IMG/VR virus record: IMGVR_UViG_3300025151_000123
Span: 1 to 36,596 of that record
From: a virus
DNA length: 36,596 nucleotides
Strand: one strand, 5' to 3'
Shown here: positions 1 to 36,596 of the stretch, one piece after another
How the letters are laid out: the number at the start of each line of letters is the position of its first letter
Numbering within the stretch: position 1 is the stretch's first letter
Program-made: the position numbers and the translations under genes
Notes under the pieces: generated by a model
Database searches by the model: none
What the model was told of the DNA's origin: nothing
Seen by the model: only the letters and a program-made list of their open reading frames with translations

Positions 1-75
1 GGCTGCTGGTTCAGCGGCTGTTTCGACTGCTGGTTCAGCGGCTGTTTCGACTGCTGGTTCAGCGGCTGTTTCGAC
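1..75. repeat. 24-bp tandem repeat coding for Ala-Glu-Pro-rich tail
   Basis: Three near-perfect copies of a 24-bp unit containing GGTTCAGCGGCTG lie at the very edge of the window, in frame with the leftward virion gene, where each encodes VETAAEPA. The window edge cuts the array, so its true length is unknown. A related motif recurs in the virion gene at 27751-28755. Confidence 0.85.
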
Positions 76-2493
76 AGGTTTCGGTCTCTGGGCTGGGGTC
101 TGTTGGATCTTACGGAGGCGGTCACGCACGGCTTCCGCCGACATCGGGCTTCCGGCTTTCTCAAGATCAGAAACCATCCGGTTGACGAGATCGGTTTCAG
201 CTTGTAATGGGGACATAGCTGCCCCAGTCGTCATACGACCTAGAGTCTTCTTAGCTAGTGGGAGTGCCGCACCAAAGACACCGCCGTAGATCGCGCCCAT
301 AGCCGTCCCGTGTAACAAGTCCATGAGCGGGACGTTCTCATCAGTAGCCGACGCTACGATGAACGTGTTCAAGAACTCATCGAGACCTTCTTCAAGAGCT
401 TCATCACCCGCGCTACGGAGGAGTTCCATACCCCCAGTTCCACGGATAAATTTTTTCGCTCCGTCTTTGAGTATTGGGCGTAGTGTTGCGCTAAAGACGT
501 CGTCCGTCAGTTCCCTGCCAGCGAAGCTAGAGAAAAGGTTCTTCATGTCGCGCCTAGTCGCGCCGCTGTTAAGGAATTTTTCCAGACCCCCACGACCCAC
601 GAGGGAGAAGCCGGACGTGATAAATCCGGTAACGGCTGCGGCGGTCAATCCGGCGGTCAACGCTTTCTGGTGTTTCTCTTCGTCAGTAAGATTCTGACTT
701 TGTGGGTCGCGGTCTAAAGCGTCATAGACAGTCGCATAGGTCATTGTTCCGCTACGAGTGCCAGCAGTCGCAAACAGTGCGGGAGTCTGCACCCACTTAC
801 TCGACACTAACTTAGTGTAATTCTGGATAGCGTCTTTTGCTATGGCGGTGGACTCTTTCTTACCGACTCCTTTGATAAGGTTACTCGCGGCAATTCTGGA
901 CGCGGCCTTCTCTGCGGTCTCTCCGGCCCCGACACGGAATGCGCCACTAACTGTTGAGCGCACCAACTGCTTGGCGGAAATTTTCGCGCCTTGTTTAGCA
1001 GCTATGCCTCCGAGCATCGCCGCAGTTCCGGTTCCGGCGGTCCCGTAAGTAACTAACGCAGTCGCTGTGAGGTCCGTGATGATTGGGGCGATCATTGACG
1101 CAATGTCAATCTCTGCCCCCATTTTTTCACCGAACATTTGGGCGAGTTGTCGGCGTGCTTGTCGGTCGCGTTCGTTTTCTAGTAGTGCTTCTCTAGCTGT
1201 TTCTGAGTCAAGTGCCATCGCACCAACACCCCACACTATATCGGTAATCGACTCTGGGAGTGAGCTACCTACTTGTCCGACGATCTCGTTACGGAAATAG
1301 CTGTAATTCTCCTCGTTTGCGTTAATGAACTCGTCGAGAATATCTGGGTTAGATTTTCCAGCAGACTTTCCTGCGGAGAGTGCGGTTTGCCACTCATCGG
1401 CGAGGTATGTTCTAGAGATGGTATCACTGTAACCGTCGAACATCGCGATACGGAGAGTTTCGCGTTGGGCCTCAAGGCTTTTCTGTTCGGTCGGGCTGAG
1501 TGTAGAAACGATCTCGCTGAATACGCTCTTGTTAATCAACGCATCGGGGTGCATGACGGCGTAGCCGTGACCATAACGTCGTAGATTGTTGGAGGGATTC
1601 TCATCATCATATTCAATGAGTCCCGACATCATTGCTTCGTTACCCGCCTGAAATTCGATGGCTTTGCGAATATCCTCTTCAGGCATCTGAGCCAGATGCT
1701 CTGCTTTAGACTGTAGCGACCGGACCAGCATATCCATCCGAATACCGGAAAGGTCTTCGCCGTCGGCGGCGAACCCCGTAAGCACCGATAGATTTCGCTT
1801 GTCGAGATCGTCGAAGCTCTTGCTAATGGCTTGAGCGGCAATAGCCGTATTGTCGTGACGGAATTTCTCAATACCATTCTCGTCACGCTGCATGGCATTT
1901 TTGACCAGTAGGATGTCTTCGGACCTAATAGTTCCCGCTTTCAGCGACTCTTGGTAAACGTCATAAAATTCTTTACCGTATGCTGATTGTCCACCGATCA
2001 AAGAGAGACTCCCGTCGGTGTTCTCTACACGCGCTAGTGGTGCGTAGTTTTGTGCGACAAGATCCTGAGCTGCCTCTCCATACGAATTCTCGACAATCCC
2101 CTCAACGCGACTGCGTAGTTCTTCTCCGGACTGGAGATACTCATCAGTAACATCTCCTTTTCCTACTACACTAAGGAAGCCGAGATATTGGGATACCGAT
2201 CTCTCGTCTTCTTCACTCGATCTTAGGACATTAGATCGGGACACCACGTCCAGCTTCTGCTCAAACGAAAGCGGTTTCGGCTGCATTGCAGTGAGAGCCT
2301 GCTCCGTAGTCTGGCCCTCTTTCTCTAGACCAGCGTAGGTAGCGTCCTGAATAGCCAAAGCAGTGGCATCGTCGAGCGACCCCTCTTTTGCATACTCGTC
2401 GATCAAATAGTCGCGATACTTAATGCGCTTTTCAACAGGATCGGTGATACTATTGATCTGCGCCCAGTCTTCGATAGGGGTCAAGTCAGGCAT
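1..2493 (-). CDS. Large internal virion (ejection-type) protein, 3' end outside window
   Basis: The reading frame is open from the ATG at 2493 to the left edge, 831 codons with no stop; the C-terminus lies outside the window. No enzyme motif is recognisable. The N-terminal two thirds are polar and helical. Two Ala/Gly-rich hydrophobic stretches (around residues 470-510 and 605-630) could insert into a membrane. The last visible residues form a low-complexity tail of VETAAEPA repeats from a 24-bp direct repeat. It is the third leftward gene after two other coiled-coil proteins, the position of gp14-gp16-like ejection proteins in T7-like phages. Size, hydrophobic patches and context support an internal virion role; this is inference, not a domain match. 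No Shine-Dalgarno precedes the ATG. Confidence 0.6.
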   Translation of the reverse strand, partial: MPDLTPIEDWAQINSITDPVEKRIKYRDYLIDEYAKEGSLDDATALAIQDATYAGLEKEGQTTEQALTAMQPKPLSFEQKLDVVSRSNVLRSSEEDERSVSQYLGFLSVVGKGDVTDEYLQSGEELRSRVEGIVENSYGEAAQDLVAQNYAPLARVENTDGSLSLIGGQSAYGKEFYDVYQESLKAGTIRSEDILLVKNAMQRDENGIEKFRHDNTAIAAQAISKSFDDLDKRNLSVLTGFAADGEDLSGIRMDMLVRSLQSKAEHLAQMPEEDIRKAIEFQAGNEAMMSGLIEYDDENPSNNLRRYGHGYAVMHPDALINKSVFSEIVSTLSPTEQKSLEAQRETLRIAMFDGYSDTISRTYLADEWQTALSAGKSAGKSNPDILDEFINANEENYSYFRNEIVGQVGSSLPESITDIVWGVGAMALDSETAREALLENERDRQARRQLAQMFGEKMGAEIDIASMIAPIITDLTATALVTYGTAGTGTAAMLGGIAAKQGAKISAKQLVRSTVSGAFRVGAGETAEKAASRIAASNLIKGVGKKESTAIAKDAIQNYTKLVSSKWVQTPALFATAGTRSGTMTYATVYDALDRDPQSQNLTDEEKHQKALTAGLTAAAVTGFITSGFSLVGRGGLEKFLNSGATRRDMKNLFSSFAGRELTDDVFSATLRPILKDGAKKFIRGTGGMELLRSAGDEALEEGLDEFLNTFIVASATDENVPLMDLLHGTAMGAIYGGVFGAALPLAKKTLGRMTTGAAMSPLQAETDLVNRMVSDLEKAGSPMSAEAVRDRLRKIQQTPAQRPKPVETAAEPAVETAAEPAVETAAEPAA

Positions 2494-2516
2494 AGCTGAA
2501 ACGTATGTTTAGTAGG

Positions 2517-3569
2517 TTATTGAGAAATGTTGGTCCCCGAAGCTGCGGCGATATCGTCGCGATTATCTGGTTCGGGGATGGGTGTCAGGAGTGGTCCTTC
2601 TGAGCGTGTAGCGTAGAAATTAAGTCGCCTATTGGCCATACGACGGGTGTCGAGGACGAGGTCTTTGTCGTTGTCGGCGTAATCTTTGAGAATGGCGTCG
2701 ATATTCTCTTTGGTCGGTGGGAGTGACTGTAGCGTCACCATAGCTTCCGCGATTTTACTGCGGTAGATGTCGTCTAACTTAACTGAATCAGGAGACTCTA
2801 CATATGAATCCACGTCTGTCGTTTCGTCGCCCCCATAACCACTTACGGACTTCGACATTTTTGGAGTGTCCGTCAGTTTGACAATATTTCCGACAACTTC
2901 TAGCTCACGCTCCTTCTGTGCCTCCGTGAGTTCCTTAAACGCTTCGCGGGATTTCTCTTCCTCGTCCAGTTCTTTCCTCCGCTTTGTCACTGAATCAAAT
3001 GCGGCGGCGGTGTCGATTGCACCAGAAGCGATGCCCGACATCGTATCGTAGTCAAAGTCGCCTACACGTTGGCTTTGCTGTGCGTAGATGTTCGCGGCGT
3101 AGTTCCGTATCCCCTGTTGTTTCGACTCCTGTTTTGAGACTTCTGTTTGTATGTCGTTGAGCCGTTTCGTCTGGAGACGGAAGAAGGTGCCTAGTTCTGG
3201 GCTGCGAGCGATCTGCGATGAGTAGTCCGCAGCCAATGAATTGAGTTCGTCGCGCCTCTCCGAAATAGGTGCGTCGCCTTCTATGAGTTGATCGACGCGG
3301 CTGGTCAGTTGAGGCATTAGCTGACTCATCTCACGCTTTGTGCGGATGTCATTTTTCTGTTCCTCTAGAGCCATCCGTTGACGTTCAAATGCCAACTCTT
3401 GTGCTTGTAGATTCAGAAGCTGGGACTGCATCTTCGACGTTTGTTCCCGCATCGGTGCGATGTTCTTCTGGTAGAAGCCCATACTACGGTCAAACGCATC
3501 CGCTCCGGTCAGCATAGGAAAGAACTGCTGGCGGAGCGGGGCGATGTCGTTGTCGAAGTCGATAGCCAT
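2517..3569 (-). CDS. Coiled-coil internal virion protein
   Basis: 350 residues, rich in Gln, Glu, Lys and Arg, with long predicted helices (about residues 35-90 and 190-225) and no signal peptide or membrane segment. I recognise no catalytic motif. Its start codon overlaps the stop of the upstream gene as TAATG at 3567-3571, so the two are probably translationally coupled; the next gene starts 23 bp downstream. The place in a three-gene leftward block of helical proteins, away from lysis and replication, fits an internal core or ejection protein. That role is inferred from context and composition only. Confidence 0.55.
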   Translation of the reverse strand: MAIDFDNDIAPLRQQFFPMLTGADAFDRSMGFYQKNIAPMREQTSKMQSQLLNLQAQELAFERQRMALEEQKNDIRTKREMSQLMPQLTSRVDQLIEGDAPISERRDELNSLAADYSSQIARSPELGTFFRLQTKRLNDIQTEVSKQESKQQGIRNYAANIYAQQSQRVGDFDYDTMSGIASGAIDTAAAFDSVTKRRKELDEEEKSREAFKELTEAQKERELEVVGNIVKLTDTPKMSKSVSGYGGDETTDVDSYVESPDSVKLDDIYRSKIAEAMVTLQSLPPTKENIDAILKDYADNDKDLVLDTRRMANRRLNFYATRSEGPLLTPIPEPDNRDDIAAASGTNISQ

Positions 3570-4306
3570 TACGCTTTGAAAATAGGTTGGGGAACTGTGC
3601 GAGTTTCCTCGCCGCTATTATCCATATCCGACATTCTTTTGTCGAGTAATCTACTAATATATTCGTTGTATTTACTCTGTAAATCTTGCTGCTTTTGCGC
3701 TTCACGACCCATCTGCATGCGACCAGCCATTTCCATAGCGCGATCTTCTGGTCGGCGGATGTCTGGTTCCGATAGGCGTTGTGTCTCGGCGGCTAGTGCC
3801 ATCTGACCAGCTTGAGAAGTGTATCCTCTTTTGCGGAGGCGGCGTGCTGCACGGCGCATATCTCCAGACTTCGTCCCGATCTTTCGGGCTGGTTGGCGTA
3901 GTGAACTACCACTACCCAACTGATAGCTGGGGTCTTGCATCGCTTGGAAAGTGCCGAGACCAGTCCCAAATTCACGCTGAACCATGACGTTCTGTGCAGC
4001 TTGTTCTGGACTCTTTGATACTCCGATACCTTCTCGACCTAAGAATGAATCAAACTGCTTATCACTCACCCCAGCAGCTCCGGCCCGTTGGCGAGCCTCT
4101 TTTAGAAGGTCCGCTGTGAGTCCGCCGCTTTTCTGGAGGTTCTGTAGACCGCTGGCGATTCCTTGGCGTTTGCGGAGGTTGCCTGCAACGTCTGAGGAGT
4201 TTGCACTACTTGTATCCGGCATATCGGTCTGGTCCTTACGACCAAAATCCATAACCGTTGAGCCTATCTTTCGGAGAAGTGGGTTAATTAGTGGGTTACC
4301 GATCAT
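3569..4306 (-). CDS. Basic helical virion protein, first gene of the ejection block
   Basis: 245 residues, basic and Gln/Arg/Met-rich, mostly helical in appearance, with an Arg-rich patch near residues 150-160. No known enzyme domain is visible. The ATG at 4306 is preceded by a good promoter (TTGACA, 17-bp spacer, TATCCT) just downstream of the tRNA, so this gene probably opens the transcription unit containing the three internal virion proteins. No Shine-Dalgarno precedes the start. Virion assignment is inferred from the block it heads. Confidence 0.5.
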   Translation of the reverse strand: MIGNPLINPLLRKIGSTVMDFGRKDQTDMPDTSSANSSDVAGNLRKRQGIASGLQNLQKSGGLTADLLKEARQRAGAAGVSDKQFDSFLGREGIGVSKSPEQAAQNVMVQREFGTGLGTFQAMQDPSYQLGSGSSLRQPARKIGTKSGDMRRAARRLRKRGYTSQAGQMALAAETQRLSEPDIRRPEDRAMEMAGRMQMGREAQKQQDLQSKYNEYISRLLDKRMSDMDNSGEETRTVPQPIFKA

Positions 4307-4321
4307 AATGATACGGGGTTC

Positions 4322-4350
4322 AGGATAGGGGTTAAATCAACATATGTCAA
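4322..4350 (-). promoter_or_regulatory. Promoter for the internal virion protein block
   Basis: On the minus strand the -35 box TTGACA (4345-4350) directly follows the tRNA CCA end. A 17-bp spacer and the -10 box TATCCT (4322-4327) follow. The ATG of the 3569-4306 gene lies 15 bp beyond the -10 box. Confidence 0.6.
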
Positions 4351-4425
4351 TGGTGGCGGGGGCGGGAGTCGAACCCGCGTTTTCGGCATATGAAACCGAA
4401 GTCGTGACCACTAGACCACCCCGCT
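4351..4425 (-). tRNA. tRNA with CAT anticodon (Met, or Ile if C34 is modified)
   Basis: A full cloverleaf of 75 nt with encoded CCA. U8 is present; the D-loop has GG. The anticodon stem TCGGT/GCCGA encloses a seven-base loop with CAT after TT, and the T-arm has GCGGG, TTCGACT and CCCGC. The acceptor stem pairs at positions 2-7, but positions 1 and 72 are A and C and cannot pair in Watson-Crick fashion. Initiator tRNAs of bacteria also have an unpaired 1:72 (C and A), yet this tRNA lacks three G-C pairs in the anticodon stem (the last is U31-G39) and has the elongator-type U11-A24. It starts 2 bp after the stop codon of the upstream small gene and is probably cotranscribed with it. Met is likelier than Ile, but I cannot settle this. 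Confidence 0.85.
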
Positions 4426-4426
4426 A

Positions 4427-4717
4427 TTACCAAAGGTGCTTGCATGCCCAATATCTCGCAGTTGTCTTGTCTTTCGCTGTGTCGCAGTTGTGGCGTGCGC
4501 GGAAGTTTGCCCGTCGTTTCGGGTCTTTGTGTTTAGTGAAATCGCTGTAATCACGATGTCCATACGACACTTTTTTGATCTTGTCACCCTGTTTGCCCAA
4601 AACGACGAACTTTTTCTTAGATCCTTTCGGGGCGCGTTTGGGTTTATTAAAGCCGGAGAAGGTCTCTCCATGATACTGGATACGACCCGAGGGTAAACGC
4701 TTAAAACGTGACGCCAT
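4427..4717 (-). CDS. Small basic conserved phage protein (DUF5754-like)
   Basis: 96 residues, strongly basic. The pattern KKFVVLGKQGDKIKKVSYG followed by KHKDPKRRANFRARHNC and a C-terminal ARYWACKHLW resembles a small family of unknown function that I remember from marine phages and large algal viruses as DUF5754; the number is from memory. A nucleic-acid-binding role would suit the charge but is not shown. The ATG at 4717 lies 6 bp after a -10 box, suggesting a leaderless message. The stop is followed at once by the tRNA gene. Confidence 0.65.
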   Translation of the reverse strand: MASRFKRLPSGRIQYHGETFSGFNKPKRAPKGSKKKFVVLGKQGDKIKKVSYGHRDYSDFTKHKDPKRRANFRARHNCDTAKDKTTARYWACKHLW

Positions 4718-4723
4718 GCGGGG

Positions 4724-4752
4724 AGATTATCGCGGTAACGTAAAAATGTCAA
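4724..4752 (-). promoter_or_regulatory. Promoter for the small basic gene and tRNA
   Basis: TTGACA at 4747-4752, a 17-bp spacer and TAATCT at 4724-4729 on the minus strand, with exactly 6 bp to the ATG at 4717. The -35 box lies 8 bp from the palindromic repeat block at 4761-4896. Confidence 0.6.
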
Positions 4753-4760
4753 CGATACAG

Positions 4761-4896
4761 CTTTGGTGCTGTGAAACGGTTTTTCGGAAAAAAACTTTGC
4801 GCTAGAACCTTTGGTGCTGCAAAACGGTTTTACAGCACCAAAGACTTTAAAGAAAAGTTTTTACTATAGGGGCAAAACCGTTTCACAGCACCAAAG
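4761..4896. repeat. Palindromic repeat block A (four 23-bp units)
   Basis: Four copies of a unit reading CTTTGGTGCTG then YRAAACSGTTTT. The outer copies (4761-4783 forward, 4874-4896 reverse) are perfect inverted repeats. The inner two merge into a 35-bp near-perfect palindrome at 4809-4843. The block sits between the large terminase stop codon (4899-4901) and the TTGACA box of the next leftward promoter. The whole block recurs, inverted and about nine changes away by eye, at 34915-35051. Confidence 0.9.
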
Positions 4897-4898
4897 AT

Positions 4899-6686
4899 TT
4901 ACGCAATCAGTTGGCAGTCAGTGTTTTGTAGCGATTTCTGCAAATCCCCGATAGTGACCGGACGCTTGAAAACCCCACCTGAATCCTCTTTCGGTGGGTC
5001 GATAGCGACCAATCCGAGCCTCTGCCGCGCACAATCGAGCGCGAGAAACGCTGCGTCAGCGAGGTCAGGTGACCGACCGAATCGTGATTTGAAGTCCGGT
5101 TTGGACTCGATCTTGACCTTGAGAGATCCGGTTTTGATCATGTCGTAGTTGCGAGCGCACATCTCCTGAGCCAAATCTGTATTCACATTGTATATCTGTT
5201 TGGTCCTCATCAGCTCCTTTCCGACGAACCACAGCTCGCTCACACGATTTGTGTAGAGTTCTTCTCCGGTTAGTTGGCTGTTCATCGACACACGCTTGTC
5301 AGATGGCTTGCCACCGAACGAGACTCTCATAAAGGAGTTGGACCACTCTCCGGCCAGAACGTCACAGAATGGTGCGCCTGCGCCTGTGGAGTCCACCGCC
5401 ACGTTCTCTGGCGTCACCCCACGCTTCTTACAGTGTTCGATAATCTGGTGGACGATCTGATACGTTCTGGGAACGGCCTTGTTTGTGGCGTCGTCGTTCA
5501 AATGGATAGCTTCCCCGAACTGACAGACGTATTGACCATTTTTGGCGTAACCCACTTCTGCCGTAAATAGGATAGTCCGGTCACCCCCGTTGGTGAAAGC
5601 GGGGTCGATTCCCGCGACAGTAGTTGGTTTGTCCGCCCAATCGACCTTACTCATCGAACCGCTTTTCGAGAGTTCCGATTCGCTGTATATACCCGTCGTC
5701 TCGTCTGAGTCGAAGAATACGGCCCGAACCATTCGCATGTATCCGCGAGACTCTGGTCCCAGTAGCGCACGATCTTCCTCTAGCTTCGCTGCTGTAGGTA
5801 GCCACGGATACTTTTCTTCGCCGGAAGTGATATTCGGACTCCGCTCACCATCTAGGCGCAAGTAGTGTCCGTTCCATTTGGTCGTCCACTCGTCCGCTGT
5901 CTGCACGTCAATAGAGTCCCAGCCGCTCTTCGGCTCACTCCAGACACCGAACGCATCAAAACGACTATTCGGGTTACTCATCCCGATCATCTGGAAAAAC
6001 GGGTTCTTAGACAAGTTTGTCAGACCAGCATTCAGAATGGCTTCGGACAGTTCCGAAAGCTCGTCACCGATAAGAATGACGCGCTTCTGCTTAATACCAA
6101 TGAATTTGCCGACAGCCTCTCTGGTCTTGCTTTTCTCCGCAGCGATAAGCGAAAGCCCAGCTCGCTCGATAAGAGTGCCGTTTTGATCGACGTATGCTGC
6201 ATTACCGATTGAATCCCGTATCTTGATTGGTGCGCCCTCAATCACGGACAGTAATGACATTACACTACCCCAGATACGCTTACGGGCTTCACGGAGCGTG
6301 GTGCTTGTCATCAGGACCAGAGTATCCTTTGGCTGAGAGAGCCATTGTAGAATACCCCATGCGGCCATCGTATGTGATTTTCCGCTCGATGCACTACCAC
6401 CTACTGCCAGATACTTGTGCTTGATGGCTTTACGGATCATCTGCTCTGCCCACGGATGACGGATCATCATCGGTTCCGGCAAATCTTCATGATTCCAGAG
6501 TTCGTCACATAGTCTCCAGAAGTAGTATTCTCTGGCGTTCGCCTTCGGGTGGTGTGCGAAACCATACAGAAGAGCAGTTAATAAACTGGTCGGTGCAATC
6601 TCAAGACCACCAACGTCCATCATTTTGCTTACTGGATGAATTCTTGGCTCAAGAACTTTCTTGCGTTTCTCGGCAGCTTTTGACAT
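4899..6686 (-). CDS. terL: Terminase large subunit (packaging ATPase-nuclease)
   Basis: 595 residues, a normal length for the family. This is the motor that translocates and cuts DNA at the portal. The ATPase domain shows a Walker A motif GGSASSGKS at residues 96-104 and a Walker B motif VILIGDE at 203-209. The RNase H-like nuclease domain shows the expected acidic residues: D361 in AGIDPAF, D432 in VAVDSTG and D541/D544 in DLADA. The ATG at 6686 has no Shine-Dalgarno. It lies only 15 bp from the oppositely directed ATG of the gene at 6702. Downstream is palindromic block A. Confidence 0.95.
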   Translation of the reverse strand: MSKAAEKRKKVLEPRIHPVSKMMDVGGLEIAPTSLLTALLYGFAHHPKANAREYYFWRLCDELWNHEDLPEPMMIRHPWAEQMIRKAIKHKYLAVGGSASSGKSHTMAAWGILQWLSQPKDTLVLMTSTTLREARKRIWGSVMSLLSVIEGAPIKIRDSIGNAAYVDQNGTLIERAGLSLIAAEKSKTREAVGKFIGIKQKRVILIGDELSELSEAILNAGLTNLSKNPFFQMIGMSNPNSRFDAFGVWSEPKSGWDSIDVQTADEWTTKWNGHYLRLDGERSPNITSGEEKYPWLPTAAKLEEDRALLGPESRGYMRMVRAVFFDSDETTGIYSESELSKSGSMSKVDWADKPTTVAGIDPAFTNGGDRTILFTAEVGYAKNGQYVCQFGEAIHLNDDATNKAVPRTYQIVHQIIEHCKKRGVTPENVAVDSTGAGAPFCDVLAGEWSNSFMRVSFGGKPSDKRVSMNSQLTGEELYTNRVSELWFVGKELMRTKQIYNVNTDLAQEMCARNYDMIKTGSLKVKIESKPDFKSRFGRSPDLADAAFLALDCARQRLGLVAIDPPKEDSGGVFKRPVTIGDLQKSLQNTDCQLIA

Positions 6687-6701
6687 CTTGTCGCCAAGCT
6701 A

Positions 6702-7355
6702 ATGGACTTTGAACCAGAAGACAAGAGTAAGTATGATGAGCAGCTTCGCGTTAACCCACGATTGAAGCCTGCTTTGAAACTACTCCAGAAAGGCCACGCC
6801 AATACGTCTATCGCTAAAGAACTCGGCGTTCATCCAGTAACGGTGCGTAGCTGGTTCCGCAAAGCTACTCTGCCTGCCAGACGATACGCACCCCATATCG
6901 AAGCCGACCGCAAAGCTGCCGAGGACGCAGAGAAGCGAGTAATGGAAGGCGAAGACGCAGAAGAGATTCTAGAGTCCTATTCTAATAGTGCGGCAGCGGA
7001 ATTGCGACGCAACGCATCTGAGCGCGAAGACGAGATCATGGCAGAAGTCGCGGCAGCGCAACAGACTCCGGCTGACAAGTATCAACACTACGTCGCTGCT
7101 GCTGGTATCAAACTTCTTCGTGACTCAATTAAGAATCTCAAAGGTCCGCGCACAGTTCGTGAGCTTTCCGAGCTAGATCAGCTCATCCGCCGTAATCTGG
7201 GACTCAACGCTAAAAACACTGGCGGTCAGAGTCGCATGGCTATCGACATATCCATCCTAAATAACGGTATTGCTGACAAAGGAAAAGGCTCGTTGAGCAG
7301 TATGAAGAAAGACGTGGTCGAAGCAGAAGTGATCGACGAAGAGAAAAAACAGTAA
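6702..7355 (+). CDS. HTH protein, probable terminase small subunit
   Basis: 217 residues. Residues 20-57 form a helix-turn-helix of the type KLLQKGHANTSIAKELGV followed by HPVTVRSWFRKA, as in the DNA-recognition domains of many small terminase subunits. A long charged helical middle and a C-terminal region with an ELSELDQLIRRNLGL pattern resemble small terminases of podoviruses. It starts back to back with the large terminase, which supports a packaging role. The divergent arrangement is unusual, because small and large subunits are usually codirectional. A transcription regulator with the same HTH is the main alternative. Confidence 0.6.
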   Translation: MDFEPEDKSKYDEQLRVNPRLKPALKLLQKGHANTSIAKELGVHPVTVRSWFRKATLPARRYAPHIEADRKAAEDAEKRVMEGEDAEEILESYSNSAAAELRRNASEREDEIMAEVAAAQQTPADKYQHYVAAAGIKLLRDSIKNLKGPRTVRELSELDQLIRRNLGLNAKNTGGQSRMAIDISILNNGIADKGKGSLSSMKKDVVEAEVIDEEKKQ

Positions 7356-7363
7356 GATTTTTC

Positions 7364-7391
7364 TTGAGACGTAGAAGTAATGTGATAAAAA
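7364..7391 (+). promoter_or_regulatory. Candidate promoter before the small early genes
   Basis: TTGAGA at 7364-7369, a 16-bp spacer and TAAAAA at 7386-7391, followed by exactly 6 bp and the GTG start at 7398. Each box is weak, but the geometry matches that before 8699, 4717, 22965 and 35542. Confidence 0.4.
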
Positions 7392-7397
7392 GCCGTC

Positions 7398-7628
7398 GTG
7401 TTTGCCAATCGTAAACCTGAAATGAGTCCGGAGTTCCTTCGTCGAGTAGACAAAGGCAACGACTTTCATTTTGAAGTTTCTAAGGCCGAAGGTCTCTGGT
7501 ATCGAGTAATACCTAACACGGCCAAAGAGGTATTTTATTTACAGACGCTTCCGCGACATATACGGAAGTTAGTTCCGGCGCACGGAGATGGTCTTTTAGT
7601 GAGATCGGATTCAATGCCGCTCTTATAA
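7398..7628 (+). CDS. Hypothetical protein, 76 residues
   Basis: I do not recognise this protein. It is mixed in charge with no signal peptide or membrane segment. The GTG start at 7398 is preferred over the internal ATG at 7422 because it lies exactly 6 bp after a -10-like TAAAAA, the same spacing seen at other starts in this genome. It is the first of a run of short rightward genes leading into the replication genes. Confidence 0.5.
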   Translation: MFANRKPEMSPEFLRRVDKGNDFHFEVSKAEGLWYRVIPNTAKEVFYLQTLPRHIRKLVPAHGDGLLVRSDSMPLL

Positions 7629-7629
7629 T
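7624..7629 (+). promoter_or_regulatory. Isolated consensus -10 box (TATAAT)
   Basis: A perfect TATAAT overlaps the stop codon of the preceding gene, 17 bp before the ATG at 7647. No convincing -35 box lies 16-18 bp upstream, so promoter activity is uncertain. Confidence 0.3.
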
Positions 7630-7646
7630 CAACCCTAACTGAACTA

Positions 7647-7847
7647 ATGAAAACAATGCAAATCAATTCCGACAACGGAGACTTTGAAGTCAACGACGAA
7701 CTAATCATTCGCGTCTATGAAGATGATGACGTGACAGTCGTCACACTATTCGCTGACGACGAGCCAGTTTTCTCAATGGGCATAGACGAGCTGTCTATGT
7801 TTGCTGAAACACTCCATCAAATCGACCAACTACATAACCAACCATGA
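7647..7847 (+). CDS. Small acidic hypothetical protein
   Basis: 66 residues, strongly acidic (many Asp and Glu, pI clearly low), with no recognised motif. The stop overlaps the start of the next gene as ATGA, so the two are probably translationally coupled. Small acidic proteins made early in infection are often inhibitors or DNA mimics, but nothing in the sequence shows this. Confidence 0.55.
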   Translation: MKTMQINSDNGDFEVNDELIIRVYEDDDVTVVTLFADDEPVFSMGIDELSMFAETLHQIDQLHNQP

Positions 7848-8218
7848 CTGTATCCGAACTACTCAAACTGCACGAAGAAACTTGTGAATTGACCCGCGAC
7901 ATCATGCGGAACAAGAACAGCGACTACACTGGCGGTGAAAAAGCTACCGACGCGCTCGCTAACTTCAAGACGGCGACGGCACTGGGCCTGCACCCTGTAA
8001 CCGGACTCCTGCTTCGTGTGCAGGATAAACTGATGCGTATTCGCTCATTCGTGGCAGATGGTCAACTCAGTGTCAGTAGTGAGACTGTCGAGGACGCTTG
8101 CGACGATATTCTGAATTACGCGATTCTGTGTAAGGCGTTGCTGCGTGAGGAGCGGGATGGTGGTAAATGCTGTAATCAGTCTGAGTGGGACGAACTCGCC
8201 CAGACTCTCAGCAGGTGA
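7844..8218 (+). CDS. MazG/DUF1599-like all-helical protein
   Basis: 124 residues, all helical. The order RNKNSDYTGG, then DALANFKTA, then LLLRVQDKLMRIRSF, then VEDACDDILNYAIL matches the DUF1599/nucleotide-modification-associated family, which belongs with MazG-type NTP pyrophosphohydrolases. The conserved DxxxDxxNYA-like helix is present as DACDDILNYA. In such proteins acidic residues of the helices bind metal and nucleotide. A role in cleaning or altering the nucleotide pool during replication would suit the neighbouring genes. The family match is by pattern only. Confidence 0.6.
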   Translation: MTVSELLKLHEETCELTRDIMRNKNSDYTGGEKATDALANFKTATALGLHPVTGLLLRVQDKLMRIRSFVADGQLSVSSETVEDACDDILNYAILCKALLREERDGGKCCNQSEWDELAQTLSR

Positions 8219-8249
8219 CCACCAACCGAGATAGGATGAAAACATAATC

Positions 8250-8672
8250 ATGAATGACAAAGATTTCAGCAATCTAGTGGACAGCGTCAAGCAGATGGGT
8301 TCCATCATGCAGGGTGAGAAAACTCCTCACCGAAAAGTCGTTTTGAGCGACCCGAAAGTAGATCCTGAGCGCATGAATAAATGGGAAGCGAACATTCTGC
8401 CTGTTCCGTCAGCAGAACGCCTGAAAAAAGAGGGCATCAAGGCTGGCGAGGACATCAAATCAACCGAGAACGAACAATCTATGACTAACACAACTAAAGA
8501 CAACGAAACACCACAAACCGCCGATGCCCACATCTGGGCCAACGAATGGATCAAAGCATTCAAAGAGAACCCCGACATCGCAACTGAATCCACGATGGTA
8601 ACGTGGTTCGCTAACGCGATCATGACTGGATACGATATGGGCCTGAGCCTGAAGCAACTGGATGTTGACTGA
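8250..8672 (+). CDS. Hypothetical two-part protein
   Basis: 140 residues. The first 35 resemble the N-terminal segment of HigA/NadS-type regulators (FSNLVDSVKQMGSIMQGE), but no helix-turn-helix follows. A linker rich in Glu, Asn and Thr leads to a C-terminal helical part (from about residue 92) with WANEWIKAF and MVTWFANAIMTGYD. An internal ATG at 8480 could yield this second part alone. Function unknown. The stop lies 26 bp before the resolvase start, and the gene's last codons overlap that gene's promoter. Confidence 0.5.
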   Translation: MNDKDFSNLVDSVKQMGSIMQGEKTPHRKVVLSDPKVDPERMNKWEANILPVPSAERLKKEGIKAGEDIKSTENEQSMTNTTKDNETPQTADAHIWANEWIKAFKENPDIATESTMVTWFANAIMTGYDMGLSLKQLDVD

Positions 8673-8692
8673 ACCCTGTATCCTGATACCTT
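8665..8692 (+). promoter_or_regulatory. Promoter before the RuvC-like gene
   Basis: TTGACT at 8665-8670, a 16-bp spacer and TACCTT at 8687-8692, then exactly 6 bp to the GTG start at 8699. It overlaps the end of the preceding gene. Confidence 0.5.
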
Positions 8693-8698
8693 TTTCGT

Positions 8699-9199
8699 GT
8701 GATCGTAGGCGTGGATAACGGATTGGATGGTGGTCTATGCGCCATCAGTGCGTTCGACGGATCAATCATCGACAAGATTCGGATGCCTACATTACAACGA
8801 AGCAAAAAACGTGAAGTTAATATCAAACAAGTCAACGACTGGCTCGTCGAGCTACATACACCATTCGTGTTGGCCATCGAAGAACCACTCGCACACGCGA
8901 AGAGTTCGCAAGCAGTTCGCTCAATGGCTATCTCATTTGGCAAGCTATTGGGTATGGCTGAGTCACACGACTACGAAGTTTCCCGTGTGTCTGTCCACAA
9001 GTGGCAAAAGACGCTGCTGGGCCGCACTCCAAAAGGCCAAACAAAAAAGTTTGCGTTTGAGCTTGCGTCCCAGCTCGCACCAGACGAGAATTGGTTAGCG
9101 AACAAACGCTGCCGAACACCACACGACGGAATGGTAGACGCATTCCTGATCGCGCACTACTACATGAAGAAAAACAATGACAGACAAAGAACTGATTGA
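8699..9199 (+). CDS. RuvC-like Holliday junction resolvase
   Basis: 166 residues, RNase H-like fold. Metal-binding acidic residues appear in the expected order: D6 in VGVDNG, E61/E62 in LAIEEP, and the C-terminal HDGMVDAFLIA. The length matches bacterial RuvC (about 170). Phage members resolve branched replication and recombination intermediates before packaging. The GTG start is supported by the promoter 6 bp upstream and by D6 sitting where the family expects its first Asp. It overlaps the next gene by 23 bp, so the two are probably coexpressed. Confidence 0.8.
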   Translation: MIVGVDNGLDGGLCAISAFDGSIIDKIRMPTLQRSKKREVNIKQVNDWLVELHTPFVLAIEEPLAHAKSSQAVRSMAISFGKLLGMAESHDYEVSRVSVHKWQKTLLGRTPKGQTKKFAFELASQLAPDENWLANKRCRTPHDGMVDAFLIAHYYMKKNNDRQRTD

Positions 9200-9428
9200 T
9201 CTGGCGAGCGACTCCGTTAAGCTGGTCGCCAAACGCTGGAACGTCTCCCCAAAAGACATTATGAAGAAAAGAAACTGGAACAACTCTGATCCAGTATGTC
9301 GCGCAAAAGCTGATGTCATGCTCGACCTCTTAGGCAACGGATGCTCCAAACGTCACGTTGCATTTATCTTCGGCATCGAAATCTCAACCGTATATAGAAC
9401 CATCGAATCACACATAAAGCTCCTATGA
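9177..9428 (+). CDS. DnaA C-terminal-domain-like DNA-binding protein
   Basis: 83 residues. The pattern VAKRWNVSPKDIM, then RAKADVMLDLL, then SKRHVAFIFG and STVYRTIESH follows the helix-turn-helix layout of DnaA domain IV, including the ST-V-R/H signature helix. It lacks the AAA+ ATPase part, so it cannot be a full initiator. It could mark the phage origin or regulate genes. It overlaps the resolvase upstream and shares ATGA with the next gene. Confidence 0.6.
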   Translation: MTDKELIDLASDSVKLVAKRWNVSPKDIMKKRNWNNSDPVCRAKADVMLDLLGNGCSKRHVAFIFGIEISTVYRTIESHIKLL

Positions 9429-9694
9429 AAACAGTAACAGAAGTAACCATTGACGACGTAACCGTTGAAATCAAAAGCCGCCGCGACGACCGCCACCCAT
9501 CTGGATGGAGTGTCATCGCATTCACACCAGAACTGAGTATCCGCAGCGTGAAGTGCCACAGAGCAGACGCGCTCACTGCATTCGCCGACGCTATCGTCGG
9601 TTCATGTATCGGGGCTGTCCCCGAAGAGTCGGAATCGACAATCAATGCGATGTGTCTGGAAGTCGAGCAAGCCATCAAATCCATCATCGACTAA
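9425..9694 (+). CDS. Hypothetical protein, 89 residues
   Basis: Not recognised. The N-terminal half looks like beta strands and the C-terminal half like helix. No membrane segment or catalytic motif is seen. It is coupled at both ends: ATGA with the DnaA-like gene and TAATG with the following membrane peptide. Confidence 0.5.
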   Translation: MKTVTEVTIDDVTVEIKSRRDDRHPSGWSVIAFTPELSIRSVKCHRADALTAFADAIVGSCIGAVPEESESTINAMCLEVEQAIKSIID

Positions 9695-9774
9695 TGGATG
9701 TCACCGATTACATCTTACTGGCCTTAATGGTCATCTTCTCTCTAATTGGTCTACTGTCTTTAATGACACTCTGA
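9694..9774 (+). CDS. 26-residue membrane peptide
   Basis: A very short gene starting on the stop of its neighbour (TAATG at 9692-9696). After MDVTDY nearly all residues are hydrophobic (Leu, Ile, Val, Met, Phe), giving one transmembrane helix of about 20 residues. The tight overlap in a compact operon and the clean hydrophobic profile argue that it is translated. Function unknown. Confidence 0.45.
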   Translation: MDVTDYILLALMVIFSLIGLLSLMTL

Positions 9775-9790
9775 TCAACCTGAATTAAAA

Positions 9791-11092
9791 ATGAAGACAT
9801 TATTCCCAAAGCAAAAAGAAGCACATGGTTTTTTCACTGACTGCCATCGTCGTAGCCCACACCTCAATACGCTCGACACATCGCACGTCGGCACTGGTAA
9901 GACAGTGGTGGCGAGCCATCTGGCGAAGTCGCTGAACAGACCAGTCGCGGTCATCTGCCCCAAAGCAGTGATCCCGAGCTGGCAGCGTGAACTGCAAGAA
10001 AGCGGCATCGAGCCATTGTTTGTCCTCAACTACGAGAAGATACGCACTGGAAAGACTGAGTGGCTCACGAAGCGGGGCAAGAAGATCATGACATGGCACC
10101 TGCCGGAAGACACACTGCTGTTGATCGACGAGTGCCACAAGATGGGCGGTGCATACACACAGAATGCACAGATGCTCATCGCCGCTAAAAACGCTGGATA
10201 CCATCTACACTGTATGTCCGCCACAGCGGCGGAAGACCCGACACAGATGCGTGCATTAGGATACGCGCTGGGTCTCCACTCACTTAACAAAGCGGACGCA
10301 CCGCTGCGTAGTTGGTATGGGTGGATGATGCAGAACGGATGCAGACAGAACGACTGGGGTGCGTGGGAACTGCGACGCCGTAGCAAGCTGACCGACATCC
10401 GCGACAAGATGTATGGATCATTCGCGAAGCGTCTGACAGTCGCCGACTTTCCAGACTCGTTCCGGCAGAACCGTGTGTTCGTCGAGCCAATCGAGTTCGC
10501 GGACTCTAAGAAGATTGCCAAAGCATACAGCGATCTGGGCCTGACTCCAGATATCGTCCGGCAATACATTGAAGAAGGAACTGTAGAAGATAGTGACTTC
10601 GTAATCGTCAACATTCTTAGAGCCAGACAACTCGCCGAGTCATTCAAGGTGCGCGAAATGGTCGAGATGGCAGAAGACCTTTTGGCAGAAGGCAACAGTG
10701 TCGTGCTGTTCGTGAACTTCCGAGAGACTGCCGATGCGTTATCGACTACACTGAAGTGTGGTGCAATCGTCGGTGGTCAGAAAGCGGACGAGCGGCAGCA
10801 ACTGATCGACGAGTTCCAGTCCGACGAAGCGCACGTTCTGGTCGTCAACATCGCTGCTGGTGGAACCGGAATCTCGCTCCATGACGTTAACGGCAATCGC
10901 CCCAGAGTTTCTCTGATTAGTCCTTCGTTCAACGTGAAGGAATACATGCAGGCACTGGGCCGGATTCATCGCAACGGTTCAAAAAGTGACGCGCTACAAA
11001 AGATTTTAGTTGCCAGTGATACTATTGAAGAGGTAGTAATGGACGCCGTCGAGAAAAAGATGGTAAATCTGAAGATGCTTCACGAATCCTGA
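9791..11092 (+). CDS. SF2 DNA helicase (DEAD/SNF2-like)
   Basis: 433 residues. Motif I GTGKT at 34-38, motif II DECH at 113-116, motif III SAT at 143-145, the AAGGTGISL motif near residue 360 and motif VI QALGRIHRNGS near residue 390 give a complete ATP-driven helicase core with two RecA-like domains. The layout resembles phage helicases such as the UvsW group and SNF2-like proteins, which remodel branched DNA or help initiation. It lies between recombination genes. The exact substrate cannot be told from sequence. Confidence 0.85.
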   Translation: MKTLFPKQKEAHGFFTDCHRRSPHLNTLDTSHVGTGKTVVASHLAKSLNRPVAVICPKAVIPSWQRELQESGIEPLFVLNYEKIRTGKTEWLTKRGKKIMTWHLPEDTLLLIDECHKMGGAYTQNAQMLIAAKNAGYHLHCMSATAAEDPTQMRALGYALGLHSLNKADAPLRSWYGWMMQNGCRQNDWGAWELRRRSKLTDIRDKMYGSFAKRLTVADFPDSFRQNRVFVEPIEFADSKKIAKAYSDLGLTPDIVRQYIEEGTVEDSDFVIVNILRARQLAESFKVREMVEMAEDLLAEGNSVVLFVNFRETADALSTTLKCGAIVGGQKADERQQLIDEFQSDEAHVLVVNIAAGGTGISLHDVNGNRPRVSLISPSFNVKEYMQALGRIHRNGSKSDALQKILVASDTIEEVVMDAVEKKMVNLKMLHES

Positions 11093-11095
11093 ACC

Positions 11096-11296
11096 ATGAA
11101 AATTACACTAGAACCCCACAACGATTGCAAACTCGTTCGCAACACGAGTCCCTATAGCACCATTTCGGTGTCGGTTCCAGCAGATGACCTCTCGATTACT
11201 GAGTTCTTTGAGGAACTGATCATTCCGGCTCTGCTGGCTTGGGGCTTTGAACGCTCTACCATCGACGAGTGGCTCAACAACCAACCGAACAAATGA
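11096..11296 (+). CDS. Small hypothetical protein
   Basis: 66 residues, not recognised. It starts 3 bp after the helicase stop, and its own stop overlaps the start of the nuclease gene as ATGA, so all three are probably translated from one message. The C-terminal half contains a hydrophobic helix and a helix ending DEWLNNQP; there is no obvious signal peptide. Confidence 0.5.
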   Translation: MKITLEPHNDCKLVRNTSPYSTISVSVPADDLSITEFFEELIIPALLAWGFERSTIDEWLNNQPNK

Positions 11297-12411
11297 CACA
11301 ACCAAACCACTCAGATCGCGGACACGCAGAGTTCTCGCCGTCCAGCCTTAAATACGTAGCAGCGTGCGCTGGCTATGAAGGTCGCAGCGGAACTTCCGCC
11401 GCTGCCGAGATGGGGACTCGTATCCATGAAGCGTTGGAAATCTTCGATCCTTCAGCTCTACACAACGAGGAGGAACTCGCAATCTACGAACAGATCGTCG
11501 AGATGGAGCAGGACTTCATGTCTAACTTCGGCCCCATCAAAGAGGAGCTGAATGAGATTCAAGTAGAGGTCAAGCTCGACGGCACAGAGACATGGGGAAC
11601 GTGTGACCGCTTCCTGATTCTTGAATCGGGAACCTCTGCCGTGATGGCGGACTACAAGACTGGAATCTCGATTATTGATCCACCAGATAAGAACTGGCAG
11701 GCGAAGGCATACACGGTCGGAGCATTCCAGCGTTATCCGCAGATCGAGGAGATCACGTTTGTATTCTACGTTCCGCAACACGATTCGTCGCCGCACCATA
11801 CGTTCAAGCGTAGTGATCTGCCGGATCTCATCGACGAACTGTCGAAGGTCATTCTGGCTGGCGAATCCATCAGACCGAAATGGGAAAGCGCGAGCATCAC
11901 TCTTGATGACTGCACACCTTCTCAGTATTGCCGCTTCTGTAAGCATGAAGACCATTGCCCATCACTGGGCGGTCTAGTCATAGAAGTAGCGAAGAAACTG
12001 GATAGCACTATTCCAGACGTAGATCCGAGCAATCTAGACGATCCGGCTCGCGTCTCAGAACTCTACAACATCGCGAAGATCGTCGAGAACTGGTCATCGA
12101 CCATTAAAGGTCGCGCTCTCGAAATGGCTAAAGACGGGGTAGAGCTAGATGGACTCCGACTCAAGTCGATGGGTCGCACTCGTAAGATCGAAGACAACAA
12201 TACGTTCGTGAGTATCGCCGAGGAACACGGAATCGACATCGACACTCTAACGGAACAAGCCAGTTTTCCGCTTAGTAAGATCGCGAAACTCGTTGGTTCT
12301 CAACATGAGAAAGGTGACCGACGAGAAAAACAACAGATTTTCCTTGATGCCTGTGAAGAAGCGGGCATCATCCGCCTGTCAGATGAGAGATTCACTCTGA
12401 CAAATCAATAA
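11293..12411 (+). CDS. RecB/Cas4-type PD-(D/E)XK nuclease with Fe-S cysteines
   Basis: 372 residues from the ATG at 11293; a GTG 24 bp upstream is less likely because the ATG shares ATGA with the previous stop. The nuclease core shows MGTRIHEALE, then ADYKTG (D and K of the active site), then QAKAYTVG. One Cys near the start (C25) and a later C-x2-C-x5-C (CRFCKHEDHC) match the four cysteines that hold an iron-sulfur cluster in Cas4 and AddB. It probably degrades or trims DNA ends in recombination or replication, beside the helicase and the putative ssDNA-binding protein. Confidence 0.8.
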   Translation: MTQPNHSDRGHAEFSPSSLKYVAACAGYEGRSGTSAAAEMGTRIHEALEIFDPSALHNEEELAIYEQIVEMEQDFMSNFGPIKEELNEIQVEVKLDGTETWGTCDRFLILESGTSAVMADYKTGISIIDPPDKNWQAKAYTVGAFQRYPQIEEITFVFYVPQHDSSPHHTFKRSDLPDLIDELSKVILAGESIRPKWESASITLDDCTPSQYCRFCKHEDHCPSLGGLVIEVAKKLDSTIPDVDPSNLDDPARVSELYNIAKIVENWSSTIKGRALEMAKDGVELDGLRLKSMGRTRKIEDNNTFVSIAEEHGIDIDTLTEQASFPLSKIAKLVGSQHEKGDRREKQQIFLDACEEAGIIRLSDERFTLTNQ

Positions 12412-12433
12412 ACAATAACCACTACATTATACA

Positions 12434-13081
12434 GTGAGCAATAAAGATACCGCAGTAGCGGAAGCCGCCAATACCGCCGTCAGCACTAACGTGAGCCAGC
12501 CTCACTTCGACGCAGAGGACATCGACATTCCACGCATCAATCTGGTGCAGAAGATGTCGCAGATCGACGCCCCAACCGGAGCAATCGTCTTGGATAAGAC
12601 GCACGTTCTGGCCGAAGCGGAAACCCCAATCGACGTGACTATCGTCGCCGCCCAGAAAGGTTGGCGCGAGAACATCCCGTTCGATGAGGAGGACGTTCCT
12701 CGGATCGCATGGTCCAAAGAACAGTCCGACGCAATCGAGATGGACTCTGATTACGACATGATCGAGTTCGCTGAGATTACTCTTCTGGTCAAGCAGCCGG
12801 AAGACAATGATGACGATGAGGCTTACCCGTTCCCGATTGGGGACAGCAACTACGCAATGGGTAAGATCAATGTCAGTAAGAATGCCTACCGCTCGACGTT
12901 CAAGCGTCTGGCTACGTTCGCGGCATTCAACAAGTCCGTGCCTCTCAACAGCCGCACTTGGTCCCTGACCAGTGAGGTATTGTCGAAGGGTAAATACACT
13001 TGGCACAACCCGTCCTTGAACATTACCAAGAACGGGACCGACGACGCCGTGTCCGAATTCCTTAACAACTTCGGAGCATGA
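12434..13081 (+). CDS. Conserved phage protein, possible ssDNA-binding protein
   Basis: 215 residues from a GTG start. The segment IDIPRINLVQKMSQ and the acidic stretch EDNDDDEAYPFP are typical of phage proteins encoded beside RecB-like nucleases and DNA polymerases, where a gp2.5-like ssDNA-binding protein is expected. I cannot see a clear OB-fold signature, so the function is inferred mostly from position. The stop overlaps the next start as ATGA. Confidence 0.45.
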   Translation: MSNKDTAVAEAANTAVSTNVSQPHFDAEDIDIPRINLVQKMSQIDAPTGAIVLDKTHVLAEAETPIDVTIVAAQKGWRENIPFDEEDVPRIAWSKEQSDAIEMDSDYDMIEFAEITLLVKQPEDNDDDEAYPFPIGDSNYAMGKINVSKNAYRSTFKRLATFAAFNKSVPLNSRTWSLTSEVLSKGKYTWHNPSLNITKNGTDDAVSEFLNNFGA

Positions 13082-13305
13082 TCCTTAACGACGAACAAAT
13101 CGAAGCAGTGGATCACGAACACAAGCAGAAAATCCTGCGGACAGAGGTAGAAATGCTATCTGGTCTTATCGCAGAGATGGCGGCTAAACAGGAAGAGATT
13201 ACCGCGAACCTCGACAAACTTACTGTCGTGCGTGACGTATTGGAGTCTCGGATTGAACCCGAACTTGATTTGGATTTGGAATCCGAACCTGAGTCGGAAT
13301 CCTAA
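13078..13305 (+). CDS. Small coiled-coil protein with acidic tail
   Basis: 75 residues: a helical coiled-coil segment (about 10-60) followed by a C-terminal tail of alternating Glu, Asp, Leu, Pro and Ser (ELDLDLESEPESES). Acidic tails of this sort occur in ssDNA-binding proteins as protein-docking ends, but no binding domain is present here. Translationally coupled to the preceding gene and last in its unit, just before a terminator. Confidence 0.55.
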   Translation: MILNDEQIEAVDHEHKQKILRTEVEMLSGLIAEMAAKQEEITANLDKLTVVRDVLESRIEPELDLDLESEPESES

Positions 13306-13318
13306 ACCAAAAACCCAC

Positions 13319-13360
13319 AGCCCACCCCGATCTATTTTCCTATCGGGGTGGGCTTTTCTC
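13319..13360 (+). terminator. Rho-independent terminator
   Basis: A perfect 13-bp stem (13319-13331 with 13342-13354, AGCCCACCCCGAT and its complement), a 10-nt loop and a TTTTCTCT tract follow the coiled-coil gene. It separates the early unit from the DNA polymerase, whose ATG comes 16 bp after the stem. Confidence 0.85.
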
Positions 13361-13369
13361 TGCACATTT

Positions 13370-15130
13370 ATGGAAACATATGCTTTGGACTTTGAGTCCT
13401 TTTACTCTAAAGAATGCTCTATCAGGACGTTGGGTCCGCTGGGCTACTTCTCACACCACGACTTTGACGCCTACATGGTCTCGGTCGTCGGTGATAATGG
13501 TTATGAATTTGTCGGCCACCCGAAAGACTTCGACTGGTCGATATTGGAGAACAACAATGTTCTGAGCCATAACGCTAGTTTCGACGAAACGCTTTACCTG
13601 TATGGGGTGACCCAAAACTGGTGGCCTGAAGTGAAGCCAGCTAACTGGTATTGCACCGCTGACATGGCGGCTTGCTGCGGTCTCGGCAGATCGCTGAAGA
13701 ATGCAACAGCACAAGCGTTCGATCTGGAAATCTCGAAAGAGACCCGTGGCGGTATGGCCAACAAGCGTTGGGAGAATATGTCGGAGGACTTCAAGAAAGA
13801 GGTCACCGAATATGCTCTCAAAGACTCGGAACTTTGTTTACGCCTCTGGCAAGCCTATGAAAGTAAGTGGCCTCAGTTTGAGCGGGACATTAGTCGGCTC
13901 AATCGGACTATCGTCCAGCGCGGTCTCCCGATCAATACTGAGCTGCTGCGCGAGAATAAGGAGAAGCTGAGTAAGCAACTCTTTGAGACGGAGTCAGCTA
14001 TCCCGTGGGCTGGTGACAAGCCACTACTCAGTCGGAAGGCGTTCGACGAAGAGTGCATCCGCCTCGGTATCGAGCCACCAGCATCGCTGGCGAAGACCGA
14101 CACCGATGCCCAAGACTGGATTCGTCGTCACGGCTACAAATACAAGTGGATCGAAGCTGTCACCAACTGGCGTCGCATCAATGCACTCAAGAAGAAGCTG
14201 GAGAGCTTCGACGCCGCAACAATGCCGGATAACCGATACTACGGAGGTATCCTTTACTTCGGAGCGGTCCATGGTCGTTTCAGTGGTAGTGGAGGTAACC
14301 TCAACTTGCAGAACCTGCCGCGAGACGAGATGTTCGGAGTCAACCTCCGTAACATGATCGCTGCGCCGAAAGGTCGTAAGCTGGTAGTAGTCGATCTCTC
14401 GCAGATTGAGGTCCGCACACTCTGCTGGTTGGCTGGCGATGAAGATACTCTAGAGGAGGTCCGTAAGTCGGATGACATCTACGAGGCGTTCGCGATTCGT
14501 TTCGGTCTGTGGACCCCCACAAGCGGTGTCCTCAAAGAGAAAAGTCCAGAACTCCGGCATAGCGTCAAGACGATGGCGTTGGGCCTCGGATATGGTGCTG
14601 GTGTGGAGAAGTTCTCATCTATCTCCGGAATGGGCATGGACGAAGCTGCTGAAGCGGTGTCTCTCTACCGCGAGCGACTTCACAAGATTCCTTCATACTG
14701 GCGAGACCTGAACACTGGTGTTCGGGCGTCTTACGATATCCAATGCCCATTTGCCATCGACCTGCCGTCTGGACGCTGTATCAACTTTGGTCGCACGAAG
14801 TTGATGAAATCGGATCGTGGCTCACAGCATGTCGCGATTATCAATAAACACGGTAAGCGGCAACCCCTCAAGCTGTGGGGCGGTATGTTGGCGGAATACG
14901 CCGCTAGTGGTCTGGCCAGAGACATCTTCTGCCACCACATGCTCGAAATCCAGAAAGCAGGCATCGACACCATCATGCACGTCCATGACGAAGTCGTGGT
15001 CGAATGTGCTGAAGAAGATGCTCAAAGCACACTGGACACCATCACCGAAATAATGAAGACTCCTCCGGATTGGATTAGCGACATCCCGCTCGATGCCGAA
15101 GGACAAATCCTCGACTACTACAAAAAATGA
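13370..15130 (+). CDS. Family A DNA polymerase with 3'-5' exonuclease
   Basis: 586 residues. The exonuclease domain has D7/E9 (ALDFES), D72 (SHNASFDE) and Y148/D152 (YALKDSE). The polymerase domain has motif A with D342 (VVDLSQIEVR), motif B from R396 to Y408 and motif C HDE at 539-541. There is no 5'-3' exonuclease domain, as in T7 polymerase. In motif B the residue equal to E. coli Phe762 is Leu404. The ATG at 13370 was chosen because longer frames run through the terminator and would add residues before the exonuclease motif. It shares ATGA with the primase-helicase gene. Confidence 0.95.
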   Translation: METYALDFESFYSKECSIRTLGPLGYFSHHDFDAYMVSVVGDNGYEFVGHPKDFDWSILENNNVLSHNASFDETLYLYGVTQNWWPEVKPANWYCTADMAACCGLGRSLKNATAQAFDLEISKETRGGMANKRWENMSEDFKKEVTEYALKDSELCLRLWQAYESKWPQFERDISRLNRTIVQRGLPINTELLRENKEKLSKQLFETESAIPWAGDKPLLSRKAFDEECIRLGIEPPASLAKTDTDAQDWIRRHGYKYKWIEAVTNWRRINALKKKLESFDAATMPDNRYYGGILYFGAVHGRFSGSGGNLNLQNLPRDEMFGVNLRNMIAAPKGRKLVVVDLSQIEVRTLCWLAGDEDTLEEVRKSDDIYEAFAIRFGLWTPTSGVLKEKSPELRHSVKTMALGLGYGAGVEKFSSISGMGMDEAAEAVSLYRERLHKIPSYWRDLNTGVRASYDIQCPFAIDLPSGRCINFGRTKLMKSDRGSQHVAIINKHGKRQPLKLWGGMLAEYAASGLARDIFCHHMLEIQKAGIDTIMHVHDEVVVECAEEDAQSTLDTITEIMKTPPDWISDIPLDAEGQILDYYKK

Positions 15131-17295
15131 CATACCGATATATCCGTAATCTCCGCGATTCTAAAACCAATAAGACAAGCGACCTCAGTAAGAACAATAA
15201 GAGACCTCCAGCCTTCAAATCGAAGGCTGACTTCCGACAATGGTGTGCAGACAATAAAACCGATCACGTTTTCTACAGTGCGTGTGAAGGACGCGCACCA
15301 TCGAAAAGGGTCAGCAATGATAATCCAGTTAACAAAATCTACGGTGTAGTAGCTGACTACGACGCAGCCGTTGACTGGAAAACACTGGACGACGATCTGG
15401 AAGCTCGTTGCGGTGCCAACAAACCGACGTGGCGTAGTCAGACCCAATCTGGTTACATGCGTCTGATATGGGAATTCGACACACCGATCCCGATTGCACC
15501 AGAGCTTTATGACACGTTCATGAAGCACCTGTCGAAGACGCTGAAGTTGGAGCGTCTGTTCGCTGGGTTCGACACGACATCACTGAGAGCGAATCAGTAT
15601 TTCGAGCTGGGCAGCAACTGGCAGCAAGTCAACGGACCACTGGACGCCAACGTAGTCAGCACTGCGCTCGCCAAAGCCGCTGCCGAAAAGCCGCCGCAGT
15701 CTAGTGATACGAATATCCCGATTGACGTTGTCGCGGACGAAGTTGAATCCCGATTCCCTAATCGTTGGGTAGGCGACTTTGAAGTTGGATCACGGGGTCC
15801 GCTGTTCTGGATTGACGACGGTATTGACCGTGACGGTTGTCAGGTTGTGGAAGATGGTATTGTCTGCTACAGCGACCGAGCAGGCAAAGGGTTCATGTCG
15901 TGGGCAGAGATCTTCGGCAAATCCTTCGTGAAGGACTACGAGACGAAGAAGCTCTCGACTCTTCTCGATGAGTATTGGTTCAACGGAAAGTATTTCTTCA
16001 AGCTCCTCTACGAGAGTGCTGTCACGATCCCGAAGGATCAACTCGTTCTGGAGTTGCGCCAAGCTGGATTCTCCATCAAGCCGAAGAAAGGTCAGCCGCT
16101 TACTGAAGTGGAAGCCGCTCTCCTTACCATATCCAACCAGAACCGTATCGACGAGATTGCTCCAGTAGTGTTCTCCAGTGATCGTGTGGTCAACTACAAC
16201 GGTAACCGGATTCTCAACTGCGCCAACAACACCCCAGTAGATGCTGAGTCTGACGGCGACCCGAAGTATTGGCCATTCCTGCACCGCTGGCTCAACCAGC
16301 TATTCGTCAACAGCGGGGATACACCAACCATCGAATACTTCTACGCTTGGCTCAAACGCTTCTACGAAGCATCGAACGAGCGGAGGTTCCATCAAGGACA
16401 AGCACTGCTGCTGGTGGGTCCGACTGGTCGGGGTAAGTCCCTGTTGTCGAATCATGTGATCGGTGGTCTTGTCGGCGGGTTCGCTGACGCTAGTGACTAC
16501 TTGAGTGGCAAGACATCGTTCAACAAAGATCTGGGTCGCGTAGCTGCATGGGTGATCGACGATACGACATCGGCTGCTTCGTTTCAGGATCAGCGGAAGG
16601 CGACTGAGTTGCTCAAGCGTGCGGTGGCCAATCCACGGGTCGAGTATCAGGCGAAGTATGCTGACTCGTTGTCGGTGCCTTGGACTGGTCGAGTGGTTCT
16701 GTCATTGAATATGGATGCCAACTCTCTGTCGGTGATCCCGTCTCTGGACAGTTCCAATCGAGACAAGATTCTAGCGTTCAAGATTTCGGATGAGTCTACT
16801 ACGGACTTTCCAGATAATCAGACGCTAGAAGCACTGATCGCGAGTGAGCTGCCTCACTTCGCTCGTTTCTTGATCGACCACAAACCGTCTCCGAAAGTGT
16901 CGTGCGGCGGTCGGTTCGGGGTCAGGAGTTTCATCGACGCAGCAGTTGCTGAAGCGGCCTACGACAACTCCAGCCGTAGCTCGATTGCGGAACTTGTGGA
17001 GTTCTTTGTGAAGCGTTGCCGCGAGTTGAATAGTGAGATGGAAACGTGGCGCGGAACTCTGACTGAGTTCCAAGTTGCGGTCCACGATTTCAACAATGGT
17101 CGGAACGTCGGTATGAGTTCCAATCTGGAATTCGTTCGTCGCGGCATGGCGACTATGGAAGAAGCTGGCGTGGTCAATGACCGCATTCGGCCAGTGCGTT
17201 CCATCGGTCACGGTGGCGGAAAGATCTGGGAAATTGATCTCCAGAACAAATTCGACATCGACGCCGGGATCACAAAGAGTCAGGACGCCGCGTAG
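15127..17295 (+). CDS. AEP primase-SF3 helicase fusion
   Basis: 722 residues. The N-terminal half resembles archaeo-eukaryotic-type primases, with the catalytic DxD at D77/D79 in VVADYDA and the pattern FYSACEGRAPSKR before it. The C-terminal half is a D5/SF3-type helicase with Walker A GPTGRGKS at 431-438, Walker B ending D478/D479 (AWVIDDTT) and a following VVLSLNMD. It would unwind DNA and prime synthesis for the polymerase with which it is coupled by ATGA. Its last 26 bp overlap the end of the convergent nuclease gene. Confidence 0.8.
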   Translation: MTYRYIRNLRDSKTNKTSDLSKNNKRPPAFKSKADFRQWCADNKTDHVFYSACEGRAPSKRVSNDNPVNKIYGVVADYDAAVDWKTLDDDLEARCGANKPTWRSQTQSGYMRLIWEFDTPIPIAPELYDTFMKHLSKTLKLERLFAGFDTTSLRANQYFELGSNWQQVNGPLDANVVSTALAKAAAEKPPQSSDTNIPIDVVADEVESRFPNRWVGDFEVGSRGPLFWIDDGIDRDGCQVVEDGIVCYSDRAGKGFMSWAEIFGKSFVKDYETKKLSTLLDEYWFNGKYFFKLLYESAVTIPKDQLVLELRQAGFSIKPKKGQPLTEVEAALLTISNQNRIDEIAPVVFSSDRVVNYNGNRILNCANNTPVDAESDGDPKYWPFLHRWLNQLFVNSGDTPTIEYFYAWLKRFYEASNERRFHQGQALLLVGPTGRGKSLLSNHVIGGLVGGFADASDYLSGKTSFNKDLGRVAAWVIDDTTSAASFQDQRKATELLKRAVANPRVEYQAKYADSLSVPWTGRVVLSLNMDANSLSVIPSLDSSNRDKILAFKISDESTTDFPDNQTLEALIASELPHFARFLIDHKPSPKVSCGGRFGVRSFIDAAVAEAAYDNSSRSSIAELVEFFVKRCRELNSEMETWRGTLTEFQVAVHDFNNGRNVGMSSNLEFVRRGMATMEEAGVVNDRIRPVRSIGHGGGKIWEIDLQNKFDIDAGITKSQDAA

Positions 17296-17767
17296 CGCGA
17301 TACGGCAGACAATAGCAGTCTGAGTAGAGGGCGAAGCCGAAATCATCGGTTTCGCCCTTTTTCTTCCAGTATTTAGGCTTTTTAACGGCCTTACCAGTGG
17401 CCCAGCCGCATAGCCATACCTTGGTGAGGTTCTTGTGGACTCTGGCAAAGAAGTATATATCAGCCGGAACCGATCCATCCTTCTTCGGCAAGACCATTGC
17501 GTTGTAGTGCAGCATTGGGCGTCCGGTGCAGGCTTTCGCCTTCACGTCGATGGTCTTTCCTTTCAGGACGTAGTCATGGGTGTATGAACTATCGCCGACA
17601 TATTTAGCCTTCGGAAAGGTCCGTTCAAAAGCAATCTCCGCCAGAAAGCCCGTCATGTTTCCTGCGCCCCGTGTGAGTGAGGACGGCAACACTCCCAAAT
17701 TCTTGGATCTCCTGAAGGCTTCAGCTACGTCGTCTTCAGTGGGGCGGTAGATTGTAAAACGGCTCAT
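17270..17767 (-). CDS. PD-(D/E)XK-like nuclease candidate
   Basis: 165 residues. GFLAEIAFERTF, then HDYVLKGKTIDVKAKAC (D followed by a D-x-K motif) is the layout of PD-(D/E)XK nucleases; the C-terminal half has VWLCGWATGKAV. Small phage proteins with this pattern are thought to be endonucleases, perhaps resolvases or host-DNA nucleases. It is the last gene of a leftward operon and is coupled by ATGA to the one before. Its C-terminal coding sequence contains the terminator of the oncoming replication operon. Confidence 0.6.
   Translation of the reverse strand: MSRFTIYRPTEDDVAEAFRRSKNLGVLPSSLTRGAGNMTGFLAEIAFERTFPKAKYVGDSSYTHDYVLKGKTIDVKAKACTGRPMLHYNAMVLPKKDGSVPADIYFFARVHKNLTKVWLCGWATGKAVKKPKYWKKKGETDDFGFALYSDCYCLPYRATRRPDSL
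17329..17365 (+). terminator. Terminator of the replication operon, inside a convergent gene
   Basis: On the plus strand, a 12-bp stem (17329-17340 with 17346-17357, one G-T pair), a 5-nt loop and TTTTTCTT form a strong Rho-independent terminator 34 bp after the primase-helicase stop. It lies within the coding sequence of the leftward nuclease gene. Confidence 0.85.
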
Positions 17768-18048
17768 GATAAACGCTTCAGTAAGCGGTCATACGCTGGC
17801 CAGAAAACTTCATCGACACATCGGACGACGGCTTCCTGTTCGTATCGCTCACAAAAGCCAACACCACTCAGAAGCAAACTAGCTTCTAATAGCTCATGGC
17901 GCAGTGTCGTGTGGTAATTCGTTTCGTTGAGATTTGAGTCAATAAAGATTGTTCTCTTATCGTGCGCGTAGTAGCCGAAGTCTTCACCGTCGAGATCGCG
18001 GTGAACGACCTTCACACGGTGTCCAGCTACCATTAGCGACTTGATCAT
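17764..18048 (-). CDS. Small HExxE metallopeptidase-like protein
   Basis: 94 residues. Beta strands with FGYYAHDKRTIFID lead into the helix TLRHELLEASLLL, an HExxE in place of the usual HExxH, and a later E/D-rich helix. The layout is like that of ImmA/IrrE- or SprT-type zinc proteins, and HExxE versions occur in phage genomes. Whether it cleaves anything is unknown. It shares ATGA overlaps with both neighbours in the leftward operon. Confidence 0.5.
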   Translation of the reverse strand: MIKSLMVAGHRVKVVHRDLDGEDFGYYAHDKRTIFIDSNLNETNYHTTLRHELLEASLLLSGVGFCERYEQEAVVRCVDEVFWPAYDRLLKRLS

Positions 18049-18323
18049 GTTTTCTTTCTAGCTTTCTGGAGCGTGGCACGACGGCCACGATAACGTGCAG
18101 TTTTCTCTGCAATCTTCTTTGGTTGTTTAACGAACTGCTTTCCAGCACGCATCCCTTTCCGCTTCTTCGCAGAAGTTCGCGCATACTCTTCGTCCGTCAG
18201 TGCCTCACGCGCAGCCTTTGGCAAATACCGTTCTCCAGTCTTCAGAGAAGGTTTGCCAGATTTCGTCCCCCACTTTTCTTTCGTCCAGCGGTCGAGCGAT
18301 TTTTGTGGTGCGCGTTTAGCCAT
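18045..18323 (-). CDS. Small Lys/Arg-rich conserved protein
   Basis: 92 residues, about a third Lys and Arg. The pattern SLDRWTKEKWGTKSGKPS, then GERYLPKAAREALT, then QFVKQPKKIAEKTARYR is familiar to me from marine phages and large algal viruses, though I cannot name the family safely. The charge suggests binding to DNA or RNA, or packing with the genome. Coupled by ATGA and TGATG overlaps. Confidence 0.6.
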   Translation of the reverse strand: MAKRAPQKSLDRWTKEKWGTKSGKPSLKTGERYLPKAAREALTDEEYARTSAKKRKGMRAGKQFVKQPKKIAEKTARYRGRRATLQKARKKT

Positions 18324-18493
18324 CAGTATCTCCCAGTCTTTTTGCGGATGAGTTTCTTGACCCGCTTCTTCGTTGACGGCTTCGTATGGCCGTAACCTTT
18401 CTTCTTCATGGCAAGATGCTGCTCATAAGTATTGGCTTTGTAGCCTTTACCGCTCTTGTCATACATAGTGTGTGGTTTGAAGTCTTTTTCCAT
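18323..18493 (-). CDS. 56-residue basic protein
   Basis: A short gene starting with MEKDFKPHTMYDKSG, then KGYKANTYEQHLAMKKKG and a Lys/Arg-rich C-terminus. The stop overlaps the next ATG as TGATG (18321-18325), and the frame fills the gap between two clear genes, so I take it as real. Function unknown; it resembles its neighbours in charge. Confidence 0.6.
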   Translation of the reverse strand: MEKDFKPHTMYDKSGKGYKANTYEQHLAMKKKGYGHTKPSTKKRVKKLIRKKTGRY

Positions 18494-18505
18494 GGTTCTG
18501 TGGGG

Positions 18506-18718
18506 TTAGTCTCTGTAGCCGCCTCCGGCTTTCTTGTATCTTACTGCTAGTAATTGTGCCTTTCGAGCGGACCATTGTCCAGCTTTGCCGCCTTTGGTTC
18601 CGGCGAGGATTGCTTTGAAAAGACGCTTCCGCAAAGCGGGCTTCGTGTAGTTGCCTGCTTCGTTGACTCTGGACTTAGACTTTTTGGACTTAGACTTTTT
18701 GGACTTAGACTTTTTCAT
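18506..18718 (-). CDS. Small basic protein with KKSKS repeats
   Basis: 70 residues. The first 16 are Lys and Ser from a 15-bp DNA unit repeated three times (18668-18715). The rest, with KPALRKRLFKAILAGTKGG and QWSARKAQLLAVRYKKAGGGY, is a conserved pattern I remember from phages and large algal viruses. It is probably nucleic-acid binding, by charge only. The start shares ATGA with the preceding HNH-like gene. Confidence 0.6.
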   Translation of the reverse strand: MKKSKSKKSKSKKSKSRVNEAGNYTKPALRKRLFKAILAGTKGGKAGQWSARKAQLLAVRYKKAGGGYRD

Positions 18719-18933
18719 GAGCGGGATCGGTTACGGGATTTGCTCATTACACGGAGGTTCGACGGACGGTTGTCGGTAGGGTCACCATTCTTGTGGTCTA
18801 CGTCTTTGCCAGCTAATGCGCTCTTTCCGAGCTTCTTCTCCATGAGGCGACGCGCAAGAACACGACTAGATCGCCGTTTCCGTTGTTCCGGTCGGCTGTG
18901 GTAGTTGTCGTATTCTTTGCGGTAGTTCCTCAT
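18715..18933 (-). CDS. Small HNH-like protein
   Basis: 72 residues. The segment KDVDHKNGDPTDNRPSNL resembles the D-H and N of HNH endonucleases, as in self-standing HNH proteins of phages and algal viruses, where DHxNGxxxDNRxxNLR is typical. The C-terminal second His half is short (RVMSKSRNRS), so nuclease activity is uncertain. It starts on the stop of the lysozyme gene's downstream neighbour frame (ATGA overlap at 18930-18933). Confidence 0.6.
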   Translation of the reverse strand: MRNYRKEYDNYHSRPEQRKRRSSRVLARRLMEKKLGKSALAGKDVDHKNGDPTDNRPSNLRVMSKSRNRSRS

Positions 18934-19559
18934 AGTAGTGGCTCTTTTCTCATCAGTCCCATCTCAACGGCCTTTTGGAAGGTCGCGCCACGGGCGGCTT
19001 CTGTGTTTAGCACCTTGGAGAGACTCTCCATACGAGTAGCGACACCACTGCCTGATTTCTTGGCAGCGCGGTATTCGTCATTGTCCAGAAACTCGGTGGC
19101 GGCTTCTGTCAGCTTGCCTTCCCGTATAAGTTTCTTCGCCTTCGGAGATCCAGATAAGCCGCCCCGATAATATGACGACAGAATCTCATGGCGGACTGGT
19201 GGGGATAGGTCGAAGAGCTTCTCGCCAATCTGGTCGTCTTCCAATGCCTTCTGAGCTTTCTTGGCGACCTCCGCCATCATTAGCTTCTTAGCTGCGTCTC
19301 TGCTAATTGACTTTCCAGCCAGATCAGCTTTACCAGCAATGCCGCTACGACCCATTTTGGTTTTGCCCGTGTAAAACGAGGACTTCTTATATGCAGCGTC
19401 GCTGCCGTCACCAATCAGGTGTCCGAATCCGATTGTCCATTTACCTTTGGAATCTCGGTAGGGTTTCTCTACAAAACCTTCGTAGCTAGCGATAAGCTCG
19501 CCTGCCGCTGCCAAGTCGATGGGGTTTTTGCCTTCCCGCTCTATAAGTTGTTTAGCCAT
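18930..19559 (-). CDS. T4-type lysozyme (GH24 endolysin)
   Basis: 209 residues. The catalytic triad is visible as E27 (SYEGF), D36 (YRDSKG) and T42 (WTIGFGH), with the same spacing as E11, D20 and T26 in T4 lysozyme. It cleaves the peptidoglycan glycan chain. There is no signal peptide or SAR-type N-terminal helix, so release would depend on a holin. A Ser/Lys-rich insertion of about 20 residues after GHLIGDG and a helical C-terminus make it longer than T4 lysozyme (164). It lies next to an amidase gene. Confidence 0.85.
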   Translation of the reverse strand: MAKQLIEREGKNPIDLAAAGELIASYEGFVEKPYRDSKGKWTIGFGHLIGDGSDAAYKKSSFYTGKTKMGRSGIAGKADLAGKSISRDAAKKLMMAEVAKKAQKALEDDQIGEKLFDLSPPVRHEILSSYYRGGLSGSPKAKKLIREGKLTEAATEFLDNDEYRAAKKSGSGVATRMESLSKVLNTEAARGATFQKAVEMGLMRKEPLL

Positions 19560-19561
19560 AA

Positions 19562-20185
19562 TTAGAATAGTTCAAAATAGTCCTCGATGCCGTTCGCGTA
19601 AACTGTCGCAAGCTCTTTAGTTGCGTTCTCAAACGCATTCCACTCCCCAATGTTGCTGCCAAAGAATGGTTCGCAGATAATAGCTGGAACAGGGGTCTTC
19701 TTTACGAAAGCGTGACCATTGTCTCCATAGACAAGATGCTTTATTCCACGATCCTTTTGTGCAAGATAATGACTGCCGTGAGCCAGATGGAAGGTCTTGG
19801 CAAGACGGCGGCCATTCATGCTGCCGCCAAGGAAAAGGTATTCAAAGCCTGCAACATCCCGTGAGGCAGAATTAAAGTGCAGCTCAATACAAATATCGCA
19901 GCCAGCAGTTTTGATTTCTTTGGCGAGCCAACGCATGGCCGCACCGTAGCTCTTTCTGGGATAGTTGTTGAAGATCGTTGCTTGGAAGCCTCGCTCTTCC
20001 AACTTCTTCTTTAATTCGTTAGCGACAACATTGTTGTATGTTCGCTCCGAAACACCACCAATGGAGTTGGCCCCAGTGTCATCAATTCGGCTATGGCCGA
20101 CACAGATGGCGACATGGAAAAGCTCGTTCTTAGGCGTAGTGTCCTTCGCACTAAAAAGTCTTTTGATGAACTCTAGTAAACTCAT
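19562..20185 (-). CDS. N-acetylmuramoyl-L-alanine amidase (Amidase_3)
   Basis: 207 residues. Zinc ligands and the catalytic Glu of the family can be placed: H in CVGHS, E in GGVSERTYNN, H in IELHFNSA and E in ICEPFFGSN. The enzyme cuts the bond between muramic acid and the stem peptide. No signal peptide is seen, although residues 3-10 are hydrophobic. It overlaps the lipoprotein gene by ATGA and lies 2 bp before the lysozyme gene, giving two cell-wall enzymes in one lysis operon. Confidence 0.85.
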   Translation of the reverse strand: MSLLEFIKRLFSAKDTTPKNELFHVAICVGHSRIDDTGANSIGGVSERTYNNVVANELKKKLEERGFQATIFNNYPRKSYGAAMRWLAKEIKTAGCDICIELHFNSASRDVAGFEYLFLGGSMNGRRLAKTFHLAHGSHYLAQKDRGIKHLVYGDNGHAFVKKTPVPAIICEPFFGSNIGEWNAFENATKELATVYANGIEDYFELF

Positions 20186-20415
20186 TTAGATCCAATGATG
20201 ATTGCTCGTCTGTAACTATAATGACTATGCCATTTTTGGCCCCGACCCGCAACAACTCCTTCGGCAAACTGGTATTCGACACCATCAAGCATCGTCACTG
20301 TCGGCGGATCGTAGAGCGCGGAGCCGTTCAACTGCTCGTCGCTGCGCCAGCCGCTCCAGCCGCAGCTTGGCAGCAGGAGAACCATCGTCAGCAAGCTGAT
20401 CCATTTCGTCTTCAA
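20182..20415 (-). CDS. Lipoprotein, outer-spanin (Rz1-like) candidate
   Basis: 77 residues from a TTG at 20415, giving a lipoprotein signal peptide: MKTKWIS, a hydrophobic core and the lipobox LLPSC. The mature part of about 60 residues ends YQFAEGVVAG...HSHYSYRRAIIIG. The frame overlaps the 3' end of the coiled-coil gene at 20285-20494 by 131 bp in another frame, like Rz/Rz1 pairs. The TTG start is uncertain; an ATG ten codons later would shorten the signal peptide. The alternative is a lipoprotein unrelated to lysis. Confidence 0.55.
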   Translation of the reverse strand: MKTKWISLLTMVLLLPSCGWSGWRSDEQLNGSALYDPPTVTMLDGVEYQFAEGVVAGRGQKWHSHYSYRRAIIIGSK

Positions 20416-20494
20416 TGTCGTAGAGAATTTGCCGCTGCCGCAAGCCCACAAATGCGATGTAGGCTTGCAGCGCGGCGGTTAGTAACTTGATCAC
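20285..20494 (-). CDS. Inner-spanin-like helical protein
   Basis: 69 residues from a GTG that shares GTGA with the preceding stop (20491-20494). An N-terminal hydrophobic helix (IKLLTAALQAYIAFVGL) is followed by a charged helix with DGSPAAKLRLERLAQRR. With the overlapping lipoprotein it fits the architecture of an Rz-like inner spanin. The hydrophobic segment is borderline for a transmembrane helix, so this is a candidate only. Confidence 0.5.
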   Translation of the reverse strand: MIKLLTAALQAYIAFVGLRQRQILYDIEDEMDQLADDGSPAAKLRLERLAQRRAVERLRALRSADSDDA

Positions 20495-20676
20495 TTCTTG
20501 GCTTTCCCGACATTCAACGCCAGCCACTCAACAACTGTATACACCTTTGCGACAATAGAATCGTCTTTGGGCGTAGGAGTTAGAGCGCAAATCGCGGACG
20601 CAGCGGCAACCACAGCAGTAGCGGCACCGATAATGGAGTCGGCGTTGTCGATGATGTAACTAATCACTTCTTGCAT
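20491..20676 (-). CDS. Small membrane protein, holin candidate
   Basis: 61 residues from the ATG at 20676. A hydrophobic Ala/Val/Ile-rich stretch (IIGAATAVVAAASAICAL) is followed by TPTPKDD and a second weaker hydrophobic helix (VYTVVEWLALNVG) with a Lys-rich end. Size, membrane helix and position beside the spanin-like pair and two endolysins make it a holin candidate. A longer frame starts 30 bp upstream but would overlap the previous gene. Confidence 0.5.
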   Translation of the reverse strand: MQEVISYIIDNADSIIGAATAVVAAASAICALTPTPKDDSIVAKVYTVVEWLALNVGKAKK

Positions 20677-20680
20677 AGTA

Positions 20681-20857
20681 TTATTGCTTCGGTTTACGGA
20701 ATTCACGCACAGCGCGAACGAGAGATAGAACTGCGATCATTAACAGTATGACTGACCCGCAGAATCGAACCCACCAGTCAAGCTGCTCTTGAAAGCTGGT
20801 GATGACACTGGCGGCGGCAGAAATAGCTCCTGCGATTGGAGGGGGTAAATAATTCAT
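20681..20857 (-). CDS. Second small membrane protein, holin candidate
   Basis: 58 residues. A Pro-rich start (MNYLPPPIAG), a helix, and one clear transmembrane segment around residues 30-50 (FCGSVILLMIAVLSLV) followed by an Arg/Lys-rich end. ATGA overlap with the gene before, and 4 bp to the next start. One of the two membrane proteins here is probably the holin; sequence alone does not say which. Confidence 0.5.
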   Translation of the reverse strand: MNYLPPPIAGAISAAASVITSFQEQLDWWVRFCGSVILLMIAVLSLVRAVREFRKPKQ

Positions 20858-21162
20858 GGAAGATCAGGGATGTCTGGGTTAACCAAAATGTCGGGGTCAA
20901 TGTCCACGCGAGCGTCGAGTCCACCTAATAGTTCCAGAAGTTCATCGAACTCAGGGAAGTCTCTTGGCGTAAGCCCATTGCGAAGCGGTGTGTCCAGAAT
21001 TTCGTCACTGGCTGGAATGAATACTTCGCCAGCATTGTCGCCGGAGTAGATAGGCATTGAACCAGTCGTCCAGTAGTATGGGTGACCGCGACTTATCTGC
21101 GCTTCACGGATGCCCTCAAGGACAGTCGCCGCTGTTTCTGGGTCTGTAACAAATCCAATCAT
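20854..21162 (-). CDS. Small protein after the tail gene
   Basis: 102 residues from the ATG at 21162, which shares ATGA with the tail-protein stop; a start 30 bp upstream would overlap that gene more. The N-terminal half has MIGFVTDPETAATVLEGIREAQ-like helix and GHPYYWTTGSMPIYSGD. The C-terminus is acidic and Asp/Pro-rich. I do not recognise the family. Position suggests a tail-associated protein or fibre chaperone, but this is a guess. Confidence 0.5.
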   Translation of the reverse strand: MIGFVTDPETAATVLEGIREAQISRGHPYYWTTGSMPIYSGDNAGEVFIPASDEILDTPLRNGLTPRDFPEFDELLELLGGLDARVDIDPDILVNPDIPDLP

Positions 21163-21992
21163 GGTAGTGATAATCCGGTGCAGGTTTCCCATAGGGTCTT
21201 GACAGCGGCGGTGCAGTCAGAATCTTGTTGGTCGGTCACGCCTTGCCCAAACCAGAACGCGCCAATCTCGGACCCTGCGCCAGACGTAGGGCTACCAGCG
21301 TTATTCTTCTGGAGGGCATACATATTGAGTGAAGGTGGGGTTCCTACAGACGCATCAGTAGATGACCCAAGAACTGAACGAGCGGAAGACGTGCGCTTGA
21401 TGTTCGCTCTGGTTCCAGACAAACGACGAGCTGAGATAATACCTGCGTTGCCTCCCGATGACGTGTTGAAACGACCGCCGACACTAGACATGATCTCTGA
21501 AGTAATCGAACCACCTCCCCCAGCAATCGACCTCAACAAGAATAGATTTGTTCCAGACTGCGCACCAAGATATTGGTCGTTCCCGGTTGCGGTTTTGACT
21601 AACACCCCTAACCAAGCGGAATCATTATCAACTCCAGTGAGGCTAGCTGCGTTGGCACTTGTGTCGAAGAATCCCGTGGAGTCTGCGCGAGCGATGAATC
21701 CTGAGCCTTGTGTGACGTTACCCGTGAAGACTCCGGTAGTCCCGCTAACAAGGCACTCAGCGTTAGGTGCTGCACTACCCCATATAGGCAGGAAGAAGCG
21801 AGAGAGTTTAGAATACCAACCTTCGCTTTTACCAGTAGTATAAAAGTTATCAATCGCGGTCTTCTGTGCGCTGGAGACACTCACACCATCGCCTTCAATT
21901 AACGCGATGTATGCCGCTGCATCGGAATCGAGACCTCCGACGACAGTTGGTCGGGGTAGTCCTAAGCCTAGTCCTAGTTGGGGAGGAACCAT
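21159..21992 (-). CDS. Tail protein / receptor-binding candidate
   Basis: 277 residues, rich in Gly, Ser, Thr and Ala. A short helix-rich start with DSDAAAYIALIEGDG and AIDNFYTTGKSEGWYSKL is followed by a long beta-rich part that looks like a lectin- or LamG-like sandwich. This layout is common in phage tail proteins that contact the host surface. It lies between a structural gene and the lysis cassette. Specific receptor or enzymatic function is not visible. Confidence 0.55.
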   Translation of the reverse strand: MVPPQLGLGLGLPRPTVVGGLDSDAAAYIALIEGDGVSVSSAQKTAIDNFYTTGKSEGWYSKLSRFFLPIWGSAAPNAECLVSGTTGVFTGNVTQGSGFIARADSTGFFDTSANAASLTGVDNDSAWLGVLVKTATGNDQYLGAQSGTNLFLLRSIAGGGGSITSEIMSSVGGRFNTSSGGNAGIISARRLSGTRANIKRTSSARSVLGSSTDASVGTPPSLNMYALQKNNAGSPTSGAGSEIGAFWFGQGVTDQQDSDCTAAVKTLWETCTGLSLP

Positions 21993-21993
21993 A

Positions 21994-22965
21994 TTAAACG
22001 ATATTTGGAATGTTGAAGTTTACGCCAGCTCCAGCGGCATTGAGTTTGACCTTTGGTTTAGCGGCCCCGCGAGTGGCGTCGAGTTCCTGATCCAAAAGTT
22101 GCTGGCAGATCGTCCAGTGGTATTGAGCGCGTTCCAAATCTGCGTTATCTTCGGCGAGCATTCCCAAAAGGCCGTGTTTAATTGCATTCAGATTTCCAAG
22201 GAAAATTACGTCATTCTCTGTGACTAATGGTTGCCATGAGCGTTTGAGGAGCAGCTTTACGTCCTTGGTATCGGCAGAGCTGTTCTGGAAACGGAAGCGT
22301 CGGTATCGGGCCACGCCGTCGCCGATCATCTCAGCGAGAGTGTATTGTTCGGTGGCGTCAGTGGTATTCTCAGCAACGAGTCGGACTTTCTGGTGTAGGC
22401 CGTCGAAGCGGACTTCTGTGACGGATGCGACATTTACGTCGCTCGTAGATATGGAAGACTCCCCTCCCATCGTGAAGGTGTGGCTGTTGCCTGAATCCAC
22501 TTCGTCGGTCAAATCTCCGTCAGTGTCGATGTCCCGTAGATAACTGACGACCACTTCACCTTCAGTCGGTAGAGTGGTCAGGGGCGGGATAGGTAAAACC
22601 TTGAGTTTGAATCGCGAGTCTTTGAAAGGAAATCGCTGCTTAGTCGGGTGGAATCCGTCGTCGATTACGCCGTAGAGTGGTGACGGGCCACCACTGGCGT
22701 AGCCGCTGATCCGGTAGTCGTGCCACTGAGACTGGGCATCGACCGGAGAGTCCTGTAGCAGCACTCCTAGTAAGCTCTCAGCGTGTTCAGGAAGCGCGAA
22801 ATAGTCGTTGGTGGTGGAAATCTGGTAGTCGAAAAGCAGGTCTCTCCACATGCCTAGCGCGTAGATGCGTGGCATCACCAGATTCAGCTTTGCCACGATG
22901 TCCTCGTCAGTTCGGACGTATTCCGACAAGGATTTCGAGACGGATTTCACAGTCAGGGCTGGCAT
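21994..22965 (-). CDS. Virion structural protein (tail or connector candidate)
   Basis: 323 residues. The opening, SEYVRTDEDIVAKLNLV then MPRIYALGMWRDLLFDYQIS, recalls structural proteins of marine podoviruses that lie near tail genes; the middle is beta-rich with acidic loops, and the end is helical followed by a Gly/Ala/Asn tail. The ATG lies 6 bp after a -10 box, so it heads the long operon that continues to 17270. I cannot assign it to a specific tail component. Confidence 0.5.
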   Translation of the reverse strand: MPALTVKSVSKSLSEYVRTDEDIVAKLNLVMPRIYALGMWRDLLFDYQISTTNDYFALPEHAESLLGVLLQDSPVDAQSQWHDYRISGYASGGPSPLYGVIDDGFHPTKQRFPFKDSRFKLKVLPIPPLTTLPTEGEVVVSYLRDIDTDGDLTDEVDSGNSHTFTMGGESSISTSDVNVASVTEVRFDGLHQKVRLVAENTTDATEQYTLAEMIGDGVARYRRFRFQNSSADTKDVKLLLKRSWQPLVTENDVIFLGNLNAIKHGLLGMLAEDNADLERAQYHWTICQQLLDQELDATRGAAKPKVKLNAAGAGVNFNIPNIV

Positions 22966-22971
22966 AGATGA

Positions 22972-23000
22972 AAACTAGACGAAATGGGTCCAGTAGTCAA
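22972..23000 (-). promoter_or_regulatory. Promoter for the tail-lysis-nuclease operon
   Basis: TTGACT at 22995-23000, a 17-bp spacer and TAGTTT at 22972-22977 on the minus strand, then exactly 6 bp to the ATG at 22965. It is in a 65-bp gap between operons and probably drives about fifteen genes. Confidence 0.6.
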
Positions 23001-23030
23001 CGCCGGAGCTGGGCCTGATTTTGGGGGTTT

Positions 23031-23747
23031 TTAGGTGTAGTCGTATTGCTCACTTATGTCCAACACAACATTGGTAGCACTCAGCTCCGCCCCAACCCCA
23101 TCATTCGTGAATAAATTCACTTCCTCCCCCATGAACTGCATCGTTCCAGCACTCTGCTCAAACCCGTCTCTTTTATTTGTGGTGAACACGTAACCTTCAA
23201 AACCATCCTGAATTGACAGAGTTACCCGAGGCCACCAGTCCCCATCTCCACTGACCCATAAATCATCGAATATGGTGTGAATCTGGTTAACGTCGTAAAA
23301 TACGTCATCTCCGGTGGCCAGTGTGCTGTAGCCCCACTGAAGGTCAACAGCTATGGGGTTTCCGCCTTGGTAGGTGTGATCAATCGCCTCTGGCTTTCCG
23401 AGATCAGTCAATGGATCTCCGTCTTGTATGCGGGTAGAGAACAAAGGCGTCAACTCAGAGTCGTTGAGTGTCGTTATAAAAGGTGGTGACCCTTCAGAAG
23501 GGAAAGAAAACGTCCCACTAATCTTAAATGTCTTAGCTTTCCAGTGCGCCGCCGCCACCTTAGTTTTCGGTAATGGGAACGGAAATGCTGTCCGAGGGGA
23601 ATAAATACCACCGTAATATGGTGGGTCGTTGGGTTGCCCCGTCACCCCGTGCGGCAGTCCAGTTGAAAGTGTGCCACGGCCCAGTGTTCGTAGGCCAACA
23701 TTATATACTTCGTCCGAAAGGAATCTGCCGACGTATGTGATTGCCAT
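23031..23747 (-). CDS. Virion protein, last gene of the tail-fibre block
   Basis: 238 residues from the ATG at 23747, 4 bp after the previous stop; a frame starting 42 bp upstream would overlap that gene. Mostly beta-rich, with Pro/Gly loops (YYGGIYSPRTAFPFPLP). No known domain is recognised. Membership in a block of beta-rich structural genes is the only functional hint. Confidence 0.5.
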   Translation of the reverse strand: MAITYVGRFLSDEVYNVGLRTLGRGTLSTGLPHGVTGQPNDPPYYGGIYSPRTAFPFPLPKTKVAAAHWKAKTFKISGTFSFPSEGSPPFITTLNDSELTPLFSTRIQDGDPLTDLGKPEAIDHTYQGGNPIAVDLQWGYSTLATGDDVFYDVNQIHTIFDDLWVSGDGDWWPRVTLSIQDGFEGYVFTTNKRDGFEQSAGTMQFMGEEVNLFTNDGVGAELSATNVVLDISEQYDYT

Positions 23748-23751
23748 CCTA

Positions 23752-24426
23752 CTAAGATGCGAAGGGGTGGTAGAGGAGGGTGCCGTCAAGGGCTACTAAA
23801 CCAAGGCGCACGTCGCCGCGAACCATATTCTGAACGCCGATTCCCCCGACCCCGTTACTAATGACTTTTAGCAGAGGGATGTATTGTTTGGACGCAAAAT
23901 CAGGGGTCTGGCCAGCTAAAGTAAAGAAGTTACCGTCTAAACCAGCGAGGGTTCCACTCCCCAATGTGGGGTTGGTTATAGCTAGTTCGTCGTCGAGGGT
24001 TAGTTCTATATAGACGTAGTGATCTATAGATAGTCCTGTTACTTCCGTCCCATCTGTCTGGTTATAGCCGGAAACTGATGTCTCGGTGTCGGTGGTTAGA
24101 TCAGCATAAAATCGACTATTAGGTGCTAGGTAGACTGAATTACTAGAGAAAACGGTGGCATCCCACGAATGTTTAAAACTGTAGGATTCAGGAAATACAG
24201 TCGTGTTGACGAGAAATAATTCGTCCGACGGACCTTGACCTAGTGTAAGGGGGGCTAGGGGGTCGCCGACACCCTCATCCTCCTTCAACGGTCTAGGGTT
24301 TCCCGCCCTAGTGCGAGCAGAGGACGATGAAAACTCCGCGCTTCCACGGGCCTCGACTTTTCTTTGGCCGCGAGACGATGAAAACTCCGCGCTTCCACGG
24401 GACTCAACTTTTTCGTATTCGGCCAT
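23752..24426 (-). CDS. Beta-rich virion protein with duplicated N-terminus
   Basis: 224 residues. The first 40 contain a duplicated motif, VESRGSAEFSSS and VEARGSAEFSSS, from a DNA direct repeat, followed by a disordered linker and a beta-rich body. The start overlaps the preceding stop as TAATG. Not recognised as a family; a structural role follows from the neighbours. Confidence 0.5.
   Translation of the reverse strand: MAEYEKVESRGSAEFSSSRGQRKVEARGSAEFSSSSARTRAGNPRPLKEDEGVGDPLAPLTLGQGPSDELFLVNTTVFPESYSFKHSWDATVFSSNSVYLAPNSRFYADLTTDTETSVSGYNQTDGTEVTGLSIDHYVYIELTLDDELAITNPTLGSGTLAGLDGNFFTLAGQTPDFASKQYIPLLKVISNGVGGIGVQNMVRGDVRLGLVALDGTLLYHPFAS
24328..24412. repeat. Direct repeat within a virion gene
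   Basis: Two copies of about 30 bp containing GATGAAAACTCCGCGCTTCC and the following ACGGG, 48 bp apart, encode the duplicated RGSAEFSSS segment. Confidence 0.8.
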
Positions 24427-25643
24427 TACGTCGGTGCAAAAACAGTAGTTTTTTCTCGGAGATATCCTCCCCTATAAGGCTTCTGCGTGTCTGATACCAC
24501 CAGACTAGCTGGCCAATCGGTGTAGTTAGTGGCCCCAAAACTGAAGTTAGCTACGGTGTATTTATACACCAGATCCTCAGTCCCGTTAGTGAAGTCCAGA
24601 TTATACCCACTATGCAGGCACGCTGGAACATTGATACTGAAGTAGGGTGTGGAGATGTTTATCGGCAATGGTTGTGGAGGACTGTCTGGTGCTACTGTTT
24701 GTGGTGTCTTACTCCATGTAACTAATATCGAAGCCTTGCACGGACCACTATAGCGGTGTTTGGACATTACGGGGGCTGTCACATTGACGACACCACCAGC
24801 TCGTTTCTCCCACCCATCAATCCGCACGGTGGAAAGCACTGATGGGAATGTATAGTTGACCGAGGTGTTGAATGATGAAACAGCCTTAACTCCGTCGGAG
24901 TCACTCTCGACAGCTCCACCGATGATTGAGTCTACGTCGATCTGGAACCAGTTACTGGTCAGTTGCCTGCCTGACCGCTTGATCGCGTTGGCCTGAACAC
25001 CCCAGTAACTGTTTTGGGGGTCTCCGAATAATGTAGCAGCCGTCTGGCCTGTGGCACCGACTGTCTCGGTGTTGTAAAAAAGAGTAGTGACTCGCGACAG
25101 GGTTTCGCCATTAAGGTCGTCTGTCCCGATTGATGTGCTGCTAGTCTTCTTGACGTAGGTTCGACGCTCGATGACGTAGAGTCCATCAAGGATCTTGTCG
25201 CCTGTTTTCTTCTGGTCACGGATAGCTAACACATACGTGCCGCTGAATTTGCCAGTTGGTGTGTCTGGCATCGTGTCACCCATTGCTGGAGTAGTCTCAG
25301 AAAACTCGCTGCGTCGGATTATATAGTCGCGAGTGACGGCGTCGAATTTAGTGCCGCCGATGTCAGCGTGATCGAACGACCAGTTGTTTTCGTCCTGATC
25401 AATTCGGTCTGATGCGTAGTAATACTGGTAAAACTTGTTCTGGTTATCCCCAGCACTGACGTGAACAAGTCGGTGGTCTGGCCACTTGTCCCGATCAGGA
25501 TGCTTGGTTCCATATTCGGGGATGGCGGTGCCTTCGTCCGCCAGCCGCTGGGCGTCCACCACCTCATAGAACAGGAAGTCGTTGACGTTCGGTGTAGGGA
25601 ACGTAACGACTCTCTGTCTCTGCGGTGTCGGATTGACGGCCAT
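24426..25643 (-). CDS. Large beta-rich virion protein
   Basis: 405 residues, mostly short beta strands with Thr/Ser/Asn-rich loops and no signal peptide. The N-terminal third contains VTFPTPNVNDFLFYEV and a charged region (KHPDRDKWPDHRLVHV). No family recognised. It is joined by TAATG overlaps to the genes on both sides, so it is probably made in fixed ratio with them as a tail or baseplate-like component. Confidence 0.5.
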   Translation of the reverse strand: MAVNPTPQRQRVVTFPTPNVNDFLFYEVVDAQRLADEGTAIPEYGTKHPDRDKWPDHRLVHVSAGDNQNKFYQYYYASDRIDQDENNWSFDHADIGGTKFDAVTRDYIIRRSEFSETTPAMGDTMPDTPTGKFSGTYVLAIRDQKKTGDKILDGLYVIERRTYVKKTSSTSIGTDDLNGETLSRVTTLFYNTETVGATGQTAATLFGDPQNSYWGVQANAIKRSGRQLTSNWFQIDVDSIIGGAVESDSDGVKAVSSFNTSVNYTFPSVLSTVRIDGWEKRAGGVVNVTAPVMSKHRYSGPCKASILVTWSKTPQTVAPDSPPQPLPINISTPYFSINVPACLHSGYNLDFTNGTEDLVYKYTVANFSFGATNYTDWPASLVVSDTQKPYRGGYLREKTTVFAPT

Positions 25644-25894
25644 TACACAGCGTTGTAGGCCAGCACCTTACCGCCGGAAAGCGTGAATGCGCTGATCGGT
25701 CCAAACAAGACGGTTCCAGCGGGGATTGCATTACCTGTAAAGGTATCTCCACTGAGTCCTGCCCATGTGATAGCACTAAAAGTAGCTTCAGCAATTACTT
25801 GAATCGCGCAGAAGTCTCCAGTGATGGCTGTAGTTCCTGATTCAAACACGGCACCGCCGCGTCCGAAGGATTGTTTGTCGATATTGTTGGTCAT
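25643..25894 (-). CDS. Small beta-rich structural protein
   Basis: 83 residues, Gly/Ala/Thr/Phe-rich. The pattern FCAIQVIAEATFSAITW, then IPAGTVLFGPISAFTL and GGKVLAYNA is one I have seen in short virion proteins of aquatic phages, perhaps decoration or tail-tip proteins. TAATG overlap with the following gene. Confidence 0.5.
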   Translation of the reverse strand: MTNNIDKQSFGRGGAVFESGTTAITGDFCAIQVIAEATFSAITWAGLSGDTFTGNAIPAGTVLFGPISAFTLSGGKVLAYNAV

Positions 25895-25904
25895 AGGGGT
25901 GGTG

Positions 25905-27086
25905 TTATGATGTGGTTGATTTAATGATGGCGAAGTTGAATATGAAAGTAGTAGTAATGCCGCCAGAGGTTGGGTTTTCTATAGTGACATTGAAACTACC
26001 GCTAGCGACTGCCGCTACTGTGGCTCGTAGGCCGGTATCTCCAGATTTTTGGCAGAGAACTATAACGTCATTAGCTGCGACATTTGAATTAGTTACAGTG
26101 AAAGTGCTTGAAGATGTGGCACCATATGTTCCTGTAAAGCAAGTAATGGTTCCCGATACGGCGTTCAGGGTGAAGTTCTCAGTGATAGAAGTTGGCTGAG
26201 TAACAGTTCCCCTTGAGTTATAACCTAGTTGGGTTGATGCGAGAATGTTGGTGCCACTGACTGCGGCTTTGGTCGAACCACCGATAATCGTGTTATCAAT
26301 CGCACCGCTGTCGATGTCTACTTTTGAGATGTTGACTTCACCAGTTCCGTGCGGTGTCAGATTGATATTTCCGTTGCTATCGGTTGAGGAGATTGTGTTT
26401 GTATTGCCATCTACTTTAATGGTGTCAATAACGACTGCCCCAGTCCCGTTCGGTGTCAGATTGATGTCACCGTTACTATTCGTCGAAAGGATTGTATTAC
26501 CACTTATGTCAATGTTATCTACAGTAAGAGAATCAGCCGTGATGTTGGCTGGTGTCGTTGAGCCAATATTCGTGCCGTCGATGGTTCCGCCGTCGATGTC
26601 TACTTTTGAGATGTTGACTTCGCCAGTTCCGTTCGGCGTTATGTCAATATTGCCGTTGGAGTCGATTGAAGATATTACGTTACCATCGAGGCGGATGTTA
26701 TCACCAGTAATCTGACTTGCTGTAATAGTGGTAGCACCACCAATCGCAACATCGTCAATAACTCCCCCGCTGATATTAGCTTTTCCTATGGCAACCTCAC
26801 CAGTTCCGTGCGGTGCCAGCTCTAAATTACCATTCGTGTTGGTTGTAGAAATTATGTTACCGTCGATTCGGATGTTATCTACATTGAGTAGTCCCGTTAC
26901 TGACGACGTGCCTGTTACACTTAAATCGCTACTCAACGTGGTCGCGCCAGTGACATCTAGTGTGCCACCGATAGTCGCTGCACCAGATGAAGAAATGCTC
27001 TCTGTGGAGACGGAAGAACTACCCACATTGATCGTCGCACCGCCAGTTGTAACGGTCAGCTTATACTCTTCAGTGGAACTAGACAT
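25905..27086 (-). CDS. Tail-fibre-like protein with four beta repeats
   Basis: 393 residues, Gly/Thr/Ser/Asn/Ile-rich. After a short start, about four degenerate repeats of some 35-60 residues follow, each with DNIxIxGNxI, SNGxIxLxPNGTGEV and then IxGGxIDxxxIG. Such repeats form elongated beta-helical fibres. The C-terminal 110 residues (GYNSRGTVTQPTSITEN to NFAIIKS) match a beta-sandwich end common in phage fibres. This protein probably makes a thin tail or head fibre that touches the host. TAATG overlap with the preceding gene. Confidence 0.75.
   Translation of the reverse strand: MSSSTEEYKLTVTTGGATINVGSSSVSTESISSSGAATIGGTLDVTGATTLSSDLSVTGTSSVTGLLNVDNIRIDGNIISTTNTNGNLELAPHGTGEVAIGKANISGGVIDDVAIGGATTITASQITGDNIRLDGNVISSIDSNGNIDITPNGTGEVNISKVDIDGGTIDGTNIGSTTPANITADSLTVDNIDISGNTILSTNSNGDINLTPNGTGAVVIDTIKVDGNTNTISSTDSNGNINLTPHGTGEVNISKVDIDSGAIDNTIIGGSTKAAVSGTNILASTQLGYNSRGTVTQPTSITENFTLNAVSGTITCFTGTYGATSSSTFTVTNSNVAANDVIVLCQKSGDTGLRATVAAVASGSFNVTIENPTSGGITTTFIFNFAIIKSTTS
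26290..26870. repeat. Degenerate coding repeats of the fibre gene
   Basis: Four diverged direct copies of a stretch containing CAGTTCCG..CGG.G near 26340, 26440, 26620 and 26800. The copies at 26300 and 26590 are almost identical over about 30 bp (GTCTACTTTTGAGATGTTGA). Confidence 0.75.
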
Positions 27087-27436
27087 TAGCTTGCGGTGAT
27101 GTGGGTGATGTTCGGGATCACATCGACTTGACCACGAAGGAGGTGAATAGTTGCGCTAGCAGAGCTATCAGTCCAGAAAACGTCATACTCATACGTTCTG
27201 GAAGGGTCGAGCTTGAGTGTCTCTGCTTTAGGTAGTTTCAACTCGACCAACCCCGATAACTGGGTCACGTCGAAAGTGAACGTAGCAATCTTCGGTGCGC
27301 CATACTGGCGGCGGACCTCGCCAGCAAACGTGTCGCCAGACAGGGTGACCACCGCATCAGAAGCGTCGCGGATAACCAGCTCAAAGGAGAAGTCTTCTCC
27401 GCGAGCTACTTTGAGGTTGTATTCAGGAGCTGCCAT
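27086..27436 (-). CDS. Small beta-sandwich tail protein
   Basis: 116 residues, all beta in appearance. The layout YNLKVARGEDFSFELVI, then DTFAGEVRR, FDVTQLSGLVELKLP and YEYDVFW resembles BppU-like or Ig-like adaptor domains found before fibre genes in many phages. It lies directly upstream of the fibre and is coupled to it, so a fibre-attachment role is plausible but not proven. Confidence 0.55.
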   Translation of the reverse strand: MAAPEYNLKVARGEDFSFELVIRDASDAVVTLSGDTFAGEVRRQYGAPKIATFTFDVTQLSGLVELKLPKAETLKLDPSRTYEYDVFWTDSSASATIHLLRGQVDVIPNITHITAS

Positions 27437-27749
27437 CGTTCGTCATCGCCTTCTCTACAGCGACGACGAAGCCTACATTATCAGACTTATCTTGTCCAGC
27501 CCCGCCGTGACCGCCGTTGATTACATAGTCGTGGACCGTGTCCAGATAGTCGTCAGCCAGAGTCATCTTACTCTGGACCCACGCCTCAACAAGCTGGGGA
27601 GAACCGCAGGCGCAGCTCTCCTTCAGCTTGCTGGCGTTGGCCATAATGTTGCAGAGCTGTTGGTAGATCATTTCATGATCCTTCTGCATGTCGTGGCTCA
27701 TTTCGCCACCACTTCCAGAATCACCAGCTTCTCCATACACTTTATTCAT
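27423..27749 (-). CDS. Small conserved helical protein
   Basis: 108 residues. The core QLCNIMANASKLKE, then CACG and EAWVQSKMTLADDYLDTVHDYV is helical and common in small proteins of aquatic phages encoded among virion genes; its function is unknown to me. The two Cys-Gly residues are the only notable chemistry. It overlaps the next gene by 14 bp. Confidence 0.5.
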   Translation of the reverse strand: MNKVYGEAGDSGSGGEMSHDMQKDHEMIYQQLCNIMANASKLKESCACGSPQLVEAWVQSKMTLADDYLDTVHDYVINGGHGGAGQDKSDNVGFVVAVEKAMTNDGSS

Positions 27750-27750
27750 A

Positions 27751-28755
27751 TCAGACGTAGTCGTAGTCGCGATAGATCCTCAGAGCGAACTGGTTTGGAC
27801 TCATGGCCTCAAAGGCGTCGGGGCCAAGTTCCATAGCGAGTTCCTCGATCTGAGCCATCTTCTGCTTGTCCATACGGGACTTAGGATCGAATGACCCGCC
27901 GTGAATGGTAGAGAACAACTCTTGAGCCTTCTCTGGGGTGAGTAGGGCTTTCGCTTTTGGGGCTTCTTCTGATTCAGCGGCTGGCATTTCAGCGGCTGGT
28001 TCAGCGGCTGGTTTAGCGGCTGGTTTAGCGGCTGGTTCAGCGGCTGGTTCGTCTTCTGCATAGAAGGCTTCAGCGAACTCACCTACTTCTTCGGGGGTCA
28101 TATCCCGAACACTTTTCCATGTGTCCATGTCTCCTGACGCTTTCAGGTCCATGAAAATCTGATCCATGAGATCCTGTCCTACAGCACGTGAAGTCTCTTG
28201 ACGTTCGCCAGCGGTATCAACAAGTTCTTGACCACCTTCACCCATCTTTCTCTCTAGTTCTGCAGCGGATTTTCGCGCACGTCTCTTATCGTCGTCCCGC
28301 TCTAATGCGGCCTGAGCTGCGCCATAGATTGTATCAGTTGGGCTGACCGCGCCTCGCAAAGCGTTTTCAATCGCGCCAAGGAATCCAGCGTTTTCACCGA
28401 GTTCGTCGAAACGATCTTCGGCGGCTTTACGCTTATCGGCGTCGGTGGCTAGGCCGAAGGCATTCGCAGCCTCCAGCGTTAAACCAACTGGGGCGGCGAG
28501 TTTCCCCGCAGCTTTGCCAGCGGTTTTGGTAGCTGCGGATGCTTTAGCTGCACCTCGCCCAGCCTTTCCCGCGAGGGTTGATCCAGTTGGTGTGGAGGAA
28601 CCAGCAGCCCTACCAAGATTAAACTGTGTCCTAACTTTTTGTAGGCTCTTTGGTAGTTTTCGCATCCGCTCCCCAGACGAGATTTGTGACGCCCTATAAC
28701 GGGACATCGCGGCGCGTTCTGCTGGACTTAGTTGTGACGGATCAATGGTGGCCAT
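27751..28755 (-). CDS. Virion-associated protein with AAEPAAKP repeats
   Basis: 334 residues. The N-terminal third is basic and Ala/Gly/Lys-rich. A hydrophobic Ala/Gly region near residues 80-105 and charged helices follow. Residues about 235-262 are AAEPAAKP-type repeats, the C-terminal 60 a compact helical domain. No catalytic motif is visible. First gene after a terminator and before the fibre genes; probably a structural or internal protein. The Pro/Ala/Glu repeats resemble those of the gene at the left edge of the window. Confidence 0.5.
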   Translation of the reverse strand: MATIDPSQLSPAERAAMSRYRASQISSGERMRKLPKSLQKVRTQFNLGRAAGSSTPTGSTLAGKAGRGAAKASAATKTAGKAAGKLAAPVGLTLEAANAFGLATDADKRKAAEDRFDELGENAGFLGAIENALRGAVSPTDTIYGAAQAALERDDDKRRARKSAAELERKMGEGGQELVDTAGERQETSRAVGQDLMDQIFMDLKASGDMDTWKSVRDMTPEEVGEFAEAFYAEDEPAAEPAAKPAAKPAAEPAAEMPAAESEEAPKAKALLTPEKAQELFSTIHGGSFDPKSRMDKQKMAQIEELAMELGPDAFEAMSPNQFALRIYRDYDYV

Positions 28756-28769
28756 ATTGCTATGAAAGT

Positions 28770-28814
28770 AAAAAAGAACCCCGCTTCCCGTTTATGGTTC
28801 AGGAAACGGGGTTC
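28770..28814 (-). terminator. Rho-independent terminator after the capsid unit
   Basis: On the minus strand, GAACCCCG (28807-28814) pairs with CGGGGTTC (28776-28783), with an inner AAACGGG/CCCGTTT that can form an alternative stem, followed by TTTTTT (28770-28775). It lies between the small post-capsid gene and the 27751-28755 gene. Confidence 0.8.
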
Positions 28815-28839
28815 GTAATTGGTGTGGGAACGCCTTAGA

Positions 28840-29037
28840 TTAGGCTGGGTCAAGTGTGGCCTGTAGCGCAAGAGCTAGCTCAGAGAGTTTGATGGTCTTG
28901 GCTTTCTGCTCCGACTGATCGTAAATCTGAATCAGGTCATCACCATGGGCGCGGCTAGCGACATCTGCGGTGACCCCGGCGTTGGTTCCGGTTAGGCTTG
29001 CAACCTGATCGGTTGGCGCGTCATCAAGAGTAGGCAT
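28840..29037 (-). CDS. Small post-capsid protein
   Basis: 65 residues, acidic N-terminus, then a short beta-rich segment (DLIQIYDQSEQKAKTIKLSE, read as two parts) and a helix. It resembles short proteins of the head-fibre or decoration type only in size and position behind the capsid gene. A strong hairpin separates it from the capsid gene, so it is probably expressed less. Confidence 0.5.
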   Translation of the reverse strand: MPTLDDAPTDQVASLTGTNAGVTADVASRAHGDDLIQIYDQSEQKAKTIKLSELALALQATLDPA

Positions 29038-29054
29038 GATAATAGAAAGGTTGC

Positions 29055-29090
29055 AGCGAGGTTCCCGAAAATAACTTCGGGAACCTCGCT
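29055..29090 (-). terminator. Strong hairpin between capsid and post-capsid genes
   Basis: A perfect 15-bp stem (29055-29069 with 29076-29090, arms AGCGAGGTTCCCGAA and its complement) with a 6-nt loop. There is no U-rich tract after it, so it may be a partial terminator or RNA-processing or stability element rather than a full stop. Confidence 0.6.
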
Positions 29091-29097
29091 AGATTGA

Positions 29098-30441
29098 TTA
29101 GGCAGCAGGAGTGCTGGAAGTCCGCTTGAACAAGATGACGTAACCGAATTCGGTCTTGATCGGCTTGGTCGCGCTGGCAAGCACACCCCGGAAGAAACCG
29201 ATAGTCCCGTCAGGGTTGGTAACTTCGTTAACGATGTTCTTCCAATCGAACTTACCACGGTAGTTGACCGGATTGAAGGTCACTCCGCTAGCACCAGTCA
29301 TCGGATTCGGGATCTGCGATTCGCAGACTTCCGGATGGATGATGAAAGCCGCCTCGAAATCAGCGGTGTCGTAAGAAGCGTTCGGCGTGGCAACTCCAGC
29401 AGAAACGGTGTAAGGCTCGATCTTAGTGACCGCGCCAGTGCTGATGCTGAACCGAGGTGCGAGGTCATCGACCAGATGGTAGAAACCACGGAATGACTTC
29501 TCAATACCCAACGGAGCGATGAGGTCACTGACCTTCGCGTTGTTGTAGCGAACGTCGTCGCGGAACCCAGCTTCGGTTTGAAGTTGGTAAGACGCTTCAG
29601 ACGACAGAACCAGACCAAACACAGGGCGACCGTTTTCACGACCGTATGCGTTGTTGCCTGCACCAGCCCGGATGAGCTTGAAGTAGATGCTGTCGAGAAC
29701 GGCGTTTGAGATGTTTGCATCAGGAGTGATGTCGCTATTTCCCGAGCCGGATTTAGCGATGTCGAGGCCAGTGAGCAACGCGCCTTCAAACGGATTGTTA
29801 GACGTGTTATCGCCGTCTGAATCGACAGTGGAGCGTGTGACAGAACCAGCAGCAATACAGCAAGTCAGATTAGCCGACACTTTCTCAAACTCATTACGGT
29901 AGCGATTTTCCCAAGTGTTGTGGGTCACTTCCGACATGATGTCCATGATAGCGCGAAGCTGCTCTTGGCGGTGGGCTGCAAAACGGAGGTCTTCCAGCGA
30001 GATGCGTGGTGACTCGATTACAGCGCGTTCCAGCGAATACTTCTTGAGACGCTTACCGAACTGAACAAAGGAGCGGTTGTCAGTGCTACCAGATCCGCGA
30101 CCACCTTGAACGTCGTCAGCAGCGTCGTCGAGAGGTTGTCCGTTTGCTCCAGAGAGCGATGTGTTGAACTGATTACCGCCAGTGGAAAGAGTTCCGACAG
30201 ACGACCACGCATCCGTTCCGGCTACGACGTTACCGCTAGTTAGGGTAGTGGCGACAGCACGGTCATAGACGAGCGTGGTTTGTTGGTAACCCACGCCGTC
30301 AGCGAAAGCGGACTGCTTCATAAGGTCCATCCACGGAGAAGTGTGGAGGGTGCGGGTGTAGATGTCTTGCCCGATGCGGTTAGCTTCTTCGGCAAGAATG
30401 GTGTTAATGGCGGATACGCCAGTTCCAAGATCGAAAGACAT
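29098..30441 (-). CDS. Major capsid protein
   Basis: 447 residues. The start, GVSAINTILAEEANRIGQDIYTR in two helices followed by TSPWMDLMKQ, the long E-loop-like Gly/Ser-rich section and the helix EDLRFAAHRQEQLRAIMDIM are as in HK97-fold capsid proteins of podoviruses in this gene position (portal, scaffold, capsid). The C-terminus FGYVILFKRTSSTPAA gives a final beta strand. It follows the scaffold gene with its own promoter and a long leader, fitting high expression. HK97 fold is inferred from family and position. Confidence 0.8.
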   Translation of the reverse strand: MSFDLGTGVSAINTILAEEANRIGQDIYTRTLHTSPWMDLMKQSAFADGVGYQQTTLVYDRAVATTLTSGNVVAGTDAWSSVGTLSTGGNQFNTSLSGANGQPLDDAADDVQGGRGSGSTDNRSFVQFGKRLKKYSLERAVIESPRISLEDLRFAAHRQEQLRAIMDIMSEVTHNTWENRYRNEFEKVSANLTCCIAAGSVTRSTVDSDGDNTSNNPFEGALLTGLDIAKSGSGNSDITPDANISNAVLDSIYFKLIRAGAGNNAYGRENGRPVFGLVLSSEASYQLQTEAGFRDDVRYNNAKVSDLIAPLGIEKSFRGFYHLVDDLAPRFSISTGAVTKIEPYTVSAGVATPNASYDTADFEAAFIIHPEVCESQIPNPMTGASGVTFNPVNYRGKFDWKNIVNEVTNPDGTIGFFRGVLASATKPIKTEFGYVILFKRTSSTPAA

Positions 30442-30517
30442 GATTCTAAAAGAGGATAGGTGTTAGTGTTCCCGCCCGACTAGCGAGAAACGATTGGTGG
30501 GTTAGGCCGAATCTCTT

Positions 30518-30616
30518 TAGAACTATTCAATGGCTAGAGCAACCAGCAGATTCTATGTGTGGTAGAGGCAAAGCTCTAAAGGATCGACCTAGAACTGATT
30601 TATGGTCAGAGCAACC
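30518..30616. repeat. Imperfect 27-bp direct repeat in the capsid leader
   Basis: Two copies, 30518-30544 and 30590-30616, share TAGAACT at one end and AGAGCAACC at the other, 21 of 27 positions matching. They lie in the 283-bp gap between the scaffold and capsid genes. Confidence 0.65.
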
Positions 30617-30630
30617 GTGTCGATATGGTG

Positions 30631-30659
30631 AAACTACCGTAAACAGTTTTTGTTGTCAA
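30631..30659 (-). promoter_or_regulatory. Candidate promoter for the capsid gene
   Basis: TTGACA at 30654-30659, a 17-bp spacer and TAGTTT at 30631-30636, just past the scaffold terminator. The -10 box is identical to the one at 22972. The predicted leader before the capsid ATG (30441) is about 180 nt and contains the direct repeat. Confidence 0.5.
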
Positions 30660-30671
30660 GTAGGTAACAGA

Positions 30672-30705
30672 AACGCCCACACCGCTATCGAGCAGTGTGG
30701 GCGTT
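30672..30705 (-). terminator. Terminator after the scaffold gene
   Basis: An 11-bp perfect stem (AACGCCCACAC, 30672-30682 with 30695-30705) and a 12-nt loop, followed on the minus strand by TCTGTT, a weak U tract. The capsid promoter -35 box begins about 12 bp further on. Confidence 0.65.
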
Positions 30706-30724
30706 GGAATCGTTGGGGGTGGTG

Positions 30725-31888
30725 TCAGACTGCTCCGAGTGCGGCGTTTACCCGCTCCTCAAATGACGCGGTGTCAGAAACTCCGGCACGTTTGCTGGAT
30801 TCTTTCACAGCACCACTCATTGAAGGCTCTGCGTCTTCGTATTCGGCCAGCCTGTCGGTTAACGCATCCACTTCTTTCTGGAGTGTGACGTATTCACGGA
30901 CAATACTAGGCAGAATCTGGGCCGAAACAGCGTTATACGCCATGTCAACTGGGTGCGCGACAGACGGATCGGTTTCAGAAGCACGTTGCTGGACTGACGA
31001 CATATCGAGACCTTCCAGTCCAGAAAGGAACGGCAGCTTCTGCTGGACCCGTTCCACCACGTTACGGACCACATTCTGGCGGATTTGGGCCTTTTCAGCG
31101 GCCTGCTGCGCCACTTTCTGCTCTTCAAGCTGTTTGGCTTCGGCCAAGGCGGCGTCTGCGTTCTCGAAAAGCTGTGAGCGGCGTTCCAGAATTGGGTCAA
31201 TATCTTCTATAATACGGTAGATTTTGGCCTTATCCCTGTCAGATGCTTCAGCGAGAATCTCAGAAAGCTGCTCTTCTTGGGCATTTGGGTCGTCCATCGC
31301 CAACACATCGACCAAGGCATCGCCGTCGATCTCGTATTTGTCCGCGATCTGGTCGGCCTGCTCCATCAAATTGGTCAATGGATCAGTAACCGCTGTCCGA
31401 TAAGCGTCAGTAGCCTCCAGATTGGAGAACATCTGCTGCTGTTCGTATTCGGCGATCTTCGACTGGAGTGTTTCCACGTCGTGGCTTTCAGCCAGTCCAG
31501 ACAACTCTTTGACCTTCTGCTCGTATTCGGTCGCTTTTTGGCGTAGTTCATCCAGTTCGGAGCGGTTGGTCTTCAGTTCAGCCTTCAGTTGCTTGAACCG
31601 ATTCGCCGCTTTCGGGGTCCAGTCGTCGCCGACCTCGTCCGTCAGTTGCTCAAGTGGCTCAAGTGGCTCTTCGGCTGGCTCTTCGGCTGGCTCTTCGGCT
31701 GGCTCAGTTTCTGTTTCAGCGGCTGTCTCTTCACCAGAAGCAGCGTTTTCGAGTTTTGAAAAAGCCTCTTCTAGCGAAGCCTCGAAAGAAGGCGTCGCCG
31801 ACTCAGCACCAGCATCTGGCAACTGATCAATAGAGGCTTCGGTGGTAGTCTCAGCAGCTTCGGCTACTGGTTCAGCAGGTGCATCCAT
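30725..31888 (-). CDS. Scaffolding protein
   Basis: 387 residues, acidic, largely coiled coil, with a Glu/Pro/Ala-rich N-terminal region containing an EPAEEPAEEP repeat (about residues 60-75), helices through the centre (RFKQLKAELKTNRSELDELR in two turns) and a basic-Ala C-terminus (FEERVNAALGAV). It sits between the portal and the capsid genes, the usual place of scaffolds, and would guide procapsid assembly. It overlaps the preceding gene by 25 bp. Confidence 0.75.
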   Translation of the reverse strand: MDAPAEPVAEAAETTTEASIDQLPDAGAESATPSFEASLEEAFSKLENAASGEETAAETETEPAEEPAEEPAEEPLEPLEQLTDEVGDDWTPKAANRFKQLKAELKTNRSELDELRQKATEYEQKVKELSGLAESHDVETLQSKIAEYEQQQMFSNLEATDAYRTAVTDPLTNLMEQADQIADKYEIDGDALVDVLAMDDPNAQEEQLSEILAEASDRDKAKIYRIIEDIDPILERRSQLFENADAALAEAKQLEEQKVAQQAAEKAQIRQNVVRNVVERVQQKLPFLSGLEGLDMSSVQQRASETDPSVAHPVDMAYNAVSAQILPSIVREYVTLQKEVDALTDRLAEYEDAEPSMSGAVKESSKRAGVSDTASFEERVNAALGAV

Positions 31889-32178
31889 TCTTCGTCGGTG
31901 TTGTTGGTTCGGTTAGCTGGCATCTTCGTTAGTTTGGCCAGATCGTTGTAGGCGTCACGGTATCCAGCGAACCAACTCAATCGGTGGCTGTTCACTTGTG
32001 GATCTTCCGTGATCGACGACGCAGAAGGCGCAGCGGCTTCTTTCAGCGTGGCTACGGCCAACTGAAACGTGTCGTCGTCTAGAATTTCGCGTAATCGGGA
32101 TACCGATTCTTGGTTCAGGAACCAGTGTTCCAGTGATGTAGGGACCGTCGTTTTAGACGGGTTTCGTGCTTTTGCCAT
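31864..32178 (-). CDS. Small protein between portal and scaffold
   Basis: 104 residues. An EHWFLNQESVSRLREIL helix near the start, an Ala/Ser-rich linker (EAAAPSASS) and a C-terminal helix with SWFAGYRDAYNDLAKL. Small helical proteins in this place occur in many podoviruses; function unknown. The start comes 3 bp after the portal stop, and the end overlaps the scaffold start. Confidence 0.6.
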   Translation of the reverse strand: MAKARNPSKTTVPTSLEHWFLNQESVSRLREILDDDTFQLAVATLKEAAAPSASSITEDPQVNSHRLSWFAGYRDAYNDLAKLTKMPANRTNNTDEEWMHLLNQ

Positions 32179-32180
32179 AT

Positions 32181-34406
32181 TCAGGATTGTTCCGTTCGGA
32201 ACTCAAGAGCAGCTTTCGCATCGCGCATTGCTTGCTCCTGATCAAATTTCTTCTGCTTGATCGCCATGTCAAGTTCAGCCTTTTGCTGGGCTATCTGCAT
32301 GTCAACTTGGGCCTTTTGCATCTTCATGTCAACCTCAGATACTTGTGGTTGTTGGCCGGATTGCTCTGCCATTTCAGCTTGTTCGCGCTGAATTTTCTGT
32401 AGTGCCTTCGTCGTGTTGTTGATCGCCTCTTCGGCATACTGCAACGACTGCTTGGTGCTAGCGACAACAGATTGTAAAGCCGGATCACCAGCGGCGAACT
32501 GGAGCGTCTCACTGACGTGTTGGTAAAGTGCTTGTAGTATCGGCAGCGACTGCTGTGGATCAGCTTGTCCAGTATTGATTGCTTCCAGAAGTTGCTGAAG
32601 CAGTGGAACGTGGATCTGCAAGTGCTGGCCGTGCAGCTCGCTTGCGACAACAGGAACAGGCTGGCCTGCTTGCAACTGCTGGTTTTCCAGATAGGCGATC
32701 TTGAGATCAACTGTCGGACGCTGGTCTTCGTTAGCAGGAACGTAGCGGTCTGCCAGATCGTGGCCTACGCGAGTGCTGACAATGTCTCTGGTCAAGTTGC
32801 GGCGACCAACATCGTCGAACTGACCGCTGATGCCTTGAAGCTCGCGCAGTGATACGAGTCGATTTGCCATCGAGCCGTTGCCGATGGAGCGGACTGCTTT
32901 GGTCCGTTTCGTGTCGAGCTTGCGAATGAACTCTTCTTCCACGCCGCGATCCGCGCACCGCTTGAAGAAGTCGCGAATCAATGGATCGTTCTTCTTGCTG
33001 GTAACTACACGACGGACCATTTCTGGCAGTAGTCGGTTCCAGCTTGAGTAAAAGAGATTCAACGATGCGCCAGACAATCTGGTCGCTACGTCCATATCAG
33101 CAACCACTTGCATCTGGTTACGATACGGACTCGACTGCTGTGGTCCGTATGGACTTACAGTATCAGTGTTGAGAGAAAGCTGTTGCGAGATGTCTTGTAA
33201 CGCAGGTTGGACCGCTGTTCCCAGATTGGGAATCGCTTTCTCAATCACGCGCACGTTCGGTGACATCACGGCATACGCGCCGTAGAACGTGAAACTAAGT
33301 TCGTCGAGTGAACGCTGGTTCTCCGGCTGGATCATCACAGCAGAAGCCAACATCGCGCCGTCGATTTGCTGGCAGCGCAATCGGTTACTGGTCTGGATGT
33401 GCGAGAAGATACGCTGGCCCAGTCCGCGAACGGAGTGGTAAGTGCCGTTGCTGCCGACGCCATTGGTAAAGAACACATACGCCTGCTCCGGCGAGTCGTA
33501 TCGGCTAACGCGCTGATACATGAAATCTTTCGGGCTAGACTCAGCACTGATGTAATGGCTAATCGAGCCGTCCATTTCGCGGACCCAGTAGTGCAGAATA
33601 TCAACAGTCGGATTCTGGATTCCAGTATACAGGTCGTTGTTCTTAATCTCCGCCTGCAACGCTTCAAAGTCGCTGAACGTGTTTCCGGTAGTATACGCAC
33701 GACCAGACGTTTTCACGTTTTCCATCATCACCCGCTTCACTTCTTCAATATTCCAGCCAACTGCTTTAGCGGCTTTCTCGTTCTTGATGAAGTGATACAG
33801 TTCGTGCAGATGATACTGGCGGCGACCAATCGCGATGTCGATGGCCTGCTCGCTAGCTGGCGTCTGTCTGGGAATCAAGATGTCAGCAAAGCCGCCAACA
33901 CGAAAACGCCAGTCGTCCGGAGAATCGAAATAAGCGATGCCGACGCCGTGCTTGATGAAAGTATTGCAGAGACGCAAGTAGCTGGAGTGGAACTCAGGCC
34001 AACTCCGGAACAAGTGCGTCAGCTCTTCAGAGACGATGTCTTCTTTTGGGGCATTCTCGCTGCGTTCGCCAGTCGAGCCACGGACTTCTACGAGACGCTC
34101 AAGCGAGCTGTAGAGATCAACATACGCAGAAAGCGAGATGTCGAGTAGCCGTTGTGCTTCACCGAAGTTCAGATTGGTCTTCAGTGATTGTCCGCTCGCG
34201 GCTAGCTGGTTCTGATTGTATGGCGAGGCACCATCAAACATGCCATCAAGTCTAGCACGATTGACGGCGGACTTTTCATCGGCTTTCAGCAACGTAGAGA
34301 AGATGCCAACAGCAGACTTCACGTCTTTCAAACGAGAAGTAACTGGCTTTCCTTTTTCGTCCAGACTCTGCAAGTCAAGACCATCTAGCTCAGGCGGAGT
34401 ATACAT
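32181..34406 (-). CDS. Portal (head-tail connector) protein
   Basis: 741 residues, long for a portal but normal for podoviruses with an extended barrel. The N-terminal region (residues 50-130) and the central part with DVATRLSGASLNLFYSSWNR and YVPANEDQRPTVDLKIAYLE match portal proteins by pattern; the C-terminal 150 residues form Gln-rich helices (barrel) ending in a Lys/Gln/Met coiled coil. It forms the dodecameric DNA channel and docks the terminase. Its promoter lies directly upstream. Confidence 0.85.
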   Translation of the reverse strand: MYTPPELDGLDLQSLDEKGKPVTSRLKDVKSAVGIFSTLLKADEKSAVNRARLDGMFDGASPYNQNQLAASGQSLKTNLNFGEAQRLLDISLSAYVDLYSSLERLVEVRGSTGERSENAPKEDIVSEELTHLFRSWPEFHSSYLRLCNTFIKHGVGIAYFDSPDDWRFRVGGFADILIPRQTPASEQAIDIAIGRRQYHLHELYHFIKNEKAAKAVGWNIEEVKRVMMENVKTSGRAYTTGNTFSDFEALQAEIKNNDLYTGIQNPTVDILHYWVREMDGSISHYISAESSPKDFMYQRVSRYDSPEQAYVFFTNGVGSNGTYHSVRGLGQRIFSHIQTSNRLRCQQIDGAMLASAVMIQPENQRSLDELSFTFYGAYAVMSPNVRVIEKAIPNLGTAVQPALQDISQQLSLNTDTVSPYGPQQSSPYRNQMQVVADMDVATRLSGASLNLFYSSWNRLLPEMVRRVVTSKKNDPLIRDFFKRCADRGVEEEFIRKLDTKRTKAVRSIGNGSMANRLVSLRELQGISGQFDDVGRRNLTRDIVSTRVGHDLADRYVPANEDQRPTVDLKIAYLENQQLQAGQPVPVVASELHGQHLQIHVPLLQQLLEAINTGQADPQQSLPILQALYQHVSETLQFAAGDPALQSVVASTKQSLQYAEEAINNTTKALQKIQREQAEMAEQSGQQPQVSEVDMKMQKAQVDMQIAQQKAELDMAIKQKKFDQEQAMRDAKAALEFRTEQS

Positions 34407-34414
34407 CCGGATGG

Positions 34415-34443
34415 AAAATAAGTGGTTTGCGTCGAAGTGTCAA
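34415..34443 (-). promoter_or_regulatory. Promoter for the portal-capsid unit
   Basis: TTGACA at 34438-34443, a 17-bp spacer and TATTTT at 34415-34420 on the minus strand, 8 bp before the portal ATG at 34406. The -35 box overlaps the last codon and stop of the upstream gene. Confidence 0.65.
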
Positions 34444-34856
34444 GCATTCGGCCACACAAGATCAATTAGATGATCGACCTTTAGATTATGCCTCTTCCCG
34501 AACTTGTTTCGTAGTTGAACGTATGATGATTTGCCACGGAGATGCTCTGTCACGATATGGGGTCGAGGATTCCGGATACCGGATACACGCCACACGGCTC
34601 CGTAAGGCGTTATAGCGTAGTTTGGGTAGTTCGGTATCGTTTTCAGGTCGTCGGGCGTCTGCGTCGAATCTGAGACGATCTCGACACCACTATCGGATAT
34701 GTATGCACGGCAGCGTCTACCATCATCGGATTGGACGACCGAGTAGTTGCCACGGGAAGGCGACCAGAAACGGGCGAGCTGCTTTCCTTTGCGGAGATGG
34801 TAGATGTAACCAGATGACGAGAGTCCGTATTTCGATGCGCCTTTGATGTCTTTCAT
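34440..34856 (-). CDS. NUMOD4-like DNA-binding protein (homing-endonuclease-related)
   Basis: 138 residues from the ATG at 34856. A longer frame starts with a TTG at 34895, but that TTG is part of a TTGACA box. Two related halves each carry a NUMOD4-like pattern: ASKYGLSSSGYIYHL near the start and IPNYPNYAITPYGAVWRV, with SYVQLRNKFGKRHNLKVDHL in the second half. A complete HNH catalytic site is not visible, so it may be a DNA-binding remnant or regulator. It lies between the repeat array and the portal promoter. Confidence 0.5.
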   Translation of the reverse strand: MKDIKGASKYGLSSSGYIYHLRKGKQLARFWSPSRGNYSVVQSDDGRRCRAYISDSGVEIVSDSTQTPDDLKTIPNYPNYAITPYGAVWRVSGIRNPRPHIVTEHLRGKSSYVQLRNKFGKRHNLKVDHLIDLVWPNA

Positions 34857-34866
34857 ATGTGACGTG

Positions 34867-34895
34867 AATCCTGCATGCGTGCCGCTGAGTGTCAA
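34867..34895 (-). promoter_or_regulatory. Candidate promoter beside the repeat array
   Basis: TTGACA at 34890-34895 with AGGATT 17 bp on (34867-34872), a poor -10 box; CAGGAT with a 16-bp spacer is an alternative. The ATG at 34856 lies 10 bp beyond. It is the next element after palindromic block B in the direction of transcription. Confidence 0.4.
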
Positions 34896-34914
34896 AACTT
34901 TTCTTCAGAAAAGT

Positions 34915-35253
34915 CTTTGGTGCTGTGAAACGGTTTTGCCCTTATAAGAAAAACTTTTCTTTAAAGTCTTTGGTGCTGCAAAACCGTTTTACAGCACCAA
35001 AGGTTCTAGCGCAAAGTTTTTTTCCGAAAAACTGTTCTTACAGCACCAAAGAATCGGCTGTAGCCCGCATAACTTCGTTAAAAGTAAAACAAGTGTTTAA
35101 GAAATGACTAGAAAACCGTATACAGCACCAAAGACTCAAAACTGTTTTTACAGCACCAAAAATCTCTTTGGTGCTGCAAAACGGTTTTGTAATCGGCCTC
35201 TGAAAAGTGTTTTTACGGCACCAAAAATATCTTTGGTGCTGTGAAACGGTTTT
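34915..35253. repeat. Palindromic repeat array B (nine units)
   Basis: This 356-bp gap without a gene holds nine copies of the unit found in block A, on both strands: forward at 34915, 34968, 35166 and 35231; reverse ending at 35002, 35051, 35133, 35160 and 35225. The first four (34915-35051) are an inverted copy of block A. The others form head-to-head pairs around short AT-rich centres (35138-35188 and 35203-35253). The last unit reaches the stop codon of the gene at 35252. An extra hairpin lies at 34897-34914 (ACTTTTC, loop TTCA). Confidence 0.9.
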
Positions 35254-35542
35254 ACCCGCACCCTGAATCCCGATCCTGAACCCGCTTCTTGAGTCGCGCT
35301 CGCTCCTCCGCGAGACGTTTTCTTTGCGCCCGAATCCGCTCTCGATTCTTCCGGTAATACTCTCGATTGTATCGGCTACGGGATTCCTGATTCAGGGTCC
35401 ATAGTTCGGGGTCGAGTTCGCGTTCCAACTCTTTGCGTCGCTCGACTCGATACTTGCCCACTTCGGCGTGGTATTTGTGCTGATACTTGAGCCGTGCCTC
35501 TCGATTCTTGCGGTAGTATTCCTGCTTTTTCGGGTCGGGCAT
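35252..35542 (-). CDS. Small basic protein with repeated EYYRKNRE motif
   Basis: 96 residues from the ATG at 35542, chosen because it lies exactly 6 bp after a -10 box of a TTGACA promoter; a longer frame begins 75 bp upstream. Lys/Arg/Glu-rich and helical. EYYRKNREA near residue 8 and EYYRKNRER near residue 62 are an internal repeat. EYYRKNR-type segments occur beside HNH and GIY-YIG domains as DNA-binding helices, but no nuclease is present here. Its stop codon falls inside the last repeat unit of array B. Confidence 0.5.
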   Translation of the reverse strand: MPDPKKQEYYRKNREARLKYQHKYHAEVGKYRVERRKELERELDPELWTLNQESRSRYNREYYRKNRERIRAQRKRLAEERARLKKRVQDRDSGCG

Positions 35543-35548
35543 GCGCTG

Positions 35549-35577
35549 ATTCTGGCCAGCGTCCGGTAGACTGTCAA
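35549..35577 (-). promoter_or_regulatory. Promoter for the EYYRKNRE gene
   Basis: TTGACA at 35572-35577, a 17-bp spacer and CAGAAT at 35549-35554 on the minus strand, 6 bp before the ATG at 35542. The geometry equals that before 4717 and 22965. Confidence 0.6.
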
Positions 35578-35617
35578 ATTTTTTCACAGGCATACATATA
35601 TACACACGTTGCATCAC

Positions 35618-35793
35618 GTAAAAACTTACACCCCTACCCGTAGCGTCATAGCTTCACACACATACCGCATCCTGTATCGGGAGTCCTGAGTCGGGAATCA
35701 GGGTTCATGGTTCAGTGGTCACGCTCGCTTGACGCTCGCAGGAAAGGATGGGCCGCAGCTTGTTGAGACCGCGTCGCAATAAGGGAATCGGGC
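35618..35793. other. Intergenic stretch with clustered GANTC
   Basis: No gene is supported here. It holds three GANTC sites within 19 bp (35681-35699) in a run of GGGAGTC-like words; otherwise I see no structured element. Confidence 0.5.
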
Positions 35794-35830
35794 AAAAAAA
35801 AGCCCGCTTGCCATGACTGGCAAGCGGGCT
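35794..35830 (-). terminator. Rho-independent terminator
   Basis: On the minus strand, a perfect 12-bp stem (GCCCGCTTGCCA, 35802-35813 with 35818-35829) with a 4-nt loop runs into eight T residues (35794-35801). It closes the transcription unit of the 35836-36465 gene. Confidence 0.9.
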
Positions 35831-35835
35831 GTGAT

Positions 35836-36465
35836 TCAAGCGCAAAGCTTGATTTGCTTCCGCAGAGCTTCGATGAGAAGCTCTCTTGTCCCGTTGGATT
35901 GGCTAGCTGTCCATGAGATGATTTTCTCAACTGTTAGCGGCGAACCGCTAGCAGTAGCTTCCCGAGATTCGCGATAGGCCGCTTCGATCTTCTTATCCAC
36001 CAAGGTTTGCGGAGGTTGGCCTTTTCCGTTGGCGTCCGCCCAAGCCAACGCTACGGGTTCCGCTACATGCTCGCACGCTTCCTCGTAGGATTCGCGCCAA
36101 GCGTCTCCGCTTGTGGTGGATGGCTCAAGACCAGCACCACGCAACACAGCGTTGGCTAGTGAGACTGTGGGCCATTCGATGGCGTCGAAGTCTTGCCCCA
36201 CCACTGACAAGGCAAAGGGGATGAGTGGGCGTGCGCTGTTAAGCGCACTTGCGGCACGCTTCGCGCCTTCCTTGTCCGACTTGCCAAGCTCCGCGCGGAG
36301 CTTGGCAATTGCTTCGTCGATATCCCCTTCCATGTTGGAGACAGCGTATGCAATACGCTGGCCCAACGTGGCTTTGGCGTTGGACAAGCGAGTTGCGGCA
36401 CTCGCTACTTTACTTCCGGCCTCGATGATGGAGGCGACCGTTTCTTCAAACGTTTGGTTGTTCAT
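35836..36465 (-). CDS. Hypothetical helical protein in its own transcription unit
   Basis: 209 residues from the ATG at 36465. A frame start 75 bp upstream is a TTG that belongs to a -35 box. Helical, Ala/Glu-rich, without a membrane segment; features include FEETVASIIEAGSKVAS near the start, DIDEAIAKLRAELG and a C-terminal ELLIEALRKQIKL. I recognise no family. It has a promoter-like element upstream and a strong terminator directly after, so it is expressed alone, as early or accessory phage genes often are. Confidence 0.55.
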   Translation of the reverse strand: MNNQTFEETVASIIEAGSKVASAATRLSNAKATLGQRIAYAVSNMEGDIDEAIAKLRAELGKSDKEGAKRAASALNSARPLIPFALSVVGQDFDAIEWPTVSLANAVLRGAGLEPSTTSGDAWRESYEEACEHVAEPVALAWADANGKGQPPQTLVDKKIEAAYRESREATASGSPLTVEKIISWTASQSNGTRELLIEALRKQIKLCA

Positions 36466-36511
36466 TTTGCTTTTGTGTTTTCTGGAGGCTCTGATGTCGT
36501 CCCCCTTCACT

Positions 36512-36540
36512 AGTAAAGGTAGGAAAGGGGAATCGGTCAA
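36512..36540 (-). promoter_or_regulatory. Candidate promoter of the solo gene
   Basis: TTGACC at 36535-36540, a 17-bp spacer and TTTACT at 36512-36517, about 46 bp before the ATG at 36465. Unlike most promoters here it would give a leader. Confidence 0.45.
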
Positions 36541-36596
36541 ACGTTTGACGCATCACGCACGCTATTGCGACCGGTCTCAATAACTATCAACAATGG

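Follow-up and report, generated by a model that had tools for sequence, protein, structure and literature searches.

A genome-specific palindromic element at fixed gene ends of a phage family and its statistical co-variation with a NUMOD4-like protein

MrpR of Bacillus phage SPbeta is a tyrosine recombinase without catalysis that acts as a repressor and reads a short repeated element, SPBRE; SPbeta is temperate, the element is found at about ten promoter sites and binding has been demonstrated (PMC10516654). The stoperators of Cluster A mycobacteriophages are genome-specific motifs whose divergence tracks the cognate binding protein. They are asymmetric sites of about 13 bp, up to about 30 per genome and mostly in one orientation (PMC6550527). 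The apparently non-temperate Cluster O mycobacteriophages carry palindromic 17-bp dyad repeats with predicted dimer binding, in more than 30 copies and with one word common to all five phages (PMC4351075). PeSLs are promoter/stem-loop cassettes of T4-type phages, described in PMC4503421, which cites Arbiol 2010 and Comeau 2014; as outlined there, they combine a stem-loop and a promoter at gene boundaries and are dense in shuffled regions.

The element described here looks like part of a recognition pair whose members evolve together: each phage has a private word, matched within that phage, which tracks a DNA-binding-like protein encoded beside one of the sites.

The nine-unit array and its distant counterpart

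The window, which is the whole stretch of 36,596 nucleotides analysed, is a fragment of a virus record and has no end repeats. Its genes include those for terminase, DNA polymerase A, a primase-like protein, helicase, exonuclease and endolysin; no integrase was present among the ORFs scanned, and a tRNA was the sole Rfam match. P121, P151 and P741 are working names after ORF lengths, and start codons are as predicted.

4427..4717, minus strand: DUF5754 gene, after site 1
4761..4896, no strand: site 1, four-unit copy of the nested block, beginning 2 bp past the TerL stop
4809..4843, no strand: inner palindrome of site 1
4899..6686, minus strand: terminase large subunit (TerL; phrog_2), immediately before site 1
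32181..34406, minus strand: P741, large protein encoded after P151, used as marker gene in the search for relatives
34440..34856, minus strand: P151, 138 aa, tandem NUMOD4-like without HNH core; candidate reader of the word
34915..35253, no strand: site 2, nine-unit array with P121 upstream of it and P151 (minus strand) downstream
34915..35051, no strand: nested block of site 2, four units (outer units and inner palindrome), the family-wide element
34968..35002, no strand: 35-bp inner palindrome of site 2, made of two overlapping units with AAAACCGTTTT in common
35112..35133, minus strand: single partnerless unit
35138..35188, no strand: tail-to-tail pair 1, around AATCT
35203..35253, no strand: tail-to-tail pair 2, around AATAT; its last unit provides two of the three bases of the P121 stop codon
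35252..35617, minus strand: P121, small basic protein in which a YYxKNR motif recurs; a conserved neighbour, abutted at its 3' end by the array

The array at site 2 is one of two copies of a conserved element. An earlier note on this DNA had described it as nine palindromic units, and this was confirmed, with none expected in shuffles. The units match the consensus CTTTGGTGCTGNRAAACNGTTTT at 17-23 of 23 positions and start at 34915, 34968, 35166 and 35231 on the plus strand and at 35002, 35051, 35133, 35161 and 35226 on the minus strand. With up to three mismatches the 23-mer occurs nine times in the window (0.00 in shuffles), and its 10-mer core with up to one mismatch occurs 16 times (2.4 in shuffles). 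Units 2 and 3 stand head to head and overlap, with AAAACCGTTTT common to both. Units 6/7 and 8/9 are indeed paired around AATCT and AATAT, and the two pairs form a tandem duplication of 54 nt with 89% identity. A second block, of four units and inverted, lies at 4761-4896 (94% identity over 140 bp). The reading in the earlier note that the array is neither CRISPR nor a simple tandem array is upheld: units lie on both strands, overlap and are irregularly spaced, and there are no regular direct repeats with unique spacers of similar length. It had also proposed that the last unit supplies the stop codon of the adjacent gene; the overlap is real, but only two of the three TAA bases of 35252-35617 (minus strand) come from the unit.

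The two sites are about 30 kb apart, both at gene ends, and site 1 is inverted relative to site 2 although the flanking genes at both sites run the same way. Computed RNA folds gave z = -10.5 for 34896-35260 and z = -11.2 for 4755-4898. Between the site 1 element and the DUF5754 gene lies the pattern TTGACA-N17-TAATCT, and a tRNA-Met gene (4351-4425) is found just downstream of the DUF5754 gene. Elsewhere in the window, a GC-rich hairpin at 35801-35830 (AGCCCGCTTGCCA...) followed by a minus-strand T-run resembles, by eye, a classical intrinsic terminator, unlike the array; perfect or near-perfect 12/24-bp tandem repeats occur within coding sequence at 3-75, 27969-28050 and 31664-31705.

Fixed places and a private word

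Relatives comprised 29 further records and 144 loci, the latter from a viral collection, where 80 were reached via terminase (428 relatives in all) and 64 via P741. All of these data are metagenomic; three of the 29 records stop 700 to 3,700 bases short of their ends, and G024 represents the middle 20 kb only. Among 50,697 named phage records there was no relative of the family; named phages and plasmids gave no DNA or protein match to the window, and the unit was not found in them. Scanning the viral collection for the exact unit pattern returned one close relative and one match in an unrelated virus (L008), which was rejected as a second carrier and is a chance match. The family is uncultured and, judging from the source sets of the contigs, probably mostly marine. 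The sole hint of a host comes from terminase relatives on four contigs (L233-L236) binned, possibly wrongly, with Opitutae, Blastopirellula and Altibacter MAGs.

Almost all related loci have a palindrome directly after the terminase stop, between P121 and P151, or at both places. Site 2 is nearly universal in the family and site 1 is also present in most sampled genomes. The number of loci per genome is always two, except for three in G005 and G013 and one in a subclade. Site 2 stands alone in the more distant G016-G018, G023, G025 and G026; site 1 is empty in G016-G018, where the TerL ends are too diverged to define a target duplication. Stop codons directly adjoin site 1 and the third sites and, in many genomes, site 2 as well, which bears out the location at gene ends proposed earlier. 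A second tandem copy at site 2 is found in G002-G004, G014 and G027, and growth to nine units is confined to the window, the related L102 having the nested block alone. Unit number is thus variable among the 29 further records, as the earlier note had allowed, but the places are fixed. That note had held that fixed number and place would speak against mobility; with place fixed and number not, mobility is not supported.

The DUF5754 gene follows the terminase in most relatives and is found elsewhere in G016, G018, G020, G021, G023, G025 and G026, which suggests shuffling around site 1. Some genomes carry other palindromes. One, TTAACAACTSAGTTGTTAA, is dispersed through the region of small genes upstream of P121, where most of its 10-17 copies fall between predicted genes (G026 27205-33099 and G023 32064-36611; also L141, L149 and L150), and a different one, GGTATAGTYGGTTATACC, occurs in 11 copies in the corresponding region of G018 (40472-46125). 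In G015, identical palindromes stand in the same order at both record ends (10-261 and 59481-59732), compatible with a terminal repeat.

In its basic form the element consists of a palindrome of about 32-35 bp with spacers and, usually, AAAAACTTTTC / GAAAAGTTTTT arms, and each half extends about 32-34 bp from the centre. The nested block of four half-sites is found in the window lineage and in G007, where the word occurs again on the outer side of the arms. With words for the genome pairs partly hand-picked, identity between site 1 and site 2 averages 95% within a genome and 54% between genomes, and none of 5000 permutations matched as well as the observed pairing. The genome's own word is the single best match in 13 of 18 cases; in the others a close relative ties or nearly ties with it. 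When 11 words are aligned, both partners differ in 10 of the 16 pairs and pairing is retained in 94% of cells, so the dyad has been kept through sequence turnover; palindrome covariation is 0.54 (0.18 when shuffled).

Alignment of the two sites shows that spacers and arms are copied with the word, as a whole cassette of about 70 bp. The cassette has the same orientation at both sites in G002, G005, G009 and G013 and is inverted between them in G000, G003, G004, G007, G011, G012, G014 and G027. Because spacers and arms are shared in either orientation, the cassette is copied between loci and can flip. The word is the most strictly kept part, since in G008 the inner word is identical at the two sites (1.00) while the spacers are at 0.44. 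A DNA inversion switch was rejected: the flanking genes keep one order in all records that have the two sites, and so no large inversion is seen. A promoter within the inner palindrome was also rejected, TATAAT being present in some words and absent from that of the window.

Genes that vary with the word

For each gene family, protein identity was correlated with word similarity, with mean core identity as the control. The matrix correlations come from related genomes (n = 11-30), Mantel permutations leave some phylogeny in them, and they are read as ranking evidence. Among 31 gene families P151 ranks first for the site 1 word (partial r 0.51, 0/500 permutations), followed by the SSB-like protein and the primase (0.46 each). 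Neighbouring genes do not follow the site 1 word (TerL -0.31, DUF5754 -0.34, and P741, which lies beside P151, -0.30). Although encoded 30 kb from site 1, P151 still gives 0.40 (p 0.008) when core, primase and SSB-like protein are controlled for. The earlier note had named the HTH protein at 6702-7355 as a possible binder; it is not the best candidate, its correlation with the word vanishing once P151 is controlled for, and HTH217 was rejected as reader on that result. P121 was likewise rejected, with no correlation after P151. In L102, P741 is 90% like one clade while P151 and the word go with the lineage of the window.

Physical linkage could produce the same pattern. P151 adjoins site 2, so that shared recombination of P151 and site 2, followed by copying to site 1, could give this correlation. 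Across 27-30 site 2 loci the residual correlation is 0.04 for P121 and 0.23 for P151. The N-terminal half of P151 carries the word signal (0.25, and 0.51 in a closely related subset chosen after the fact) and the C-terminal half does not (0.05 and 0.04, respectively). The P121 result and the N-terminal signal limit the linkage explanation but do not remove it, because the N-terminal half is also the part of P151 nearest site 2.

P151 adjoins P741 in every untruncated locus examined, two having been missed by the profile and found by eye. P741 itself had no family match and is portal-like only putatively. P151 is fast-evolving, with about 30% identity where P741 has about 82%. Its AlphaFold model (pLDDT 93) is all-beta with one C-terminal helix. 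Foldseek aligned the model with I-HmuI (1u3e) at probability 1.00 and rmsd 2.2 A over 67 columns, but with an E-value of 0.08. I-HmuI is the sole good-quality structural neighbour among the 50 matches listed; other top-ranked matches, with TM about 0.2 and rmsd about 14, were disregarded. An I-HmuI profile matched P151 at E 0.009. The most frequent Pfam match of the P151 family is NUMOD4 (PF07463), weakly and in 7 of 51 members (best E 0.005), and 40 of the 51 match PHROG HNH families in part. No HNH profile in Pfam matched P151, and the 51-member alignment ends before the HNH core. From its sequence P151 would read as two NUMOD4-like repeats, and it looks like a homing endonuclease without its HNH core.

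Possible functions and comparison with known systems

We propose that P151 reads the genome-specific palindrome, which would serve as operator or roadblock where transcription units end, and that word and P151 co-evolve; we put this at just short of an even chance. A palindromic word would be kept identical at two or three fixed gene ends and most likely be bound by P151, encoded directly beside site 2. Bound at site 2, P151 would control its own operon, and at site 1 the boundary between the terminase and the next operon. Word and N-terminal domain would change together, and intragenomic copying in either orientation would keep the copies alike. P151 binding, the direction of regulation and the copying mechanism are inferred. 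The NUMOD4-like fold suggests that P151 binds DNA, and the arrangement of the sites points to regulation at transcription-unit ends: the elements abut stop codons, site 2 precedes P151 and a promoter-like pattern follows site 1.

The main rival, possible but less probable, is that the elements are PeSL-like terminator cassettes in concerted evolution. Transcription would be stopped by hairpins at gene ends, which recombination or gene conversion would homogenise within a genome; no protein would read them, and the link with P151 would reflect physical linkage at site 2. Elements at the 3' ends of genes suit terminators better than operators. Besides the abutted stop codons and the copying of whole cassettes, spacers included and often inverted, the arms are A-tract/T-tract, the 3' T-run at site 1 exceeds the 5' A-run in 21 of the 23 cases in which their lengths differ, and site 1 is followed by TTGAC-N15-19-TAnnnT in 70 of 75. 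However, site 2 has no T-run asymmetry (8:9) and the promoter pattern in just 4 of 60, and with a forward T-run bias at one site only, simple termination does not explain both. Neither array was called as a terminator by a pattern scan that requires G-C pairs and, beyond the stem, a T-run; rather than a G+C-rich stem directly followed by a U-run, the stems beside T-runs are A+T-rich. Mismatches of GT versus AC type have no significant RNA bias (21:19 and 27:15), and GU-pair asymmetry in folds of the whole element, compared for RNA versus DNA selection, gave none (337 versus 310 pairs). P121 is as linked as P151 yet does not track the word. We favour the operator or roadblock reading over P151-independent terminator cassettes, and the two can be combined.

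It is improbable that the palindromes are replication origins or recombination hotspots read by the SSB-like protein and primase, the families ranking just behind P151. After control for P151 and core, the SSB-like protein keeps a marginal 0.28 (p 0.03), but primase (0.19) and polymerase (0.03) lose significance; moreover, neither site lies within the replication block and site 1 is missing in a subclade. When TerL and P741 replace the core mean as controls, primase (0.35) and SSB-like protein (0.39) are significant after P151, and therefore this alternative is weakened only. The suggestion of the earlier note that these are miniature mobile or REP-like hairpins, which would spread by transposition in trans, is very improbable: terminal inverted arms, inversion between sites, tandem duplications at site 2 and the third copies in two genomes would suit it, but the element occupies just two or three fixed places per genome in the 29 further records rather than the variable places of a MITE or the many dispersed copies of REP/BIME elements with a Y1 (RAYT) transposase, neither Pfam scan of the main ORFs of the window found a transposase, and named phages and plasmids lack the unit.

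If the proposed reading by P151 is confirmed, homing-enzyme domains would have been re-used as regulators, and the family would help to decipher the recognition code of NUMOD4-like domains and would exemplify concerted evolution at unlinked sites of a viral genome. This abundant group of phages supplies about 50 natural variants of a single candidate protein-DNA pair whose specificity diverges. More speculatively, and rather unlikely, a nuclease-less homing-endonuclease derivative and its palindromic address may form a self/non-self recognition pair in apparently lytic phages. Its specificity would change rapidly, intragenomic copying that ignores orientation would keep the two unlinked addresses matched, and related phages whose addresses differ could be incompatible when they share a cell. 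The example also carries a caution, because such arrays, when seen in one genome, resemble repeats or mobile elements.

We do not place the element as a member of the MrpR/SPBRE, stoperator or PeSL systems. As in MrpR/SPBRE, a former DNA enzyme, here P151 as proposed reader, would read a repeated element at several intergenic sites of its own phage; unlike SPbeta, there are two or three sites at gene ends, no integrase or repressor was found, and P151 is a candidate binder. The resemblance to stoperators lies in a genome-specific motif that tracks a phage protein, in contrast to which the present elements are long nested palindromes at two or three loci that flip orientation. Palindromy in apparently non-temperate phages is shared with the Cluster O repeats, whereas here copies are few and the word is new in almost every lineage. 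The layout outlined for PeSLs is present at site 1 (70/75) and in 4/60 at site 2, most copies of which have no promoter pattern, and in place of many copies in shuffled regions there are two or three fixed loci. By analogy, the element probably works most like MrpR/SPBRE and the Cluster A stoperators, with a PeSL-like layout at site 1.
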